A DNA stretch of 59,613 bases from Clostridiales bacterium GWF2_38_85. GTDB taxonomy: Bacteria > Bacillota > Clostridia > Oscillospirales > CAG-382. Positions within the stretch are counted from its first letter, which is position 1; each line of letters begins with the position of its first letter. The notes beneath the pieces are model-generated. The model did not search any database, was not told the origin of the DNA, and saw nothing but the letters and a program-made list of their open reading frames with translations. Shown one piece after another: positions 1-59,613 of the stretch. The stretch is from contig MGOY01000037.1 of the NCBI GenBank assembly GCA_001797275.1, positions 1 to 59,613 of the forward strand. The letters are read 5' to 3'. The translations under genes were made by a program, and so were the position numbers.

Positions 1-153
1 TAAAGGATTTCATAAAGAAAAACCAGCAGTTTTAATAAAGCACTTGGGCTGCCGAAAAAAACCACTGCGTAGCAGTTTAGTGCTATTTATATAATCCTAC
101 ATTTCAGATATATTGTTGTTCCAATGTATGGGTTTATACAAGGCGGTGATGTT
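1..153. other. Intergenic left edge
   Basis: No coding region is supported here. A small nested inverted repeat lies around 40-92 (outer arms AGCACT/AGTGCT, inner ACTGC-GTA-GCAGT). It has no U-tract and is not called a terminator. It could be a remnant linked to the transposase that follows. Confidence 0.4.
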
Positions 154-621
154 TTGAAATTGCCGAAGCTAAAGAAAATCAGATTAGAGGGATACGATTA
201 TTCGTCCTGTGGAGCATATTTTGTTACATTGTGTGTTGATGACCGCAACACAATGTTGTGGCAAACTGCGTTCGCCCGATATTGTCCGATATAGGATTAA
301 CTATTGACAATGAGATACAGAGGATTAAACACAATTTATGAAAATGCAACGGTTGATAAATATTGCATTATGCCCGACCATGTTCATATGATTATATTCA
401 TATTTCCCGATGAGAACGTGCGAACGCAGTTCGCCCCTACATTACCACAAATAATCAAACAATTTAAGGGTTCAATAACGAAACAAATCGGTTTTTCCAT
501 TTGGCAAAAATCATTTTACGACAGAATTATCAGAAACGAAAAGGGTTACCGTGAGGTGTGGCAATATATTGATGAGAATCCAACAAAATGGCAGAATGAT
601 TGTTTTTATAGAACAAATTGA
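154..621 (+). pseudogene. Decayed REP-associated (RAYT, IS200-like Y1) transposase
   Basis: The reading frame from TTG 154 encodes a typical RAYT start (LKLPKLKKIRLEGYDYSSCG). It then meets TAG/TAA near 289-297. The missing middle is in the next frame (DIGLTIDNEIQRIKHN), and the first frame resumes at about 340 with YENATVDKYCIMPDHVHMII. PDHVHM is the HUH metal-binding motif. The C-terminus (IIKQFKGSITKQIGFSIWQK, then YIDENPTKW) is also characteristic. Two compensating frameshifts therefore break an otherwise nearly complete gene. Family: Y1 HUH transposases that act on REP-like palindromes. A palindromic GCGAACGCAGTTCGC lies inside the gene at about 418-432, and its core is repeated near 265-275. 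I infer an inactive copy. Confidence 0.85.
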
Positions 622-721
622 GATTAAACAATAAGTGTATAGTCTACAAATAATTTTATAAATATATCGCAAGAGCTTTGCTCTTGTCATCAAAACATCA
701 GAAAAACAAGGAGACATAATA

Positions 722-1999
722 ATGGCAACAATTAAACCTTTCAGACCTTTGAGATACACCGAAAAATGCGGTCAGATCTCTGATGCTGTATCACCACCAT
801 ATGATATTATCAGCCCCGAGGAACGAGTGAACCTTGTTAACCGCAGCAAATATAATATCGTACAGCTTGAGCTGCCCGAAGGCGGAGACGACAAGTATAA
901 GAACGCAGCCGCTCTGCTCAATGAATGGGTGGGAAAGGGTGTGCTTGCAGAGGATGAAAAGGAAGGCTTTTTTGTTTACTCCGAGACATTCACTGTTAAA
1001 CAAAAAGAATACACTGTTTATGGAATGCTTTGCCGTGTCAAGCTTTGTGACTTTTCAGAGAAAATTATTCTTCCGCATGAAGAGACGCTGACAAAGGCAA
1101 AAACCGACCGATTCAACCTGATGGGCAAAACCTTCTGCAACTTTTCGCCGATTTACTCGCTTTATATAGACGAAGCACGCGCAGTGCCATCAATCCTCGT
1201 ACGAGTTATGCAGTCCGAATCCGAAATAGCCTTCACGGATGACGGAGCAGTCACCCACAGGCTATGGAAGATTTCGGACGCCTCCGACATTAGAGCCATC
1301 CAAAATGCGATGGCTGATAAGCAGCTGTTTATCGCAGACGGTCACCACCGCTACGAGACAGCGTTGAACTTCAGAAATAAGCTCAGAGAGCAGGATAAGT
1401 TCGATGAGACAAGTGCAGATTACCAGATGATGATGCTGGTTGACATGGACAATGACGGGCTGGTTATCTTCCCGACACACAGGCTTGTCAACCCGCCTGA
1501 GGATATAACAGCAGATGAACTGCTCCAAAAATGCAGTGACAGCTTTGAAATTACAGAGTATGATGATATAAACACGGTTGAAGCCGAGCTTGAAAAATAC
1601 AACAAAGTCACAGCTTTTGCATTGTATGACGGCAAAAAAGGTTTCTCCCTCCTTATTCTCAAGGATAAAAATGCGATGAAGACGATTCTTCCGCAAAAAT
1701 CCGATGCGTACAGAGGGTTAAATGTTTCTGTGCTGCATACACTTATTCTTGATAAACTGTTAGGTATCGATGCCGACAATATGGCACTCGGCAAGAGCCT
1801 TACATATACAAGAGATATCGATTTTGCGATTACATGCGTAAAAAACGGAAATGCTAAATTTGCATTCATACTCAACTCAACCCGCATACATGAAATCAAG
1901 GATATATCACTTGCCGGCGAAAAAATGCCGCAAAAGTCCACCTACTTCTATCCAAAGCTCATCACCGGACTTACAATAAACAACCTACTCACAAAATAA
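722..1999 (+). CDS. DUF1015 family protein
   Basis: A 425-residue soluble protein with no signal peptide. The start is ATG 722 behind AAGGAG at about 709. The N-terminus (IKPFRPLRYTEK, then DAVSPPYDIISPEE) and ADGHHRYETALNFR near residue 205 are hallmarks of the DUF1015 family, whose members are about 400-430 residues. The biochemical role is not established; the fold has been compared with ParB/sulfiredoxin-like proteins. It is co-directional with valS, with 10 bp between its stop and the valS region, so the two are probably co-transcribed. I see no truncation. The family call is firm; the function is unknown. Confidence 0.85.
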   Translation: MATIKPFRPLRYTEKCGQISDAVSPPYDIISPEERVNLVNRSKYNIVQLELPEGGDDKYKNAAALLNEWVGKGVLAEDEKEGFFVYSETFTVKQKEYTVYGMLCRVKLCDFSEKIILPHEETLTKAKTDRFNLMGKTFCNFSPIYSLYIDEARAVPSILVRVMQSESEIAFTDDGAVTHRLWKISDASDIRAIQNAMADKQLFIADGHHRYETALNFRNKLREQDKFDETSADYQMMMLVDMDNDGLVIFPTHRLVNPPEDITADELLQKCSDSFEITEYDDINTVEAELEKYNKVTAFALYDGKKGFSLLILKDKNAMKTILPQKSDAYRGLNVSVLHTLILDKLLGIDADNMALGKSLTYTRDIDFAITCVKNGNAKFAFILNSTRIHEIKDISLAGEKMPQKSTYFYPKLITGLTINNLLTK

Positions 2000-2018
2000 A
2001 TAAAAGAGGATGATGACA

Positions 2019-4640
2019 ATGGCGATCGAACTGCCAAAGAAATACGACCCGAAAGCGGCTGAAGATAAATTATATAAAACTTGGTGTGAAAAAGGATATT
2101 TTACTCCCAAGATAGATAAAACTAACCCGAAGCCTCCGTTTACAATCGTGATCCCGCCACCCAATGTAACCGGTCAGCTTCATATGGGACACGCGCTCAA
2201 CAACACCCTACAGGATATCCTGATCCGTACAAAGAGAATGCAGGGCTTCCCTACACTCTGGATACCCGGAACAGATCATGCAGGTATTGCAACGCAGATA
2301 AAGGTTGAGGAAAACCTGCGCAAGACCGAAGGCAAGACGCGTTATGAACTCGGCAGAGAAGCTTTTCTTGAAAGAGTCTGGGACTGGAAACACCTTCATG
2401 GAAGCAGAATAACCGATCAGCTTAAAAAGCTGGGTTCATCCTGTGACTGGTCGAGAGAACGCTTTACAATGGACGAAAACTTAAGTGCGGCGGTAAAAAA
2501 GATATTCGTTATGCTTTATAAAAAGGGTATAATTTATCGCGGCTACCGTATCATAAATTGGTGTCCTCAATGTACAACAGCACTTTCTGACACAGAGGTT
2601 GACCATAAGGATGAAGAGGGCAAGCTCTGGCACATCAAATATCCGATTAAGGGTACAAATAAATTCCTTGTTGTTGCTACAACCCGCCCTGAAACGATGT
2701 TGGGTGATACAGCTGTTGCAGTTAATCCAAACGATGAGAGATATAAGAGTATTATAGGCAAAACAGCTATTTTACCGCTTGTATATCGTGAGATTCCGAT
2801 TGTCGCAGACGAATATGTTGATTCAACTTTTGGTACAGGCTGCGTTAAGATAACACCATGCCACGACCCGAATGACTTTGAGGTTGCAAAACGACATGCC
2901 CTTGAGATGATCGAGGTTATCGACGGAAAAGCAAAAATCAACGAAAATGGCGGCAAATACTGCGGCTTGGATAGATATGATGCCCGCAAAGCAGTTATTG
3001 CAGATTTACAGGAGCTTGGACTTCTCGTTAAGATTGAAAATCACAGCCATGCTGTCGGTCACTGTTACCGGTGTGGCATAACAGTTGAACCGCTGTCATC
3101 AAGACAATGGTTTGTTAAGATGAAAGAGCTTGCAAAACCTGCAATCAAAGCGGTCGAGGACAGAACAATCGAGTTCATACCCGACCGTTTCTCAAAAATA
3201 TATCTTAACTGGATGCGTAACATCCAAGACTGGTGTATATCACGCCAGCTTTGGTGGGGACACAGAATTCCTGCATATTACTGCAACGACTGTGGAGAAA
3301 TTGCGGTTGAAGAATACGAAGTTACAACCTGCCCTAAATGCGGAAGCAAAAATATAAGACAGGAAGAAGATGTACTCGATACATGGTTCTCCTCAGCGCT
3401 TTGGCCTTTCTCAACACTCGGCTGGCCTGAGCAAACAGAAGACCTTGAGTATTTCTATCCGACAAGTGTTCTTGTTACTGCATACGACATAATAACCTTC
3501 TGGGTTTCCAAGATGATATTCCAGGGACTTGAGGTCATGAAGGAGAAGCCGTTTGATAAGGTTTTCATACACGGACTTATCCGCGACGCACAGGGCAGAA
3601 AGATGTCAAAATCGCTTGGCAACGGCATTGATCCGCTTGATGTTGTTGACGAATACGGTGCTGATGCACTCAGATTCACACTTGCAACAGGCAACAGTCC
3701 CGGAAACGATATGCGTTTCTCGACCGAAAAGGTTGAAGCATCAAGAAATTTTGCAAATAAAATTTGGAATAGCGCAAGATTTGTTCTTATGAATCTTGAA
3801 GAGGGCAAGGAATATCCGCTTGATATTACTAAGCTTCAGCTTGAGGACAAATGGGTACTCTCGCTTTACAACACACTTGTCAGCGAAGTTACTGTAAACA
3901 TCGACAAATACGAGCTTGGTATTGCGGTACAGAAGCTTTATGATTTTATATGGGACATATTCTGTGACTGGTATATTGAACTTGTCAAGCCCAGATTATT
4001 CGAGCGTGATGATGACGGAGCAAGAGCAGTTCTCTGCTATGTTCTTTCAAATACACTCAAGTTACTACATCCATTTATGCCCTTTATCACCGAGAAAATC
4101 TGGCTGACACTTCCACACAGTGGCGAAAGCATTATGATTTCCGATTTCCCGATATATAATGAGAAGCTGAGCTTCAATGAAGACGAAACAAAGATGAACA
4201 GTGTCATTCAGGTTATCAGAGCAATCAGAAATATACGCTCGGAAATGAATGTTCCGCCATCAAGGAAAGCAAAGCTCTTTATATCACCTATCAAAGAAGG
4301 AATATTCAGCGAAAACATCAATCATTTCTTTGAAAAACTCGCATCAGCATCAGAAATTGCTTACGCTGAATGCAGTGATATAAACGCAGTCAAAATCATC
4401 ACCGACAGTGCAATCGCAATGATTCCGATGACGGACATGGTTGATGTTGAGGCTGAACGCCAGAGACTTAATAAGGAACTTGAGAATTGTAAAAAGGAGC
4501 TTGAACGAATTGACAACAAGCTCTCGAATCAGGAGTTTGTAAACAAAGCTCCGGCAAAGGTAGTTGATATTGAGAAGGAGAAGAGAGAAAAATATCTTTC
4601 ACTATTCAATAACCTGACAAACGCTCTCGAAAAGCTTTAA
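2019..4640 (+). CDS. valS: Valyl-tRNA synthetase
   Basis: Class I aminoacyl-tRNA synthetase that charges tRNA-Val in the cytoplasm. From ATG 2019 it is 873 residues, the normal family size. The HIGH-type signature is HMGH at residues 55-58, and KMSKS lies near 527-531 ([14 protein letters not shown]). The editing (CP1) domain lies between, with [13 protein letters not shown] and [17 protein letters not shown] zinc-finger-like CNDC...CPKC follows at about 425-445. The C-terminal ~65 residues form the Val-arm coiled coil. In-frame ATGs at 2010 and 2013 sit directly against AAAGAGG (2003-2009), so 2019 ([10 protein letters not shown]) has the better spacing. The gene is probably read with the DUF1015 gene upstream. 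Confidence 0.97.
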
Positions 4641-4715
4641 ATCTCTGCAAAAATTGACCGAATCAGATAAAAAAAGTCCTGATCCGGCGACAAAATAAAA
4701 CTAAATTTACGCCTT

Positions 4716-4757
4716 AAGGTCCCTATAATTGAGTATATCAATTATGGAGACCTTTTT
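4716..4757 (+). terminator. Hairpin plus T-run between valS and spoIIAA
   Basis: AAGGTCCCTATAATTGA pairs with TCAATTATGGAGACCTT (17 bp with one mismatch and one G-U) around the loop GTATA. TTTTTATTT follows. It fits valS termination. It also leaves only about 27 bases before the spoIIAA start, too few for a separate promoter downstream. Confidence 0.8.
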
Positions 4758-4783
4758 ATTTCAAAAGAAAGGAATGAAAACAA

Positions 4784-5104
4784 ATGTATGTAACTTATGA
4801 AAGAAACCGTGATGAAATACTTGCAACTTTGCATGGTGAAATTGACCATCACACCGCAAAGCAGATGCGGGACGAGCTTGACAAAACAATAATCAACGAA
4901 AAGCCCGACACCTTTTCACTTGTGCTGTCGGATATATCCTTCATGGACAGCTCAGGGTTAGGGCTTGTCATGGGCAGATATAAAACAGTTACCGACAATG
5001 GCGGAAGGATGAAGATAATAAATCCGTCTGCGAATGTCACAAGGATACTGAACATGGCGGGGATAAATAAAATGATAAAAATCGAAAGGAATGAAACAAA
5101 ATGA
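4784..5104 (+). CDS. spoIIAA: Anti-sigma F factor antagonist SpoIIAA
   Basis: STAS-domain protein of 106 residues, the usual length. When dephosphorylated in the forespore it binds SpoIIAB and frees sigma F. DSSGLG at residues 55-60 contains the phosphorylatable serine; the surrounding FMDSSGLGLVMGRYK is very close to known SpoIIAA. The start ATG 4784 follows AAAGGA at about 4768. The stop overlaps the spoIIAB start (ATGA at 5101-5104), which gives translational coupling. First gene of the canonical three-gene operon. Confidence 0.96.
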   Translation: MYVTYERNRDEILATLHGEIDHHTAKQMRDELDKTIINEKPDTFSLVLSDISFMDSSGLGLVMGRYKTVTDNGGRMKIINPSANVTRILNMAGINKMIKIERNETK

Positions 5105-5580
5105 GAAGTGCAACAATTTCAAAACATACCGAAAAGGAGCAGCCAATAAACTTTTTCAAATGCGAGTTTCCGGCAAAATCGATAAATGAAGGCTTTGCAA
5201 GAATTATTGCTTCCGCTTTTACTTCTCAGCTTGATCCAACAATAGCAGAAATTTCTGACATAAAAACAGCCGTATCCGAAGCGGTAACAAATTGCATTGT
5301 TCATGCATACAAGGACAGCGACAAGGCAGTCAAGCAAGTCATAACCCTATCGGGAGAGTATTATATTAACGGCAGGGTGGTAATTTTAATTAAGGATAAA
5401 GGATGCGGAATACCTAATATCAAAGAAGCGATGCAACCTTTATATACAACACTGCCATCAGAGGAACGTAGCGGTATGGGTTTTTCAATTATGGCTTCGT
5501 TCTCGGACAAGCTAAAGGTAAGCTCAGCGGTTAAGAAAGGTACTTCTGTGCGTTTAGAAAAGCGAATCAATGTTACATAA
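5101..5580 (+). CDS. spoIIAB: Anti-sigma F factor / serine kinase SpoIIAB
   Basis: GHKL-family ATPase of 159 residues that holds sigma F inactive and phosphorylates SpoIIAA. The N-box (EAVTNCIVHAY) is near residues 60-70, the G1 box (DKGCGIP) near 100 and the G2 box (GMGFSIM) near 124. The start overlaps spoIIAA by 4 bp, and sigF follows 23 bp later. The N-terminal ~17 residues are a non-conserved extension before the typical NFFKCEFPAKSINEGFAR. Every feature expected of a functional protein is present. Confidence 0.96.
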   Translation: MRSATISKHTEKEQPINFFKCEFPAKSINEGFARIIASAFTSQLDPTIAEISDIKTAVSEAVTNCIVHAYKDSDKAVKQVITLSGEYYINGRVVILIKDKGCGIPNIKEAMQPLYTTLPSEERSGMGFSIMASFSDKLKVSSAVKKGTSVRLEKRINVT

Positions 5581-5603
5581 TTTCTGAAAGGAAGGTCATA
5601 TCA

Positions 5604-6317
5604 ATGTATGACGCAACAAAGAATGTTTCGCTTTTAGAACTTGCAAGAACTGGCGACAACAATGCTCTTGATGAGCTTTGCCGCAACAATATGGGGCTGG
5701 TTAAAAGCCTTGCGATTTCGTTTCGTGACAGAGGTGTTGAAATCGAAGACCTGATCCAGATAGGTACGATCGGTCTGATTAAGGCAATCCGCGGGTATGA
5801 TCCGTCATACGGTACCGTGTTTTCGACTTATGCGGTTCCATTGATTATCGGTGAAATAAAAAAATACCTACGGGATGATGGGATCATCAAGATCGGTCGG
5901 AATATAAAGAGAAATGCAAGGATTATTGCTTCAGAAAGAGATAAATATTTCAGTGAAACCGGACTTGAACCGACTATTAATGTACTTTCGGAAAGATGCG
6001 GTCTGACTGAAGATGATATTATCACAGCATTAGATGCTGCAAATCCACTGTTATCGCTTGATGCAAGTTACGGAGATTCGCCACTTGATAACACTGTCGG
6101 TCATGACAATATCAGTGAGATGGTTGAAATTATGTCGGTAAAACAATTGGTTGACGCTCTGCCCGAGTTTGAGAAGAAGATAATAATTCTGAGATATTAC
6201 AAAAATTTGACGCAAACACAAACTGCAAAGATCCTTGGTGTCTCTCAGGTGAAAATATCACGCGAAGAGAAGAAGATAATCGACAGGATGAGGGGGTTGA
6301 TTATAGGCAACTGTTGA
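5604..6317 (+). CDS. sigF: RNA polymerase sporulation sigma factor SigF
   Basis: Sigma-70 family member of 237 residues, the first forespore-specific sigma factor. Region 2 is clear (EDLIQIGTIGLIKAIRGYDP, then STYAVPLIIGEIKKYLRDD). Region 3 follows, and region 4 carries a helix-turn-helix (LTQTQTAKILGVSQVKISR). GAAAGGAAGG at about 5585 is the ribosome binding site. In many clostridia spoVA genes follow sigF, but here a 417-bp gap and an unrelated gene follow. Confidence 0.96.
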   Translation: MYDATKNVSLLELARTGDNNALDELCRNNMGLVKSLAISFRDRGVEIEDLIQIGTIGLIKAIRGYDPSYGTVFSTYAVPLIIGEIKKYLRDDGIIKIGRNIKRNARIIASERDKYFSETGLEPTINVLSERCGLTEDDIITALDAANPLLSLDASYGDSPLDNTVGHDNISEMVEIMSVKQLVDALPEFEKKIIILRYYKNLTQTQTAKILGVSQVKISREEKKIIDRMRGLIIGNC

Positions 6318-6661
6318 TTTATTAAGTGGTTGGCTTATTGTCTGAGGATTAATATCAAAATATTCATTGCCAAACTTCTGAATTTTCAGTCAGAAGACGG
6401 CTATTTCGGTTGCTTCAATAATATATACCGGCTTACAGGTGCATTCTCAAACATTTGCTTGCATGCAAGCTATTAACTATAATAAAAGACTCGAAAATTG
6501 CCGACTTTATGGAGATATCGCTGTTTAATGTTGTTATGGATACATTTTCACCCAGCGGCAGGTGGTTTACTTATAGCACACCCAGCTTCTACAGGTTGGG
6601 GACAAACGGAGCAGTATATAGAACCCGGATTCGCACAGCCGGTGAATGAGTGTTTTTCTGC
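6318..6661. other. Intergenic region after sigF
   Basis: About 340 bases with no supported gene. Two short open frames (one of 64 codons from 6455, one of about 48 codons in another frame) lack ribosome binding sites and resemble nothing I recognise. No clear terminator for sigF is seen. Confidence 0.4.
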
Positions 6662-6690
6662 TTGCAAAGTATAAAAAATAGTGATATAAT
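6662..6690 (+). promoter_or_regulatory. Sigma-A promoter for the Ig-like protein gene
   Basis: TTGCAA at 6662-6667 and TATAAT at 6685-6690, separated by 17 bases. The coding start is at 6735. Confidence 0.65.
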
Positions 6691-6734
6691 ATAAAGACAT
6701 ATAAAAAGAAATTCTTGTAAAGGGTGGGCAGAGA

Positions 6735-8300
6735 TTGAAAAAAGTTATAAAATTTATAACAGCGTCAGTGTTCATATTTTTATTTTGTTTTGTTATAGCC
6801 TCTGCCGAAACACCTATGGCATCAACTGCCGCACGACCTGAACTGACACTTGAAGATAGAACAGTTGACTTTTCGCCTGATGGGTATATAGCTACAGCTA
6901 CAGTAAATTTGCCTGAGCTTGAATCACAAATACAATATGTTGCTATCAGAAAATCCGATTCAACGCCGATTGCATTTCCAATTGTTGATGCAGGTGAATA
7001 CTATATCAGAGCGTATCTGCCGAAAACTGAAGCATATGATGAGATTGAATCAATTGCTACTCTAATAATAAAACCAATTGAAGCAACTATTGTTGTAAGA
7101 TACACCAAAGAACAGTACACCGGAATAGATAATCCGCCTGATTGGGGAATTGAACCAACTTGGGCGCAAGAATATATCAACATAATGACAACATATCATA
7201 AGATAGATAATTACGACTCAACCTCATACGAACCTATTGAAAAACCCAAAAATCTCGGTTTATACTATGTTATAATGACACCGTATGGATATGAAAATAA
7301 CTTTATCTGTAATTCAAAAACATTTATTTATGAGATAGGTGAAACTAACGGGGAAGCATTGACATATAATGAAGCGAGATTGGTAGTGCCGGCGGATTTC
7401 AGATGCGATATGACCGAAACTACAGTCGAATATAACGGGAATCAAATACAAATGCCATTTACTGCATACCCTGCAATAGTGAATTATAAGATCGAGTACA
7501 GAAAAATCAATTATACAGGCGTTCAGGGCGAGTTTCAGGCACAAGCACCGATTGAACCTGGTGAATATGAAGTGCGAGCAACATTACTGGGACAAACAAT
7601 TTCCGAAAGTGTTCTTATTATTGAAAAAATAAAACCGGTATTTTCGATTGAAGCTCAGGATTATGAGTATACACCTCTCGGAATAATTCCGAAGGTTAAT
7701 TCGGTGTATCCGACAAATGTAGAATATTCATTCAATGCATATTTGATTGATGAAAATGACAATTCGACAATCAAGCCTGTTGAAATTCCCATAAAAGATG
7801 CAGGACGCTATCTTATTGTTGTCAACCCTTCAAACCTTGAACATTATGAAGCTGTGTTTACCTCAGAGTACATTAATATACTTCCCGCAAAAACATCTAT
7901 TAGCGCTAATGAACAAACATTTATATATGATGGAATTTCCAAAACACCATCATACACTGTCACACCCGAATGGGTTCAAACTAATATTATTTATTACAAA
8001 ATAAATGACCGGGGTGTTGTTCTTGAATATTACGGGACGAAACCTCCCGTTGATACCGGGACATATTATGCGATGATTAGTGTTGAAAGCAGTAAGAATG
8101 TTCTGAGTACATCAACACAGGTGCTGATGATAATAAAAACCGGAGATGAGGTCAGCAGTGAATCCAAATCAGAAAAATATTTACTGATCGGTGATATTGA
8201 TCCAATCTGGTTTTTTGTATTGATAATACTTCCGCTGATTCTTATATTAGGATTACTTGGATTTATCACATATAAACAAAATGGGAACCTCCAAAAATAA
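6735..8300 (+). CDS. Membrane-anchored surface protein with MBG/Ig-like repeats
   Basis: 521 residues, starting at TTG 6735 (MKKVIKFITASVFIF), with AGGGTGGG at about 6720 as ribosome binding site. A signal peptide spans about 1-24. A hydrophobic C-terminal segment (PIWFFVLIILPLILILGLLG, about 488-507) is followed by a short polar tail, so the bulk lies outside the cell. Between them are about four repeats of 90-110 residues with the MBG-type pattern: YNG followed by GxYxVxA-like strands and a closing hydrophobic strand (for example EPGEYEVRATLLGQ and DAGRYLIVVNP). No catalytic motif is seen. A structural or adhesive role is inferred; the exact ligand cannot be told. Confidence 0.7.
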   Translation: MKKVIKFITASVFIFLFCFVIASAETPMASTAARPELTLEDRTVDFSPDGYIATATVNLPELESQIQYVAIRKSDSTPIAFPIVDAGEYYIRAYLPKTEAYDEIESIATLIIKPIEATIVVRYTKEQYTGIDNPPDWGIEPTWAQEYINIMTTYHKIDNYDSTSYEPIEKPKNLGLYYVIMTPYGYENNFICNSKTFIYEIGETNGEALTYNEARLVVPADFRCDMTETTVEYNGNQIQMPFTAYPAIVNYKIEYRKINYTGVQGEFQAQAPIEPGEYEVRATLLGQTISESVLIIEKIKPVFSIEAQDYEYTPLGIIPKVNSVYPTNVEYSFNAYLIDENDNSTIKPVEIPIKDAGRYLIVVNPSNLEHYEAVFTSEYINILPAKTSISANEQTFIYDGISKTPSYTVTPEWVQTNIIYYKINDRGVVLEYYGTKPPVDTGTYYAMISVESSKNVLSTSTQVLMIIKTGDEVSSESKSEKYLLIGDIDPIWFFVLIILPLILILGLLGFITYKQNGNLQK

Positions 8301-8330
8301 TTTTTCAATATTTATAACAGGAGTAACATC

Positions 8331-9161
8331 GTGGATTTCATTGAGATAATAAAAACAATAGTAATCGGTATTGTTGAAGGCATTACCGAATGGCTGCCGA
8401 TCAGCAGTACCGGACACATGATTTTAGCCGACGAGTTCATTAAGCTCGATATGTCGGATGCATTCAAAGAGATGTTCAGAGTGGTTATCCAACTCGGTGC
8501 AATAATGGCTGTGGTTGTTCTGTATTTTCATAAGCTCAACCCGTTTTCACCTAAGAAAACGAAGAAAGAAAAAACCGATACCTTCACACTCTGGTTGAAG
8601 GTGCTTGTTGCAAGCGTGCCGGCAGGTATAATCGGAGTTTTATTTGATGATAAAATAGACGATCTGTTTTATAACTATAAAACCGTTGCAATCACATTAA
8701 TTATCTACGGTATTATTTTTATTTTAATTGAGTCAAGAAAATATCCGGAGTTTAAAGTCAACGATTTTACCGCATTGACATACAGAACAGCATTGATTAT
8801 CGGTGTTTTCCAAGTATTGTCGCTTATCCCCGGAACCTCGCGTTCAGGTGCGACAATTGTCGGTGCGATGCTTATCGGCACTTCAAGATACATAGCAACC
8901 GAATTTTCTTTTTTTCTTGCCATTCCGGCAATGTTCGGCGCGAGCGCATTAAAGCTCGTTAAATTTGGTTTTGACTATACATCGTCAGAAATAACCGTAC
9001 TTTTAACCGGACTTATTGTTGCATTCGTTGCTTCGATTATAGCAATAAAATTACTTATCGGATATCTGAAAAAACATGACTTCAAAGCATTTGGTTATTA
9101 TAGAATTATCTTAGGTATCATAGTATTAATATTCTTTGCGTTAATACAACCAAATTTGTAA
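8331..9161 (+). CDS. uppP: Undecaprenyl-diphosphatase UppP (BacA)
   Basis: Polytopic membrane phosphatase of 276 residues. It recycles undecaprenyl pyrophosphate to the monophosphate for peptidoglycan synthesis and is associated with bacitracin tolerance. The motifs [14 protein letters not shown] (about residues 16-29) and [10 protein letters not shown] (about 168-177) are the family's active-site boxes. The start is GTG 8331 behind CAGGAG at 8320. The DUF3267 gene follows 14 bp after the stop and is probably in the same transcript. Confidence 0.95.
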
Positions 9162-9175
9162 AGAGAGCATAATAT

Positions 9176-9778
9176 ATGACAGACAACAAGACCTCGAAAG
9201 CTATGGCATATGAAGCAGCAAGACAACAGCTTCTCGAGCAAGGTTATAAAGAAACAAAAGCAATAATTTCAATTGTAAAAGCGAATATTCTTGCTCTGAT
9301 AACAACACTTCCGTTTGTTGTGTTGTGCTGCGTTTTATATTTTCCGAAAGCATTCGGAGATGAATTTATCATTGTCTTTGATGTTTTCAGCAGCTTCGGC
9401 TTTATTATTACTTTAATTGCTTCTATTATTGTTCATGAGTTTCTGCACGGCTTCACTTGGCGATTCTTTTGTAAAAACAGCTGGAAGAGTATTAAATTCG
9501 GTGTTCAATGGAAGATTATTACACCATATTGTCATTGCAGAGAAGCATTATCGTTTGGAGCATACCTTCTCGGAGGGTTGATGCCGTTTATCGTCCTTGG
9601 TGCAGGGATATTTGTTTTAGCATATATTTATGAAAGTATGTTTTTGTTTTTACTCAGCATGTTCGGTATAATCGGAGCAGGCGGAGATATAACGATTGCG
9701 CTTATGTTGTTAAAATACAGAAAAGCATATATATTCGATCACCCGAATGAATGTGGGTTTATTGCATTTACTAAGTAA
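9176..9778 (+). CDS. DUF3267 putative membrane zinc metallopeptidase
   Basis: 200 residues with four likely membrane helices (about 35-55, 68-88, 120-145 and 150-175). HEFLH at residues 87-91 is an HExxH zinc motif at the end of a helix, as in the DUF3267 'putative zincin' family. PNECG near the C-terminus is also typical. The substrate is unknown. The start ATG 9176 follows AAGAGAGC. It lies between uppP and ftsK/spoIIIE, which suggests an envelope-related role by context only. Confidence 0.75.
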   Translation: MTDNKTSKAMAYEAARQQLLEQGYKETKAIISIVKANILALITTLPFVVLCCVLYFPKAFGDEFIIVFDVFSSFGFIITLIASIIVHEFLHGFTWRFFCKNSWKSIKFGVQWKIITPYCHCREALSFGAYLLGGLMPFIVLGAGIFVLAYIYESMFLFLLSMFGIIGAGGDITIALMLLKYRKAYIFDHPNECGFIAFTK

Positions 9779-9801
9779 ATTATGATAAAGGAGGTTAAAT
9801 A

Positions 9802-12384
9802 ATGCCGGCAAAGAAAAAAACCGTTGCCAAAAAGAAACCGGTCAAAAAGGTAAGCGGTTCAAATTCAAAATCAACTTCAAAAAAATATACTGCTGTCAAA
9901 ACACCTCCGAAGGAAAGACATTACGGGTATGGCAGAGCGATAGTGCCCTGGCTGCTCGGGCTTCTTGCAATATATATCGGACTTTGTTTTATTCCTGGTA
10001 ACATCGCCGGAACTGTCGGAAAATGGTTGTCGGGTATATTATATGGCTTGTTTGGAGCGGCTGCATTTGTTATACCGTTTTACATACTCAATATAGTGAT
10101 ATTCTGGAAAAAGGATTTTGAAAGCTTTTCAACTGTGCCAAAGGTATGGTTTTCACTTTTAAATCTTGTCTTCGTATCGGTGCTTGTACATATTTTAGTT
10201 ATTGATAAACCGTTGCTAACCGGGTTTAACGGATTTACAAATATGTATATACGAGACTTGTACAATAACGGTGCGGTATTTAAAAGCGGCGGCTTTATCG
10301 GTGGTATGCTTGGTGAGGTACTGCACATCGCTGTCGGCTATGTCGGAACAATGATAATCGCATGGTTTATTGCCGTTGTCGCAGGTGTATTTATGTTTGG
10401 ACTGACGCCGGGTGAACTTATTTCCCGCATTGTTTCACACACAAAAGAAAGACAAGCTTTAAGAACCGAGTATATAGCAAATAATAAGTACAAGGAGGAG
10501 CAGGTAAAGCCAAAATTAGATATTCCTGTAACTCCAATAAAACAAAAAGCAAAAGTATATGAAGATATAAGCGGTCAGCGTAATTTCGATATTCCCGCAA
10601 CCGACACTCATAAAAAAAATGAAACAGTTTTTCCTGCAGACGAAAAAAACAACGATCCGCCATGGATAGAAACACTGCCCAAGGATAAAATCAATTCGGA
10701 ACCGCCGATGAAGAATTCTAAGGGTGAGGTGCTTCTTGAGGAGATATTCGGAGCAGATAAAAATGAACCCACAGTGATTGAGATACCCAACAAATCAAAT
10801 GACGAAGGAGTACAGGTCGTTGCTGAGAAAGAAATTATAACCGATGCGAGATCTTCGGCAGCAACTGTAAAAGAAGAACCTCATAAGTTACCCTATGTTT
10901 TCCCGCCGTTATCATTGTTAAGGGTAAATCAAAATGGTGCAGGAACAACCCAGAACGAAATAAATTATACAGCTGAAAAGTTAGTTCGCGTGCTTGACAG
11001 CTTTGGCGTTCACACAAGAGTTATAAATACCACCTGCGGACCGACGGTAACTCGATATGAACTGCAACCCGACCAGGGTGTACGTTCAAGGTCGGTAACA
11101 AACCTTGCCGATGATATCGCTCTGCATCTTGCTGCGACCTCGGTACGTATCGAAAGCCCTATACCGGGCAAGTCAGCGATAGGCATCGAGATCCCCAACA
11201 AATCCAATTCACTGGTCTATCTGAGAGATTTGATTGATACAAAAATTTTCAGAGAAGCAAAGAGTAATCTGTTCTGCTGTCTTGGCATGGACGTTGCCGG
11301 CAACCCGGTCTATCTTGATATCGAAAAAATGCCACACCTTCTAATCGCAGGTGCTACAGGTATGGGTAAGTCGGTTTGTATCAATGCATTACTTATGTCA
11401 CTTTTATACAAATCCTCACCCGAGGATATCAGGTTGATTATGATCGACCCGAAAAAGGTTGAGTTGAATGTATATAATGGAATCCCGCATCTTCTTGTAC
11501 CTGTCGTAACCGACCCTAAAAAAGCGGCAGGCTCATTAAGCTGGGCAGTTACAGAGATGGAAAGGCGTTTCTCGCTGATCCAGGAGGTTGGAGTCCGCGA
11601 CATAACCGAATACAATAACGAAACAAAATACGATCTCGAAAAAGAGCATTTGCCTCAGATTGTCATTATCATAGATGAGCTTTCAGACCTTATGATGACA
11701 GCTCCCGACGATGTTGAAAACTCGATTTGCCGCCTTTGCCAGAAGTCAAGAGCTGCGGGAATGCATCTTGTAATCGGCACTCAAAGACCATCGGTTGACG
11801 TTATAACCGGGCTTATTAAGGCAAATATCCCATCAAGAATCGCATTCACTGTCGCATCTCAGGTTGACTCGCGTACCATTCTTGATATGGCGGGTGCGGA
11901 CAAGCTGCTCGGCAGAGGTGATATGCTCTATGCGCCTGTCAGCGTCATTAAACCCGTTCGTGTCCAGGGCTCATTTGTGGATTCAAAGGAAGTGCTTGCA
12001 GTTTGCGACTACATAAAGCAGGCAGCAGATGCAAAATACGACTCCAAGGTTATAGATGACATTGAAAAGGAAGCTGCTCTTTGCGGTGAAAAGCCATCAA
12101 AAAGAGCGAAGCTTGAATCTGCTGAAGGTGGAGTTGATGAATTATACAGTGATGAGATGGTATTCCCTGCAATCGAAGAAGCGATAGCAAGCCAAACCAT
12201 ATCGACCTCGTTGCTGCAACGCAGGCTGAAGCTTGGGTATTCGAGAGCAGCTAAAATAATCGATATCCTTGAGTCAAAAGGCTTTGTCAGTCGTTTTGAT
12301 CCAGCTACAAAAGGTCGTAAGATCATGATTACTGCCGAACAATTTGCAGAGCTGCGGATTAATAAAAAAGATGAAGACAATTAA
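9802..12384 (+). CDS. ftsK: DNA translocase FtsK/SpoIIIE
   Basis: 860-residue septal DNA pump. The Lys-rich N-terminus is followed by about four membrane helices (residues 45-210), a charged linker (210-370) and the RecA-like motor. Walker A is GATGMGKS near 516-523, Walker B is [10 protein letters not shown] near 620-629. A C-terminal winged-helix gamma domain ([18 protein letters not shown]) starts near 800 and would read KOPS/SRS polarity sequences. The ribosome binding site AAAGGAGG lies at 9787-9794. FtsK and SpoIIIE cannot be told apart from sequence alone. The nearby spoIIA operon and SpoIIQ-like gene make a role in forespore chromosome transport likely. Confidence 0.95.
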
Positions 12385-12410
12385 AAAAATTTATAAGTTT
12401 GAGGTTTTGT

Positions 12411-13811
12411 ATGATAAACACAGAAAAAACAATGGACAAAATCGTCGCCTTCAGCAAAAACAGAGGCTTTGTATTTAGCGGCTCCGAGATATATGGTGGT
12501 CTTGCAAACACATGGGACTATGGTCCGCTTGGTGTCGAGCTTAAAAACAATGTAAAAAAAGCATGGTGGAAGAAGTTCGTTCAGGAGATGCCATACAATG
12601 TCGGACTTGACAGCGCAATCCTGATGAATACACAGGTTTGGATAGCATCCGGACATGTTGCCAACTTCAACGATCCGCTTATCGACTGCAAGGCTTGTAA
12701 GCTTCGTTACCGTGCAGATCAGCTTATTGATGCCTGGAACAAGGAAAACGGCATTGAAATGCAGTGTGACGGTATGTCAAACGATACATTATCCCAATAT
12801 ATCCTCGACCATAATATAAAGTGCGAATGTGGCAAGAGCGAATTTACCACGATCCGTAAGTTTAATATGATGTTCAAAACACATCAGGGTGTTACTGAGG
12901 ATTCAGCCACAGAGGTTTACCTTCGCCCCGAAACAGCTCAGGGTATTTTCGTTAACTTCAAAAATATCCAGAGAACCTCAAGAAAAAAGGTTCCGTTCGG
13001 TGTTGCGCAGATAGGTAAATCCTTCAGAAACGAAATCACACCCGGCAACTTTACCTTCAGAACCCGTGAGTTTGAGCAGATGGAGCTTGAGTTCTTCTGC
13101 AAGCCCGATACAGACCTTGAGTGGTTTGAATTCTGGAAGGATTACTGCGAAAAATTTCTGCTTAATCTCGGCATGAGAAAAGAATCTCTCAAACGCCGCG
13201 ACCACAAGCCAGAGGAGCTGTCGCATTACAGCAAGGGTACGACCGACTTAGAGTTCCTGTTCCCGTTCGGCTGGGGCGAGCTTTGGGGTATCGCTGACAG
13301 AACTGACTTTGACCTTATCGCACACCAGAAGCAGAGCGGTGAGGATATGAATTACTTCGATCCTGACACAAATACAAAATATGTGCCATATGTTGTTGAG
13401 CCTTCACTCGGTGCAGACCGTGTAACGCTTGCACTGCTTATCGACGCATACGATGAAGAGAAGTTGATTGGTGATGACGGCAAGGAGGATATGAGAACCG
13501 TACTTCGTATCCATCCAGCTCTTGCACCTTTCAAGGCTGCGGTTTTCCCGCTTTCGAAAAAGCTTAGTAAACAGACAGAAAAGGTTCGCCTTGAGCTTTC
13601 GAAATCCTTTATGGTTGATTACGATGAAGCAGGCTCAATCGGTAAACGTTACCGCAGACAGGACGAAATTGGTACTCCATTCTGCATAACATATGACTTT
13701 GATTCCGAGACTGACGGTTGTGTAACAGTCCGAGACCGTGATACAATGCAACAAGTCCGTATACCAATCGCAGACCTCTCGGCATATATAAACGAAAGAA
13801 TAGCATTTTAG
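12411..13811 (+). CDS. glyS: Glycyl-tRNA synthetase (alpha2 type)
   Basis: Class II synthetase of 466 residues in a single chain, so the homodimeric type rather than the bacterial GlyQ/GlyS heterotetramer. Motif 2 lies in [20 protein letters not shown], and motif 3 in the [13 protein letters not shown] region. The C-terminal anticodon-binding domain begins near [18 protein letters not shown] Cys-rich insertion ([12 protein letters not shown], later CECGKSEF) is also present. ATG 12411 with GAGG at 12401-12404 is preferred over the TTG at 12399, which has no ribosome binding site. It starts 26 bp after ftsK and is probably co-transcribed. Confidence 0.96.
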
Positions 13812-13817
13812 GTAAAA

Positions 13818-13852
13818 ATATACCCGCAAGTCAATACAACTTGCGGGTATAT
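13818..13852. terminator. Bidirectional terminator between glyS and the AraC-GNAT gene
   Basis: A perfect 14-bp stem (ATATACCCGCAAGT / ACTTGCGGGTATAT, loop CAATACA). In the minus-strand sense it is followed by a T-rich run (TTTTTACC). It serves the convergent genes on both sides. Confidence 0.85.
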
Positions 13853-13863
13853 GAATTTATACG

Positions 13864-14658
13864 TTATATATTCATCATTAAATATACTAATTGATCGGAT
13901 TCAAATACTTTACTAAATCCCAAAGATATATATTTTTTTATGACAACTTCATTATCGATACGAGCCTGAATCATTAAAGTATCAATATTGAATTCTCTTG
14001 CTATTTCAATGGTATTTTGAAGCAATTTTCTTGCTAAACCATTACCTTGATAATCAGGGTGTATAACAAAGTCTCCTAAATTAGAAAATATTGAATATTC
14101 ATTATATCTCCCCAACCCGAGTGTGCCAACAACTTTGCCATTTACTTCTGCAACTACATGAAATCCTGTCTTTTTTTCATATCCATCAAGATCGTGTTGA
14201 ATACGTTCCTTTATTTCTTGTGGAGTATTTCTTGAAAATACATTTTCCCACATATCACTTATATCATTCATGTTGATAAGTCTAATTATTACATTGATAT
14301 TTTCCATGTTTATTTCACTCCTTATATAATTTTTCGATCGTAATTCATGCTTACAATAATCTTTAGGATTGCAACCCAAAACACTATAGAATGCATTTGT
14401 AAAACCTGCATGAGTATCAAAACCATATGATAATGCACATTCTAATATGTTTTTATGATTTAAAATCTCATTAGAGGCTTCTTTAATTTTTTCATTACGA
14501 ATAAATTGCATAACGGTACAATCCATTACTTTATAAAATTCTCTTGAAAAATGATAAACTGAATAACCCACATGATTTGCAATATCTTCAATTGTAAGCT
14601 GTGCTTTTAAGTTTTCGCGAATAAACTCAACCGCACAAATAATGCTTTCATTGTTCAT
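13864..14658 (-). CDS. AraC-type regulator fused to GNAT acetyltransferase
   Basis: 264 residues. Residues 5-105 form an AraC/XylS double helix-turn-helix (LTIEDIANHVGYSVYHFSRE, then ECALSYGFDTHAGFTNAFYS and the NPKDYC end motif). Residues 118-264 form a GNAT domain with the acetyl-CoA loop HPDYQGNGLARKLL near 210. The start ATG 14658 is followed on the plus strand by TTCTCCT, i.e. AGGAGAA upstream. Known relatives pair DNA binding with small-molecule acetylation. The effector and target are unknown. It is transcribed away from glyS, and a terminator separates it from the methyltransferase gene upstream. Confidence 0.8.
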   Translation of the reverse strand: MNNESIICAVEFIRENLKAQLTIEDIANHVGYSVYHFSREFYKVMDCTVMQFIRNEKIKEASNEILNHKNILECALSYGFDTHAGFTNAFYSVLGCNPKDYCKHELRSKNYIRSEINMENINVIIRLINMNDISDMWENVFSRNTPQEIKERIQHDLDGYEKKTGFHVVAEVNGKVVGTLGLGRYNEYSIFSNLGDFVIHPDYQGNGLARKLLQNTIEIAREFNIDTLMIQARIDNEVVIKKYISLGFSKVFESDQLVYLMMNI

Positions 14659-14758
14659 TTTTTTCTCCTAAATCCAGCTGGTGATTTATTATACCATACA
14701 TTAATAAAGTTTTCTTATTCTAAATTGCTATATTGACATTTAATAGTCAAGATATAAC

Positions 14759-14784
14759 AAAAGCACATCGCATTTATGATGTGC
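14759..14784 (-). terminator. Terminator after the minus-strand methyltransferase gene
   Basis: Stem GCACATC/GATGTGC (14763-14769 and 14778-14784). In the minus sense TTTTG follows. It lies 13-38 bases past the methyltransferase stop. Confidence 0.6.
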
Positions 14785-14796
14785 CTTTCATCGCAT

Positions 14797-15450
14797 TTAT
14801 AATTTATTTGCAACTATTATACTTGTACTATCCCATTCTTTCACTACTTTCACATCTGAAAATCCGGCAGATTTAAGCAGCTTCATTTGCGTTTCAACAG
14901 TAAAGGGTGTGTCGTAATGGTAAAAGCCGTTCGTGATTTCTTGCTCCATACGCAGTTTTTCGTTCTCTGCGATATATAACAACTGTTCATTTATTGTCTT
15001 GCAGGTATAGTCGCCCTCTATATATATGCCGTGAGGCTTCAGAGCGTTGTATATCTTTTTATACAATGATATTTTCGTGCTTTCATCGAAATGGTGCAAA
15101 GAGTATGTAGACAAAGCATAATCAAAGCAATCTTTACTAAAGTTAATATCAAAATATGAGCCGCAGATTAGATTCAATTTCTCGCCTGCGTATTTTTGTT
15201 TCAATACATTCAGCATCTCTTGAGACAAGTCTATCCCAGTGACTTTTATATTGGGGTACTTTTTAAACAACCTCTCAAGCTCCAAGCCTGTCCCACAGCC
15301 TAAATCAAGCAATGAAAACATATCGGAGGAACAATCCAAATACTTTGTTACCTCTTCATAAAATTCATCAAGCTGCAGGTCAACAAGCATATGATGGTCA
15401 TATGTATCTGCTCTTTTATCGAAAAATTCATCCATTTTCTCAAGTTTCAT
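14797..15450 (-). CDS. Class I SAM-dependent methyltransferase
   Basis: 217 residues. The SAM-binding motif I is LLDLGCGTG (residues 47-55), followed by acidic GIDLSQEML and the post-II region ALSTYSLHHFDE. It belongs to the broad UbiE/Tam-like group; the substrate cannot be read from sequence. Its start overlaps the 3' end of the kinase gene by 11 bp, so the two are co-translated. It is not an Erm-type rRNA methylase, as no NPPY-like motif is seen. It lies in the four-gene minus-strand island. Confidence 0.85.
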   Translation of the reverse strand: MKLEKMDEFFDKRADTYDHHMLVDLQLDEFYEEVTKYLDCSSDMFSLLDLGCGTGLELERLFKKYPNIKVTGIDLSQEMLNVLKQKYAGEKLNLICGSYFDINFSKDCFDYALSTYSLHHFDESTKISLYKKIYNALKPHGIYIEGDYTCKTINEQLLYIAENEKLRMEQEITNGFYHYDTPFTVETQMKLLKSAGFSDVKVVKEWDSTSIIVANKL

Positions 15451-15979
15451 TTTTATTACTCCTTGTTTTATTTATTATCCATTCATCAGCAAATTCTGCT
15501 GTTTGTTCTGCTGAGATATTTGTTGTATCAAGCAAATTAATTTTTGGACTTGTTTTATCGGCATTTTCCTTCAACCAGTTGTTGAATTCAAGTGAACTAT
15601 TAATCCAGTGTTCATCTGTTACACCTCTACCCTCACGCATTCGTTTTTCAAGTGTGTTATTATCACAAACTACTGAGAGATAATGAACATCCGAAAATAG
15701 TTGTCTTTCGGATTGAGCTTCAAATTGTTTGGGAACAGCACAACCGCATAAGACTACAGGCTTTCCAATTTGCGATATGCAAGCACAAATTCTCATCCAA
15801 GCGCGTCTGAACTCACAATAGTCATCCTCAGGTGTATTGTAATAGTTATTCCAGAGAATATCGCTTTCCATAACTATGTAATCCTTTTCGTTTTCAAAAA
15901 GAATTCTGCACATTGTTGTCTTGCCGACGCATGAAGCACCGGTTATAATAAATAAAGGTTGTTTGTTAATAGGTGTCAT
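15440..15979 (-). CDS. P-loop AAA/nucleoside-kinase-like protein
   Basis: 179 residues. Walker A is GASCVGKTT (residues 14-22). ESDILW follows near 39, where related small-molecule kinases bind the phosphoacceptor. RMREGRGV near 112 resembles a LID arginine region. Relatives include chloramphenicol-phosphotransferase-like and nucleoside-kinase-like proteins. The substrate is unknown. Six bases separate its start from the upstream GNAT gene, and it overlaps the methyltransferase gene downstream, so the three form one operon. Confidence 0.7.
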   Translation of the reverse strand: MTPINKQPLFIITGASCVGKTTMCRILFENEKDYIVMESDILWNNYYNTPEDDYCEFRRAWMRICACISQIGKPVVLCGCAVPKQFEAQSERQLFSDVHYLSVVCDNNTLEKRMREGRGVTDEHWINSSLEFNNWLKENADKTSPKINLLDTTNISAEQTAEFADEWIINKTRSNKNET

Positions 15980-15985
15980 ATAGTA

Positions 15986-16867
15986 TTACCACTCCTTATT
16001 CCATATCTCGCGGTTACAAATTGTTTCAAATCCTATTGCGGTATAAAACTCAGGTACACCGCCAAAGCAGTATTTTGCACCGAGAGATTTTGTCTTTTTC
16101 ATAGCCTCAGTCAGTGCAACTGTTGCAAGTCCAAGTCTGCGATACTCCGGAACGGTGCAAAGCGGTTCAAGATAAGCATATTTGTTTCTTTCGTCAAACC
16201 ACATACCTGCGAAGCATGCGTAATCTCCGTTCGGAGCTTTTATTATTGTTGTCAGGTCGTGTCTGAAGTTCGGCCCACTCTGCATTAAAAGTCGGCTGTC
16301 GATATTATCATTAGGAGTATCGCCATGGCCAAAACCTTTCCATACACATGCATGGATTTTCGCAATATCGTTTTCACCCTCAAGTGGAATTATTGAGAAA
16401 CCAACGGGTAATTTTATATCTAAAAATGGTTTTTCATACTTAAATATCCTCACTGGTTCAGTGTAAGTTAATTTATAACCGTTGTTTTTGAGCAGATTCT
16501 GCTTTTCTGTTTCGGAATCGACGATAAATACATTAAGTTGTCTTTTGCCATCCTTAATTTTGAACAATTCATTTTCAGAATATGCAAGAATCTCCGGCAG
16601 CAAAAATTCATAACCACTTTTTGTACTTAGATAGCATTCACCTATATTCATCTCATAACAGGCAATTGCGACAAGCTCATCACCATCTTCCAAGAGACCA
16701 AAACGATGAGTCAACTTGCTGTTGAAATAGGGATGAGTATGAGCATATTCAAAATATTGAGGTAAAAGGTAGCTGTTAAGGTTCTCGTATGTATATACTT
16801 CAGTTAGAAATTTATGTACCTTTGTGAAATCGGAAAGCATTTTATATCTGCGTTGTGTTATTTTCAT
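15986..16867 (-). CDS. GNAT family N-acetyltransferase
   Basis: 293 residues with two GNAT-like halves. The C-terminal half (about 160-293) holds the canonical acetyl-CoA loop: LEPLCTVPEYRRLGLATVAL near 232-251, then the closing YTAIGFETI. The N-terminal half is degenerate, as in other two-domain GNATs. The start ATG 16867 follows TAAGGAGA in the minus sense. It is the first gene of the island operon and lies directly behind a strong terminator hairpin in its own leader. The substrate is unknown; an antibiotic-modifying role is possible but only inferred. Confidence 0.75.
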   Translation of the reverse strand: MKITQRRYKMLSDFTKVHKFLTEVYTYENLNSYLLPQYFEYAHTHPYFNSKLTHRFGLLEDGDELVAIACYEMNIGECYLSTKSGYEFLLPEILAYSENELFKIKDGKRQLNVFIVDSETEKQNLLKNNGYKLTYTEPVRIFKYEKPFLDIKLPVGFSIIPLEGENDIAKIHACVWKGFGHGDTPNDNIDSRLLMQSGPNFRHDLTTIIKAPNGDYACFAGMWFDERNKYAYLEPLCTVPEYRRLGLATVALTEAMKKTKSLGAKYCFGGVPEFYTAIGFETICNREIWNKEW

Positions 16868-16883
16868 AAATATAATTCTCCTT

Positions 16884-17090
16884 ATAATAAAAAATCTCTG
16901 TTAATTTTTGTTGCAAAACAAAAATTAACAGAGCATAATAAGGCTATAAATATCCCTTGAGTTGAAAAGGGTATATTTCGGCACTCTATAATCTGAATTT
17001 CTGCAACAAACACAAACCTGTAAATAACAGGTTAGATTAATTAACTGAAAGACAAATTACAGAAGCATTTTTTCACCACTTTCTCAGCTT
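16884..17090 (-). promoter_or_regulatory. Putative transcription-attenuating leader of the GNAT operon
   Basis: A leader of about 220 bases separates the promoter from the GNAT start. It contains a 3-codon open frame (ATG CTT CTG TAA, minus strand, 17068 to 17057) behind a GTGGTG purine stretch. A 7-bp hairpin AACCTGT/ACAGGTT lies near 17017-17035. The segment 16984-17004 resembles the terminator's 3' arm and could form an antiterminator. A perfect 17-bp terminator stem with six Ts follows, then the ribosome binding site. This layout matches ribosome-mediated attenuators of antibiotic-response genes. No known riboswitch class is recognised. Confidence 0.55.
16888..16933 (-). terminator. Leader terminator hairpin of the GNAT operon
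   Basis: Arms at 16896-16912 and 16917-16933 are perfectly complementary over 17 bp around GCAA. In the minus sense ATTTTTTATT follows. It ends only about 8 bases before the ribosome binding site of the GNAT gene, so it would stop the operon's own transcription. Confidence 0.85.
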
Positions 17091-17096
17091 TTACTT

Positions 17097-17125
17097 AATA
17101 TAACATAAATATTTATAAAAATCAA
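17097..17125 (-). promoter_or_regulatory. Sigma-A promoter of the GNAT operon leader
   Basis: Minus-strand TTGATT (17125-17120), 17-base spacer, TATATT (17102-17097). Confidence 0.55.
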
Positions 17126-17142
17126 TCATTTTATAAAAGAAA

Positions 17143-17178
17143 AACGCATTTCTTTGGGTTTTTCGAAAGAAATGCGTT
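17143..17178 (-). terminator. Terminator of the SpoIIQ-like gene
   Basis: Stem of 12 bp (AACGCATTTCTT / AAGAAATGCGTT). In the minus sense it is followed by TTTTTCTTTT. It lies just past the stop of the M23 gene. Confidence 0.85.
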
Positions 17179-17193
17179 AAAACATTGATTATT

Positions 17194-17847
17194 CTATTCC
17201 AGGCTCTCGAGTTCTTTTGCCGGATCAATTGTATTGCCGTCTAGCTTAAGCTCAAAATGCAGATGCGGTTCATCAGATGATTCAATTAATGCGGTTTTGC
17301 CGACTTTGCCGATGACATCACCGGCCAACACTTCATCGCCGACTTTTATGACTTTGGCTGTATCGTCATCGAGATTCATATAATAGCTTTTCAAGCCATA
17401 ATCATGTGCGACAACAACTGTCATACCCATAAGCGGTGTATCGGTTACGCTCTCGATAATGCCATCGGCATATGCAAGAACTTCGCTGCCGAGAGCTGCT
17501 GCAATATCAATGCCTGTGTGTGTGCGGTAATCCTGCATTGTATGCGAGAAGACAAGCGCATCGGGGCTGTAGACTTTAACAATATTGCCGTTTATGGGGC
17601 GAACATATTTAGGCCTTTGCACCTCCGGTTCTGATACAGTCGGATCGACATCACTCGGAGTGTTGTCAACAGGTTCGGTGTCTGAGTTTTCAATTATTGG
17701 GAAGCTGACCTCCGGCAAACTGAAATCAATGTCATCACCCTGGTATTCATAGACCAAGGAAATTATGCCGACTGTCATCACGGTCGCCAGACATAATGCC
17801 ATTACAATGTAAAGTCCCGCGCTATAAGCTTTTTTACTGTTTTTCAT
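17194..17847 (-). CDS. spoIIQ: M23/LytM-domain membrane protein, SpoIIQ-like
   Basis: 217 residues. A short cytoplasmic N-terminus and one membrane helix (about 11-33) are followed by an acidic, Pro-rich linker (40-78) and a LytM domain. The zinc ligands look intact: H110 and D114 in HTGID, and HLH at 195-197. Clostridial SpoIIQ keeps these residues, whereas the Bacillus subtilis protein lacks one. SpoIIQ is made in the forespore, binds SpoIIIAH across the engulfment septum and helps form the feeding channel. A matching sigma-F-type promoter sits upstream, which supports this over a general cell-wall peptidase. Confidence 0.75.
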   Translation of the reverse strand: MKNSKKAYSAGLYIVMALCLATVMTVGIISLVYEYQGDDIDFSLPEVSFPIIENSDTEPVDNTPSDVDPTVSEPEVQRPKYVRPINGNIVKVYSPDALVFSHTMQDYRTHTGIDIAAALGSEVLAYADGIIESVTDTPLMGMTVVVAHDYGLKSYYMNLDDDTAKVIKVGDEVLAGDVIGKVGKTALIESSDEPHLHFELKLDGNTIDPAKELESLE

Positions 17848-17902
17848 ATTTAAAGTGTTCCTTTCTTATCTGCGGTATAAAAATAATTTCATTTGTGTAT
17901 CT

Positions 17903-17932
17903 TATTCTTGCCTTTATTAATAAAAGATATAC
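17903..17932 (-). promoter_or_regulatory. Sigma-F/sigma-G-type promoter of the SpoIIQ-like gene
   Basis: Minus-strand GTATA (17932-17928), 15-base spacer, GGCAAGAATA (17912-17903). The second box fits the forespore -10 consensus GGnnAnAnTR at every fixed position. The expected transcript start lies about 50 bases before the ATG. Confidence 0.6.
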
Positions 17933-18053
17933 ACCGGATTTAATTGACAGATAAAAAAGCTTATTATATAATCAATATGTAACAGCAATAAACAAATGTA
18001 TAAATTTAACTCAATATTTAAATTTAAATACAAATTCATTATAGGAAATAATC

Positions 18054-19094
18054 ATGGAACACAATTTATCAGACATATTAAATTTCGAAAGCTGGCAGTT
18101 AAAACTGCAAAACGAAAAGGAACCTATTTTACTGTATGGTATGGGTGACGGTGCGGATAAGTTGCTGTCTGTATTAGAGTCAATCGGAGTCAGTATCAAT
18201 GGAGTTTTTGCAAGTGACGGTTTCGTCAGAGGTCAGAGCTTCAGAGGAATGCCTGTCAGAACACTTGCGGAAGCAGAAGCGGAGTTTGGTAATTTTACGG
18301 CAGTTCAGGCATTTGCGTTGCATGGCAAAAACTGCGATATTCTGAGAAATTTCAAGCATAGACTTATTTCGCCAAATATATCGGTAAGCGGTAAAAGTAT
18401 CTGCGACAAAACATTTATCATAAAGAATATCGAGGCATTTGAATATGCTTATTCACGCCTTGCAGATGATGAGTCGAGAGCAGTAATGGAGAGTGTGCTT
18501 TCATATAATATCAGCGGAGATATATCTCATTTATTTGAAGTCTGTTCTGAAAAATATAGATTTGAGAAGCATTCGGATGTTCATATAGACATCGGTGCAT
18601 ATGACGGCGACACAGTAATTGAATTTGCCAAAGAAAACGATTCATACAGTGAGATAATCGCTGTTGAACCCGATGAGAAGAATTATAAAAAACTATCAGA
18701 AAACACATCAAATATCCGAGATGTCAACTGCATAAACGCTGCTGCATGGAGCGGAGATGGAACCGGCAGGTTAAGCCAGGGAAAGGGTAGAGGTTCAACA
18801 CTCGAAAACGAAGGTAACCCGATCAGGGTTATCAGTATCGACAATATAGCTAAAAGAAAGAAAGTCGGTAGCATCAAAATCGACAGCGAGGGCAGCGACA
18901 AGGAGGTGTTGTATGGTGCAGTAAATACCATATGCGGGCAGACACCGCAGCTTGCGGTTGCGGTGTACCACAGAGCTGAGGATATGTTTGCAATCCCACA
19001 ACTGTTATGGTATTACAACAATAAATATAAAATATACCTTCGCAAGATCGATTATGTGCCGCCCTGGGATATATTCTGTTATGCAAAGGTATAA
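18054..19094 (+). CDS. FkbM family methyltransferase
   Basis: 346 residues, soluble. Residues 20-110 form a Rossmann-like nucleotide- or sugar-binding module (PILLYGMGDGADKLL). The FkbM-type SAM domain starts near residue 175 (HIDIGAYDGDTVIEFA, then AVEPDEKNYKKL) and ends with SIKIDSEGSDKEVL and the closing strand. Family members O-methylate sugars or polyketides; the target here is unknown. It is monocistronic, starting at ATG 18054 with a weak AGGAAA site and ending at a strong terminator. Confidence 0.8.
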   Translation: MEHNLSDILNFESWQLKLQNEKEPILLYGMGDGADKLLSVLESIGVSINGVFASDGFVRGQSFRGMPVRTLAEAEAEFGNFTAVQAFALHGKNCDILRNFKHRLISPNISVSGKSICDKTFIIKNIEAFEYAYSRLADDESRAVMESVLSYNISGDISHLFEVCSEKYRFEKHSDVHIDIGAYDGDTVIEFAKENDSYSEIIAVEPDEKNYKKLSENTSNIRDVNCINAAAWSGDGTGRLSQGKGRGSTLENEGNPIRVISIDNIAKRKKVGSIKIDSEGSDKEVLYGAVNTICGQTPQLAVAVYHRAEDMFAIPQLLWYYNNKYKIYLRKIDYVPPWDIFCYAKV

Positions 19095-19095
19095 A

Positions 19096-19132
19096 GAAAA
19101 AATGCCACCGGGTTAACCGGTGGCATTTTTTA
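19096..19132. terminator. Bidirectional terminator
   Basis: AAAAAATGCCACCGG/CCGGTGGCATTTTTT around GTTAA. A-tract and T-tract flank both sides, so it serves the plus-strand FkbM gene and the convergent surface-protein gene. Confidence 0.92.
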
Positions 19133-19155
19133 TAGGAGATATTTTACTATAATTA

Positions 19156-22100
19156 TTATACTTTTCTTCTTTTAATAACTATAGCAGCAACACCAAGCAT
19201 TGCGATAAATGCAATAGCATAAATAGCTATTGAAGGATCACTTGTTTCAGGAGTCGTTGTCTCGCTGGATGTGTCTTCGGAAACATCATCGGAAACTTCA
19301 GATTCAACAGGAGCTTCAACTGCTTCATATGCTTCGATTTCGCTGAGCCATACATGTGAACCTGCATCACAAACAAACTTGATATAGCGAGCAGCTACTG
19401 TATGATCAAGCTCAACTATAAAGAAGTTGTCTGTTCTTTCTGTTGATGAACCTACCGCATAGTAGTTAATGCCATCTTCAGAAATTTCTATTGATATACC
19501 ATTAGGTTCTGCAATACCCCAATCTCCGCCGATAAGGTCGGCGCCAAACTTGTAGAGGTTGGAGTTAACTTCGCCAAGGTCAAGTATGAAGTTTGCACGC
19601 GGAGCATTTATACCTCTGCCGCTACCAAGATCACCACCATGATTTGTTCCATCAGTAAGAACGGTTGCATCGATCGCATATCCATCATCACGTTGACCAC
19701 CTGCTACATAAATTATTTCGTATGATTTATTCAATGAAACTTTATTGTACTGAGAATCGGAAGGAAGATTACCGGAAGAAGCTGCTTCGGGTAATACTGC
19801 CTCGTATGCTTCAATTTCACTGAGCCATACATGTGAACCTGCATCGCAAGCAAATTTAATATAACGAGCAGATATTGTATGATCAAGTTCAACTACAAAG
19901 AAATTATCTGTCTTTGTTGTAGATGAGCCAACATTATAATATGTTACACCGTCATCCGATACCGTAATTGTAATTCCGTTAGGTTCTGCAATACCCCAAG
20001 CTCCGCCAATAAGGTCAGCGCCGAATTTATAGAGCTTAGTATTTGATTCACCGAGATCAAGTATAAATTCTGCGTATGGAACATTCAGACCGAAACCGCC
20101 GCCGACTTCTCCACCATGCTTTAAGCCGTCTGTAAGAACAACGCCATCAATTATATAACTGTCTCTCTCTCCACCGTCGGAAATTATTTCATAGGTCTTA
20201 CTAACTGAAACAATGTTAGCTTCAACATTTCCGGGTACAGTACCTGTCGATGCAGCGTCACCTAATTCAACAACTACAGGTGCATACTTGATAACTTCGA
20301 TTTCGGATACCATGAAGAACATACCTGCATTCTGGATACCGACTTTGATATATCTTGCATTAATTGTTTTTGCAAATGTACAGGACGTCCATTGAATAGC
20401 AGTACCGTCATATGCGAGTGTGCCGACTTCATCCCATGCAATACCATTGCCGGAAGCGTAAACTTTAATCCATGTTGCAGCACCGACTGCGGGAGCAACC
20501 TGCATTCTGACACCGCCAAGGCCTGTGCCATCTGTGCCGACATCGATTATAGCTTCACCATATAATGAATAATTTATGTTACCCTTATCACCGTTTCTGT
20601 AGAACGAGAACCAAGGTGCACCATATGAGAAGCCTGCACCTTCAGCAGCGAATACACCGTCTGTAAAATCGCCGGAATATGTTGGTATCGCCGAATGATA
20701 ATCTATACCGGACCAATCCTTATTAAGAGCAACATTAGTTGCTTCACCTGTTGTATTGGGAGCTTCAGTACCGTAAACAACCTCCGGGAGTCTTTCAACT
20801 ATACCGGCTTCTGTCAGCGATGTAAATTCCCATACAACTTTGGTTGCAAATGGGCTGGGGCCTATATCATAAGAGATACCAATGTATTTTGCACTAACAT
20901 CCGGAATATCAAGGGTTGCTTCTATTGTTCCACGAGTTCCGGTTGCTGCGACACCTTCAAATGTGTATAAACCTAAACGTGTGTAGTTAACACCATCGTT
21001 GGAATAGCTGAGGATAATTCTGTTATTTTTGGGGAGACCAATCATAACATCATAATTGTGATATAAGTTGAGTAAAACCTTATCAACAATTTTCGCTGAG
21101 CCAAGGTTGAGCACTAAATCAACTGCAGGATTAATAGCAGCATCAGTGCAAACTTTATCCTGAATAAGAACTGCACCGGTTACAGGCCAAGCACCTGCAT
21201 CAGATACTTTATTGCCATCGGTAAGGAGTGATAAATCACCGACACCAATTTGAGTTGCATTCGAGAAGTTGTTAATACCGGCTGTATATCTTCTTGAAGC
21301 AAAACCTGCTTGATTCAAGTTTGCTTTTACTGCAGCTGTTGAAAGAGATTTTAAATTGACATTGTAGAGCGCTACAACATCACCAACTGCTATTGTCTTA
21401 AATTGATCAATAACTGCCTGAGTGTGATCGCCGCCGGGAGTAGCATTGCAAAGCAGAACATATCCGTTCTCAGGGACAACAAAACTATCTTTTTCACCGA
21501 GGATCGGATCAGTTGCATTTACTTTTCTTCCTAATTTCTGATTGATTTCGGTTACAACACCGTTAGAATCAACCGCAGCAAGGTAGAAGTAGTTGTAATC
21601 TTTTGCAGAGCCATATGTAACTGCAGAAATTTCGCCAATTGTTGTTTTATCACTGACTCTCGATATAATTGTTGAGGTGCTTCCAACATAATCACCAAAG
21701 TTGTCAATAGCCAAAGCTCCTGTAGGTAGATTTTGAATAATTGCACTACCTAGTGCAATGTTTGCAAAAGTAACATCAATGTCAGCTGTCTTATCCCATG
21801 CTTTATATGGAGCTTCTGCATTCCCTATAAGCTCGTGATCAGAGAAAGGACCGTATGACAAAGCATTGTTTCCGGTAACAGTTGTACCGTCATTGGTTAA
21901 AGGAGAAGATACTGTTGTATAGAAATGAGCTGATGTTGTTGCACCTATTTCAGCAAATGGAATAGCCATTTCGATATACCAATAACCGTCGCCCTTTGTG
22001 CTTATAGCGGTTAAACCGTTGATTGTAACTGCTGCGCCGGTGTTGCCGGTCGGATTTGTGTTATGGAGAACAGAAAGGGCATCACCACTTGGCTTATAAG

Positions 22101-22485
22101 CGTAGTTTATTATGTAATTATAAGTTGTATAATCTACACCTCCTGCCTGGCTTCCATCTACAAATGTCCATAAACGGAAGTTGGTTCCGCTACCGTTTCC
22201 AAATTTAGCATCTGTAGCAATAGGGTTAAAATTGCATTTTACTGCTACATACAAATTCGTTGAATCTGCACGAAATTGAAAATCATAGGTTTCGTTTCTT
22301 GTTTCGCCGCTTGTAAGAGGTGTCTGCCAGGCACCATTTGTACTGTCAACTGTAGTCCAGTTGTTACCAAGCCAAGCTGCTTCATCAAATTTGCCATCGA
22401 CTGTAATGGTATCAACAGCACTGGCAATAACACATACTGATAAAATCATTAAAGCTGACAACAACAGTGATAAAAATTTCTTCAT
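19156..22485 (-). CDS. Large surface protein with CBM9-like and discoidin domains
   Basis: 1109 residues. A signal peptide (1-23) is followed by a CBM9/DOMON-like sugar-binding module (about 25-245), a linking module and four F5/8-type C (discoidin) domains (about 400-560, 575-735, 750-893 and 900-1055). A Thr/Ser-rich stalk, one membrane helix (about 1082-1102) and KRRKV end the protein. TPETSDPS before the helix resembles a sorting signal but lacks LPxTG. The last two discoidin domains are near copies. No catalytic domain is seen. Inferred role: binding of polysaccharide or glycan at the cell surface. Confidence 0.75.
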   Translation of the reverse strand: MKKFLSLLLSALMILSVCVIASAVDTITVDGKFDEAAWLGNNWTTVDSTNGAWQTPLTSGETRNETYDFQFRADSTNLYVAVKCNFNPIATDAKFGNGSGTNFRLWTFVDGSQAGGVDYTTYNYIINYAYKPSGDALSVLHNTNPTGNTGAAVTINGLTAISTKGDGYWYIEMAIPFAEIGATTSAHFYTTVSSPLTNDGTTVTGNNALSYGPFSDHELIGNAEAPYKAWDKTADIDVTFANIALGSAIIQNLPTGALAIDNFGDYVGSTSTIISRVSDKTTIGEISAVTYGSAKDYNYFYLAAVDSNGVVTEINQKLGRKVNATDPILGEKDSFVVPENGYVLLCNATPGGDHTQAVIDQFKTIAVGDVVALYNVNLKSLSTAAVKANLNQAGFASRRYTAGINNFSNATQIGVGDLSLLTDGNKVSDAGAWPVTGAVLIQDKVCTDAAINPAVDLVLNLGSAKIVDKVLLNLYHNYDVMIGLPKNNRIILSYSNDGVNYTRLGLYTFEGVAATGTRGTIEATLDIPDVSAKYIGISYDIGPSPFATKVVWEFTSLTEAGIVERLPEVVYGTEAPNTTGEATNVALNKDWSGIDYHSAIPTYSGDFTDGVFAAEGAGFSYGAPWFSFYRNGDKGNINYSLYGEAIIDVGTDGTGLGGVRMQVAPAVGAATWIKVYASGNGIAWDEVGTLAYDGTAIQWTSCTFAKTINARYIKVGIQNAGMFFMVSEIEVIKYAPVVVELGDAASTGTVPGNVEANIVSVSKTYEIISDGGERDSYIIDGVVLTDGLKHGGEVGGGFGLNVPYAEFILDLGESNTKLYKFGADLIGGAWGIAEPNGITITVSDDGVTYYNVGSSTTKTDNFFVVELDHTISARYIKFACDAGSHVWLSEIEAYEAVLPEAASSGNLPSDSQYNKVSLNKSYEIIYVAGGQRDDGYAIDATVLTDGTNHGGDLGSGRGINAPRANFILDLGEVNSNLYKFGADLIGGDWGIAEPNGISIEISEDGINYYAVGSSTERTDNFFIVELDHTVAARYIKFVCDAGSHVWLSEIEAYEAVEAPVESEVSDDVSEDTSSETTTPETSDPSIAIYAIAFIAMLGVAAIVIKRRKV

Positions 22486-22672
22486 ATTTTCATTTTCCCT
22501 TTCAGTTTATTTCAATAGATTATTCTACTGTCGTTTAAATTATATTATATATTTTATCTATTGTCAATAACAAATGAACAATAAAATTAATATTTAACAT
22601 GAAAATAATACAAAATAGTTATCTTCAGGTCTAATAATTATTAATTAATATTTAAAAATGGTTCACAAATAC
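22486..22672. other. AT-rich upstream region of the surface-protein gene
   Basis: No gene is seen. AGGGAAAATG upstream of the minus-strand start gives the ribosome binding site. No promoter is convincing enough to call. Confidence 0.4.
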
Positions 22673-22710
22673 AAAAAGCAAAAGACTGTTAAAAGTGACA
22701 GCCTTTTGCT
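22673..22710 (-). terminator. Terminator of a short orphan minus-strand unit
   Basis: AGCAAAAG and CTTTTGCT arms plus an inner ACTGT/ACAG stem. In the minus sense it is followed by TTTTTGT. It lies just past MITE copy A. Confidence 0.7.
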
Positions 22711-22813
22711 ATATTAATCTAACAAATGAATTGTGATTTTATTAATTTGAAAAAAGCCAAGAAGTATAGGCATTTTTCAAATTGCTGTAGTAATTCATTT
22801 ATTAGTTTTATAT
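22711..22813 (+). mobile_element. MITE-like inverted-repeat element, copy A
   Basis: A 103-bp element with ends ATATTAATCTAACAAATGAA and (reverse complement) ATATAAAACTAATAAATGAA, and a central hairpin GAAAAAAGCC...GGCATTTTTC. Its reverse complement differs from copy B at about three positions. It encodes nothing. TA-rich ends (TATATAG) suggest TA-targeted insertion. Confidence 0.85.
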
Positions 22814-22819
22814 AGTAAT

Positions 22820-22976
22820 TATCGGGTAGAGATATTCTGAGCATTGAAGAAACGATAATTTTCCTGCTGATCTAAATGCATAACAAAAAAACCGGATGTT
22901 TTGCGGTCTCCTGATATGCAATTTGTTAATCTTAGCAAGAAAATTTGTGCATCTTCCCAACTCCAATCAGTAATAT
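22820..22976 (-). pseudogene. Remnant of an unidentified gene
   Basis: The minus strand has an open frame of about 50 codons (YITDWSWEDAQIFLLRLTN, later FFVMHLDQQENYRFFN) ending in TAA at about 22823, a few bases before MITE copy A. It has no start codon in frame, and a consensus promoter sits exactly where its 5' end should be. It looks like a gene tail joined to a promoter by deletion. I do not recognise the family. Confidence 0.35.
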
Positions 22977-22982
22977 ATGTAC

Positions 22983-23011
22983 AGTATAATAATATATAAT
23001 AACAATGTCAA
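22983..23011 (-). promoter_or_regulatory. Consensus sigma-A promoter, orphan unit
   Basis: Minus-strand TTGACA (23011-23006), 17-base spacer, TATACT (22988-22983). The predicted transcript runs about 300 bases through the remnant and MITE copy A to the terminator at 22673-22710. Confidence 0.7.
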
Positions 23012-23074
23012 GTAAAAATAAATAAGAAAATTCTTGAAAATTGCATTATAGTGTGGAGCTGCAACACAGCTCCT

Positions 23075-23563
23075 TTATTTTGTTTTCTGGTATGCCAGCC
23101 TTTCTTCGCCATTTCGCAGATATATTATTCCGCAATATTCGAAACCGTTCTTTTTCAACAGGCGCTGCATTGAAATATTGTCACGATGAGTATCGATTTT
23201 CAAATTTCCGCATTTCTCATAACACCAGTTAAGACAGTATGACGCAATACCCTTTTGATGTGCTGCAACAGCAATGCGATGCACAACCCCATATGGGTTG
23301 TCATTCAGCCAGCTTCCCTCATATATATTTATATATGTTGGATCTACACCTTTGATGTAGGCAAAGCATCCTAATAACTCGCTATTTTCGTTAACGCACA
23401 CATAGCTATTACCTGCAGTAATATCTGCCTTTATGACCTCGCACTGTGGGTAGCCGTTAATCTACTGGTGTATGTTTTCGTTATCTCTCATGTACTGACG
23501 GGCATCAGTATATATTTGCAAAAGCATTTCTAAATCATCTATTACGGAGTTTCTTATATTCAT
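23075..23563 (-). pseudogene. GNAT acetyltransferase interrupted by one nonsense codon
   Basis: The frame from ATG 23563 (MNIRNSVIDDLEMLLQIY) runs to TAA near 23075 (162 codons). A single TAG at 23464-23462 interrupts it, at the place where relatives have Trp (NIHQ-stop-INGYP). Downstream, all GNAT elements follow in the same frame: NSYVCVNENSELLGCF, then the acetyl-CoA loop VHRIAVAAHQKGIASY and the closing GFEYCGIIYL. Only one base (TGG to TAG) separates it from an intact gene, so inactivation looks recent. The downstream 108 codons could at most give an N-terminally truncated protein. Confidence 0.85.
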
Positions 23564-23687
23564 TTTCAGCTTGCCTTTCTGAGTAGTTTTTTGATGTAAA
23601 TTATTTTATCAATATTATATAATAAAGTAAAGGTAAATTGCTATAAAAATAATTTATAAATTTTGAGCGTCAAAGTAATTCATTCTG

Positions 23688-23716
23688 TTGACAAATTAGA
23701 TAATATGCGATAATAT
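23688..23716 (+). promoter_or_regulatory. Sigma-A promoter of the SPT-like cluster
   Basis: TTGACA (23688-23693), 17-base spacer, TAATAT (23711-23716). It leaves an untranslated leader of about 110 bases. I see no hairpin with a T-run in it. Confidence 0.65.
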
Positions 23717-23836
23717 ATAAACATACATATTAGATAACTACTTAAGTGATATATTTTTTAATACATTTTAATGAAGCAGCTTTGTTTGCTTTTCACTCTA
23801 TAAACAGTCATAAAACAAAAAAGGAGCAAGTAAAAA

Positions 23837-25015
23837 ATGGATATATTCGAAAAATGTTTTGAGAAATCTCTTGCTGACGAAGCAAAAGAAAGAGGTGTTT
23901 ATCCCTATTTCCATGCCCTTGAATCAAGGCAGGATGTTGAAGTAATAATGGAAGGTAAACGCCGCATTATGCTTGGCTCAAACAATTATCTCGGACTGAC
24001 AACAAATCCCGAAATTATAGAAGCCGGAATAAAAGCACTTGAAAAATACGGAACAGGCTGCTCAGGTTCGCGTTTTCTCAATGGAACGCTTGAAATGCAT
24101 CTTGAACTTGAAAAAGAGCTGGCTGAATTTTTACATAAAGAAGCTGTTATAACCTTCTCCACTGGCTTCCAGTCAAACCTCGGTATAATCAGTGCAATAG
24201 CAAAGCACGGCGACTACATCCTCAATGATAAAGAGAATCACGCAAGCATTTACGACGGCTGCAGACTCAGCTTTGCAAAAACCTTCTCATATAAGCACAG
24301 CGATATGGAGGATCTTGAACGCCAACTAAAAATTCTCGAAGGCAAGGGCGGAATCCTTATCATAACAGATGGTGTGTTCAGTATGACCGGTGATATTGCA
24401 AAACTTCCCGAAATCGTAACACTTGCAAGGAAGTACGGTGCGAGAATTATGGTGGACGATGCACACGGACTGGGTATTGTCGGCGAGGGCGGAAGAGGTA
24501 CCGCAAGCCATTTCGGACTTGAGGAAGAGGTCGATATCTACATGGGCACCTTCAGCAAGTCGCTTGCAAGCCTTGGCGGTTATATGGCAGCTAAAAAGCA
24601 GGTTATTGATTATGTGCGTCACTGTTCGAGGCCATTCATCTTCTCAGCATCAATCACACCTTCAAGCTGTGCAGTTGCACTTGCAGCGCTTAGATATTTG
24701 AAGGCACATCCGGAGATTGTAGGCAGGCTCGAATCACTGTCGAACTATGCACGTCAGGGTCTGAAGCAGCGCGGAATGCAGATAATCGAATCAACAACGC
24801 CTATTATACCGATTTATACATATGATATGTTCAATACGCTTGAGAAAGCAAAGGAAATATATGATGCCGGAATATATCTGAACCCTGTACTTCCTCCGGC
24901 AGCAAACCCCGGTGAGTGTCTGCTCCGCAGCAGCTATATGGCTTCGCATACCGAAGCATTGCTTGATGAAGCTATGGATATTATCGCTTCCATACTTGCA
25001 AAAAATAATGGGTAA
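23837..25015 (+). CDS. Alpha-oxoamine synthase, serine palmitoyltransferase-like
   Basis: PLP-dependent fold-type I enzyme of 392 residues. The family condenses an amino acid with an acyl-CoA and releases CO2 (SPT, KBL, BioF, HemA). PLP-contacting DDAHG lies near 208 and the Schiff-base lysine in GTFSKS near 240. The YPYFHALES start, SNNYLGLT, GTGCSGSRFLNGTLEMHLELE and NPVLPPAANP look, from memory, closer to bacterial serine palmitoyltransferases than to BioF. No biotin genes are nearby, and an SDR reductase overlaps the 3' end, as expected for a 3-ketosphinganine-type pathway. The start is ATG 23837 behind AAGGAG. Acyl donor and amino acid are not proven. Confidence 0.75.
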   Translation: MDIFEKCFEKSLADEAKERGVYPYFHALESRQDVEVIMEGKRRIMLGSNNYLGLTTNPEIIEAGIKALEKYGTGCSGSRFLNGTLEMHLELEKELAEFLHKEAVITFSTGFQSNLGIISAIAKHGDYILNDKENHASIYDGCRLSFAKTFSYKHSDMEDLERQLKILEGKGGILIITDGVFSMTGDIAKLPEIVTLARKYGARIMVDDAHGLGIVGEGGRGTASHFGLEEEVDIYMGTFSKSLASLGGYMAAKKQVIDYVRHCSRPFIFSASITPSSCAVALAALRYLKAHPEIVGRLESLSNYARQGLKQRGMQIIESTTPIIPIYTYDMFNTLEKAKEIYDAGIYLNPVLPPAANPGECLLRSSYMASHTEALLDEAMDIIASILAKNNG

Positions 25016-25799
25016 GGTTGCAGTTATAACCGGCGGAAGCTCAGGCATCGGACTTTGTACAGCAAAAGCACTTTTACAAAAAGGTTGCACTGTTTACGAG
25101 CTTAGCAGAAGAGATAATGAGGTCAAAGGAATCAACCATATCAAGACAGATATAACCGATATTGGTATGGTTAATGATGCAATCCGCTGGATTATCAAAA
25201 AAGAAAAACGAATCGATGTTCTGATAAACAACGCAGGCTGGGGTATATCGGGTGCAGTTGAATTCACTGAAACCGATGAAGCTAAAAAGCTGATGGATAT
25301 AAACTTTTTCGGTGCTGTCAACACCGTGAAAGCAGTTCTCCCACATATGCGCGAAGCGGGAAGCGGACGTATAGTCAACCTCAGTTCGGTTGCGGCACAA
25401 CTCCCGATTCCTTTCCAGACATATTATTCGGTGTCAAAAGCGGCTGTCAACTCCTACACAATGGCACTTGTCAATGAAGTTAAACCCTTCGGCGTAAGTG
25501 TCTGTGCAGTTATGCCGGGTGACATCAAGACGGGCTTCACTCAGGCAAGAAAGAAGCTGCATGACGGTGATGGCATCTACAACGGCAGGATATCCCGCTC
25601 TGTTTCGATAATGGAAAAGGACGAGCAGAACGGAATGGCGCCGGAGGTTGCAGGTGAGTTCATCAGCAGAATCGCACTAAAAAATAAAGTAAAACCGATT
25701 TATACGATCGGACTGCAATATAAAATATTTGTTGTTTTAGCTAAAATACTGCCATACGGATTGGTAAACAAAATCGTGGGGATGTTATACGCAAAATAA
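25008..25799 (+). CDS. Short-chain dehydrogenase/reductase, 3-ketosphinganine-reductase-like
   Basis: 263 residues from ATG 25008, which overlaps the last codons of the synthase gene by 8 bp (coupled translation). The N-terminal MGKVAVITGGSSGIG is the NAD(P)-binding start, and the NNAG motif follows in VLINNAGWGISG. The catalytic Ser lies in NLSSVAA and Tyr-x3-Lys in YYSVSK near 140. The C-terminal ~60 residues include a hydrophobic stretch (QYKIFVVLAKILPYGLVNKI), which suggests membrane association as in ketosphinganine reductases. Inferred role: reduction of the ketone made by the preceding enzyme. A general SDR role cannot be excluded. Confidence 0.75.
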   Translation: MGKVAVITGGSSGIGLCTAKALLQKGCTVYELSRRDNEVKGINHIKTDITDIGMVNDAIRWIIKKEKRIDVLINNAGWGISGAVEFTETDEAKKLMDINFFGAVNTVKAVLPHMREAGSGRIVNLSSVAAQLPIPFQTYYSVSKAAVNSYTMALVNEVKPFGVSVCAVMPGDIKTGFTQARKKLHDGDGIYNGRISRSVSIMEKDEQNGMAPEVAGEFISRIALKNKVKPIYTIGLQYKIFVVLAKILPYGLVNKIVGMLYAK

Positions 25800-25803
25800 A
25801 ACG

Positions 25804-25836
25804 ATTGTAGGGGGGGCTTGTTCCCGCCGTGAACGT
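25804..25836. repeat. REP-like palindromic repeat
   Basis: ATTGTAGGGGGGGCTTGTTC followed by CCGCCGTGAACG. From memory it resembles a degenerate form of the GTAGGGGCG...CGCCCGTGAAC palindromes dispersed in many clostridial genomes and often mobilised by RAYT transposases. It sits in the only gap inside the SPT-like cluster. Confidence 0.4.
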
Positions 25837-25861
25837 AATAACAGGAAAGGAAGAAATATAT

Positions 25862-26617
25862 ATGAAAGATAGCAGAACTCTCGCATTTATAAATCTATAT
25901 GCAATTTTGGGCAACCTGTCCAGACTTTGCGAGCTTGTTCCTGAAGCAAGAAAGCTGATCGAGAACGAAAATGTTTCGCTGGGAATCCAGGTCAAGAACG
26001 GGCCGGCAGCAACGCTCTGCTTCAACAACGGTGTCTGCACAATTGAGGACGGTGTTGATAACTGCAACATTAAACTTCCGTTTTCATCACCCGAAAAATT
26101 CAATGGAATGATTGACGGTACAGTCAAACCCTTTCCGTCCAAAGGCTTCACTAAAATTGGATTTTTACTGAATACATTTACAAAGCTGACAGATATATTG
26201 CCAAAATATCTTAAAGCTTCCGAAGAAGATTTAAAAAACGAAGAATTTTTCAAAACAAGTACAATTCTAATGCTACATGTCATTGCTGAAGCGATAGCAC
26301 AAATCGGAAACGAAGACAAGGTCGGCAAAGCAAGCGCATCATATATTGATGATGGTATTGCGAAGCTTGGTATTGGTGATGAGCTTGGAGTCGGTATCGA
26401 AGTGAAGGATCACAGACTTAAGGTAATACATACAATGCCGGATAAATACTTGTCATATATGAGATTCAATGATATCAGCCTCGCAAGGGATTTGTTTGAC
26501 GGTAAGGTCAATGCTGTTGCCGCAGTCGGATTGGGACAGGTTCGAATCGGCGGTATGATCTCGCAGATCGACAATATCAACCGCATACTTGACAGAGTTG
26601 CACTTTATTTAGCCTGA
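25862..26617 (+). CDS. SCP2-like lipid-binding domain protein
   Basis: 251 residues from ATG 25862 with AGGAAAGGAAG at 25842-25852; a GTG at 25829 has no ribosome binding site. Residues 25-110 match the SCP2 sterol-carrier pattern (LGIQVKNGPAATLCF, later SSPEKFNGMIDGT). The remaining ~140 residues are less typical. No signal peptide or membrane helix is seen. SCP2 domains bind hydrophobic lipids or acyl chains. In this cluster it could present a fatty-acyl or sphingoid intermediate. The function is inferred from context. Confidence 0.6.
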   Translation: MKDSRTLAFINLYAILGNLSRLCELVPEARKLIENENVSLGIQVKNGPAATLCFNNGVCTIEDGVDNCNIKLPFSSPEKFNGMIDGTVKPFPSKGFTKIGFLLNTFTKLTDILPKYLKASEEDLKNEEFFKTSTILMLHVIAEAIAQIGNEDKVGKASASYIDDGIAKLGIGDELGVGIEVKDHRLKVIHTMPDKYLSYMRFNDISLARDLFDGKVNAVAAVGLGQVRIGGMISQIDNINRILDRVALYLA

Positions 26618-26637
26618 AAGAAAGTTGGAGGATAAAA

Positions 26638-27879
26638 ATGCATAAGATAAACGATTACTCAAAAAGCCGCGAATATTTTGAACGCGCATCAAAGGTTATC
26701 CCGTCAGGCATATATGGTCACCAGGGACCGGCAGAGGGTTGTTATATTCCGGTCGAAGCGTTCCCGTTTTTTTCTGAGAAGGCGCAGGGTACATACTTCT
26801 GGGATGTTGACGGTAACAAATTCATAGACTATATGTGCGCATATGGTCCAAATATACTCGGTTATAATGATTCCGATGTTGATGCTGCCGCAGCTGCACA
26901 AAGAAAAATTGGAGACTGTATAACTGCACCTTCAACAAAGATGATTGAATTTGCGGAATTATTAGTTGATACAGTTGCAACAGCAGACTGGTCGTTTTTT
27001 GCCAAAAACGGAAATGATGTTACCACGATGGCGGTTATGGCTTCGAGAGCATACACACACCGCAAGAAAATAATATTCTTCAAGGGTTATTATCACGGTG
27101 TATCACCTTGGACACAGAAAATTGATTATGCCGGAATCATCGAAGAGGATGTATGTAACAATATCTACCTTCAGTGGAACGATTTTGACGCAATACAGGC
27201 AACCTTCGATAAATACAAGGGTGAGATAGCTGCTGTTATCGGTCAGCCTTATATGCACGGCAACTTCAAGGATAATACTTTACCCGAAAAAGACTTCTGG
27301 CAGAAGGTAAGAAAACTTTGCACCGATAATGATACCATACTTATCATCGATGATGTACGCGCAGGCTTCCGTCTTGATATAGCAGGCAGCGACCATTACT
27401 TTGGCTTTGAAGCAGACCTTATCTGCTTCTGTAAGGCACTCGCAAACGGATACAATGTTTCTGCACTCTGCGGCAAGAATTTCTTGAAAAACGCAGTTTC
27501 AAGTATGTCCTACACCGGCAGCTATTGGCTTTCGGCTGTACCCTTTGCGGCAGGCATCGCCTGCATAACCAAGATGAGAGAACAGAATATACCCAAGCTG
27601 TTGAATGAAAAAGGTACAAAGCTCAAAGAAGGTTTAATAAACACAGCTAAAAAGCACGGATATGATCTTCATGTATCCGGTGCAGCTTCGCTGTTCTACC
27701 TGAGACTTGCCGACGATCCTACACTTATGTTACATCAGAAATGGATTGCGGAATGTGTCAAGCGAGGTGTATTCTTTACAAGTCACCATAACCACTTCGT
27801 CAATGCGGCTCTTTCGGATGAGGATATTGCTGAAACAATCGAAATCGCTGATGAAGCATTTACAGAAATAAAGAAATAA
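26638..27879 (+). CDS. Class III aminotransferase (GSA-aminomutase-like)
   Basis: 413 residues, PLP-dependent. WDVDGNKFIDYMCAYGPNIL near the N-terminus, DDVRAGFR near residue 240 and the lysine of FCKALANGYN near 266 fit the glutamate-1-semialdehyde-aminomutase branch. The usual GGGLP after the lysine is replaced by NGYNVSALCG, so the substrate probably differs from GSA, and no haem genes are nearby. GGAGG at 26627-26631 precedes the start, 20 bp after the SCP2 gene. It would add, remove or move an amino group in the product of this cluster. Confidence 0.7.
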   Translation: MHKINDYSKSREYFERASKVIPSGIYGHQGPAEGCYIPVEAFPFFSEKAQGTYFWDVDGNKFIDYMCAYGPNILGYNDSDVDAAAAAQRKIGDCITAPSTKMIEFAELLVDTVATADWSFFAKNGNDVTTMAVMASRAYTHRKKIIFFKGYYHGVSPWTQKIDYAGIIEEDVCNNIYLQWNDFDAIQATFDKYKGEIAAVIGQPYMHGNFKDNTLPEKDFWQKVRKLCTDNDTILIIDDVRAGFRLDIAGSDHYFGFEADLICFCKALANGYNVSALCGKNFLKNAVSSMSYTGSYWLSAVPFAAGIACITKMREQNIPKLLNEKGTKLKEGLINTAKKHGYDLHVSGAASLFYLRLADDPTLMLHQKWIAECVKRGVFFTSHHNHFVNAALSDEDIAETIEIADEAFTEIKK

Positions 27880-27951
27880 TACCCCTGAAATTCTGTGTGT
27901 TATTTCGTATTTATTAATAAAAGTACAAAAACGGATTGGCAGGCGAAAATA

Positions 27952-30075
27952 ATGACAAAAAACAAAACAAGCAGAAGTACGAAAATATTCCTGATGCTGA
28001 TGATACTTGTTTATATCCTGCAGCTTTCATCGTTTGGTTCGCTTGCGGTAATTCAGGAGAATATTTACGAGGTATCATATAGTCGTGCCTACCTTGCCGA
28101 TAACAGTGCTGCATATTCAACAATATATACGGCGCTTTCTGATTCTGCGTCGCAGATCGATGTGTCAAGCTATTCATTGACACGCGAAGAAGCAACAGAA
28201 TTATATTTTCGTATTCTTTATGAGGACCCGGACTTATTTTATGTGCAAACCTCTATTCAATATAGCTATAACCAGCATGATATTGTACAATATATTGTAC
28301 CGTCATATACAATGTCGGGAAGCGCTCTGACAATTGCAAAGCAAAGATATGCTACAGAGCTTGCGAATATAGTCGACAGTGTGAATGCGAGCTGGAGCGA
28401 TCTCGAAAAGGTCATGTATGTTAATGATTATTTTGCAATTAATTATAAATACGACTCAACACTAACCATTGCAGATGCTTATTCGTTGTTTATCGGAAAG
28501 ACCGGTGTCTGCCAGGCATACACCCTTGCATTTATCGCTGTAATGAACGAGCTTGGCATTCTTGTAACCTATGCTCTCAGCGAAGATATGAACCATACTT
28601 GGAATCTTGTTTCTGTCGGCGGTCAATGGTATCATATTGATGTTACCTGGAACGATCCAACCGGTGATATGCCGGGTAGAGCCGGACATGGCAACTTCCT
28701 GCTCAGCGACACAGCTATCCAGGCAACAAATCACCACGACTGGGTAGCTGATTATGACTGCACCTCGACAAAATACGATAATTATTTCTGGAAGGATGTC
28801 AATACACCGTTTATTAATAACAACGGTAGCTGGTATTATATAAAGAAGAGTGATTCTGCATTATACAGATATAATTTCAGTACAAACGCAAGTATGTCTG
28901 TGTTTACAATTCAAGAGAAGTGGCCTTCATTGTCTAACCCCGGTTCATATTGGGTTGGCTGTTTTTCAGGTCTCGGAACATATAACGATATTCTGTACTA
29001 CAACACAGCAACAAAGGTTTACGCATATAACCCTGCAAACGGTTCAACTTATGCAGTTTACACACATAACACTGAAAGTAATAATCTTTATTATATCACA
29101 ATAAGCGGAAGTACATTAACTTATTACCTTTATACCTCACCCAACAGCGCATCTGTCGGTTCGGGAGCGGTGAAGTTGGGCAGTGTAACAACCCAGTTTA
29201 CGATTACCTATAAGGTTGCCAGCTTGGTTTACAAAACCCAGACCTATATGGTTGGTGATACAGTTACTCCGCCGACAAATCCGCAAAAGTCGGGTTATGA
29301 TTTCACAGGGTGGAACCCTGTACTACCTTTAACAATGCCTGCAAACAATCTGACTGTTAGTGCAATGTTTACAGTTTCTATTTGCCAGCACACCTCGACA
29401 CATCAGGTCACAACAGCAGCAACCTGTACAACTAACGGGAAAATCGAAACAATTTGCGATGATTGTGGAGCAGTTATTTCCACAACTGTTATCCTCGCAA
29501 CAGGCCATACTCAGGGCAGCTGGATTACAACAAAACAGCCAACCTGCAGCGATTCGGGAACAAAAGTGCAGAAATGTACAGTCTGCGGTGTTGTTATTGC
29601 AACACAGACCATACCTGCGACCGGTGATCATACTTACGGCGACTGGGTTATTGTGAAGCAACCGACACAGACCGAAACAGGATTAAAACAAAAAACCTGT
29701 ACAGTCTGCGGCGATGTAATAAGTGAAGCAATCCCTAAACTTACAAGTAATGAAGAATCAGAAATTAATACATCCACTGTTGAAAATACATCTGGTTCAG
29801 AAGAATCGAGTATAAACGAAAATTCTGATACTGAATCACAAGATGATATCAGCTCGCAGAATGAATCGGAAATCATTAATGTTTCCGAGCAGCAATCAGA
29901 AACATCTGAGAATGGAAGCAATATATCATCAGAAGACAACAGCAATGAATACGAATCATATATTATAAACGATGATAATGACAATGAATTTAATTTTATG
30001 TATATTTTAATTATTATTGTTGTTTTGGGTATAATAATAACATTAGTTATTATCATAGTTAAGAAAATGAAATAA
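27952..30075 (+). CDS. Surface transglutaminase-like protein with Cys-pair repeats
   Basis: 707 residues from ATG 27952 (MTKNKTSRSTKIF); an upstream ATG at 27895 would add a non-conserved head. A signal-like helix spans about 12-34. The transglutaminase-like domain (about 60-285) has Cys (TGVCQAYT, ~187), His (MNHTWN, ~215) and Asp (HIDVTWND, ~229). Residues 420-475 are an InlB B-type repeat (YKTQTYMVGDTV, GYDFTGWNP). Three CxxC-bearing repeats follow (ETICDDCG, KCTVCGVV, TCTVCGDV), then an acidic Ser/Glu-rich stalk and a C-terminal membrane helix. Inferred role: cell-surface peptidase or cross-linker. Confidence 0.75.
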   Translation: MTKNKTSRSTKIFLMLMILVYILQLSSFGSLAVIQENIYEVSYSRAYLADNSAAYSTIYTALSDSASQIDVSSYSLTREEATELYFRILYEDPDLFYVQTSIQYSYNQHDIVQYIVPSYTMSGSALTIAKQRYATELANIVDSVNASWSDLEKVMYVNDYFAINYKYDSTLTIADAYSLFIGKTGVCQAYTLAFIAVMNELGILVTYALSEDMNHTWNLVSVGGQWYHIDVTWNDPTGDMPGRAGHGNFLLSDTAIQATNHHDWVADYDCTSTKYDNYFWKDVNTPFINNNGSWYYIKKSDSALYRYNFSTNASMSVFTIQEKWPSLSNPGSYWVGCFSGLGTYNDILYYNTATKVYAYNPANGSTYAVYTHNTESNNLYYITISGSTLTYYLYTSPNSASVGSGAVKLGSVTTQFTITYKVASLVYKTQTYMVGDTVTPPTNPQKSGYDFTGWNPVLPLTMPANNLTVSAMFTVSICQHTSTHQVTTAATCTTNGKIETICDDCGAVISTTVILATGHTQGSWITTKQPTCSDSGTKVQKCTVCGVVIATQTIPATGDHTYGDWVIVKQPTQTETGLKQKTCTVCGDVISEAIPKLTSNEESEINTSTVENTSGSEESSINENSDTESQDDISSQNESEIINVSEQQSETSENGSNISSEDNSNEYESYIINDDNDNEFNFMYILIIIVVLGIIITLVIIIVKKMK

Positions 30076-30108
30076 AACAGTATTTAAAAAATATATTTTA
30101 AAAAACTA

Positions 30109-30137
30109 TTGACAATCTACAATATTTAGTATATCAT
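30109..30137 (+). promoter_or_regulatory. Sigma-A promoter of the zinc-ribbon gene
   Basis: TTGACA (30109-30114), 17-base spacer, TATCAT (30132-30137). Confidence 0.6.
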
Positions 30138-30191
30138 TAGAATAGTGTCAGCCGACAAGGTTGACAGAATTAGAAAAAGAGGTATCTCCAA

Positions 30192-30473
30192 TTGTATCAA
30201 GACAAAAAACTCACATGTAAAGATTGCGGACAAGAATTTGTGTTCACAGTAAACGAGCAGAACTTCTACGCAGAAAAGGGTTTCACAAACGAACCCACAC
30301 GTTGCAAAGCTTGCCGCGATGCTAAGAAAAATAGCAGTGGCGGAAGATCTTCAGCACGTAAAGAAATGTTTGCAGCTACTTGTGCAAAGTGCGGCAAATC
30401 AACTCAAGTACCGTTCAAACCAAGCGGTGATCGTCCTGTTTATTGCAGTGACTGTTTCTCAAAACAAAGATAA
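30192..30473 (+). CDS. Small zinc-ribbon protein
   Basis: 93 residues, starting at TTG 30192 behind AGAGGT. Two zinc ribbons built from CxxC pairs are visible: CKDC (residues 9-12) with CKAC, and CAKC with CSDC near the end. This matches the small zinc-ribbon proteins common in clostridia (MYxDKxLxCKDCGxEF start). The basic middle (SSGGRSSARKE) suggests nucleic-acid contact. It has its own promoter and terminator. Biological role unknown. Confidence 0.75.
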   Translation: MYQDKKLTCKDCGQEFVFTVNEQNFYAEKGFTNEPTRCKACRDAKKNSSGGRSSARKEMFAATCAKCGKSTQVPFKPSGDRPVYCSDCFSKQR

Positions 30474-30510
30474 TTTTTACTAAAATAAAAAAATAATTTG
30501 TTGGTTAATT

Positions 30511-30538
30511 AAGTACGCCTCATAGGGCGTACTTTTTT
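30511..30538 (+). terminator. Terminator of the zinc-ribbon gene
   Basis: Stem AAGTACGC/GCGTACTT extended by C-G, loop about TCATAG, followed by TTTTTT. Confidence 0.9.
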
Positions 30539-30607
30539 GTCATATAAGAATTGAAATAGCTGAGGTTATGTGTTATAGTATCTTCACAAATGGATGTAAT
30601 ACTAATT

Positions 30608-30710
30608 ATATAAAACTAATAAATGAATTACTACAGCAACTTGAAAAATGCCTATACTTTTTGGCTTTTTTCAAATTAATAAAATCACAATTCATTTGTT
30701 AGTTTAATAT
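30608..30710 (-). mobile_element. MITE-like inverted-repeat element, copy B
   Basis: 103 bp, the reverse complement of copy A apart from about three substitutions. It keeps the long imperfect hairpin (TTGAAAAATGCC ... GGCTTTTTTCAA) and TA-rich ends. It bounds the decaying segment on the left. Confidence 0.88.
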
Positions 30711-30825
30711 AGAATAAAAAAGAGCACAGGATTATAATTTTTTGTGCTGGCTTGTTTATACAACAGCATATATCGTCAGACAAAGCAGAAGCAGGATTTA
30801 TCAGTTCTGCTGATATCAAAAACGC

Positions 30826-30854
30826 TTGACAACCAGGGAATAAGACTGTAAAAT
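30826..30854 (+). promoter_or_regulatory. Sigma-A promoter of the LysR gene
   Basis: TTGACA (30826-30831), 17-base spacer, TAAAAT (30849-30854). Confidence 0.7.
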
Positions 30855-30889
30855 GAAAGCATATTAAGCTTTGAAGGAGGGTGTTAATT

Positions 30890-31820
30890 ATGAACCTGTT
30901 ACATTTGAAATATGCCGTTGAGGTGGAAAAGACACGCTCAATAAATAAAGCAGCCGAGAACCTTTTTATGGGGCAGACTAACCTCAGCCGCGCAATAAAG
31001 GAGCTTGAGAATTCGCTCGGTATAACCATCTTCAAACGCACCTCAAAGGGTATCATCCCCCACTCCGCATGGTGAGGAGTTTCTTCAGTATGCGAAAAAA
31101 ATTCTCGCTCAGGTGGATGAGGTCGAAAATATGTTCAAAACCAATATGAGCGATAAACAGATCTTTTCGATATCGGTACCACGCGCCAGTTATATTGCAT
31201 GCGCATTTACCGAGTTTTCGAAGAAGTTTGACACAAAACGCCAGGCGGAAATATTCTACAAAGAAACCAACTCAATGCGTGCGATAACAAATATACTGCA
31301 GGCTGACTACAGGCTGGGAATCATTCGATACCAAACAACCTTCGAACAGTATTTCAAGACTCTGCTTCACGAAAAGGACCTTACAGCAGAGGTTCTGTAT
31401 GAATTTTCATACCTTGCACTTATGTCAAAAGACCACCCGCTTGCAGCGGAGGGAACAATCGAATTTACCGATCTGACATCGTATATCGAAATCGCGCACG
31501 CAGACCCTTATGTACCGTCGTTGCCGCTGATCGATGTTAAAAAGGCGGAGCTGTCCGAGTTTGTCGATAAACGTATTTTCGTGTTCGAGAGGGGCAGTCA
31601 GTTTGATCTGCTTACAAATGTTCCCGACACCTTCATGTGGGTTTCGCCCATCCCAAAGCGACTTCTGGAGCAATATAATCTGGTCGAACGCAAATGCCTG
31701 GCGAACAAAAAGAAGTATCGTGATGTGTTGATATATAAAAAGGGTTATCATTTCATCGAGCTTGACAGGTTGTTTATTGACAAAATACAAAAGGCAAAAG
31801 ACAAATTTGCCGTAAAATAA
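30890..31820 (+). pseudogene. LysR-type regulator, frameshifted
   Basis: ATG 30890 with a perfect AAGGAGG at 30874. The winged-helix start (MNLLHLKYAVEVEKTRSINK, then GQTNLSRAIKELENSLG) runs to KGIIPHSAW-stop at 31074. The expected continuation TPHGEEFLQYAKKILAQVDE is in the next frame and leads into an intact effector domain to 31820. The break is in a run of five Cs (31057-31061); four would restore the gene. A sequencing error is possible, but the neighbourhood is full of damage. An esterase gene follows 15 bp later and may have been its target or partner. Confidence 0.85.
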
Positions 31821-31835
31821 AAGGATGGATTATAT

Positions 31836-32606
31836 ATGGCTTTATTACATGTTAATTTCTTTTCAGAGGTTTTAGGTCAGTGTACAAACATGGAGGTTAT
31901 CCTACCGCAGCAAGCATTCGGTCAGATTGGAATCGAAAGCAAGGAGGGCGGCGACAGCTATCCTGTTCTGTACCTTTTGCATGGTATGAGCGACGACTGC
32001 ACAATTTGGGGAAGACGCACTTCGATCGAACGTTATGCATCAAGTCTGGGCATCGCTGTCGTTATGCCGTCCGCACATTTGTCATGGTACACAGATATGG
32101 TGTGTGGTGGCAACTATTTTAAGTTTTTTGCGGACGAGCTTCCCTCAATCTGTCGTGATTTCTTCCCGAAAATAAGCTCAAAGCGTGAAGATAATTTTGT
32201 TGCAGGTTTATCGATGGGTGGCTACGGAGCATTAAAGCTTGCATTCAGAAGACCTGAAAAATTTGCATTCGTTGGTGCGTTATCAGGTGCGTTTGATATC
32301 AAAGCGTTCGATTATTACCCGAAGCTCTGGGAGCAGATATTCGGCGGCATGGATAAAATAAATGGCAGTGAAAACGACCTGTTTCATCTTGCATCCGAAG
32401 TTAAAAAGTCAGGAAAGCAAATCCCTGAGTTTTATATGAGCTGCGGCAAGGATGACTATATATTTGCACATAGCGAGAAGATGGACAAGCATCTGACTGA
32501 TATCGGTATTGAACACACATATGGACGTTTCGAAGGTGCCCACACATGGGAATACTGGGATGAACATATACAGGATATACTTAAAAAGCTGCCTATAAAA
32601 CGATGA
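31836..32606 (+). CDS. Alpha/beta-hydrolase esterase (EstA/esterase D-like)
   Basis: 256 residues, no signal peptide. Nucleophile Ser ~126 in GLSMGGYGA, Asp ~207 in CGKDDY and His ~236 in GAHTWEYWD make a catalytic triad. VLYLLHGMSDD near 48 provides the oxyanion-hole HG. The family includes tributyrin esterases, S-formylglutathione hydrolases and acetyl esterases. The start is ATG 31836 after AAAGGATGG. It is the one intact gene between MITE copies B and C, behind the broken LysR gene. Confidence 0.85.
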   Translation: MALLHVNFFSEVLGQCTNMEVILPQQAFGQIGIESKEGGDSYPVLYLLHGMSDDCTIWGRRTSIERYASSLGIAVVMPSAHLSWYTDMVCGGNYFKFFADELPSICRDFFPKISSKREDNFVAGLSMGGYGALKLAFRRPEKFAFVGALSGAFDIKAFDYYPKLWEQIFGGMDKINGSENDLFHLASEVKKSGKQIPEFYMSCGKDDYIFAHSEKMDKHLTDIGIEHTYGRFEGAHTWEYWDEHIQDILKKLPIKR

Positions 32607-32642
32607 TAAAGTTTTATGATATATTTTGAGAGGAGTTTATAT

Positions 32643-32990
32643 ATGATAAATATTGAAGAGCTTTTTTATTAAAAAATTAAATCTATAATAAAACTGTGGG
32701 ATGAAGAAAATATTTATGCGATTTCATTCTTCGTCGAATCGAATGAAGAAAATGAATATAATGGATTTACAAATGTAACAGATTTCTTCATTAGTTATAA
32801 TACCGAAGCAGATTGCAATAATGCAAGCGAATATGATGAAGAACGCTGGAATTATGCTTTCTGGAGGCAAAATGAGCATGCTATTGTAAATACATATGAA
32901 AACGATGAAGGTGCTCAACAATTATTTCAGTGGTATCGAGAAAACGGCATTGAAAAAATAGGGTATGAAGACCTGCCGTATACTTGTTAA
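32643..32990 (+). pseudogene. DUF4303-like gene remnant
   Basis: ATG 32643 follows GAGAGGAG. After nine codons TAA (32670-32672) interrupts the frame, which then stays open for about 105 codons (IIKLWDEENIYAISFFVESN, then EYDEERWNYAFWRQNEH and LFQWYRENGIEKIGYED). The pattern fits the DUF4303 family. The remnant runs without a gap into AdhE sequence at about 32965-32970, so its 3' end is missing. Confidence 0.65.
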
Positions 32991-33420
32991 CACACCTTTA
33001 TCTCACGGCGGTATCGGTGACCTCTACAACTTCAAGCTCACTCCCTCGCTTACCTTGGGCTGCGGCTCGTGGGGCGGTAATTCTGTATCTGAAAATGTTG
33101 GTGTAAAACATCTACTCAATATAAAAACAGTGGCTGAGAGGAGAGAAAATATGTTGTGGTTTAGAACACCCGAAAAGGTTTATATCAAGAAGGGCTGTCT
33201 GCCTGTTGCACTTTCTGAGTTGAAGGATATAATGGGCAAGAAAAAAGTATTCATCGTAACCGACACCTTCCTCTACAACAATGGTTATACAAAATCAATC
33301 ACAGACAAACTTGACGAAATGGGTATCACCCACACAACCTTCTACAATGTCGCCCCCGATCCCACACTTGCCTGCGCAAAGGAAGGTGCTGCACAGATGG
33401 TATCGTTTGCTCCTGATTGT
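32965..33420 (+). pseudogene. adhE: Internal fragment of bifunctional acetaldehyde/alcohol dehydrogenase
   Basis: About 152 codons match the AdhE segment that links the aldehyde and alcohol dehydrogenase domains: KTCRILVNTP, GGIGDLYNFKLTPSLTLGCG, SWGGNSVSENVGVKHLLNIK, and GCLPVALSELKDIMGKKKVF into the iron-dependent domain start. It begins in mid-gene after the DUF4303 remnant and stops after FAPDC, just where the GGGS NAD-binding loop should follow. AdhE makes ethanol from acetyl-CoA. Both ends are missing, so no enzyme can be made. Confidence 0.9.
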
Positions 33421-33940
33421 CAAAAAAGGACGAAGCCAACGATATGGAGGTATTGTTGACTGTGTGCTGACATTTGAAGAGCTAACGAGGCTATTCGAAG
33501 TTAAAAAAATCACACTTGAACAAAGCAAAGACGAGACAGAGGCAAGCCGTGCACGTTTCTTCCCAACCACAGGCGGTATTCTCAAGACTATGCTCTGTAA
33601 CAACGACAACTATACTTATGTTGCGATTGATGGTGTCGAAAACTGCATATCAGCACTTAAGGATATCGAAAATGGCAACTTGAACGGCTGCTTTATCGAA
33701 ATGTCGACGTGTGTAGGCAGCTGCATCGGCGGACCGGTCATGGAGAAATATCATCGTTCACCGATCAGGGATTACAAAGAAATTTCTATATATTCAGGCA
33801 AAAAAGACTTTAATGTCGATTCACTGGCTGCTGATATATTGCACAAAAATTATCCTTACATTAACATCAACAAAGATATGCCCGACGAAAACGAAATCAG
33901 AACCGTACTCCTTCAGATGGGCAAAACAAAGCCCGAGCAT
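33421..33940 (+). pseudogene. Fragment of a sensory-type (group C-like) [FeFe]-hydrogenase gene
   Basis: The fragment begins at KKDEAND (after the GPC motif region), shifts frame once, then reads VDCVLTFEELTRLF, FFPTTGGILKTM and the H-cluster motif EMSTCVGSCIGGPVM. It ends at QMGKTKPEH, just before the expected CGACGY Fe-S motif. CVGSCIGGP without the usual GGxG and the CGACGY-type tail point to the group C (HydS-like) subclass. The 5' half is lost at the AdhE junction and the 3' end at the next junction. Confidence 0.8.
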
Positions 33941-33941
33941 T

Positions 33942-35107
33942 GCATGCGACGAATGCCCGGTGGGTGGTTATGAGATAACCGAGGCCTGCCGCGGTTGCAT
34001 TGCACACCGTTGCAAGGATTAGAGCAATCACATTCGACAGCCATCAAAAAGCTCATATTGATAAAACAAAATGTGTCGAATGCAGACTTTACGCAAAAGT
34101 TTGCCCATATAATGCAATAGCAAACCACAGACGTCCTTGTATAAATGCATGCAAAATTAATGCTATTTCGATGGATGAAAATCGGTCTGCAACCATAGAC
34201 AATAATAAATGCACATCCTGCGGTGCTTGTGTCTATCAATTCCCGTTTGGTGCAATTATGGACAAGTCGTTTATTCTCGATGTCATTGATCTGATAAGAA
34301 GAAGCGAAAACAATGAAAAATACAAAACATATGCAGTTGTCGCTCCGTCAATTTCCAGCCAGTTAACCTATGCAAAGCTCGGGCAGAGGTTGTCAGCGGT
34401 ATAAAAAAGCTCGGATTCTACCATGCAGTAGAAGCCGCGCTGGGTGCTGATATTGTTGCCTACAAAGAAGCAAAAGAACTGTCCGAAAAGGAATTTCTGA
34501 CCAGCTCCTGCTGCCCGGCGTTTGTTGATTACATAAACAAGCAATTTCCTACGATGAAAGAACACATCTCGCACAACCTTTCTCCTATGGCTGAAATTGC
34601 GAAGTATATTAAAGAAATAACTCCCGGTTCGAAGGTGGTGTTTATCGGTCCGTGTACAGAAAAAAAGCTGAGTTCCGCAAAGACAGTGTCAAGCCATATG
34701 TCGACAGCGTCATAACCTTTGAGGAATTACAGGCACTTTTCGACAGCAGAGATATAGACATAACCTCACTTGATGAAGATTTGCTTGATAACGCATCTTA
34801 TTACGGTAGAATTTTTGCACGCAGTGGCGGTCTTTCGGATGCTGTCAGGGAAGCGTTGATGGAACAGAAAATTGACTTTGAACTTAAGCCTGTCACCTGT
34901 GATGGAATCGAAGCCTGCAGGGTTGCGCTGCTTAAGGCATCAAAGAATGTGCTTGACGGCAACTTCATCAAAGGGATGGAATGCACAGGAGGATGTATCG
35001 GCGGAGCAGGTTGTCTGACACACGGTGAGAAGAATAAAACTGAGGTCGACAAATATGGAATGGAAGCCTACTATACTAAACTAACAAATGAATCAGGATA
35101 TTATTGA
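33942..35107 (+). pseudogene. Group B-type [FeFe]-hydrogenase, multiply broken
   Basis: It starts in mid-gene at ACDECPVGGYEITEACRGC. Ferredoxin-like clusters follow: CVECRLYAKVCP (second Cys replaced by Tyr) and CTSCGACVYQFP (last Cys replaced by Phe). H-cluster motifs TSCCPAF, GPCT.KK and ECTGGCIGGAGC remain recognisable. Frame breaks: about 5 codons lost near 34018, one G missing at 34381-34383 and one A missing at 34660-34666. The last codons (LTNESGYY) come from MITE copy C. It was once a soluble H2-evolving or sensing enzyme and is now dead. Confidence 0.88.
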
Positions 35108-35176
35108 TTTTGAAAAAACCGTACAGAAAAGGCTTTTTCAAAATCGCTAAGGTAATTCATTTATTAGTTATATATA
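35073..35176 (+). mobile_element. MITE-like inverted-repeat element, copy C
   Basis: About 103 bp in the same orientation as copy A. It has the end CTAACAAATGAAT, a perfect GATTTTGAAAAA/TTTTTCAAAATC inner stem and the closing TAATTCATTTATTAGTT. The interior differs from copies A and B, so it is a second subfamily. It lies across the 3' end of the hydrogenase remnant and supplies its stop codon. Confidence 0.85.
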
Positions 35177-35215
35177 GAAGAAAATTTCTGATGCAATCAG
35201 TGTCTTATAATGAAG

Positions 35216-36706
35216 CTATTGTTTCATAAGAGCTTTATTTTTATACATTTCCTTGTCAGCTTTTGAAAACACAGTATAAGCTGTGTCGGATTCATGCTTA
35301 TTATAAGATGCATAACCATATGCAATCTGGATTTTATCTGTTCTGTCTTTGTTCAGCTTGTTGAGCAAATCTTTTAATTTGACTAATGATTGTTCAACAG
35401 CATCAATTGAAGTATCGATGCAGATTACACAAAACTCATCACCACCTATGCGGTATGTTTTACCTTCTTTCAGAAATGATTCCTTAATTAGTTTTGCACA
35501 TTCGCAAAGTATCATATCCCCCAACCTATGACCGAATTCGTCGTTGAAAGCTTTTAGGTTGTTCAGATCAAATACACATATAATAGCGTTGTTTTTCCGA
35601 TTTGCGAGCTGATCGATTGCAGTATCAAAAGCTGTACGGTTTTTCACCTCTGTTTGCATATCATAGGTAAACTGCAGTTCGCGCAGAAAGATATAATATA
35701 ATAATAGACTGAGTGCAACACTGTTCCATATAAGAAGAAAATCAGAATTTAATATCTGTATCAGCATTGCAAATATAGGCGAGAATAAAATAACCAGGAA
35801 GATATATTTATCTCTTCTGTCGTAATCCTCTCGGCTTTTCAGCATAGCTATTATCATAAAAATATAATAAAGTATACTGATTATTGTCGGTATAAAAAAT
35901 AACTGACCTCTTGTATAAGTGTTTGCTGAATCCACATAAAAAATCCAACCGGTTGTATAACTTATTACACAGAGAAACAAATTAATATATAATGGCAGTG
36001 TAACAATAATTATAAGCAGGTTATTTGAACGTTGCCTATTATAGCAAAACAGTAACAATACATAAGGAACTGTAGGACAAAGTATGAAGCCGAGAATATT
36101 TACAACACGGTGGAGAACTACATCATTTACATTGCTTGATGTTAAATAATACTCGGCAATGACTTCGAGAACAAGAAGTATTATTGTTATTACTGAAACA
36201 GCAATATAATTTCTGCTTTTATATTTGTTTTCAATAATATGACGGCTTGCCATAATTATTGTAAAACAAAGAGCTATGATAGATAAAAGATTCATACCTG
36301 CATTTGTATTCATCCTTGCATAACCCCCTGAATGGATTTTACTATTATAACCTATATTATCATTCAAATGTAGAAAAATTGTGCCTATATTATAAAAACT
36401 ATCGAGAATTTTTAAATAATACAAAACAACAATTATTGAAATTTGTAATATCAATATCACTGAGATACCGATCATAAACCGCTTTTTTCGTGTTTTGTGA
36501 TGGATTATTAACATAGTCAGAAACATTGCAACAGAACCACAGAGAGAAACGAGAGCAAACAGCAGCTTTTCGGGGAGGATACGGTGTCTTTGAAAATGCT
36601 TCGCTGCAAGCTTGTCATACGCAGTGACAACAATCGAAATAGTTGATATGGCGATTAATACTATTTCTATAATAAACAGTAGGTAAAATTTTTCGAAAAA
36701 GTCCAT
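35216..36706 (-). CDS. DUF1294 / multi-TM / GGDEF diguanylate cyclase fusion
   Basis: 496 residues. Residues 1-110 carry the DUF1294 signature (AYDKLAAKHFQRHRILPEKL, then IHHKTRKKRFMIG) with three helices. Residues ~135-330 add about seven more helices. Residues ~335-496 are a GGDEF domain with RIGGDEF near 418; the FDLNNLKAFNDEFGHRLGD stretch is intact. No RxxD I-site precedes GGDEF. Likely product: c-di-GMP made in response to a membrane signal. A purine-rich stretch before an internal ATG (about 36314) could start a separate GGDEF protein, in which case the N-terminal part was a DUF1294 gene fused to it. The upstream start at 36706 lacks a clear ribosome binding site. Confidence 0.75.
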   Translation of the reverse strand: MDFFEKFYLLFIIEIVLIAISTISIVVTAYDKLAAKHFQRHRILPEKLLFALVSLCGSVAMFLTMLIIHHKTRKKRFMIGISVILILQISIIVVLYYLKILDSFYNIGTIFLHLNDNIGYNSKIHSGGYARMNTNAGMNLLSIIALCFTIIMASRHIIENKYKSRNYIAVSVITIILLVLEVIAEYYLTSSNVNDVVLHRVVNILGFILCPTVPYVLLLFCYNRQRSNNLLIIIVTLPLYINLFLCVISYTTGWIFYVDSANTYTRGQLFFIPTIISILYYIFMIIAMLKSREDYDRRDKYIFLVILFSPIFAMLIQILNSDFLLIWNSVALSLLLYYIFLRELQFTYDMQTEVKNRTAFDTAIDQLANRKNNAIICVFDLNNLKAFNDEFGHRLGDMILCECAKLIKESFLKEGKTYRIGGDEFCVICIDTSIDAVEQSLVKLKDLLNKLNKDRTDKIQIAYGYASYNKHESDTAYTVFSKADKEMYKNKALMKQ

Positions 36707-36829
36707 ACAGTAAAGATTTTTTCTCGAATTTTATCACTGTTTCTAAATAGAATTAGTATAAATAATATAAAAACTCTTTAAATTCTGATATAAACATGCT
36801 TACTTCTATCCCTTAATAATTTGGTATGA

Positions 36830-36862
36830 CGAACAACCAATGAATTTCTCATTGGTTGTTCG
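36830..36862. terminator. Hairpin downstream of the GH123-like gene
   Basis: Perfect 14-bp stem CGAACAACCAATGA / TCATTGGTTGTTCG with loop ATTTC. The T-run is weak on the minus side. It is 11 bases past the minus-strand stop. Confidence 0.65.
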
Positions 36863-36873
36863 TTTCTGCGTTT

Positions 36874-39276
36874 TTACAATTCAACAATTAAAATTTTACC
36901 TTTGCCTGGCTCAATTGTAAGCTTTAAAGTGTCAAGCCTTTCATACTCCTGAAAATGCTTAATTTCGGGGATGAAAGTGTTATATTTATCGGTATTTATT
37001 CCCTCAATTTTGAGATTTACATCGCAGATTTCCTGATTCCAGCCTGCGACAGCGACAACAAGGCGGCTCTCAAATTTGTATAACGAACAATATACATCTT
37101 TTTTATCACATTTAACAGGTATTTTATCGTTCCAGAAGCCGGTGAACTCGCTGTCCTGTAGCTTTTGCTCACGTATGAATTTCCACAGCTCAACCAACGC
37201 TTCGCCGCCTCTCGGATATCTTGCGGTGATGCCGAACAGCATACCACGGTATGGGTTGCCGTTGTTCTCAAGCATCTCACCGCTCAGCCCATATGGTGTT
37301 CCGCAAATTTCGACTAACCAGAAGTCAGGTCCCTTGTTGTAATCGAAGCATTCGCCGATCCAGAGTGTGTCGATATAGGGCATCAACTCCATGTACATGT
37401 TGGTATTGTTGCCGAAGCCGTTGCTATTGTTATAATGATTGCAGGTGTGTAGGTCGACAAGACATCCGCATTTTTCTTCGAGCAATGCTCGCGCGCGCTT
37501 CATTGTGTCGCGTTCGATAACGGTGTCGTCAATGTAGATACCGTCGATATCCTGCACCTCAAGCAGCCAACGCAGCCCCTCAACCCAGTAGTTTGCAAAT
37601 CTTGAGCGACCGTTCAGGTTGATTGAAGCATCCATACGGCTCTTCCATGCCGGAATGATGTCGGTGCCGATGTTTTCTGCGAACCACTTCAACCCTTCGC
37701 TGTTCCACTGGTAGGTTTCGGTGTCAGCAACAGGCTTCATAAATATCTCATCGCCCAGTGAGCGAAATGCCTGAAGCTCAACGGTGTGATCGCTCTGTTC
37801 ACGGATTGTATAATATACCTTTACGCCGATATCTTCTTTGTGAGCCGCATCAATTAAATCCTTCAGCTTTTTATTTTCAATAAAAGGATAATTTATATAT
37901 GGGTTATGTTCTGTGCAGTGGTGAACATTAATGTGTGTTGCGCCAACACTCTTTGCTTTCTCAATATTTCCGATGTCGCCACCATGGGTGTATCTGGTTG
38001 ACAGGCGGCTCTTCATGTCAAGCACCTTCAGTGGAGTAACAAGCAGGTTGAAGTCGAACCTTAGCACTTGGCTTGTCTTGACAGTGCGCTCACCGCTGTA
38101 TGCAATCATATCAACACCTGTGTCGGTGTTTTGCATCCTGATTCCGCCTTTACCGTTATTGGAGTAGCTGTCGGGCGGTGTGATGGTACGCTGCTTATAG
38201 TAGAGCAGAGGCAGTGGCGGGTAATAGTTCTCGCCTCTGAATTCACATCTGAGTCCGCCATTTATTCCACCCATCCAAAACCCGTTCTGGCGTTTCATTC
38301 TGTCCCATTTGAAATCGACCGCTTCGGGACGGTATCCGCCCGTGTGCCCGAGTCCCATGAAGTAGGTGCTGCATTCGTCTGTGTAGGGGATGGTAACCGA
38401 TATATCCTGAATATTAGCGGTTTCTTTTGCCGTTAACTCAAGCTCATATCCCATAAAACTGTCAAATTCGGCTGTCAACCTGCAACGGTAGTTGAAAATG
38501 CTGTTATCAGCTGTAGTTTCAATGATAACTTTTGCGGAGTTCTGGAGCAGTGTTTTAGTTTTGTAGTTACCAAACACAAGTATTTTATTGTCTTTGTGTA
38601 TAGTCAGCCTGAGCATATCGGTAACCTGTGTCCGTGTTTCGCTCAACTTTATGTTTTTGTCAAAGTAGGAGAAAATTGCTTTCGGCAGTCCGCTTTCGGA
38701 TAGAGTAACTTTTCTGCCGAGTACAGAAATTATACTGCCGTTGTAGTGTAGGTCGGTGTATTTACCGATGGGCTTGTCGAGTCCGGTTTTATTATATGTA
38801 TTCAGCCAACGCAATCTTGAAAATCGCCATGGTTCACTGTCACCGTGATCAACGAGAACCTCACCCGATACCTCAAGCTCGATTGACAGCGGAATTTCAG
38901 CTTGGCCGACTGTCAAAATCATCTCACCCTTGTAGACACCATCTGCTTTTTCGGGGATAAACAGCGATACCCAAAGTACCTGCGATCCGCCATCAACAAG
39001 CACAACCTTCTTTTCAAGGCTGTCGCCCAGCCAGTCGATACCGCTGAGATTTATGCAGAAGAAGTTATCGGCAGTAATAACCGAATCAGCACTCTTGAGA
39101 TCATTGTATTTAAATCCTATCTTACCTGACAGACCGTTGCCTGAGATTGCGACCTGAAACGCATAGTATTCGTTCGGGCTCGCTTTTCCGCGGAATGCGG
39201 TTTTGCCGCCAGAGAAATCATGACCCTTATTTATCTGTATGGGAGACAGCCTGTCGACAATGTCAACGTCTTTCAT
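36874..39276 (-). CDS. Glycoside hydrolase-like protein (DUF6067/GH123-like)
   Basis: 800 residues from ATG 39276, which has GAAAGGA 11 bases upstream; an earlier in-frame ATG at 39411 lies inside the promoter region. No signal peptide is seen, so it is likely cytoplasmic. An N-terminal beta-sandwich (to about 330) is followed by a TIM-barrel-like region. THINVHHCTEHNPYINYPFI and VQDIDGIYIDDTVIERDTM (acidic pair near 600) mark the putative active site. The C-terminus is another beta domain. The pattern resembles DUF6067 proteins related to GH123 beta-N-acetylgalactosaminidases. The substrate is unproven. Confidence 0.6.
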   Translation of the reverse strand: MKDVDIVDRLSPIQINKGHDFSGGKTAFRGKASPNEYYAFQVAISGNGLSGKIGFKYNDLKSADSVITADNFFCINLSGIDWLGDSLEKKVVLVDGGSQVLWVSLFIPEKADGVYKGEMILTVGQAEIPLSIELEVSGEVLVDHGDSEPWRFSRLRWLNTYNKTGLDKPIGKYTDLHYNGSIISVLGRKVTLSESGLPKAIFSYFDKNIKLSETRTQVTDMLRLTIHKDNKILVFGNYKTKTLLQNSAKVIIETTADNSIFNYRCRLTAEFDSFMGYELELTAKETANIQDISVTIPYTDECSTYFMGLGHTGGYRPEAVDFKWDRMKRQNGFWMGGINGGLRCEFRGENYYPPLPLLYYKQRTITPPDSYSNNGKGGIRMQNTDTGVDMIAYSGERTVKTSQVLRFDFNLLVTPLKVLDMKSRLSTRYTHGGDIGNIEKAKSVGATHINVHHCTEHNPYINYPFIENKKLKDLIDAAHKEDIGVKVYYTIREQSDHTVELQAFRSLGDEIFMKPVADTETYQWNSEGLKWFAENIGTDIIPAWKSRMDASINLNGRSRFANYWVEGLRWLLEVQDIDGIYIDDTVIERDTMKRARALLEEKCGCLVDLHTCNHYNNSNGFGNNTNMYMELMPYIDTLWIGECFDYNKGPDFWLVEICGTPYGLSGEMLENNGNPYRGMLFGITARYPRGGEALVELWKFIREQKLQDSEFTGFWNDKIPVKCDKKDVYCSLYKFESRLVVAVAGWNQEICDVNLKIEGINTDKYNTFIPEIKHFQEYERLDTLKLTIEPGKGKILIVEL

Positions 39277-39327
39277 GTTATGAATATCCTTTCGTGTATA
39301 AAAACGATAAATTATTAATTCAAGGTC

Positions 39328-39356
39328 AGTATAATCATAATTGAAACTGTTGTCAA
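39328..39356 (-). promoter_or_regulatory. Sigma-A promoter of the GH123-like gene
   Basis: Minus-strand TTGACA (39356-39351), 17-base spacer, TATACT (39333-39328), about 45 bases before the start at 39276. An interrupted palindrome TTGTCA-A-TGACAA at 39399-39411 lies further upstream and could bind a regulator. Confidence 0.7.
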
Positions 39357-39505
39357 TGAAATAAGAGAAATTTAAAGGTTGTTGACAATAAAAAAGATTT
39401 GTCAATGACAAATTCAGATAACCATTGCTTTATACTCCAAATTAAAAGTAGAATAGAAGTACAATATAATTTTGAAATTCGAATATAACAGAAAAGAGGT
39501 CTGAG

Positions 39506-40456
39506 ATGAAAGGCAAATGCATAAAATGCGGGGCAGTGTTGAGTGACGGAGCTGTCTTCTGCACCAATTGCGGAACTCCGGTTGATACTTCACAAAACAA
39601 TCAGCCGTCAAAACTTGCTTCGGTTACAGCGAATGTTATAAACAAAGCTTCGAACAGTAATATAAACGCATCAAAATTCGCAGGTGAAACAGCACTTGGC
39701 GGTAGCGGTATCATAGGTGGCAGCAACATTCTGTCCACATTAAACCCGATTAAGCTGATTATCAGTGAGGCTATAAGGTATATCCGCTCGATTATATCTT
39801 CCTTCAAGGACATAAAAAAGCTGATTCCGGCAATAGTGCTTGCAGTCGTCTGGGTTGTATTGCTTCTGCTGCCCAGACTGGGATTAAATCCACTGCCGGT
39901 GCAGATTTTATCATTTATAACCTTTACGCAGGGCGGCATCAGCAACAATGTGTTCCGCATGCTCGGGGGTATTGTCGGGAAGGGGTTGTTTGCGTACCTT
40001 GTAACAGCGATTGTAACGCCACTATTTAGAGGTCAGAACCCTTTCAAGACAATAGTAGGCGGTTTTAAAAGCACAATCGACAGTTACAAGAACATCGCTT
40101 CGAATATAGCCCCTTTGCTTGCAGGTGCAAGCGCTGCTTTGATTTTCTATAACTTCATGGCAGGTTATGCTTCGCTTTGGAAGAGCATGGCGGCTGTAAC
40201 AGCAGTATTCTTGACCTTGCGTGCGACCGGCTCAAACGGGTTTGTAACCCGTCTTTTAAATTCGCTATTCAACAGAAAATCCAATAAAATCGACGTCAGA
40301 AGTATTATTGCAGGGATGAGTGCAGGCTTTATGCTTGCCATTCCGCTGTCTGCAATCCCCTTTGTTTACATATGCTATTCGCTGGGTGCGTTTATGATGA
40401 TCACAGCGGTGGTATTGCTTGTTGTCAATCAATCAAAGAAGGGGGCGGCAAAGTAA
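39506..40456 (+). CDS. Zinc-ribbon multi-pass membrane protein
   Basis: 316 residues. The N-terminal zinc ribbon (CIKCGAVLSDGAVFCTNCG, residues 5-23) is followed by a flexible linker to about 80. At least five hydrophobic segments follow (about 108-125, 130-148, 152-172, 205-235, 270-310). GAGG precedes the ATG at 39506. Its stop overlaps the next gene's start (TAATG at 40454-40458), so the two proteins are made together. I do not recognise a characterised family. A membrane scaffold or transporter-like partner for the giant protein is only a guess. Confidence 0.65.
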   Translation: MKGKCIKCGAVLSDGAVFCTNCGTPVDTSQNNQPSKLASVTANVINKASNSNINASKFAGETALGGSGIIGGSNILSTLNPIKLIISEAIRYIRSIISSFKDIKKLIPAIVLAVVWVVLLLLPRLGLNPLPVQILSFITFTQGGISNNVFRMLGGIVGKGLFAYLVTAIVTPLFRGQNPFKTIVGGFKSTIDSYKNIASNIAPLLAGASAALIFYNFMAGYASLWKSMAAVTAVFLTLRATGSNGFVTRLLNSLFNRKSNKIDVRSIIAGMSAGFMLAIPLSAIPFVYICYSLGAFMMITAVVLLVVNQSKKGAAK

Positions 40457-43400
40457 TGAAAAGAAGGATTTTTGCTATGATTGTTCTGACAATGATGCTG
40501 ACCTCACTGATTGCGATGACGGTTTCAGCGGCATTTGTCTGGGAGCCATGGCAGGAGGAAATAGATGCAGCTGTCGGCTTCGAGTGGGTATTGGTTGATG
40601 TGCTTGATTACGATATATCAAATGATGATTATTTTGATACAAGCAACACATACAGCCGCAACAACTTTTCGTTTTCATTTACTGCTGATGATTGCAGCGC
40701 TTCATCTGCTATAACCTTTAGCGTCCCGCCCTCAAGCTTTAAAGGTGGCGAAATAATTAAGATAGATGTTACAAACACTCTCATTTCAAAATACCGCGAA
40801 GGTGACGGTTCGTACAACTACAGCTCAAACGCAAAGGTTATGATGGGTGAATATGATCTTTCACCCGCTACTCCGTCAACTACAACCAGAACCTTTGAAC
40901 CTGAGGACGGAATATCAGGTCTTGGTGTCGGAGGTATGTATAACGAAGCAACTGAAGCTTCCGCAACACTGGTTGCTATTGCAGCATACGGAAAAAACAA
41001 GGGTGATAAAATCGGTATTCATCTGTATGGTCTGGGCTGCGGTCTTATGCAGACTACCTATGTTTACGAATGGAAGAATACAGAAGGAGATAGATGGGTG
41101 CTTCTGAAAACCGAAGAATACAATATTGATGATTATGTCAGTGCAATGAATGTCGACCATATGGTTGATGGTCAGCATGTTATCAGAACACATACACATT
41201 TCTATACCGAAGGCAGAATTATTGATACCCAGACCTGGAATATCGATGGTAGCGAAAGATATATCGAGGTTGAGTTTACTTGGGGTACACCTCCGAATGT
41301 TATTGTTGTAGGAAAGGAAAACGAAGTTAAAATTTTTTACAGCGTAAGCTTTTCCGCTAACAGTGTAATTAGTGCAGACGGTGCACATGCGCAGATAACA
41401 ATGCGTGCTGATGGTCCGAGCGACGATGGTTATACGCATGATGACACCTATCATTCCTTTGATTTTATCGGTGAAAATACTGGCACAGGCTTGTCGATCG
41501 ACAAGGATATGACCTCACTTTCAGATACAGCTTCGCCAAACGGGAATGTTGCAAAGCCAAAGGTTATGGTTGAAGGCGCTGTTATGAAAATATATGTTGA
41601 AGGCGGTCTGTATGGAGGAGGAGTTATCTATACATACGGATTCGCACCAAAAGGCACCCCGATCTGTGATGTCAGTATTGGCGATACAAGCACTGTAATT
41701 TCCGGGGGTGCAGATATTGTAATCAACACAAATGCTACAAACAGTGCGGGAGAAACTGGTGTCAGTGTGCCTGCATTGATAGCTGTCGGTGCGTTGAGTG
41801 TTGCAGCTGCACTCGGTGCTGCCGGAGCATCCGGCGGCGGTACGAACGGAGAAAATAACGAAGAAGATAAAAACGGTAAACGTTATAAAATGTACATCAG
41901 AAAGGATTTCGGCGATTCGATCAGATATAACAAGCCGGGTGTTACGGTTTATGCTCGAATGGTAGAGATATCAAAAGAAGGCGAAGAAACCGACCGTTTC
42001 GACCTGACGCAGAATATCGAAATTTTCTCGGGCAGCAACGCGCTTAAGGTCAGAGATACAACAATTGCAGGTAACTATATGGGAGCGATTGTCGAAGCTG
42101 AATCCATGTCGAATACGGATAATCCGACTGACGGGATTGTCAGCTTCAAATTCACAGGTGAGGGCGGCAGCTTCCAGGACAACGTCAAGTTCAGGCTTGT
42201 CGGCGATCCTTATATTAAATTCGATGAACAGGGCGATTACCTGAGTATGACGGTCAACATGATTGAAGGCGACGACGGTGAGTATATTGTACCGTTCACG
42301 CTGGTTGATTTCATGGAGGTACCGAAGGTTGAATTGAAGCTTCAGGACGAAAGCCCATTCGATGCCGAGCTTGAGAAGGTTGACGATTTCCATTACAAAG
42401 CAAAGCTCAGAAACACAAGTACAAAATCCGAGAAACCCAATGATCGCAGTAAAACCTTCAGTGTTGAGGTTATGGCGGAATCCGAGCATGACTACAAGTC
42501 GGACTATTTCAATGCGATTATTTATCCCGAAGGAATCACTGTTTCTGTCATAAGATTCGACGATAACGACTATGCACAGATTGGTGCATACGAGGATAAA
42601 GAACGCGAAGAGGGTGGCGAGGTTGTCATGGCAACCAGCTTCAAACTCGAACTGGCTGTCAGTACGGTTGATGCGAACGACAGAATAAAGGCTGAGCTTG
42701 TAGATTTGTCAAAGCTCGATGTGAAGTTCGATAAATTAAAGGGCACCGATACAAGGGCGGAAAACCTTGCGACTGTGTTCAAGTATGAGATAGAACCGAC
42801 CAACAATGCAGGCATCTACAAATTTCAACCAAAAATGCAGATACCCGAAGGCGATTCAAAGCATTATCTGACCTTCCCGATATCCTGCGAATATCAGAAT
42901 AAACCCTATAACCTTGATTTGCCTGTAAGACTTATAGGTGAACCTTTCAATGAGATGAAAGCGAAGAAGGAAGAGCTTGACCTGTTGTTAAAACGCATAA
43001 GGAAATATATGCCGCCTGAGGATTGGAGCAGCGTAATTAATAATATCAAAGAAAATTATGACCGTATGTCTCCAAAAGAAATCAGACTGTTAAACAGGAG
43101 TCTTTATGAAATAACCGCCCGTACACTTTATGATGAATCACAGGCTAACATCAACTATGCTGAAACGCTGGATTGGGTTATCTGGGGACTTGAATGGGTT
43201 AAATGGGTTGGAGATCAAGCATTCTCATATGTTGCGGCTGCATACACAGGTCCGGTTGGAGAAGCATTGCTGACTCCGACGAAAGAAATTATGGTTCAGC
43301 TTATCGCTGAAAACATCTGGTATCGCGAAGGCATAACGAGTCCTGCCGATAAACTCAGGGGTGTTAATACAAGCCTGATGGCGATGATGGAAAATATGCT

Positions 43401-44001
43401 GATGACTCAGATTGATAAGGATACGAGTCTGAAGAAGGTGGGAATGATTCTTGCAAGCTTCACGGTTATAAAAATAGTCAATCACTACTTCAATGATATC
43501 GGCTCCGACGGAAAACCAATCGGATTCTATGATGCGATTCTCGCCGGTCTCGGAGACCTGACCGTCAACGCGTTCAAAATGATTGTTTCCAATAAGTTTG
43601 AAGAGATGGCAAACAACCCGAAAGCAAAGGAATACTTCCAGAAGTATGTCGGAGAGTGGCTGAAGAAGTTTCTGGATGCCAATGCTGCCGGCTGGCGCGG
43701 AAAAGATGGGTTTGATCTTGTGAAAAAGTACGTCGAGGAGACCTTCGGACTGATTGCAGCAAAGGCTTATACCAAGGCAACACAGATTGAGCTTGAAGAA
43801 AAACCGGGCAGTTTGATTGTCAAGATCAATGTCTGGGATTATCCGGGCAGACCTAATGACAGCATAATAGTTGCTATTGATGTAATGAATGTTAAAGAAC
43901 AGATATTTGATTATATGTTTGACATGATTTTCGGCAGCTTCCCGTTCACATCAGCACCGCTGAATCCACCTGCAGATCCACCGTTTATAATGCAGAGCTA
44001 A
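40456..44001 (+). CDS. Giant secreted/membrane protein of unknown function
   Basis: 1181 residues from ATG 40456 (MKRRIFAMIVLTMMLTSLIA, signal peptide to ~25). Residues 30-420 are beta-rich with no known motif. A hydrophobic Ala/Gly segment (PALIAVGALSVAAALGAAGA, about 434-454) and a Gly/Asn/Glu linker follow. Residues 475-850 hold repeated Ig-like strands. Residues 850-1181 are mostly helical (EELDLLLKRIRKYMPPEDW; DWVIWGLEWVKWVGDQAFSY). No enzymatic signature is seen. It is translationally coupled to the zinc-ribbon protein, which points to a two-component surface complex. Function not recognised. Confidence 0.6.
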   Translation: MKRRIFAMIVLTMMLTSLIAMTVSAAFVWEPWQEEIDAAVGFEWVLVDVLDYDISNDDYFDTSNTYSRNNFSFSFTADDCSASSAITFSVPPSSFKGGEIIKIDVTNTLISKYREGDGSYNYSSNAKVMMGEYDLSPATPSTTTRTFEPEDGISGLGVGGMYNEATEASATLVAIAAYGKNKGDKIGIHLYGLGCGLMQTTYVYEWKNTEGDRWVLLKTEEYNIDDYVSAMNVDHMVDGQHVIRTHTHFYTEGRIIDTQTWNIDGSERYIEVEFTWGTPPNVIVVGKENEVKIFYSVSFSANSVISADGAHAQITMRADGPSDDGYTHDDTYHSFDFIGENTGTGLSIDKDMTSLSDTASPNGNVAKPKVMVEGAVMKIYVEGGLYGGGVIYTYGFAPKGTPICDVSIGDTSTVISGGADIVINTNATNSAGETGVSVPALIAVGALSVAAALGAAGASGGGTNGENNEEDKNGKRYKMYIRKDFGDSIRYNKPGVTVYARMVEISKEGEETDRFDLTQNIEIFSGSNALKVRDTTIAGNYMGAIVEAESMSNTDNPTDGIVSFKFTGEGGSFQDNVKFRLVGDPYIKFDEQGDYLSMTVNMIEGDDGEYIVPFTLVDFMEVPKVELKLQDESPFDAELEKVDDFHYKAKLRNTSTKSEKPNDRSKTFSVEVMAESEHDYKSDYFNAIIYPEGITVSVIRFDDNDYAQIGAYEDKEREEGGEVVMATSFKLELAVSTVDANDRIKAELVDLSKLDVKFDKLKGTDTRAENLATVFKYEIEPTNNAGIYKFQPKMQIPEGDSKHYLTFPISCEYQNKPYNLDLPVRLIGEPFNEMKAKKEELDLLLKRIRKYMPPEDWSSVINNIKENYDRMSPKEIRLLNRSLYEITARTLYDESQANINYAETLDWVIWGLEWVKWVGDQAFSYVAAAYTGPVGEALLTPTKEIMVQLIAENIWYREGITSPADKLRGVNTSLMAMMENMLMTQIDKDTSLKKVGMILASFTVIKIVNHYFNDIGSDGKPIGFYDAILAGLGDLTVNAFKMIVSNKFEEMANNPKAKEYFQKYVGEWLKKFLDANAAGWRGKDGFDLVKKYVEETFGLIAAKAYTKATQIELEEKPGSLIVKINVWDYPGRPNDSIIVAIDVMNVKEQIFDYMFDMIFGSFPFTSAPLNPPADPPFIMQS

Positions 44002-44036
44002 AAAACTTCCCCTTCAGCTTTTCGGCTGAAGGGGAA
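44001..44036. terminator. Bidirectional terminator
   Basis: TTCCCCTTCAGC/GCTGAAGGGGAA stem of 12 bp. In the minus sense it is followed by GTTTTTTAG. It serves the giant-protein gene and the convergent DUF4434 gene. Confidence 0.88.
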
Positions 44037-44049
44037 TAATTTATTGCTA

Positions 44050-45030
44050 TTAAAACTTTTTGAACATATCCGGATGGTGCTTTGAGAGCCATTCGGTGTA
44101 TTCCTTGTAGTATCTTGCAGCTTCACCATAACCGGTGAAGGCGATGCTGTCGGGGTTGCTGAACAAACCTTCGAATATAAATACAAGAATTTTGTCAACA
44201 TAAGGTGAAACAGCTCTCAGCTGCCTTTCAAGACGCTCAAAGGTTGCGGGGATTAGTGGGGTTTCCTTAACATTGTCTTTGCCTTCCCAGTCGAAGGTCT
44301 CGACATCAGCCCAAAGCTTTCTCTGAGGAACCTTGTCATGTGCTTTTCTGAGTATTTCGAAGGATTTTTCACTTTGGTCTGTATCCATCGCAAAGCATCC
44401 GACTGTGTCCTGATACGCAATTATATCAACATCCAGCTTATCAAGCTGCGAGAGAAACTTATCGTCGCAAACAGCATTCTTTGTCCCGTAGGGAGCGGTA
44501 AGGAATTTTGCGTTTGGTGTCAAAGTTCTTGCGAAAGCCGAGCTTTCGTTTATGTAACGGATGAAATGCTCATCGAAATATGGGCCGATGTAAGCTTCCC
44601 ATGCCCAATACCAGCCATAGAAGCTCTTGTGGTGACCGTATCTTGCGACGATCTCTTCGCAAATCATGTTTCTGCCCTTGACCGACTCCGGTAAGAAAAC
44701 TTCATCAAAGGTGAAATTCTTGAAATAATCATTGGTCATGAATATCTTCATACCGTATTTGTCAGCTGCTTTGAAAACCAGCTCCATCGGATCATCAACC
44801 GCCATCTGTACCTTCGACAACAGCTTGGAATCATAAATGCAACGCCCGCCGATTGCTACATTACACATAATTATGTATTCCTGACCGAGCAGTGCCATAT
44901 CTCTGATTATTGCGTCCCATTGTTCCGCATTATATTTCATGCAGGCATCATTCCAGTAAAAATGCCTTTTGTCGTCCCAATAGACCGAAAACCAGCTGCC
45001 CTCAATGGGCTTTATCGGATAATTGCTCAT
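44050..45030 (-). CDS. DUF4434-like TIM-barrel protein
   Basis: 326 residues from ATG 45030; AAAGGAG is 7 bases upstream, whereas the ATG at 45036 almost touches it. No signal peptide. The order EGSWFSVYWDD, LLGQEYIIMC, FYGWYWAWEAYIGPYFDE and KLWADVETFDW matches DUF4434 proteins, a glycosidase-like TIM barrel. Glu in WEAY and the Asp/Glu pair in WADVETF are candidate catalytic residues. With the GH123-like protein it suggests intracellular handling of imported glycans. Substrate unknown. Confidence 0.65.
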   Translation of the reverse strand: MSNYPIKPIEGSWFSVYWDDKRHFYWNDACMKYNAEQWDAIIRDMALLGQEYIIMCNVAIGGRCIYDSKLLSKVQMAVDDPMELVFKAADKYGMKIFMTNDYFKNFTFDEVFLPESVKGRNMICEEIVARYGHHKSFYGWYWAWEAYIGPYFDEHFIRYINESSAFARTLTPNAKFLTAPYGTKNAVCDDKFLSQLDKLDVDIIAYQDTVGCFAMDTDQSEKSFEILRKAHDKVPQRKLWADVETFDWEGKDNVKETPLIPATFERLERQLRAVSPYVDKILVFIFEGLFSNPDSIAFTGYGEAARYYKEYTEWLSKHHPDMFKKF

Positions 45031-45200
45031 AAACATTCTCCTTTTCAGCCATATAATATTGTATATACAGTATATAACGACAAAAATAAAAATTCAAGAT
45101 TGAAATGATAATATTCTTGCTTTTAAAACAATTTTGTTTAGCAGAATAGTTTAACAGAATATTTACAGATGGTTAAATTTAAAATCTGTAAATTTTCATC

Positions 45201-45230
45201 TTGACAAAACTGATTTGCATATTGTATAAT
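45201..45230 (+). promoter_or_regulatory. Sigma-A promoter of znuACB-zur
   Basis: TTGACA (45201-45206), 18-base spacer, TATAAT (45225-45230). The operator follows immediately. Confidence 0.85.
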
Positions 45231-45232
45231 GC

Positions 45233-45265
45233 AAATGCAAATGCAAATGGGTTGCATTTGCATTT
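45233..45265. promoter_or_regulatory. Zur-type operator
   Basis: Perfect 14-bp inverted repeat: AAATGCAAATGCAA (45233-45246), spacer ATGGG, TTGCATTTGCATTT (45252-45265). An extra ATGCAA unit overlaps the -10 box, and GATTTGCAT occurs in the promoter spacer. The position over the transcription start is ideal for repression by the Fur-family protein at the operon's end. Confidence 0.8.
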
Positions 45266-45298
45266 AAGGATCATGTAAACATAAGGATGGGGATATCA

Positions 45299-46162
45299 AT
45301 GAAAAAAAATCTAAGTATTATTTTAAGCATTTTAGCTGTTTTGATGTTGTTCGCAGGCTGTAACATCAACAATAATACCGAAAGCGGCAGTGATAAAATT
45401 ATTGTTGCGGTTTCGATTGTGCCGGAACAGACCTTTGTAGAAGCAGTTTGCGGTAATCTGGTTGACATCGTAACCATCGTCCCGCCAGGAAGCAGTCCTG
45501 AAACCTATGAACCGTCACCCAAGGAAATGCTTGAATTCAATCAAGCAGAAATTTATTTCTCAGTCGGCGTGGAGATTGAAGAAGCAAGTATTATGCCCAA
45601 TGTAGGTGATAAAAAGGTTGTAGCTCTTGCAGACGAGGTTGCAAAGGTTTATGATAATATCAGTTTTGAGAGTGGCGGCAGAGATCCGCATATCTGGCTC
45701 TCACCTAAACGTGTAAAGGTAATGATAAATGTAATTGCTGAGGAAATGGGTAAGCTTGATCCGGATAATAAAACAAAATACGCAGAAAACGCGCAAGCAT
45801 ACATAGAAAAGTTAAATGAGCTTGACCTTGAAATCAAAAATGCACTTGATGGTGTACAGAATCGTAAATTTATCGTTTTTCACCCTGCGTTCGGATATCT
45901 TGCAGCCGATTACGGCCTGACAATGTATTCGCTTGAAGAAGAAGGCAAGGAAGCAACCGCACAGCACCTTCAGGAAATGATTGATTTAGCGAAGGCAGAA
46001 AACATTAAGGTTATCTTCTACCAGGAGGAAATCGACAGCAATCAGTCAAAAGCATTTGCTGAAGAACTTGGTGGCAAGACAATTCAATTGGCACCACTTG
46101 CAGCAAATTACATCGAAAACCTTGAAGCTATGGCAAGTACAATAGCGGAAGCCATGGAATAA
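45299..46162 (+). CDS. znuA: Zinc ABC transporter, substrate-binding lipoprotein
   Basis: 287 residues from ATG 45299; the ATG at 45287 lies inside the ribosome binding site AAGGATGGGG. The lipobox LLFAGC gives Cys near 22. It is a cluster A-I (ZnuA/TroA) protein. Metal-ligand regions are DPHIW (His), FHPAFGYL (His) and YQEEIDSNQ (acidic). The usual first ligand His (PHxYEP) is Glu here (PETYEP). The His-rich loop of some ZnuA proteins is absent. It captures Zn(II), possibly Mn(II), outside the cell and delivers it to ZnuB. It is first in the operon, directly behind the operator. Confidence 0.9.
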   Translation: MKKNLSIILSILAVLMLFAGCNINNNTESGSDKIIVAVSIVPEQTFVEAVCGNLVDIVTIVPPGSSPETYEPSPKEMLEFNQAEIYFSVGVEIEEASIMPNVGDKKVVALADEVAKVYDNISFESGGRDPHIWLSPKRVKVMINVIAEEMGKLDPDNKTKYAENAQAYIEKLNELDLEIKNALDGVQNRKFIVFHPAFGYLAADYGLTMYSLEEEGKEATAQHLQEMIDLAKAENIKVIFYQEEIDSNQSKAFAEELGGKTIQLAPLAANYIENLEAMASTIAEAME

Positions 46163-46229
46163 ATATAAAAATTTTAATTGCGAGTTTTTATCATTATAAA
46201 GTTAAAAGTAAATACGAATGGAATATTGA

Positions 46230-47021
46230 ATGAATAAACACAAAGAAAATAATTCAGAAAATCCACCGGCACTGCATATTGATAATTTGTCGGTTTATTA
46301 TGGACAAACCCTCGCAATCGAAGGGGTTTGTCTTGACGTGCGTGACCATGAATATCTCGGTATCATCGGGCCTAACGGAGGCGGCAAATCAACCCTGCTT
46401 AAGGCTATTCTCGGATTAATACCGATAACAGGTGGGAAGATTCAGATTTATGGGAAGGAAGGCGGCAGCACCGAAGTTATTGGTTATGTGCCTCAATTTT
46501 CTTCTGTTGACAAAAAGTTTCCTATAACATTATTTGAAGTTGTTCTGACCGGAAGGCTGAAAAAAGGGCTTTCGCCATTTTACCGTTACAGTGAAAAGGA
46601 CAAACAGATAACCAATGAATTACTTAAAAGGGTAGGGATATCACACCTTGCAAAACGTCAGATTTCACAGCTCTCGGGCGGTGAGTTCCAAAGGATGTTG
46701 ATTGCGAGAGCATTGGCAATCAATCCCAAGATACTGCTGCTTGATGAGCCGACCGCAAGCGTTGATGCAAGTTCAAGAGAACAGATTTACAGTCTGTTGT
46801 CAGAGCTGAACAAAGATATGACAATTATACTGGTTACGCATGATCTCCTTGCTATCTCTTCTCAGGTTCACAGCCTTGCCTGCCTGAATGAAAGATTGGT
46901 TTATCACGGTGAACCGGAAATTAATCAACATATAGTCAACCATCTTTACGGCTGCCCGGTTGATCTGATTGCCCACGGTGTACCGCACCGCGTGTTACAT
47001 GAACATGAGGAGGGCTGCTGA
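46230..47021 (+). CDS. znuC: Zinc ABC transporter, ATP-binding protein
   Basis: 263 residues. Walker A GPNGGGKST, the signature LSGGEFQRM, Walker B ILLLDEPTA and the H-loop VTHD are all intact. It energises the ZnuB permease. The start ATG 46230 has only a weak TGGA site, and an in-frame alternative is not obvious. GAGGAGGG near its 3' end serves the next gene, whose start is one base past this stop. Confidence 0.93.
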   Translation: MNKHKENNSENPPALHIDNLSVYYGQTLAIEGVCLDVRDHEYLGIIGPNGGGKSTLLKAILGLIPITGGKIQIYGKEGGSTEVIGYVPQFSSVDKKFPITLFEVVLTGRLKKGLSPFYRYSEKDKQITNELLKRVGISHLAKRQISQLSGGEFQRMLIARALAINPKILLLDEPTASVDASSREQIYSLLSELNKDMTIILVTHDLLAISSQVHSLACLNERLVYHGEPEINQHIVNHLYGCPVDLIAHGVPHRVLHEHEEGC

Positions 47022-47022
47022 A

Positions 47023-47886
47023 ATGATTGAAGCACTGTTTAAATATCAGTTTTTACAAAATGCATTCTACTCAGCAATACTCGCAAGTATAGTTTGCGGT
47101 ATAATCGGCGTTATCATTGTCGAAAAAAAGCTGGTTATGATGAGCGGAGGCATTGCGCATACCTCATACGGCGGTGTTGGACTGGGGTATTTGCTTGGCT
47201 TTGAGCCGATTATTGGCGCATTTCTGTTTTCTGTTGCCGCTGCCTTTGGAATAGGATTCATCAAACGCAGAGGTAAAGCAAATTCGGATGTTATCATCGG
47301 GCTGTTCTGGTCGTTGGGTATGGCGCTGGGCATTCTGTTCATCGCACTTATGAAGGGCTATCCGCCCGACATTAGCTCATACCTGTTCGGAAATATCCTG
47401 TCAGTGACAAAATCAGACCTTTTACTTATGATTATACTGTCGGTTGTGGTTGTAATCGTTGTAGTATCACTGTATAACAACTGGAAGGCGTATCTTTTTG
47501 ACGAGGAGTTTGCAGCTATAATCGGAATCCGAACAGCATTTCTTGATTATCTGTTACTTTTACTTATTGCAATGACGGTTGTTATCCTGCTTAGAGTCGT
47601 GGGTATAATTCTTGTTATGGCACTTCTTACAGCACCGGCTGCCGCTGCGGGATTATTAACCAACAACTTCAAAAATCGTATCTTTATAGCCATCGGACTG
47701 GGTGTTCTTTTCTGCATATCTGGACTTTATATATCATATGAAATGGATATATCCTCCGGCGCAGTAATTGTTGTTATATCGGTAGTGTTTTATATTGCGG
47801 TCAGTATCATCAAGGCAATTATAAATCATATTAATATGGCAAAAATAAAGAACAGTAAAGCTGAGAATGGGGGATGTGCGGAATGA
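47023..47886 (+). CDS. znuB: Zinc ABC transporter, permease
   Basis: 287 residues from ATG 47023, one base after the znuC stop, with GAGGAGGG at 47007-47014. About eight membrane helices. The family motif region SGGIAHTSYGGVGLGYLLG (normally SHAxLPG-like) lies near 42-60. ALLTAPAAAAGLL near 205 is typical of the ABC-3 family. The 3' end overlaps the start of zur by 4 bp. Confidence 0.92.
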   Translation: MIEALFKYQFLQNAFYSAILASIVCGIIGVIIVEKKLVMMSGGIAHTSYGGVGLGYLLGFEPIIGAFLFSVAAAFGIGFIKRRGKANSDVIIGLFWSLGMALGILFIALMKGYPPDISSYLFGNILSVTKSDLLLMIILSVVVVIVVVSLYNNWKAYLFDEEFAAIIGIRTAFLDYLLLLLIAMTVVILLRVVGIILVMALLTAPAAAAGLLTNNFKNRIFIAIGLGVLFCISGLYISYEMDISSGAVIVVISVVFYIAVSIIKAIINHINMAKIKNSKAENGGCAE

Positions 47887-48317
47887 AACAGGATAATTTT
47901 GATGAGTTGCTGAGAAGAAGCGGACTTAAGAATACTAAAACCAGATCTGCAATCCTTGAAATTCTCGAGAAAAGTGAACAGCCTGTAACCGCTGAGCAGG
48001 TGTTCCTTGAGTTGAAGAATAAACAAATTTCTGCTAACCTCTCAACTGTTTACCGTACGCTGGAAACGCTTGCGGAAAAAATGTTAGCAAAAAAGCTGAA
48101 CATTTCGGGAGATTCGAGAGCTATGTTCGAATATAACAGACTGGTACACAGGCATTACTTGGTCTGCCTTGAATGCAAGAAAATAATACCTATTGATTTC
48201 TGCCCGATAAAAAACTACGAAAAAACCCTAGAGGAAAAAACGAAGTTCAAAATTGCCGGTCACAAACTCGATGTTTACGGTTATTGCCCGGACTGCCAGA
48301 ATAAAATCCAAGAATAA
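47883..48317 (+). CDS. zur: Fur-family zinc uptake regulator
   Basis: 144 residues from ATG 47883 (ATGA overlap with znuB; GGGGG about 10 bases upstream). The N-terminal winged helix (SGLKNTKTRSAILEILEKSE, LSTVYRTLETLAE) is followed by the metal site HRHYLVCLECKKI and the structural-zinc Cys pairs (CLEC and CPDC near the C-terminus). Last in a zinc-uptake operon with a palindromic operator at its promoter, so the Zur assignment is favoured over Fur or PerR. It probably autoregulates the operon. Confidence 0.9.
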   Translation: MKQDNFDELLRRSGLKNTKTRSAILEILEKSEQPVTAEQVFLELKNKQISANLSTVYRTLETLAEKMLAKKLNISGDSRAMFEYNRLVHRHYLVCLECKKIIPIDFCPIKNYEKTLEEKTKFKIAGHKLDVYGYCPDCQNKIQE

Positions 48318-48378
48318 AATTCAGATGAGCATGTGTTTTTACACTAATTCGATTTTGAAACAATGATAAAATTAGAGG

Positions 48379-48405
48379 AAAAGTCTATGATTGACAGACT
48401 TTTTT
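48379..48405 (+). terminator. Terminator of znuACB-zur
   Basis: AAAAGTCT/AGACTTTT stem with loop ATGATTGAC, followed by further Ts. Confidence 0.75.
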
Positions 48406-48483
48406 GAGAAATTTTAACTATTGTTTCTTATGAGAAATAGTATTACATATGTTCATTATTTTTTGAAAAATTATAGATAGTTA

Positions 48484-48512
48484 TTGACATATGCTCTAAA
48501 CTATGTTATTAT
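48484..48512 (+). promoter_or_regulatory. Sigma-A promoter of the NifX/MinD operon
   Basis: TTGACA (48484-48489), 17-base spacer, TATTAT (48507-48512). Confidence 0.75.
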
Positions 48513-48518
48513 AGTAAT

Positions 48519-48530
48519 GGTCATATGACC
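48519..48530. promoter_or_regulatory. Candidate operator GGTCATATGACC
   Basis: A perfect 12-bp palindrome just downstream of the -10 box, at the expected transcription start. The DtxR-type regulator in the same operon is an obvious candidate to bind it. Confidence 0.5.
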
Positions 48531-48574
48531 GAAATAAAATAATATAATTTTGGAACTGAAAGGATGACAAGTTT

Positions 48575-48946
48575 ATGATAGTTTGTATAACTTCGAGTGG
48601 AAAGACAACCGACGGCATTCTTGATCCCCGCTTCGGCAGATGTGCTTATTTTGCAATCTGTGACCTTGAAACAGGCGGTATTGAGATTCTCGAAAATGAA
48701 GCTGGAGCATCGGGTGGTGGCGCAGGTATTAGTTCAGGACAATTGATGGTTGAGAAGAGTATCGAAGCAGTTATTACCGGAAATGTCGGACCTAATGCAA
48801 TGAATGTGCTTTCGGCTGCAAAAATTGCGATTTACAGAGGCGAACCGTTATCAGTCAATGAAAACATTGGCAAATTCAAAAACGGTGAGCTTGCAAAGAT
48901 TAACGAAACAGTACCTTCGCATTTTGGAATGGGCGGCAGGAGTTAA
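48575..48946 (+). CDS. NifX/NifB-type dinitrogenase cofactor domain protein (1)
   Basis: 123 residues, a single NifX-like domain (the nitrogenase iron-molybdenum cofactor-binding fold, as in MTH1175-type proteins). ITSSGKTTDGILDPRFGRCAYFAI is the standard start, with FGRC as the candidate metal-contacting loop. VITGNVGPNAMNVLSAAKI is the conserved core. AAAGGATG lies 12 bases before ATG 48575. No nitrogenase genes are present. Family members bind small Fe-S, Mo-Fe or Mo-Cu clusters. First gene of the operon. Confidence 0.88.
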   Translation: MIVCITSSGKTTDGILDPRFGRCAYFAICDLETGGIEILENEAGASGGGAGISSGQLMVEKSIEAVITGNVGPNAMNVLSAAKIAIYRGEPLSVNENIGKFKNGELAKINETVPSHFGMGGRS

Positions 48947-48948
48947 GT

Positions 48949-49779
48949 ATGATTATCGCAGTGTTGAGCGGCAAGGGTGGAACAGGTAAAACAACTGTTT
49001 CAACCGGACTTGCCGCAGTAATTAAGCCGTCGCAGTATATTGATTGCGATGTTGAGGAACCAAACGGAGCAATTTTTCTGAAACCGTTAATGTGTGATCC
49101 TATACCTGTTAAGGTCGGGATACCTGCGGTTGATAAAGCACTTTGCAACGGCTGCGGAGATTGTGCAAAAGTATGTCAGTTTAATGCGATTGCAGTTGTA
49201 AAGGGAAATGTGTTGATTTTCCCTGAGATATGCCATCATTGCGGCGCCTGCTATATTGCTTGCAAACAGGGTGTATTGTATGTGGACGAGTGCATAATAG
49301 GTGTCATTGAGAAGAACGAACGCAACACCTTTGTGCAGGGCAAATTGAATATCGGCGAACCGGTTGCTGTACCTGTTATTAAGCAGTTGAAAAAGCATCA
49401 GCGTACAGATATACCTGTTATACTTGATTGTTCGCCGGGTGCATCCTGCACGGTCGTTCAATCGATATCGGATGCTGACTACTGCATTCTTGTTACCGAA
49501 CCTACGCCTTTCGGACTGCATGATCTGGAAATTGCGGTAGGGTTGGCAAAAAAGCTGAGGAAACCGTTGGGAATAGTAATAAACAAAGCCTGCAAAGACA
49601 ATAGCCTGATAACTGACTTTTGCAACCGTGAGGGAATCGAAGTTCTTATGGAAATCCCTTATTCTCCTGAAATCGCTCAGACGTATTCGCGGGGAGACCT
49701 GCCTATATTAGCTGATAAAAGGCTGACAGAAAGCTTTCAAAGTATGTTTAGCAGGATAAAGAAGCGTGTCAAGAGATGA
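48949..49779 (+). CDS. MinD-family ATPase with inserted 2[4Fe-4S] ferredoxin (1)
   Basis: 276 residues. The deviant Walker A SGKGGTGKTT (residues 7-16) is followed by a ferredoxin insertion at about 60-115 with CNGCGDCAKVCQ and CHHCGACYIACK, two complete [4Fe-4S] sites. Further MinD motifs are LDCSPGASC and VTEPTPFGLHDLEIA. It starts 2 bp after the first NifX gene and overlaps the next ATPase gene by 4 bp. Likely a nucleotide-dependent carrier or assembly factor for metal clusters. Cellular target unknown. Confidence 0.88.
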   Translation: MIIAVLSGKGGTGKTTVSTGLAAVIKPSQYIDCDVEEPNGAIFLKPLMCDPIPVKVGIPAVDKALCNGCGDCAKVCQFNAIAVVKGNVLIFPEICHHCGACYIACKQGVLYVDECIIGVIEKNERNTFVQGKLNIGEPVAVPVIKQLKKHQRTDIPVILDCSPGASCTVVQSISDADYCILVTEPTPFGLHDLEIAVGLAKKLRKPLGIVINKACKDNSLITDFCNREGIEVLMEIPYSPEIAQTYSRGDLPILADKRLTESFQSMFSRIKKRVKR

Positions 49780-50642
49780 AACAGATTGTATTTATCAGTG
49801 GAAAAGGCGGCACGGGCAAGTCAACTCTTGTCGCATCACTCAGCCGGCTAGTGAACAATAAAATGCTTGCAGACTGTGATGTTGACACACCCAATCTCCA
49901 TATTCTGCTTGAGGAAAAGTTAATCGAACAAAATAAGTATTACGGTGCGAAAGAAGCTATAATCGAAAAGGATAAATGTGTACGTTGCGGAATCTGCAGA
50001 AGAACCTGCCTGTTTGATGCAATAGACGAGGATTTTAATATAATACTCTTTAGGTGTGAAGGCTGTGGAGCATGTACATTGATATGCTCGGCGGATGCAA
50101 TAAAGCTTGAAGCGGTCAAGACAGGAAACACCTTTATTTCTGAGACGGACAGAGGAACATTCTCACATGCTCTGTTGGATATCGGTGCGGAAGGTTCGGG
50201 TAAGTTGGTTACAGAGGTCAGGAAGAACGCAAATAAGTATGAAAAAGGCGAGGACTGGTTGCTGATTGACGGCTCGCCGGGAATAGGTTGTGTTGTTATA
50301 GCTTCTATAACAGGCTGCGATGCTGTTGTTGTCGTTACAGAACCAACTATTTCAGGGCTTAGTGATATGGTAAGAGTGCTGGGAGTTGCCAAGCATTTCG
50401 GCATTCCGGGATATATCTGTATCAATAAATTTGATCTGAACATTGAAATGTCAACTGAAATCGAGAACTTTTGCGAAAAAAACGGTTATCCTGTAATTGG
50501 AAGGATTCCTTTTGAACCTAAGATTGTAGAGGCACTCAGACAGTTTAAAACACCGGTTGAAGCCGGACTTGTAAATATAACAGACGAAATAAAAAGTATA
50601 TGGGAGAGATTAAAAACTGATATCGATAAGGAGAAAGTCTGA
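49776..50642 (+). CDS. MinD-family ATPase with inserted 2[4Fe-4S] ferredoxin (2)
   Basis: 288 residues, a paralogue of the preceding gene and overlapping it (ATGA). Walker A ISGKGGTGKST lies near residues 6-16. The Fe-S insertion has CVRCGICRRTCL and CEGCGACTLICS. DGSPGIGCVV and VTEPTISGLSDM are the later MinD motifs. Tandem pairs of these ATPases are typical of ORP-like loci, where the two may form a heterodimer; that is an inference. Confidence 0.88.
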   Translation: MKQIVFISGKGGTGKSTLVASLSRLVNNKMLADCDVDTPNLHILLEEKLIEQNKYYGAKEAIIEKDKCVRCGICRRTCLFDAIDEDFNIILFRCEGCGACTLICSADAIKLEAVKTGNTFISETDRGTFSHALLDIGAEGSGKLVTEVRKNANKYEKGEDWLLIDGSPGIGCVVIASITGCDAVVVVTEPTISGLSDMVRVLGVAKHFGIPGYICINKFDLNIEMSTEIENFCEKNGYPVIGRIPFEPKIVEALRQFKTPVEAGLVNITDEIKSIWERLKTDIDKEKV

Positions 50643-50701
50643 AATTTCGTAACAAAATCGAACTAAACATCAAGAATAACGTAAAGAGGAAGGTCATAAT
50701 A

Positions 50702-51100
50702 ATGAAAATAGCAATTTCAACAGATGGAGTTTTTGTATCAGAGCATTTCGGCAGATGCCCTGTTTATACAATCGCAGAAATTATAGACGGCAAGGTAGCA
50801 AATATAGAAAAGGTACCTAATCCCGGTCATTCACCCGGTGCTATTCCCGAGTTTCTTAATAAAAGAGGGATAAAAGCAATAATTTGCGGTGGTATCGGAG
50901 CGAGAGCAATCGGATTCTTTTCCGAATATGGGATTGAAGTTATAGCCGGAATAACCGGAAAGATCGACAATGTGCTTGCTGAATATGCTGAAGGTACGCT
51001 TGTCGGTGGCGTAAGTCCTTGTACTCCGGGCGGTGGCAGAGGCTACGGCTTTGACAAGGATGTCTGCGATCATGCACACGACCATGACCACCATAATTGA
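50702..51100 (+). CDS. NifX/NifB-type dinitrogenase cofactor domain protein (2)
   Basis: 132 residues. MKIAISTDGVFVSEHFGRCP is the metal-binding start, and GGIGARAIGFFSEYGIEV the fold core. The C-terminus ends in a Gly-rich stretch and a His/Asp tail (CDHAHDHDHH), suitable for metal binding. AAGAGGAAGG lies at 50687-50696. It differs from the first NifX protein in this tail and in lacking its Gly-rich mid-loop, so the two are not recent duplicates. Part of the same operon. Confidence 0.88.
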   Translation: MKIAISTDGVFVSEHFGRCPVYTIAEIIDGKVANIEKVPNPGHSPGAIPEFLNKRGIKAIICGGIGARAIGFFSEYGIEVIAGITGKIDNVLAEYAEGTLVGGVSPCTPGGGRGYGFDKDVCDHAHDHDHHN

Positions 51101-51101
51101 A

Positions 51102-51533
51102 ATGAGCATTAACGACAAAAGAATGACAAAATCAAAGGAAGATTATCTGAAAGCTATTCTTGAGCTGTCTGCTTGCAATGATTTGATTCATTCAAACGAA
51201 ATTGCCGAAAAGCTCAATATAACAAGAGCGAGTGTTAGTAGGATGCTCGGGATATTGAATAACTCGGGTTATATAACTAAGAAAAAGTATGGAACAGTTG
51301 ATTTGACCGACAAGGGCAGAAAATTTGCTGAACAGGTACAGAAAAGGCATGATCTGATAAGATATTTTCTTACTGATGTGCTAAGCGTAAGTAATGAAAC
51401 CGCAGACCTTGATGCTTGCAGAATGGAGCATGCAATCAGCAAGGAAACTGTAGATAAACTTCATAACAAGCTTGAGAGTTTGATAGATTGCACAAAATTG
51501 CATAAATGTGAAACCCAAAGAACGGAGGTGTAA
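51102..51533 (+). CDS. DtxR/MntR-family metal-dependent regulator
   Basis: 143 residues from ATG 51102, one base after the previous stop; ATG 51123 (MTKSKEDYLKAILEL) is an equally plausible start. The winged helix (IHSNEIAEKLNITRASVSRM, then LGILNNSGYITKKKYG) is followed by the dimerisation helices with the DtxR pattern KRHDLIRYFL...ACRMEHAIS, holding Glu and His ligands. No SH3-like third domain, as in MntR. Its position inside the operon suggests iron- or manganese-dependent autoregulation. Confidence 0.82.
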   Translation: MSINDKRMTKSKEDYLKAILELSACNDLIHSNEIAEKLNITRASVSRMLGILNNSGYITKKKYGTVDLTDKGRKFAEQVQKRHDLIRYFLTDVLSVSNETADLDACRMEHAISKETVDKLHNKLESLIDCTKLHKCETQRTEV

Positions 51534-51535
51534 TT

Positions 51536-51757
51536 ATGCCAAGAAGAGATAGAACTGGTCCACTGGGTCTTGGTGAAAAGACAGGCAGAGGCATGGGCTT
51601 TTGCACTGCAACAGATAAGAACAAAACTGCAGAACCGTTGAGAAATAGCCGCAGCTTTGGCTTAGGGCTTGGATTTGATCTGGGTAGAGGCTTCGGTCGT
51701 GGAAGATTCGGATTTGGTGTTGGTTTATACCGAAGAAGCAGACGCAATTTTAAATAA
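51536..51757 (+). CDS. DUF5320 small Gly/Arg-rich protein
   Basis: 73 residues. The start MPRRDRTGPLGLGEKTGRGM is the DUF5320 signature. The rest is a Gly/Phe/Arg-rich tail (GLGLGFDLGRGFGRGRFGFG), probably disordered. GGAGG at 51524-51528 precedes ATG 51536. These small proteins are usually found beside NifX and DUF134 genes in anaerobes; their role is unknown. Last gene before a strong hairpin. Confidence 0.8.
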   Translation: MPRRDRTGPLGLGEKTGRGMGFCTATDKNKTAEPLRNSRSFGLGLGFDLGRGFGRGRFGFGVGLYRRSRRNFK

Positions 51758-51771
51758 GGCTCTCTACAAAC

Positions 51772-51805
51772 ACAATCAAGTCAGGATCACTCCTGACTTG
51801 ATTGT
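51772..51805. terminator. Hairpin ending the NifX/MinD operon
   Basis: Perfect 15-bp stem ACAATCAAGTCAGGA / TCCTGACTTGATTGT around TCAC. The trailing T-run is poor, so termination may be partial or the hairpin may protect the 3' end. Confidence 0.65.
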
Positions 51806-51838
51806 ATGTAAAACAAAATAATTGTCGTGAGAAAACGG

Positions 51839-51867
51839 TTGACAGACAGTAAAAATGCTTGTAAACT
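51839..51867 (+). promoter_or_regulatory. Sigma-A promoter of the DUF134 gene
   Basis: TTGACA (51839-51844), 17-base spacer, TAAACT (51862-51867). Confidence 0.6.
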
Positions 51868-51930
51868 ATATATGTTAAGCTCATAATTGACTTAATACAG
51901 TAAGCTACTATTTGAATGGAGACGAGAGAG

Positions 51931-52395
51931 ATGGCAAGACCAACTAAATGGCGCAAAATAGATTATATACCTACAGTACCCTTTTTTATACCATCGGACA
52001 GAGAGGTACCCGAAATACCGACGAATGTTTTACTGCTCGAAGAACTGGAAGCTATACGGCTCAAGGACCTCGAGGGACTTGAGCAGGAGGAATGTGCGCA
52101 GCGCATGAAGGTATCCCGCCCTACTTTTCAACGGATACTTCTTGTAGCGAGGGAAAAGGTTGCCGACAGTCTCATCAACGGAAAGATAATTCATATCGAG
52201 GGCGGCAATTATACCAGAAACATATGTCCTGTCAAGTGTAATGATTGTGATAACGAATGGATGGAAAGTTATGAGAATCTTGAGATTATCAAGAACGGCG
52301 AATATACTTGTCCTCAATGTGGTTCAGCCAATGTTGTTTGCGGACAAAACTGTAAGGGAAAATTCTGCCATCGAAACTGCCGTAGGCATATATGA
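51931..52395 (+). CDS. DUF134 DNA-binding-like protein
   Basis: 154 residues from ATG 51931 (MARPTKWRKIDYIP, the standard DUF134 start); an in-frame ATG at 51916 would add a non-conserved METRE. A helix-turn-helix of the sigma-70 region 4 type is clear at about 45-85 (LEGLEQEECAQRMKVSRPTF). The C-terminal half carries zinc-ribbon Cys clusters (CPVKCNDCDNEW, CPQCGSANVVC, then CKGKFCHRNC). It probably regulates or senses metal-cluster status in the NifX locus. It has its own promoter. Confidence 0.85.
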   Translation: MARPTKWRKIDYIPTVPFFIPSDREVPEIPTNVLLLEELEAIRLKDLEGLEQEECAQRMKVSRPTFQRILLVAREKVADSLINGKIIHIEGGNYTRNICPVKCNDCDNEWMESYENLEIIKNGEYTCPQCGSANVVCGQNCKGKFCHRNCRRHI

Positions 52396-52438
52396 GAGAA
52401 AAGTGAATAATTATTTGTAACATAATTCATTTTATATC

Positions 52439-52467
52439 TTGACAGATGACAAACAAAGAAGTAAACT
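52439..52467 (+). promoter_or_regulatory. Sigma-A promoter of the MBL-fold gene
   Basis: TTGACA (52439-52444), 17-base spacer, TAAACT (52462-52467). It uses the same unusual -10 as the DUF134 promoter. Confidence 0.6.
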
Positions 52468-52524
52468 AATATTGAATATAAAATAAACTGCGAAAAATAT
52501 CAGACTGTCAGGAGAGTTTTTATA

Positions 52525-53358
52525 ATGATATTTCATATTCTTACCGAAAACAAGGCAAAAAAACGCGGTATTCTTGCCGAACATGGATTATCGGTTTTTA
52601 TAGAGAGCGAAAGCAACAACATCCTGTTCGATTGTGGGCAGTCTGTTGTCTTTGTTAAAAATGCAGGAACAATGGAGGTCAATCTTGCAAAAACCGATTA
52701 TATTGTTCTGAGCCACGGTCATTATGACCACTGCGGCGGACTCGAGTTTTTCCCAGAGATAGATAAATTCCCCAAAATACTTATCAGGGAATCGGCGCTG
52801 AAAAAAAAGTTAGCTGTCAACCCCGACGGTAAAACATACCGTGAGATTGGGATTCCATGGTCAGCTGATAAAAATAAATATAAAAATATCCATGACAACA
52901 TCATCTTCTCAAAAAGCATGACGCAGATTGCGGATAATATTCATCTGATCGGCGAAATTCCAAGCACTGCGATCTTTGAGGATGTACCAAAGGGATTTTA
53001 CATTGAAAACAACGGTAAGCTTACCTCGGACATGATGGACGATGAGCAGATGTTGATTTACGAAACTGCAAAAGGACTTGTTATCTTTCTTGGCTGCAGT
53101 CATCCGGGCATAATTAATTGTTTGAAGTATACTCAGAAGCAGTTCCCGGGAAAAAAAATCGACACAGTTCTTGCCGGAATGCATCTCGAGAATACCCAGC
53201 CTTTGAGACTTCAAATGACTATCCAGTATATTATGGATATAGATATAAAGCATATCTACCCATTGCACTGCACAGGAATTATTGCTATCGCAGAGATGAA
53301 GAAGTTTTTAGGCAACCGCTGCCAGATCCTCTGCGCAGGGGACAGTGTGGAGATATAA
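52525..53358 (+). CDS. MBL-fold metallohydrolase
   Basis: 277 residues. HGHYDH (LSHGHYDHCGG, residues 64-69) is the metallo-beta-lactamase HxHxDH motif. Further metal ligands are the His of GCSHPG near 195 and the His of PLHCTG near 250. It resembles the archaeal and bacterial proteins annotated as 7,8-dihydropterin-6-methyl-4-aminobenzene-phosphate synthase-like. Such genes commonly accompany NifX/MinD loci. CAGGAG lies 14 bases before ATG 52525. Natural substrate unknown. Confidence 0.82.
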   Translation: MIFHILTENKAKKRGILAEHGLSVFIESESNNILFDCGQSVVFVKNAGTMEVNLAKTDYIVLSHGHYDHCGGLEFFPEIDKFPKILIRESALKKKLAVNPDGKTYREIGIPWSADKNKYKNIHDNIIFSKSMTQIADNIHLIGEIPSTAIFEDVPKGFYIENNGKLTSDMMDDEQMLIYETAKGLVIFLGCSHPGIINCLKYTQKQFPGKKIDTVLAGMHLENTQPLRLQMTIQYIMDIDIKHIYPLHCTGIIAIAEMKKFLGNRCQILCAGDSVEI

Positions 53359-53436
53359 GTTTAGCATCACTTTTGAACTTTTAAATGAACCGTTCGGATA
53401 TGTAAAAGCAAAGAGCAAAATAGTTGAATAAGTTTG

Positions 53437-53465
53437 TTGACTTTCAGTATCGAAATATGTAGAAT
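53437..53465 (+). promoter_or_regulatory. Sigma-A promoter ahead of the mscS remnant
   Basis: TTGACT (53437-53442), 17-base spacer, TAGAAT (53460-53465). MITE copy D sits between it and the coding start. Confidence 0.5.
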
Positions 53466-53472
53466 TATAATA

Positions 53473-53522
53473 TATATTAAACTAACAAATTAATAAGGTA
53501 ATTCACTTATTAGTTTTATATA
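53473..53522 (+). mobile_element. MITE-like element, internally deleted copy D
   Basis: About 50 bp: ATATTAAACTAACAAATTAA joined directly to TAAGGTAATTCACTTATTAG and TTTTATAT. Both termini of the element family are kept and the centre is lost. The TAAGGTAATTCA segment matches copy C, so it derives from that subfamily. Confidence 0.75.
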
Positions 53523-53554
53523 GTAAGCATAAAATTCGAAGGTGGATTATAATA

Positions 53555-54077
53555 ATGGAACAATTCTGGAAAACACTTGTCGAAATAGCAACCTCGATAG
53601 GTCTGAACATAGTTTATGCAGGTTTACTTTTAATAATCGGGCTAAAGTTGATCAAATATCTTGTCAGATTTATAATAAACTCAAAAGGCTTCTGTAAAAT
53701 TGAACAGAGTGTACAGTCGTTTATTAGGAGCTTTTTATCGCTCGGTTTAAAATCGTTGCTGTTTATTTCGGTAATAAGCGTATTGGACCTGTCATTGTCT
53801 TCGGTTTTTGCTGTTCTTGCTTCTGTCGGACTTGCAATCGGACTTGCACTTCAGGGTGCATTGTCAAACTTTACGGGAGGTCTTATAATACTTGCATTCA
53901 AACCATATAAGGTTGGTGATTACATCGATAACGGTTCAGATTTAGGCACTGTAACCAAAATTACGATATTATATACAATACTTACAACAATAGATAATAA
54001 AGAAGGAATTCGATAACCAGAGAATCGAAATACCTTATCCGCAACTTGATATTCATGTACATGATAAAAATATATAA
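53555..54077 (+). pseudogene. MscS-family mechanosensitive channel with internal deletion
   Basis: ATG 53555 begins a normal MscS: helices at about 15-40 and 60-85, and the pore helix VGLAIGLALQGALSNFTGGL. The beta-domain start AFKPYKVGDYID runs to LTTIDNKEG. There about 110 residues are missing and the frame changes. The tail of the protein (FDNQRIEIPYPQLDIHVHD) follows in another frame and ends at TAA 54075-54077. As read, the product stops at 54016 (153 residues) without the cytoplasmic cage and cannot form a normal channel. Confidence 0.85.
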
Positions 54078-54103
54078 AATAAGTTATTGAAGGGATGGTA
54101 AAG

Positions 54104-54538
54104 ATGAAAGAAAAGGGAGTCGGCATGGCTAAGGAGTTTAAAAAATTCATCATGCGTGGTAATGTAATGGACTTGGCAATCGGTATTATCATAGGTGGGG
54201 CTTTCGGAAAAATTGTTACATCGCTTGTAAACGACATAATCATGCCGTTGATCGGACTTATACTTGGCAAGGTAAACTTTGCGGATATGAAGTATGTAAT
54301 AACACCAGCAACAGATACTGCCGCTGAGGTTGCATTCAAGTATGGAGCGTTTATTCAGTCCATAATTGATTTCTTGATCATAGCACTTTGTATTTTCCTT
54401 ATAGTAAAGCTCTTGACTTCATTCAAAAAAAAGCAGGAGGAGCCTGCTGTACCGCCACTCTCACCACCCACGCCACCAAAGAATGAATTATTACTCGAGG
54501 AAATCAGAGACTTGTTAAAGAGCATGAACGAAAAGTAA
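54104..54538 (+). CDS. mscL: Large-conductance mechanosensitive channel MscL
   Basis: 144 residues from ATG 54104 (GAAGGGA about 8 bases upstream); ATG 54125 (MAKEFKKFIMRGNVMDLAIG) also has a purine stretch ahead and is the conserved family start. TM1 (AIGIIIGGAFGKIVTSLVNDIIMPLIG) and TM2 (SIIDFLIIALCIFLIVKLL) are intact, with a periplasmic loop between. The C-terminal Pro-rich linker and helix (LLLEEIRDLLKSM) are also typical. It releases solutes on hypo-osmotic shock and may cover for the broken MscS just upstream. Confidence 0.95.
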   Translation: MKEKGVGMAKEFKKFIMRGNVMDLAIGIIIGGAFGKIVTSLVNDIIMPLIGLILGKVNFADMKYVITPATDTAAEVAFKYGAFIQSIIDFLIIALCIFLIVKLLTSFKKKQEEPAVPPLSPPTPPKNELLLEEIRDLLKSMNEK

Positions 54539-54585
54539 TAGTATATACAAAAACAGGACTTTTTAATAATCAGAAGCCCTGCGTA

Positions 54586-56658
54586 TTATATTTCGTTGTC
54601 CTGCATTGCCATCTCGATAAATTGTTCAGCTAAGACAGGATCGAAATGCTTGCCTGCACTGCTGCGGATAGATTCAAGCGCTATATCCTTTGACATAGAT
54701 TTTCTGTTGGGTGCTCCGCTTAACTTCCGGTCATAACTCTCGGCGAGCGAAATAATTCTCGATAGATATGGAATCTCATTGCATATTAACTGCTTAGGAT
54801 AACCGGAGCCATCCCATCTTTCCTGATGCGTCAGTACCAGCTCGGCAATATCGAGTGTGTTGTCGAAAGAATTCAATATCCTGTATCCGATAACAGGATG
54901 CTTTTTAATTTCGTTCCATTCGGTATCACTTGGAGAAACATTTTTTAGAATCAAATGCGCAGGTAATACGATTTTTCCGATATCATGCAGAAAAGCAGCA
55001 TCTTTGAGTTTTTTTAACTCTATTTCATCGAGCTTGAGATATTTACCCATTTTGCAGCATATATTACGCACCTTTTCAGCATGTTCTTTTTCACGCGGGA
55101 AATTATTATGCAGAGAGTTTATTATGGAATTAATGGCATCGGATTTAAACGCATCACGTTCAAGTGTTTTCTGTGAATACATCAATTCCTCCGCATTATT
55201 AAGAGTGAATAGAATATTTTCATTTCTTGTAATTTTAGTATCAGAACCGATAGAAACACTGCCTCTGATACCGCTGATTTGTTTTTGTGAAAATTGTTCT
55301 TTAATTCGTGCAATTAACTTTTTTGCGGTTTCGTTGTCTGTCGAAGGCAGCAACATAACAAATTCATCACCACCCCATCTTGCGGCAACATCACCGATAC
55401 GGCAATTAACATTCAAAATTTCTGCCATGGATTTTAATAGCATATCGCCGTGAGCATGACCAAATATATCGTTAATCAACTTCAGACCATTGACATCGCA
55501 CATAACAACCGATATTGGAAGTTTGCTTTCGATTTTATCGGAATTCAACAGTTCTTCAAAATACCGTCTATTATGAAGCCCGGTAAGTGAATCGTGATAA
55601 CTAAGATATTCGATCTCGAACAACAGCAGCGCCTCATGCAGGACATAATCAAGCTGTTCCTGACGACACTTATATGGATGTGTTAATATATCGTTGAGAA
55701 TACTGTTTCTTTGAAGCAGACAATATTGAAGTTGTAGATTTTTTTGGTTATCGGTAATATCTCTTACATAAGCCCCGACGCCATATTTACCACTGGGTAA
55801 TTTGACGGGAAACTTTGTTGTTTCATAGGTTCTGTCATTCCATTTGATCTCATCGATTATTATTTCGTTCTTCTCAAGCACTTCAAGATCGGTTTTTATC
55901 TTTTGTCTGGTGAATTCTTCTTCGGAGAAGGTAAAGTCGTCTTTGCCAATTATATCTTCCGCTTTTTTGCCATAAAATACTTCAACAGCCTTATTGACAA
56001 ATACATATTTCAGATTTTCGTCCTTTAGGTAAATAAGGCTTTGAGATGCATTGTTAAAAGTTTCTCTGAGTAGATTAAGGTTTTCGAAACGCATCTTTAA
56101 TTTTTTTAATTCTCTTTTACTTTTTGATATAATAACAATTGAAATTATTAGAATAATAATTATAATAACGCTGAAAACAATTACACTGGCGGTAAGAATT
56201 TTATCTCTTTGATGTTCGTAAACCTTGTCGGTTATATCATGGATTATTGAAAACTGCATATTCTGATTTCGAAAAATAACGGGATAAGAAAAAACCTCAA
56301 CGGTTTTCACTTCTCCCGAATCCAATTTATGTCTAAATATAAAATAGTTGCGCTGTTGGGTTTCGGCAGCTTGCATTTCAGCAGAAATTTCTACATCTGT
56401 TAATGCATTTAAATCAGATATATTGAATGAAATCAACGCTTCTATGCTGTAATCGTAGAATTCGGCAGCAGCTTTATTCGCATAAACTATTTTCCCTGTC
56501 AGAGGATAGAAGATAAGTATTACTGCTCCATATTCGTCAAATATTTCTGTAAAGTCCGTTTCAAAACCGCTATTTGAAAAGCTATCTTCACCAATAATAC
56601 CAGCCGGAAAGATAACTAAAAGAATTATTGTCAACAACAGGGTGGTAAGCTTCCTCAT
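54586..56658 (-). CDS. Membrane sensor with PAS, GGDEF and HD-GYP domains
   Basis: 690 residues from ATG 56658 (MRKLTTLLLTI); the ATG at 56670 touches the AAAGGA ribosome binding site. A signal/TM segment (1-22) is followed by an extracytoplasmic PAS-like domain (30-150), a second TM (about 158-180), a cytoplasmic PAS domain (195-310), GGDEF (about 360-500; RWGGDEF intact) and HD-GYP (about 510-690; HDIGK, ERWDGSGYP). It can in principle make and break c-di-GMP. The ligand is unknown. Convergent with mscL; only 47 bp separate the stops. Confidence 0.9.
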   Translation of the reverse strand: MRKLTTLLLTIILLVIFPAGIIGEDSFSNSGFETDFTEIFDEYGAVILIFYPLTGKIVYANKAAAEFYDYSIEALISFNISDLNALTDVEISAEMQAAETQQRNYFIFRHKLDSGEVKTVEVFSYPVIFRNQNMQFSIIHDITDKVYEHQRDKILTASVIVFSVIIIIILIISIVIISKSKRELKKLKMRFENLNLLRETFNNASQSLIYLKDENLKYVFVNKAVEVFYGKKAEDIIGKDDFTFSEEEFTRQKIKTDLEVLEKNEIIIDEIKWNDRTYETTKFPVKLPSGKYGVGAYVRDITDNQKNLQLQYCLLQRNSILNDILTHPYKCRQEQLDYVLHEALLLFEIEYLSYHDSLTGLHNRRYFEELLNSDKIESKLPISVVMCDVNGLKLINDIFGHAHGDMLLKSMAEILNVNCRIGDVAARWGGDEFVMLLPSTDNETAKKLIARIKEQFSQKQISGIRGSVSIGSDTKITRNENILFTLNNAEELMYSQKTLERDAFKSDAINSIINSLHNNFPREKEHAEKVRNICCKMGKYLKLDEIELKKLKDAAFLHDIGKIVLPAHLILKNVSPSDTEWNEIKKHPVIGYRILNSFDNTLDIAELVLTHQERWDGSGYPKQLICNEIPYLSRIISLAESYDRKLSGAPNRKSMSKDIALESIRSSAGKHFDPVLAEQFIEMAMQDNEI

Positions 56659-56715
56659 AACTATAAGCATCCTTTATGCTATGCTGCCTGTATATTTGAT
56701 TTTTAATCTGTTACC

Positions 56716-57360
56716 CTATAATAAGTTTGTAAACTCTCCTTGTTTAATTTTATTTATATAATTCAATTCATCGATTTCATAAGAGTATTTTACAAAACTA
56801 TGCCAGGTTTCTATCAATTCATCTTCATCCGGTTTCCATTCAGAGAATATAACATCATATATACAATGATTTATAAAGTTCCAATATTGATATTGAGCTT
56901 TAAGGAATTCTATTTTGATTATCCCCTTGTCGATGAACTCAACAATCGCTTTCATTGTCATTTGTTCTTTTCTGAGTTGAAGATTACGCAAATGCTTTTT
57001 TATATTGTCAGCAAGCTCCTCCGGCGGGAAAAGTGAATATCTGATATAAAACTTTATATCGTGTGGATTTGTAAGCGCGTAATTAATACTGAATCTGTAT
57101 ATAAAGTATAATTTCTTCAAAGGTTCCATATCTGCGAGTTTTTTTAAAACATCGCTGCTGAAAAGATTGTAACCATTCCACAGTCTTGTTGCGATTGCAT
57201 CAAAAAGACCTTTTTTTGAATTGAAGAAATAATAAAGAGTAGGTGCTTCAATTTCTGCGAGTTGGCAGATAGTTCTAATGCTTGTTGCAGAATAACCCTT
57301 TTCTAGAAATAAATCAAAAGCGATTTCTAAAATAGAATTCATTCTATCGTTGTCATGCAT
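56716..57360 (-). CDS. TetR/AcrR-family regulator
   Basis: 214 residues. The N-terminal helix-turn-helix (ILEIAFDLFLEKGYSATSIR, then TICQLAEIEAPTLYYFFNSK) is canonical. The C-terminal domain is ligand-binding, with no assignable effector. It lies upstream of the PAS-GGDEF-HD-GYP gene on the same strand, 57 bp apart, so co-transcription is possible. Palindromes at 57397-57406 and 57430-57448 in its own upstream region are candidate operators. Confidence 0.85.
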   Translation of the reverse strand: MHDNDRMNSILEIAFDLFLEKGYSATSIRTICQLAEIEAPTLYYFFNSKKGLFDAIATRLWNGYNLFSSDVLKKLADMEPLKKLYFIYRFSINYALTNPHDIKFYIRYSLFPPEELADNIKKHLRNLQLRKEQMTMKAIVEFIDKGIIKIEFLKAQYQYWNFINHCIYDVIFSEWKPDEDELIETWHSFVKYSYEIDELNYINKIKQGEFTNLL

Positions 57361-57396
57361 AAAATATACCTTTCATGGCGTGGAATAAGAATTCTG

Positions 57397-57448
57397 CGTT
57401 GCAACGTTTTATATGAAGAATTAACACTTTGTTATATACAATATAACA
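57397..57448. promoter_or_regulatory. Candidate TetR operators
   Basis: CGTTGCAACG (57397-57406) is a perfect 10-bp palindrome. TGTTATAT-ACA-ATATAACA (57430-57448) is a perfect 8-bp inverted repeat. Both lie within 90 bases of the TetR start. Confidence 0.4.
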
Positions 57449-57881
57449 TACAATATTGAATTAATCAATAAAAATTATACGAAAAATACTGATATATCGA
57501 ACGTTAAAGAGAGATTAAAAGAGTTGAATTAATTATTCATCAATGATATAATCAATAAATACTGACCTAAATACAAATAAGCGAGTATAACAAGATTTTA
57601 ATGTTAATGTTATGAAATAGCTTGCATAAATATATAAATACATATAATTGTTCACATTATATATTTCGACGGTTTATAAAAAAAAGATAATTAAATTGTA
57701 ATAAATATTATACAATAATAATTCTAATATTAGTAAATGTCAATATTTTTCTCGATAAACACGAAAATAATTATAATAAAGCAATAATATAGACACAATA
57801 ATTAATATATTTCAAGTTTAGTATATATAATATTTACAATAAGAATACAGAGTATTATGATAAACAGAAAGCGATGAAGCG
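57449..57881. other. AT-rich intergenic region
   Basis: About 430 bases, very A+T rich, between the divergent TetR and FAD-oxidoreductase genes. No RNA gene, ORF or clear promoter pair can be supported. Confidence 0.45.
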
Positions 57882-59465
57882 TTGATTATTTTATCCGATA
57901 TTAAAATGCAGTTAAATTACGATTATGCGGTACTCATCAATACAGCAGCGATCAGGTTACAGATATCAACAGATGACATTATTGCACTTGAAATAATCAA
58001 GCGTGAAACCAATACTAAAAACATCGAAGACATATATTTTGATATGGTGCTTGCAGTAACTGTCGCGGATGAAGATAAGCTGCTTGAAACACGCACAAGA
58101 AAGCATATTTATAAACAAGAAGAGTCAACTTATACTGTTGCATCAAATAAACTGCCTTCACGCCCTGTTATTGTCGGCTTTGGAGCGGCAGGTATATTTG
58201 CAGCGTTGATACTTGCTGAAGCAGGAACAAGACCAATTGTTCTGGAACGAGGGCAGAATGTTGACAACCGCAGAGAGAGGGTTCAGAGGTTTTGGAACAC
58301 AGGTGAACTTGATATACAGACAAATGTGCAGTTCGGTGAAGGTGGTGCAGGCACATTCTCAGACGGAAAGCTAAAAACGGGACAGAAGGATGCAAGAAAG
58401 CTTAAAATACTCGATGAGTTCGTTAGGGCAGGTGCACCCGATGAAATAAAATACCTGACGAAGCCCCATATCGGCACCGATAGGTTGCGCGTTGTGGTAA
58501 AGAACCTGAGGGAAAAGATAATTTCGCTGGGCGGAGAAATTGTGTTCGGAGCAAAGGCAAACAATGTACTGTATAAAGACAGTAAAATTACCGGTGTTCG
58601 TTACGATAAAGACGGTAGTGAATTTGAGATAGAAACAGATAATGTCGTTCTTGCAATAGGCCACAGTGCAAGAGATACATTCAACAACCTTTTTGATAGT
58701 GGAATCAAGATGGAGCAGAAACCCTTCGCTGTCGGTGTCCGCATCGAGCATCCGCAGGAGTTGATTAATAGGATAAAATATGGCAGATTTGCAAGCCATC
58801 CGGCATTGGGTGCTGCCGACTACAGAATGGTCGTACATCTGAAAAACAGTAGGGGAGTATATACCTTTTGTATGTGCCCGGGCGGTGCTGTTGCCGCTGC
58901 GGCATCTGAAGAGAATGCAATAACAACCAATGGTATGAGCGAATTTATGAGAGATGGCAGGAACGCAAACACTGCACTGCTTGTCACGGTTGATAAAAAG
59001 GATTTTGCGAACGATTCACCGCTTGCAGGAATTGATTATCAGCGGAAAATCGAAGCGGCCGCATTCATTGCAGGCGGTGGAGGCTACAAGGCACCGGTTC
59101 AGCGGCTTGAGGACTTTCTGGCGAAGCGGCAGTCGGCGAGCTTCGGTGATGTACTGCCCACTTATAAGCCGGGTATCGTCTTTGCAGAGGTCGATTCATA
59201 TCTGCCAGACTATGTTGCCGATTCACTCCGCAGGGCAATAACCGAGATGAGCGATTGGATGCCGGGATTCTATTATCCCGATGCCATACTGACAGGAGCC
59301 GAAACCCGAAGCACCTCACCTGTCAAAATAATCAGAGGTGAGAACCTTGAGGCTTACGGCATAAATGGTCTTTATCCCTGTGGCGAAGGAGCAGGTTATG
59401 CCGGCGGTATAATTTCAGCCGCTGTTGACGGTATATTATGTGCTGAACGTATATTAAATATATAA
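57882..59465 (+). CDS. FAD-dependent oxidoreductase (COG2509-type)
   Basis: 527 residues, starting at TTG 57882 after AAAGCGATGAAG. A small N-terminal domain (to ~80) is followed by the dinucleotide fold PVIVGFGAAGIFAALILAEA near 92-111 with GxGxxG and the acidic end of strand 2 (VLERG). FGEGGAGTFSDGKL, FAVGVRIEHPQ and GLYPCGEGAGYAGGI (the second FAD motif) match the uncharacterised FAD-dependent dehydrogenases of COG2509. No membrane segment. Substrate unknown. Monocistronic in this window. Confidence 0.85.
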   Translation: MIILSDIKMQLNYDYAVLINTAAIRLQISTDDIIALEIIKRETNTKNIEDIYFDMVLAVTVADEDKLLETRTRKHIYKQEESTYTVASNKLPSRPVIVGFGAAGIFAALILAEAGTRPIVLERGQNVDNRRERVQRFWNTGELDIQTNVQFGEGGAGTFSDGKLKTGQKDARKLKILDEFVRAGAPDEIKYLTKPHIGTDRLRVVVKNLREKIISLGGEIVFGAKANNVLYKDSKITGVRYDKDGSEFEIETDNVVLAIGHSARDTFNNLFDSGIKMEQKPFAVGVRIEHPQELINRIKYGRFASHPALGAADYRMVVHLKNSRGVYTFCMCPGGAVAAAASEENAITTNGMSEFMRDGRNANTALLVTVDKKDFANDSPLAGIDYQRKIEAAAFIAGGGGYKAPVQRLEDFLAKRQSASFGDVLPTYKPGIVFAEVDSYLPDYVADSLRRAITEMSDWMPGFYYPDAILTGAETRSTSPVKIIRGENLEAYGINGLYPCGEGAGYAGGIISAAVDGILCAERILNI

Positions 59466-59517
59466 TGTGCATAATAAAAGAGCCGCATATTCATATGATA
59501 TAATCCCCTTAGAGTAT

Positions 59518-59613
59518 GGTCGTCCTTCATATGCATGAAAGTAGCATCGGTATCTGTTTTCGAGAAGCTGTTGCGTCCGTCGAACAATTCGTTGTATTTA
59601 CTATACTTTTCGC
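59518..59613 (-). pseudogene. IS1182/IS4-like transposase fragment at the window edge
   Basis: The minus strand from the edge reads EKYSKYNELFDGRNSFSKTD then TDATFMHMKDDH. The SKTDxDATFMxMK pattern is the central DDE-region signature of IS1182-type transposases. After MKDDH the match is lost and a stop-bearing sequence follows, so the 3' part of the gene is missing. The 5' part would lie beyond the window. Confidence 0.7.

What the first reader, a model, noticed from the sequence alone, without database searches (positions are those of the whole stretch)
23688..27879. Possible sphingoid-lipid cluster in a Firmicute: SPT-like synthase, ketoreductase-like SDR, SCP2 protein, class III aminotransferase
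Seen: four genes in tight order (8-bp overlap, then 62- and 20-bp gaps) behind one promoter. The first looks more like serine palmitoyltransferase than BioF/KBL, and the second has the position and C-terminal hydrophobic stretch of a 3-ketosphinganine reductase. Known: SPT followed by ketone reduction starts sphingolipid synthesis, well described in Bacteroidota and some Proteobacteria but rarely in Clostridia. Inference: the SCP2 protein carries the acyl chain, and the aminotransferase tailors the head or makes an unusual amino donor. The combination with an aminotransferase lacking the GSA-type loop is not one I know as a described pathway.
Basis: partly seen in the sequence, partly recalled or inferred. 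Interest (0 to 1): 0.72.

Follow-up and report, generated by a model that had tools for sequence, protein, structure and literature searches.

The report
Sphingoid-base operon with FumI-like transaminase
A Clostridia-type bacterium carries an operon that very probably makes sphinganine, the backbone of sphingolipids, together with a lipid carrier and a transaminase like the one that strips the amine from a sphinganine-like toxin; in some relatives the same carrier and transaminase sit beside an altered transketolase, which points to an undescribed bacterial way of breaking down or making such lipids.

Summary
Four genes confirmed at 23837-27879. Gene 1 is nearest Bacteroidota-type serine palmitoyltransferase (SPT), not BioF/KBL. 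Gene 2 is nearest 3-ketosphinganine reductase (KDSR). Gene 3 has no Pfam/NCBIfam match but a predicted SCP2 fold. Gene 4 is no GSA aminotransferase: its best solved relative is FumI (346 vs 168 bits), which removes the C2 amine of hydrolysed fumonisin, a sphinganine analogue.

The operon is modular. SCP2+transaminase is the constant pair (22 of 23 and 80 of 80 loci); SPT+KDSR is linked to it in 5 genomes. Other relatives carry a split transketolase plus a second SCP2-like protein, SCPb (13 of 394 genomes, all 13 with the transaminase). Those transketolases form a separate clade without the acceptor-site Asp that engineers mutate for non-polar aldehydes. Three of 24 add a class-3 aldehyde dehydrogenase; a distant transaminase+transketolase locus adds alanine dehydrogenase. 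SPT and this transketolase module were not found together in 74 transaminase genomes.

Best reading: SPT/KDSR make sphinganine; SCP2+transaminase exchanges its C2 amine for a ketone; elsewhere the transketolase cleaves (or builds) that ketone. Substrates and direction are inferred.

The parts
23688..23716 (+). sigma-70-type promoter-like site TTGACA-17-TAATAT upstream of the operon
   Evidence: consensus scan; 15 sites found in 23400-28000 against 11.3 (sd 3.6) in shuffles, so weak
23837..25015 (+). serine palmitoyltransferase-like alpha-oxoamine synthase (392 aa), Bacteroidota ('CFB') type
   Evidence: NCBIfam NF047600 518.7 bits (cut-off 640), best of 17; PDB 3a2b/8guh 404 bits; a divergent AOS of a relative (L079) is a true KBL at 529 bits
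25008..25799 (+). SDR, 3-ketodihydrosphingosine-reductase-like (263 aa from the ATG)
   Evidence: NCBIfam NF049977 KdsR best, 235.7 bits (cut-off 400), next 216.8; Pfam adh_short 167 bits
25862..26617 (+). SCP2-fold protein of two similar lobes (251 aa), presumed lipid carrier, partner of the aminotransferase
   Evidence: no Pfam/NCBIfam; AlphaFold2 model mean pLDDT 92.4, Foldseek and VIA-align matches to SCP-2 domains, best Z about 11; upstream of the aminotransferase in 22 of 23 and 80 of 80 loci
26638..27879 (+). class III aminotransferase, FumI (aminopentol aminotransferase) subfamily (413 aa); Lys266 presumed PLP lysine by position
   Evidence: PDB 6hbs FumI 346 bits, next best GSAM 4e77 168 bits; K266 invariant in alignment A1 of 12; own genome lacks glutamyl-tRNA reductase

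Best explanation
The window operon makes a long-chain base and can remove its amine. SPT joins serine and a long acyl thioester to 3-ketosphinganine; the SDR reduces it to sphinganine (inferred from family, not assayed). The SCP2-fold protein presents the insoluble base to the FumI-like aminotransferase, which exchanges the C2 amine with an oxo-acid, probably pyruvate/alanine as in FumI, giving a 1,3-dihydroxyalkan-2-one (substrate inferred). The SCP2+aminotransferase pair is an independent module. In genomes without SPT it is either without a recognised partner (perhaps disposal of foreign, membrane-active sphingoid bases) or joined to a modified split transketolase plus second SCP2-like protein, which I think cleaves the C2-C3 bond of that ketone to a fatty aldehyde and passes the two-carbon unit to a sugar, with class-3 aldehyde dehydrogenase finishing the aldehyde in some genomes. 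In the window, whose genome lacks that transketolase, the aminotransferase most likely adjusts or disposes of self-made sphinganine, or makes a keto-lipid end product.
For: SPT and KDSR assignments. FumI as nearest relative; FumI moves the C2 amine of hydrolysed fumonisin to pyruvate (PMC2933618, passages). SCP2-like gene upstream of the aminotransferase in 22 of 23 and 80 of 80 loci and SCP2-folded by prediction. The pair is linked to three chemistries that share a 2-amino- or 2-keto-1,3-diol: SPT+KDSR in 5 genomes; a KDSR-like SDR plus acyl-ligase/ACP/AOS fusion in L091; transketolase+SCPb. Of 394 genomes SCPb is in 13, all with the aminotransferase (Fisher 1.6e-18, relatedness ignored). The transketolase is a clade of its own (99/97) with the acceptor Asp replaced by Ala in 26 of 26 loci. 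Class-3 ALDH beside it in 3 of 24 genomes; alanine dehydrogenase in the distant aminotransferase+transketolase locus L059.
Against: SPT and SDR score below the curated NCBIfam cut-offs (518.7 vs 640; 235.7 vs 400). No substrate was tested. In the window the aminotransferase appears to undo what SPT+KDSR make, and no enzyme using the ketone was found. 28 of 50 aminotransferase genomes have neither SPT nor SCPb. SPT enrichment with the aminotransferase is modest (9 of 23 against 44 of 371, p 0.0014) and SPT is unlinked to the pair in 5 of these 9. Loss of the acceptor Asp is not unique to the cluster transketolases: 5 of 21 other transketolase-like rows also lack it, and the phosphate-site Arg is kept in 5 of 26 cluster loci. 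Transketolases normally give the (3S) alcohol (recalled) whereas natural sphinganine is 3R, so plain cleavage of D-erythro sphinganine is not assured. The L059 relative has no SCP2 and sits with a sugar-type symporter, so the family also acts on something probably soluble.
Confidence: 0.58

Rival explanations
1. The transketolase-containing relatives run the pair forward: transketolase adds a two-carbon ketol to a fatty aldehyde and the aminotransferase aminates C2, an SPT-independent synthesis of sphinganine-like bases. SPT and transketolase would then be interchangeable ways to build the backbone.
For: SPT and SCPb were not found together in 74 aminotransferase genomes (23 and 22; expected 6.8), although the labels need 16 changes on the aminotransferase tree; a pair of transketolase genomes (L124, L135) lies inside a set of SPT genomes (98/90). 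Engineers couple transketolase and transaminase to make amino-alcohols such as 2-amino-1,3,4-butanetriol (PMC5813273, abstract and passages).
Against: Class-3 ALDH in three transketolase genomes and alanine dehydrogenase in L059 suit breakdown better. It does not explain why SPT genomes keep the aminotransferase. Exclusion also follows if synthesis and breakdown in one cell would be futile, and is partly shared ancestry.
Confidence: 0.2
2. The aminotransferase tailors a finished sphingolipid or supplies an unusual amino donor to SPT.
For: Operon linkage with SPT.
Against: Nearest solved relative is a sphingoid-analogue C2 deaminase; the pair is present in many genomes without SPT (14 of 23 in the order sample; 37 of 50).
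Confidence: 0.1
3. The aminotransferase acts on an unrelated amine and its linkage to SPT in five genomes is incidental.
For: Only 9 of 23 aminotransferase genomes in the sample have SPT; the L059 relative sits with a GPH-type symporter and no SCP2.
Against: Linkage to SPT in two arrangements and once more to a different AOS fusion (L091); constant pairing with a predicted lipid-carrier fold; FumI kinship.
Confidence: 0.15
4. Ordinary BioF/KBL plus glutamate-1-semialdehyde aminotransferase.
For: All belong to the same superfamilies.
Against: The SPT family score exceeds the BioF/KBL families by over 120 bits, the PDB score by over 130; glutamyl-tRNA reductase not found in the own genome and in 22 of 24 aminotransferase genomes; GSAM equivalog score 220.6 against cut-off 527.3.
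Confidence: 0.02

Closest known systems
Serine palmitoyltransferase of Bacteroidota type (3a2b / 8guh; NCBIfam NF047600)
   Same: Best match over nearly the whole length, 404 bits; His and PLP-Lys regions align (roles recalled)
   Different: Clostridial; below the curated equivalog cut-off (518.7 vs 640 bits); in an operon with an aminotransferase
3-ketosphinganine reductase KdsR (NF049977; BT_0972 of PMC9278070, seen in a search listing only)
   Same: Best of 223 NCBIfam families
   Different: 235.7 bits against a cut-off of 400
FumI, aminopentol aminotransferase (6hbs; PMC2933618)
   Same: Best PDB match by 178 bits; class III fold
   Different: Paired with an SCP2-fold protein in Clostridia and Treponema, linked to SPT or to transketolase
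Sterol carrier protein 2 family
   Same: Predicted fold of the C-terminal half matches SCP-2L at Z about 11
   Different: 251-aa protein of two similar lobes; no sequence-level Pfam match
Split transketolase of Carboxydothermus (6yaj; PMC7661550, passages)
   Same: Relatives' TKC matches its C chain at 256.8 bits
   Different: Acceptor Asp (human D424) is Ala in 26 of 26 loci; Arg at human R318 replaced in 21 of 26; a second SCP2-like gene follows in 25 of 26 loci, L159 ending at its contig edge
Engineered transketolase-transaminase cascade for amino-alcohols (PMC5813273, abstract and passages)
   Same: Same two reaction types in series
   Different: Artificial, short polar substrate, synthetic direction; here a natural gene cassette with presumed lipid carriers

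Membership tests
serine palmitoyltransferase (gene 1) | closer to SPT than to BioF, KBL, ALAS | tested here: met
   518.7 bits vs 391.6 or less; PDB 404 vs 267 or less; KBL control 529 bits
serine palmitoyltransferase (gene 1) | passes curated NF047600 cut-off (640 bits) | tested here: not met
   518.7 bits; so 'SPT-like', probably a divergent clostridial group
serine palmitoyltransferase (gene 1) | condenses serine with a long acyl thioester | not testable with these tools
   needs an assay
KdsR (gene 2) | best NCBIfam family is KdsR | tested here: met
   235.7 bits, next 216.8
KdsR (gene 2) | passes curated cut-off (400 bits) | tested here: not met
   narrow margin, so the assignment rests also on position after SPT
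SCP2 family (gene 3) | SCP2 fold | tested here: met
   predicted model only, C-terminal half: pLDDT 92.4, Z about 11 to SCP-2L; N-terminal lobe not searched alone
SCP2 family (gene 3) | Pfam SCP2 sequence match | tested here: not met
   no hit up to E 10 except HepT-like at 0.018
FumI-type aminotransferase (gene 4) | nearer FumI than any other solved class III aminotransferase | tested here: met
   346 vs 168 bits
FumI-type aminotransferase (gene 4) | deaminates C2 of a sphingoid base or analogue with pyruvate | not testable with these tools
   needs an assay
glutamate-1-semialdehyde aminomutase (gene 4) | passes hemL cut-off and genome has glutamyl-tRNA reductase | tested here: not met
   220.6 vs 527.3 bits; PF05201 not found in own genome
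classical transketolase (relatives' TKC) | acceptor-site Asp of the GEDG motif | tested here: not met
   Ala in 26 of 26 loci; Asp in 16 of 21 other transketolase-like rows and GEDG in 18 of 20
classical transketolase (relatives' TKC) | catalytic Glu (IAEQ; role recalled) | tested here: met
   E366 kept in 26 of 26 loci

The most novel reading that the evidence does not exclude
Clostridia and Treponema carry an undescribed sphingoid-base pathway that needs no sphingosine-1-phosphate lyase: an SCP2-presented transaminase turns the C2 amine of a long-chain base into a ketone and a lipid-adapted split transketolase splits it into a fatty aldehyde and a two-carbon unit handed to a sugar phosphate (or runs in reverse as an SPT-independent synthesis). 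The window operon is the variant in which the transaminase half is joined to de novo SPT/KDSR synthesis.
Probability: 0.4. Interest if true: 0.88.

Novelty: new variant of a known kind. Interest (0 to 1): 0.7.

Why it matters
Sphingoid bases in the gut come from host, diet and Bacteroides and affect immunity and membranes (general knowledge); many relatives of this operon are gut bins by their titles. Clostridial sphingolipid genes turned up in none of the papers I could search, and free sphingoid bases harm Gram-positive cells (recalled). A dedicated transaminase module would be a handle on how Clostridia deal with these lipids, and the transketolase link would add a C-C bond chemistry that I know of nowhere in sphingolipid metabolism. 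It is directly testable with a few purified enzymes. The same enzymes might also act on hydrolysed fumonisin, FumI's substrate.

Tried and rejected
Rejected: synthase as BioF/KBL and aminotransferase as haem GSAM. Rejected: housekeeping role for the relatives' transketolase: TKC of seven other cluster genomes are 55-75% identical to that of L049, other TKC in the same genomes 44% or less (all pairs 52-100% against 38-49%, and the tree); no cluster-type TKC (best 258 bits, 44%) was seen in 51 aminotransferase genomes in which SCPb had not been found (G038 among them was never searched for SCPb).

Led nowhere: literature searches for clostridial SPT or a transketolase sphingoid route gave nothing on point; [quoted passage not shown] PMC12816596 and PMC11334938 had no relevant passage for the terms tried. 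No ceramide synthase was looked for, as I had no reference sequence. Genes beside SCP2+aminotransferase where no SPT or transketolase is near share no partner in more than 9 of 80 loci; clusters c2, c4, c7 and c8 of that call recur in 7 to 9 loci, largely rabbit ('Lapin') bins, and were not identified.

Errors of mine: one search failed on a file name. My ORF picker chose wrong ORFs and for some housekeeping TKC rows, and read minus-strand rows on the wrong strand; others (tblastn; strand corrected) replace them. In one search one row (L231) was left out, and more distant superfamily members remain among the 21 rows. Cluster TKC rows were taken at over 50% identity and 300 bits to L049, so their count is of that subfamily by choice. 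In the tree row L155 is a wrong ORF (a distant aminotransferase); its genome label still counts in the 22. Co-occurrence P values ignore relatedness.
Full report
WHAT IS THERE. The four ORFs are as described: SPT-like 23837-25015, SDR 25008-25799, SCP2-like 25862-26617, aminotransferase 26638-27879, spacings -8, 62 and 20 bp. The promoter match at 23688 exists but is not above background. The window is contig 37 of a 2.83-Mb, 47-contig genome, 96% complete. Nearest named relatives of the aminotransferase are metagenome bins called Oscillospiraceae or Clostridia, many from animal guts by title; the window's own source is unknown.

GENE 1. NCBIfam's best family is the Bacteroidota-type SPT NF047600 (518.7 bits, cut-off 640), ahead of BioF/Kbl-like 391.6, glycine C-acetyltransferase 384.7, BioF 374.2 and ALAS 252.9. 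In the PDB it matches SPT 3a2b (Sphingobacterium, recalled) at 404 bits, other SPT at 288 or less, KBL/BioF at 267 or less, cysteate acyltransferase at 247. Weaker relatives in the order (34-42% identity) appear to be other AOS enzymes; the one tested (L079) is a true KBL at 529 bits, and its genome G352 has a separate 72%-identical SPT. I therefore count as SPT only matches above 380 bits: 53 of 394 genomes.

GENE 2. KdsR is the best of 223 NCBIfam families (235.7 bits, cut-off 400; next 216.8). The margin is small; position after SPT strengthens it.

GENE 3. No family match. The AlphaFold2 model from 20 homologues has mean pLDDT 92.4 and two similar runs of helices and strands. Foldseek and VIA-align match the C-terminal half to SCP-2 domains (human SCP-2L 6z1w Z 11.0, 2.8 A over 110 residues). 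Alkylsulfatases in the same lists match mostly through their C-terminal part. I did not fold the N-terminal lobe separately, so its SCP2 likeness rests on the secondary-structure pattern.

GENE 4. FumI aminopentol aminotransferase (6hbs) matches at 346 bits, GSAM at 168 or less; in the alignment to GSAM 4e77 the query lacks about a dozen residues of the gate region (role recalled). Glutamyl-tRNA reductase (PF05201) was not found in the own genome nor in 22 of 24 aminotransferase genomes searched, while it is found in 10 of 14 controls. FumI transfers the C2 amine of hydrolysed fumonisin B1 to pyruvate (PMC2933618, passages).

MODULES. At E 1e-60 the aminotransferase is in 23 of 394 genomes of the order. 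The SCP2-like gene lies directly upstream in 22 of 23 fetched loci (one of the 23, L060, was reached through the SCP2 protein; the exception is L059) and in 80 of 80 loci from named genomes, the best 80 of 573. SPT+SDR is contiguous with the pair in 5 genomes: SPT-SDR-SCP-AT in the window, L038 and L060, SCP-AT-SPT-SDR in L043 and L044. In L091 the pair follows a KDSR-like SDR, a 1097-aa AMP-ligase/ACP/AOS fusion and another SDR. In family f23 and other genomes it is followed or preceded by split transketolase N and C chains and a second SCP2-like protein, SCPb. SCP and SCPb are homologous (hhalign 97.9%, 219 columns); the SCPb model has a similar order of elements (pLDDT 90.3).

CO-OCCURRENCE. 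Same 394 genomes: SCPb in 13, all with the aminotransferase (Fisher 1.6e-18); SPT in 9 of 23 aminotransferase genomes against 44 of 371 others (p 0.0014), linked to the pair in 4 of the 9; no genome with both SPT and SCPb, which alone is not significant (p 0.23). In 50 further aminotransferase genomes (50 of the 80 loci): SPT in 13 (two cut by contig ends, one of these at 353 bits), SCPb in 9, both in 0, neither in 28. Pooled, 0 of 74 have both where 6.8 are expected (P 4e-5); one of the 74, G038, was searched for cluster-type TKC (none) but not for SCPb. The aminotransferase tree needs 16 changes of partner label, shuffled mean 35.5, so partners were exchanged several times. P values ignore relatedness, and many genomes are incomplete bins.

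THE TRANSKETOLASE. Cluster TKC (26 loci, by my count 24 genomes, as L109/L205 and L124/L204 are the same) form one clade (99/97) apart from the other TKC-like proteins of such genomes. They keep E366, H416 and R474 (human numbering read off the alignment) in 26 of 26, but the Asp of the GEDG motif (human D424; E. coli D469 by recall) is Ala in 26 of 26, and the Arg at human R318 (E. coli R358 by recall) is Ala/Ser/Thr in 21 of 26. Controls: of 21 other TKC-like rows 16 keep the Asp, among them the typical split TKC with KATR and GEDG, and 5 do not; 18 of 20 further TKC from aminotransferase genomes without SCPb show GEDG. E. coli transketolase was evolved from phosphorylated through aliphatic to aromatic aldehydes, ending with S385Y/D469T/R520Q (PMC5073344, abstract in the listing and passages); PMC7661550 names R358, S385, D469 and R520 as sites for aromatic aldehydes (passage). 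The window's genome has no cluster-type TKC (best 204 bits).

DIRECTION. L149 (Treponema) reads TKN-TKC-SCPb-ADH-ALDH-SCP-AT; L109 (a chicken Oscillospiraceae bin) SCP-AT-TKN-TKC-SCPb-ADH-378 aa-ALDH, the 378-aa gene beginning like a MerR regulator (by eye; no NCBIfam match at 1e-20); L203 has TKN-TKC-SCPb-ALDH; L201 TKN-TKC-SCPb-ADH. So within the stretches fetched ALDH is present in 3 and ADH in 3 of 24 genomes. The ALDH matches an unnamed aldehyde dehydrogenase (6k0z, 462 bits) and class-3 enzymes including human fatty aldehyde dehydrogenase (405 bits), benzaldehyde dehydrogenase 353, steroid aldehyde dehydrogenase 269, the rest 155 or less apart from two further entries at 336-341. L059 has a distant aminotransferase (52%) without SCP2, divergent from BaiCD-like flavoenzyme (below cut-off)-GPH symporter-alanine dehydrogenase (TIGR00518 517.7, over its cut-off)-TKN-TKC (TKN by position and eye); its TKC also lacks the GEDG Asp (read). 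Alanine dehydrogenase beside a transaminase is the usual way to recycle pyruvate in breakdown (general knowledge). I therefore favour deamination, then cleavage, in transketolase genomes, with synthesis as a live rival.

THE WINDOW. With SPT+KDSR and no such transketolase, the pair most likely acts on self-made sphinganine. Shown: gene identities at family level, pairing, linkage, co-occurrence, residue changes. Inferred: all substrates and directions. The weakest step is what becomes of the ketone in SPT genomes.

NOVELTY. SPT-KDSR synthesis is known; a FumI-type transaminase with its own SCP2 carrier in that operon, and its alternation with a lipid-adapted transketolase, I found in none of seven literature searches of an open-access library, which is no proof of absence. 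I rate the window operon a new variant of a known kind.

Noticed in passing
L149:1891-9242: Treponema cluster TKN-TKC-SCPb-ADH-ALDH3-SCP-AT, the fullest version of the transaminase-transketolase cassette seen.
   Followed up: partly
L059:1554-9695: Distant aminotransferase without SCP2, divergent from flavoenzyme-GPH symporter-alanine dehydrogenase-TKN-TKC: looks like a catabolic cluster for a soluble amino compound.
   Followed up: partly
L091:2257-9257: KDSR-like SDR, a 1097-aa AMP-ligase/ACP/alpha-oxoamine-synthase fusion, a second SDR, SCP2 and aminotransferase: an AOS that seems to load its own acyl chain.
   Followed up: partly
L120:7816-9021, L143:9880-11070: In some Treponema the SCP2-aminotransferase pair is followed by an apparent NifS/IscS-like cysteine desulfurase (by eye).
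   Followed up: no
window 27895-30075: Large transglutaminase-core protein with a Flg_new repeat just downstream of the operon.
   Followed up: no
window 19156-22485 (- strand): 1109-aa secreted-looking protein with F5/8 type C domains.
   Followed up: no
window 23075-23401 (- strand): Short GNAT-like acetyltransferase ORF upstream of the operon, opposite strand (by eye).
   Followed up: no
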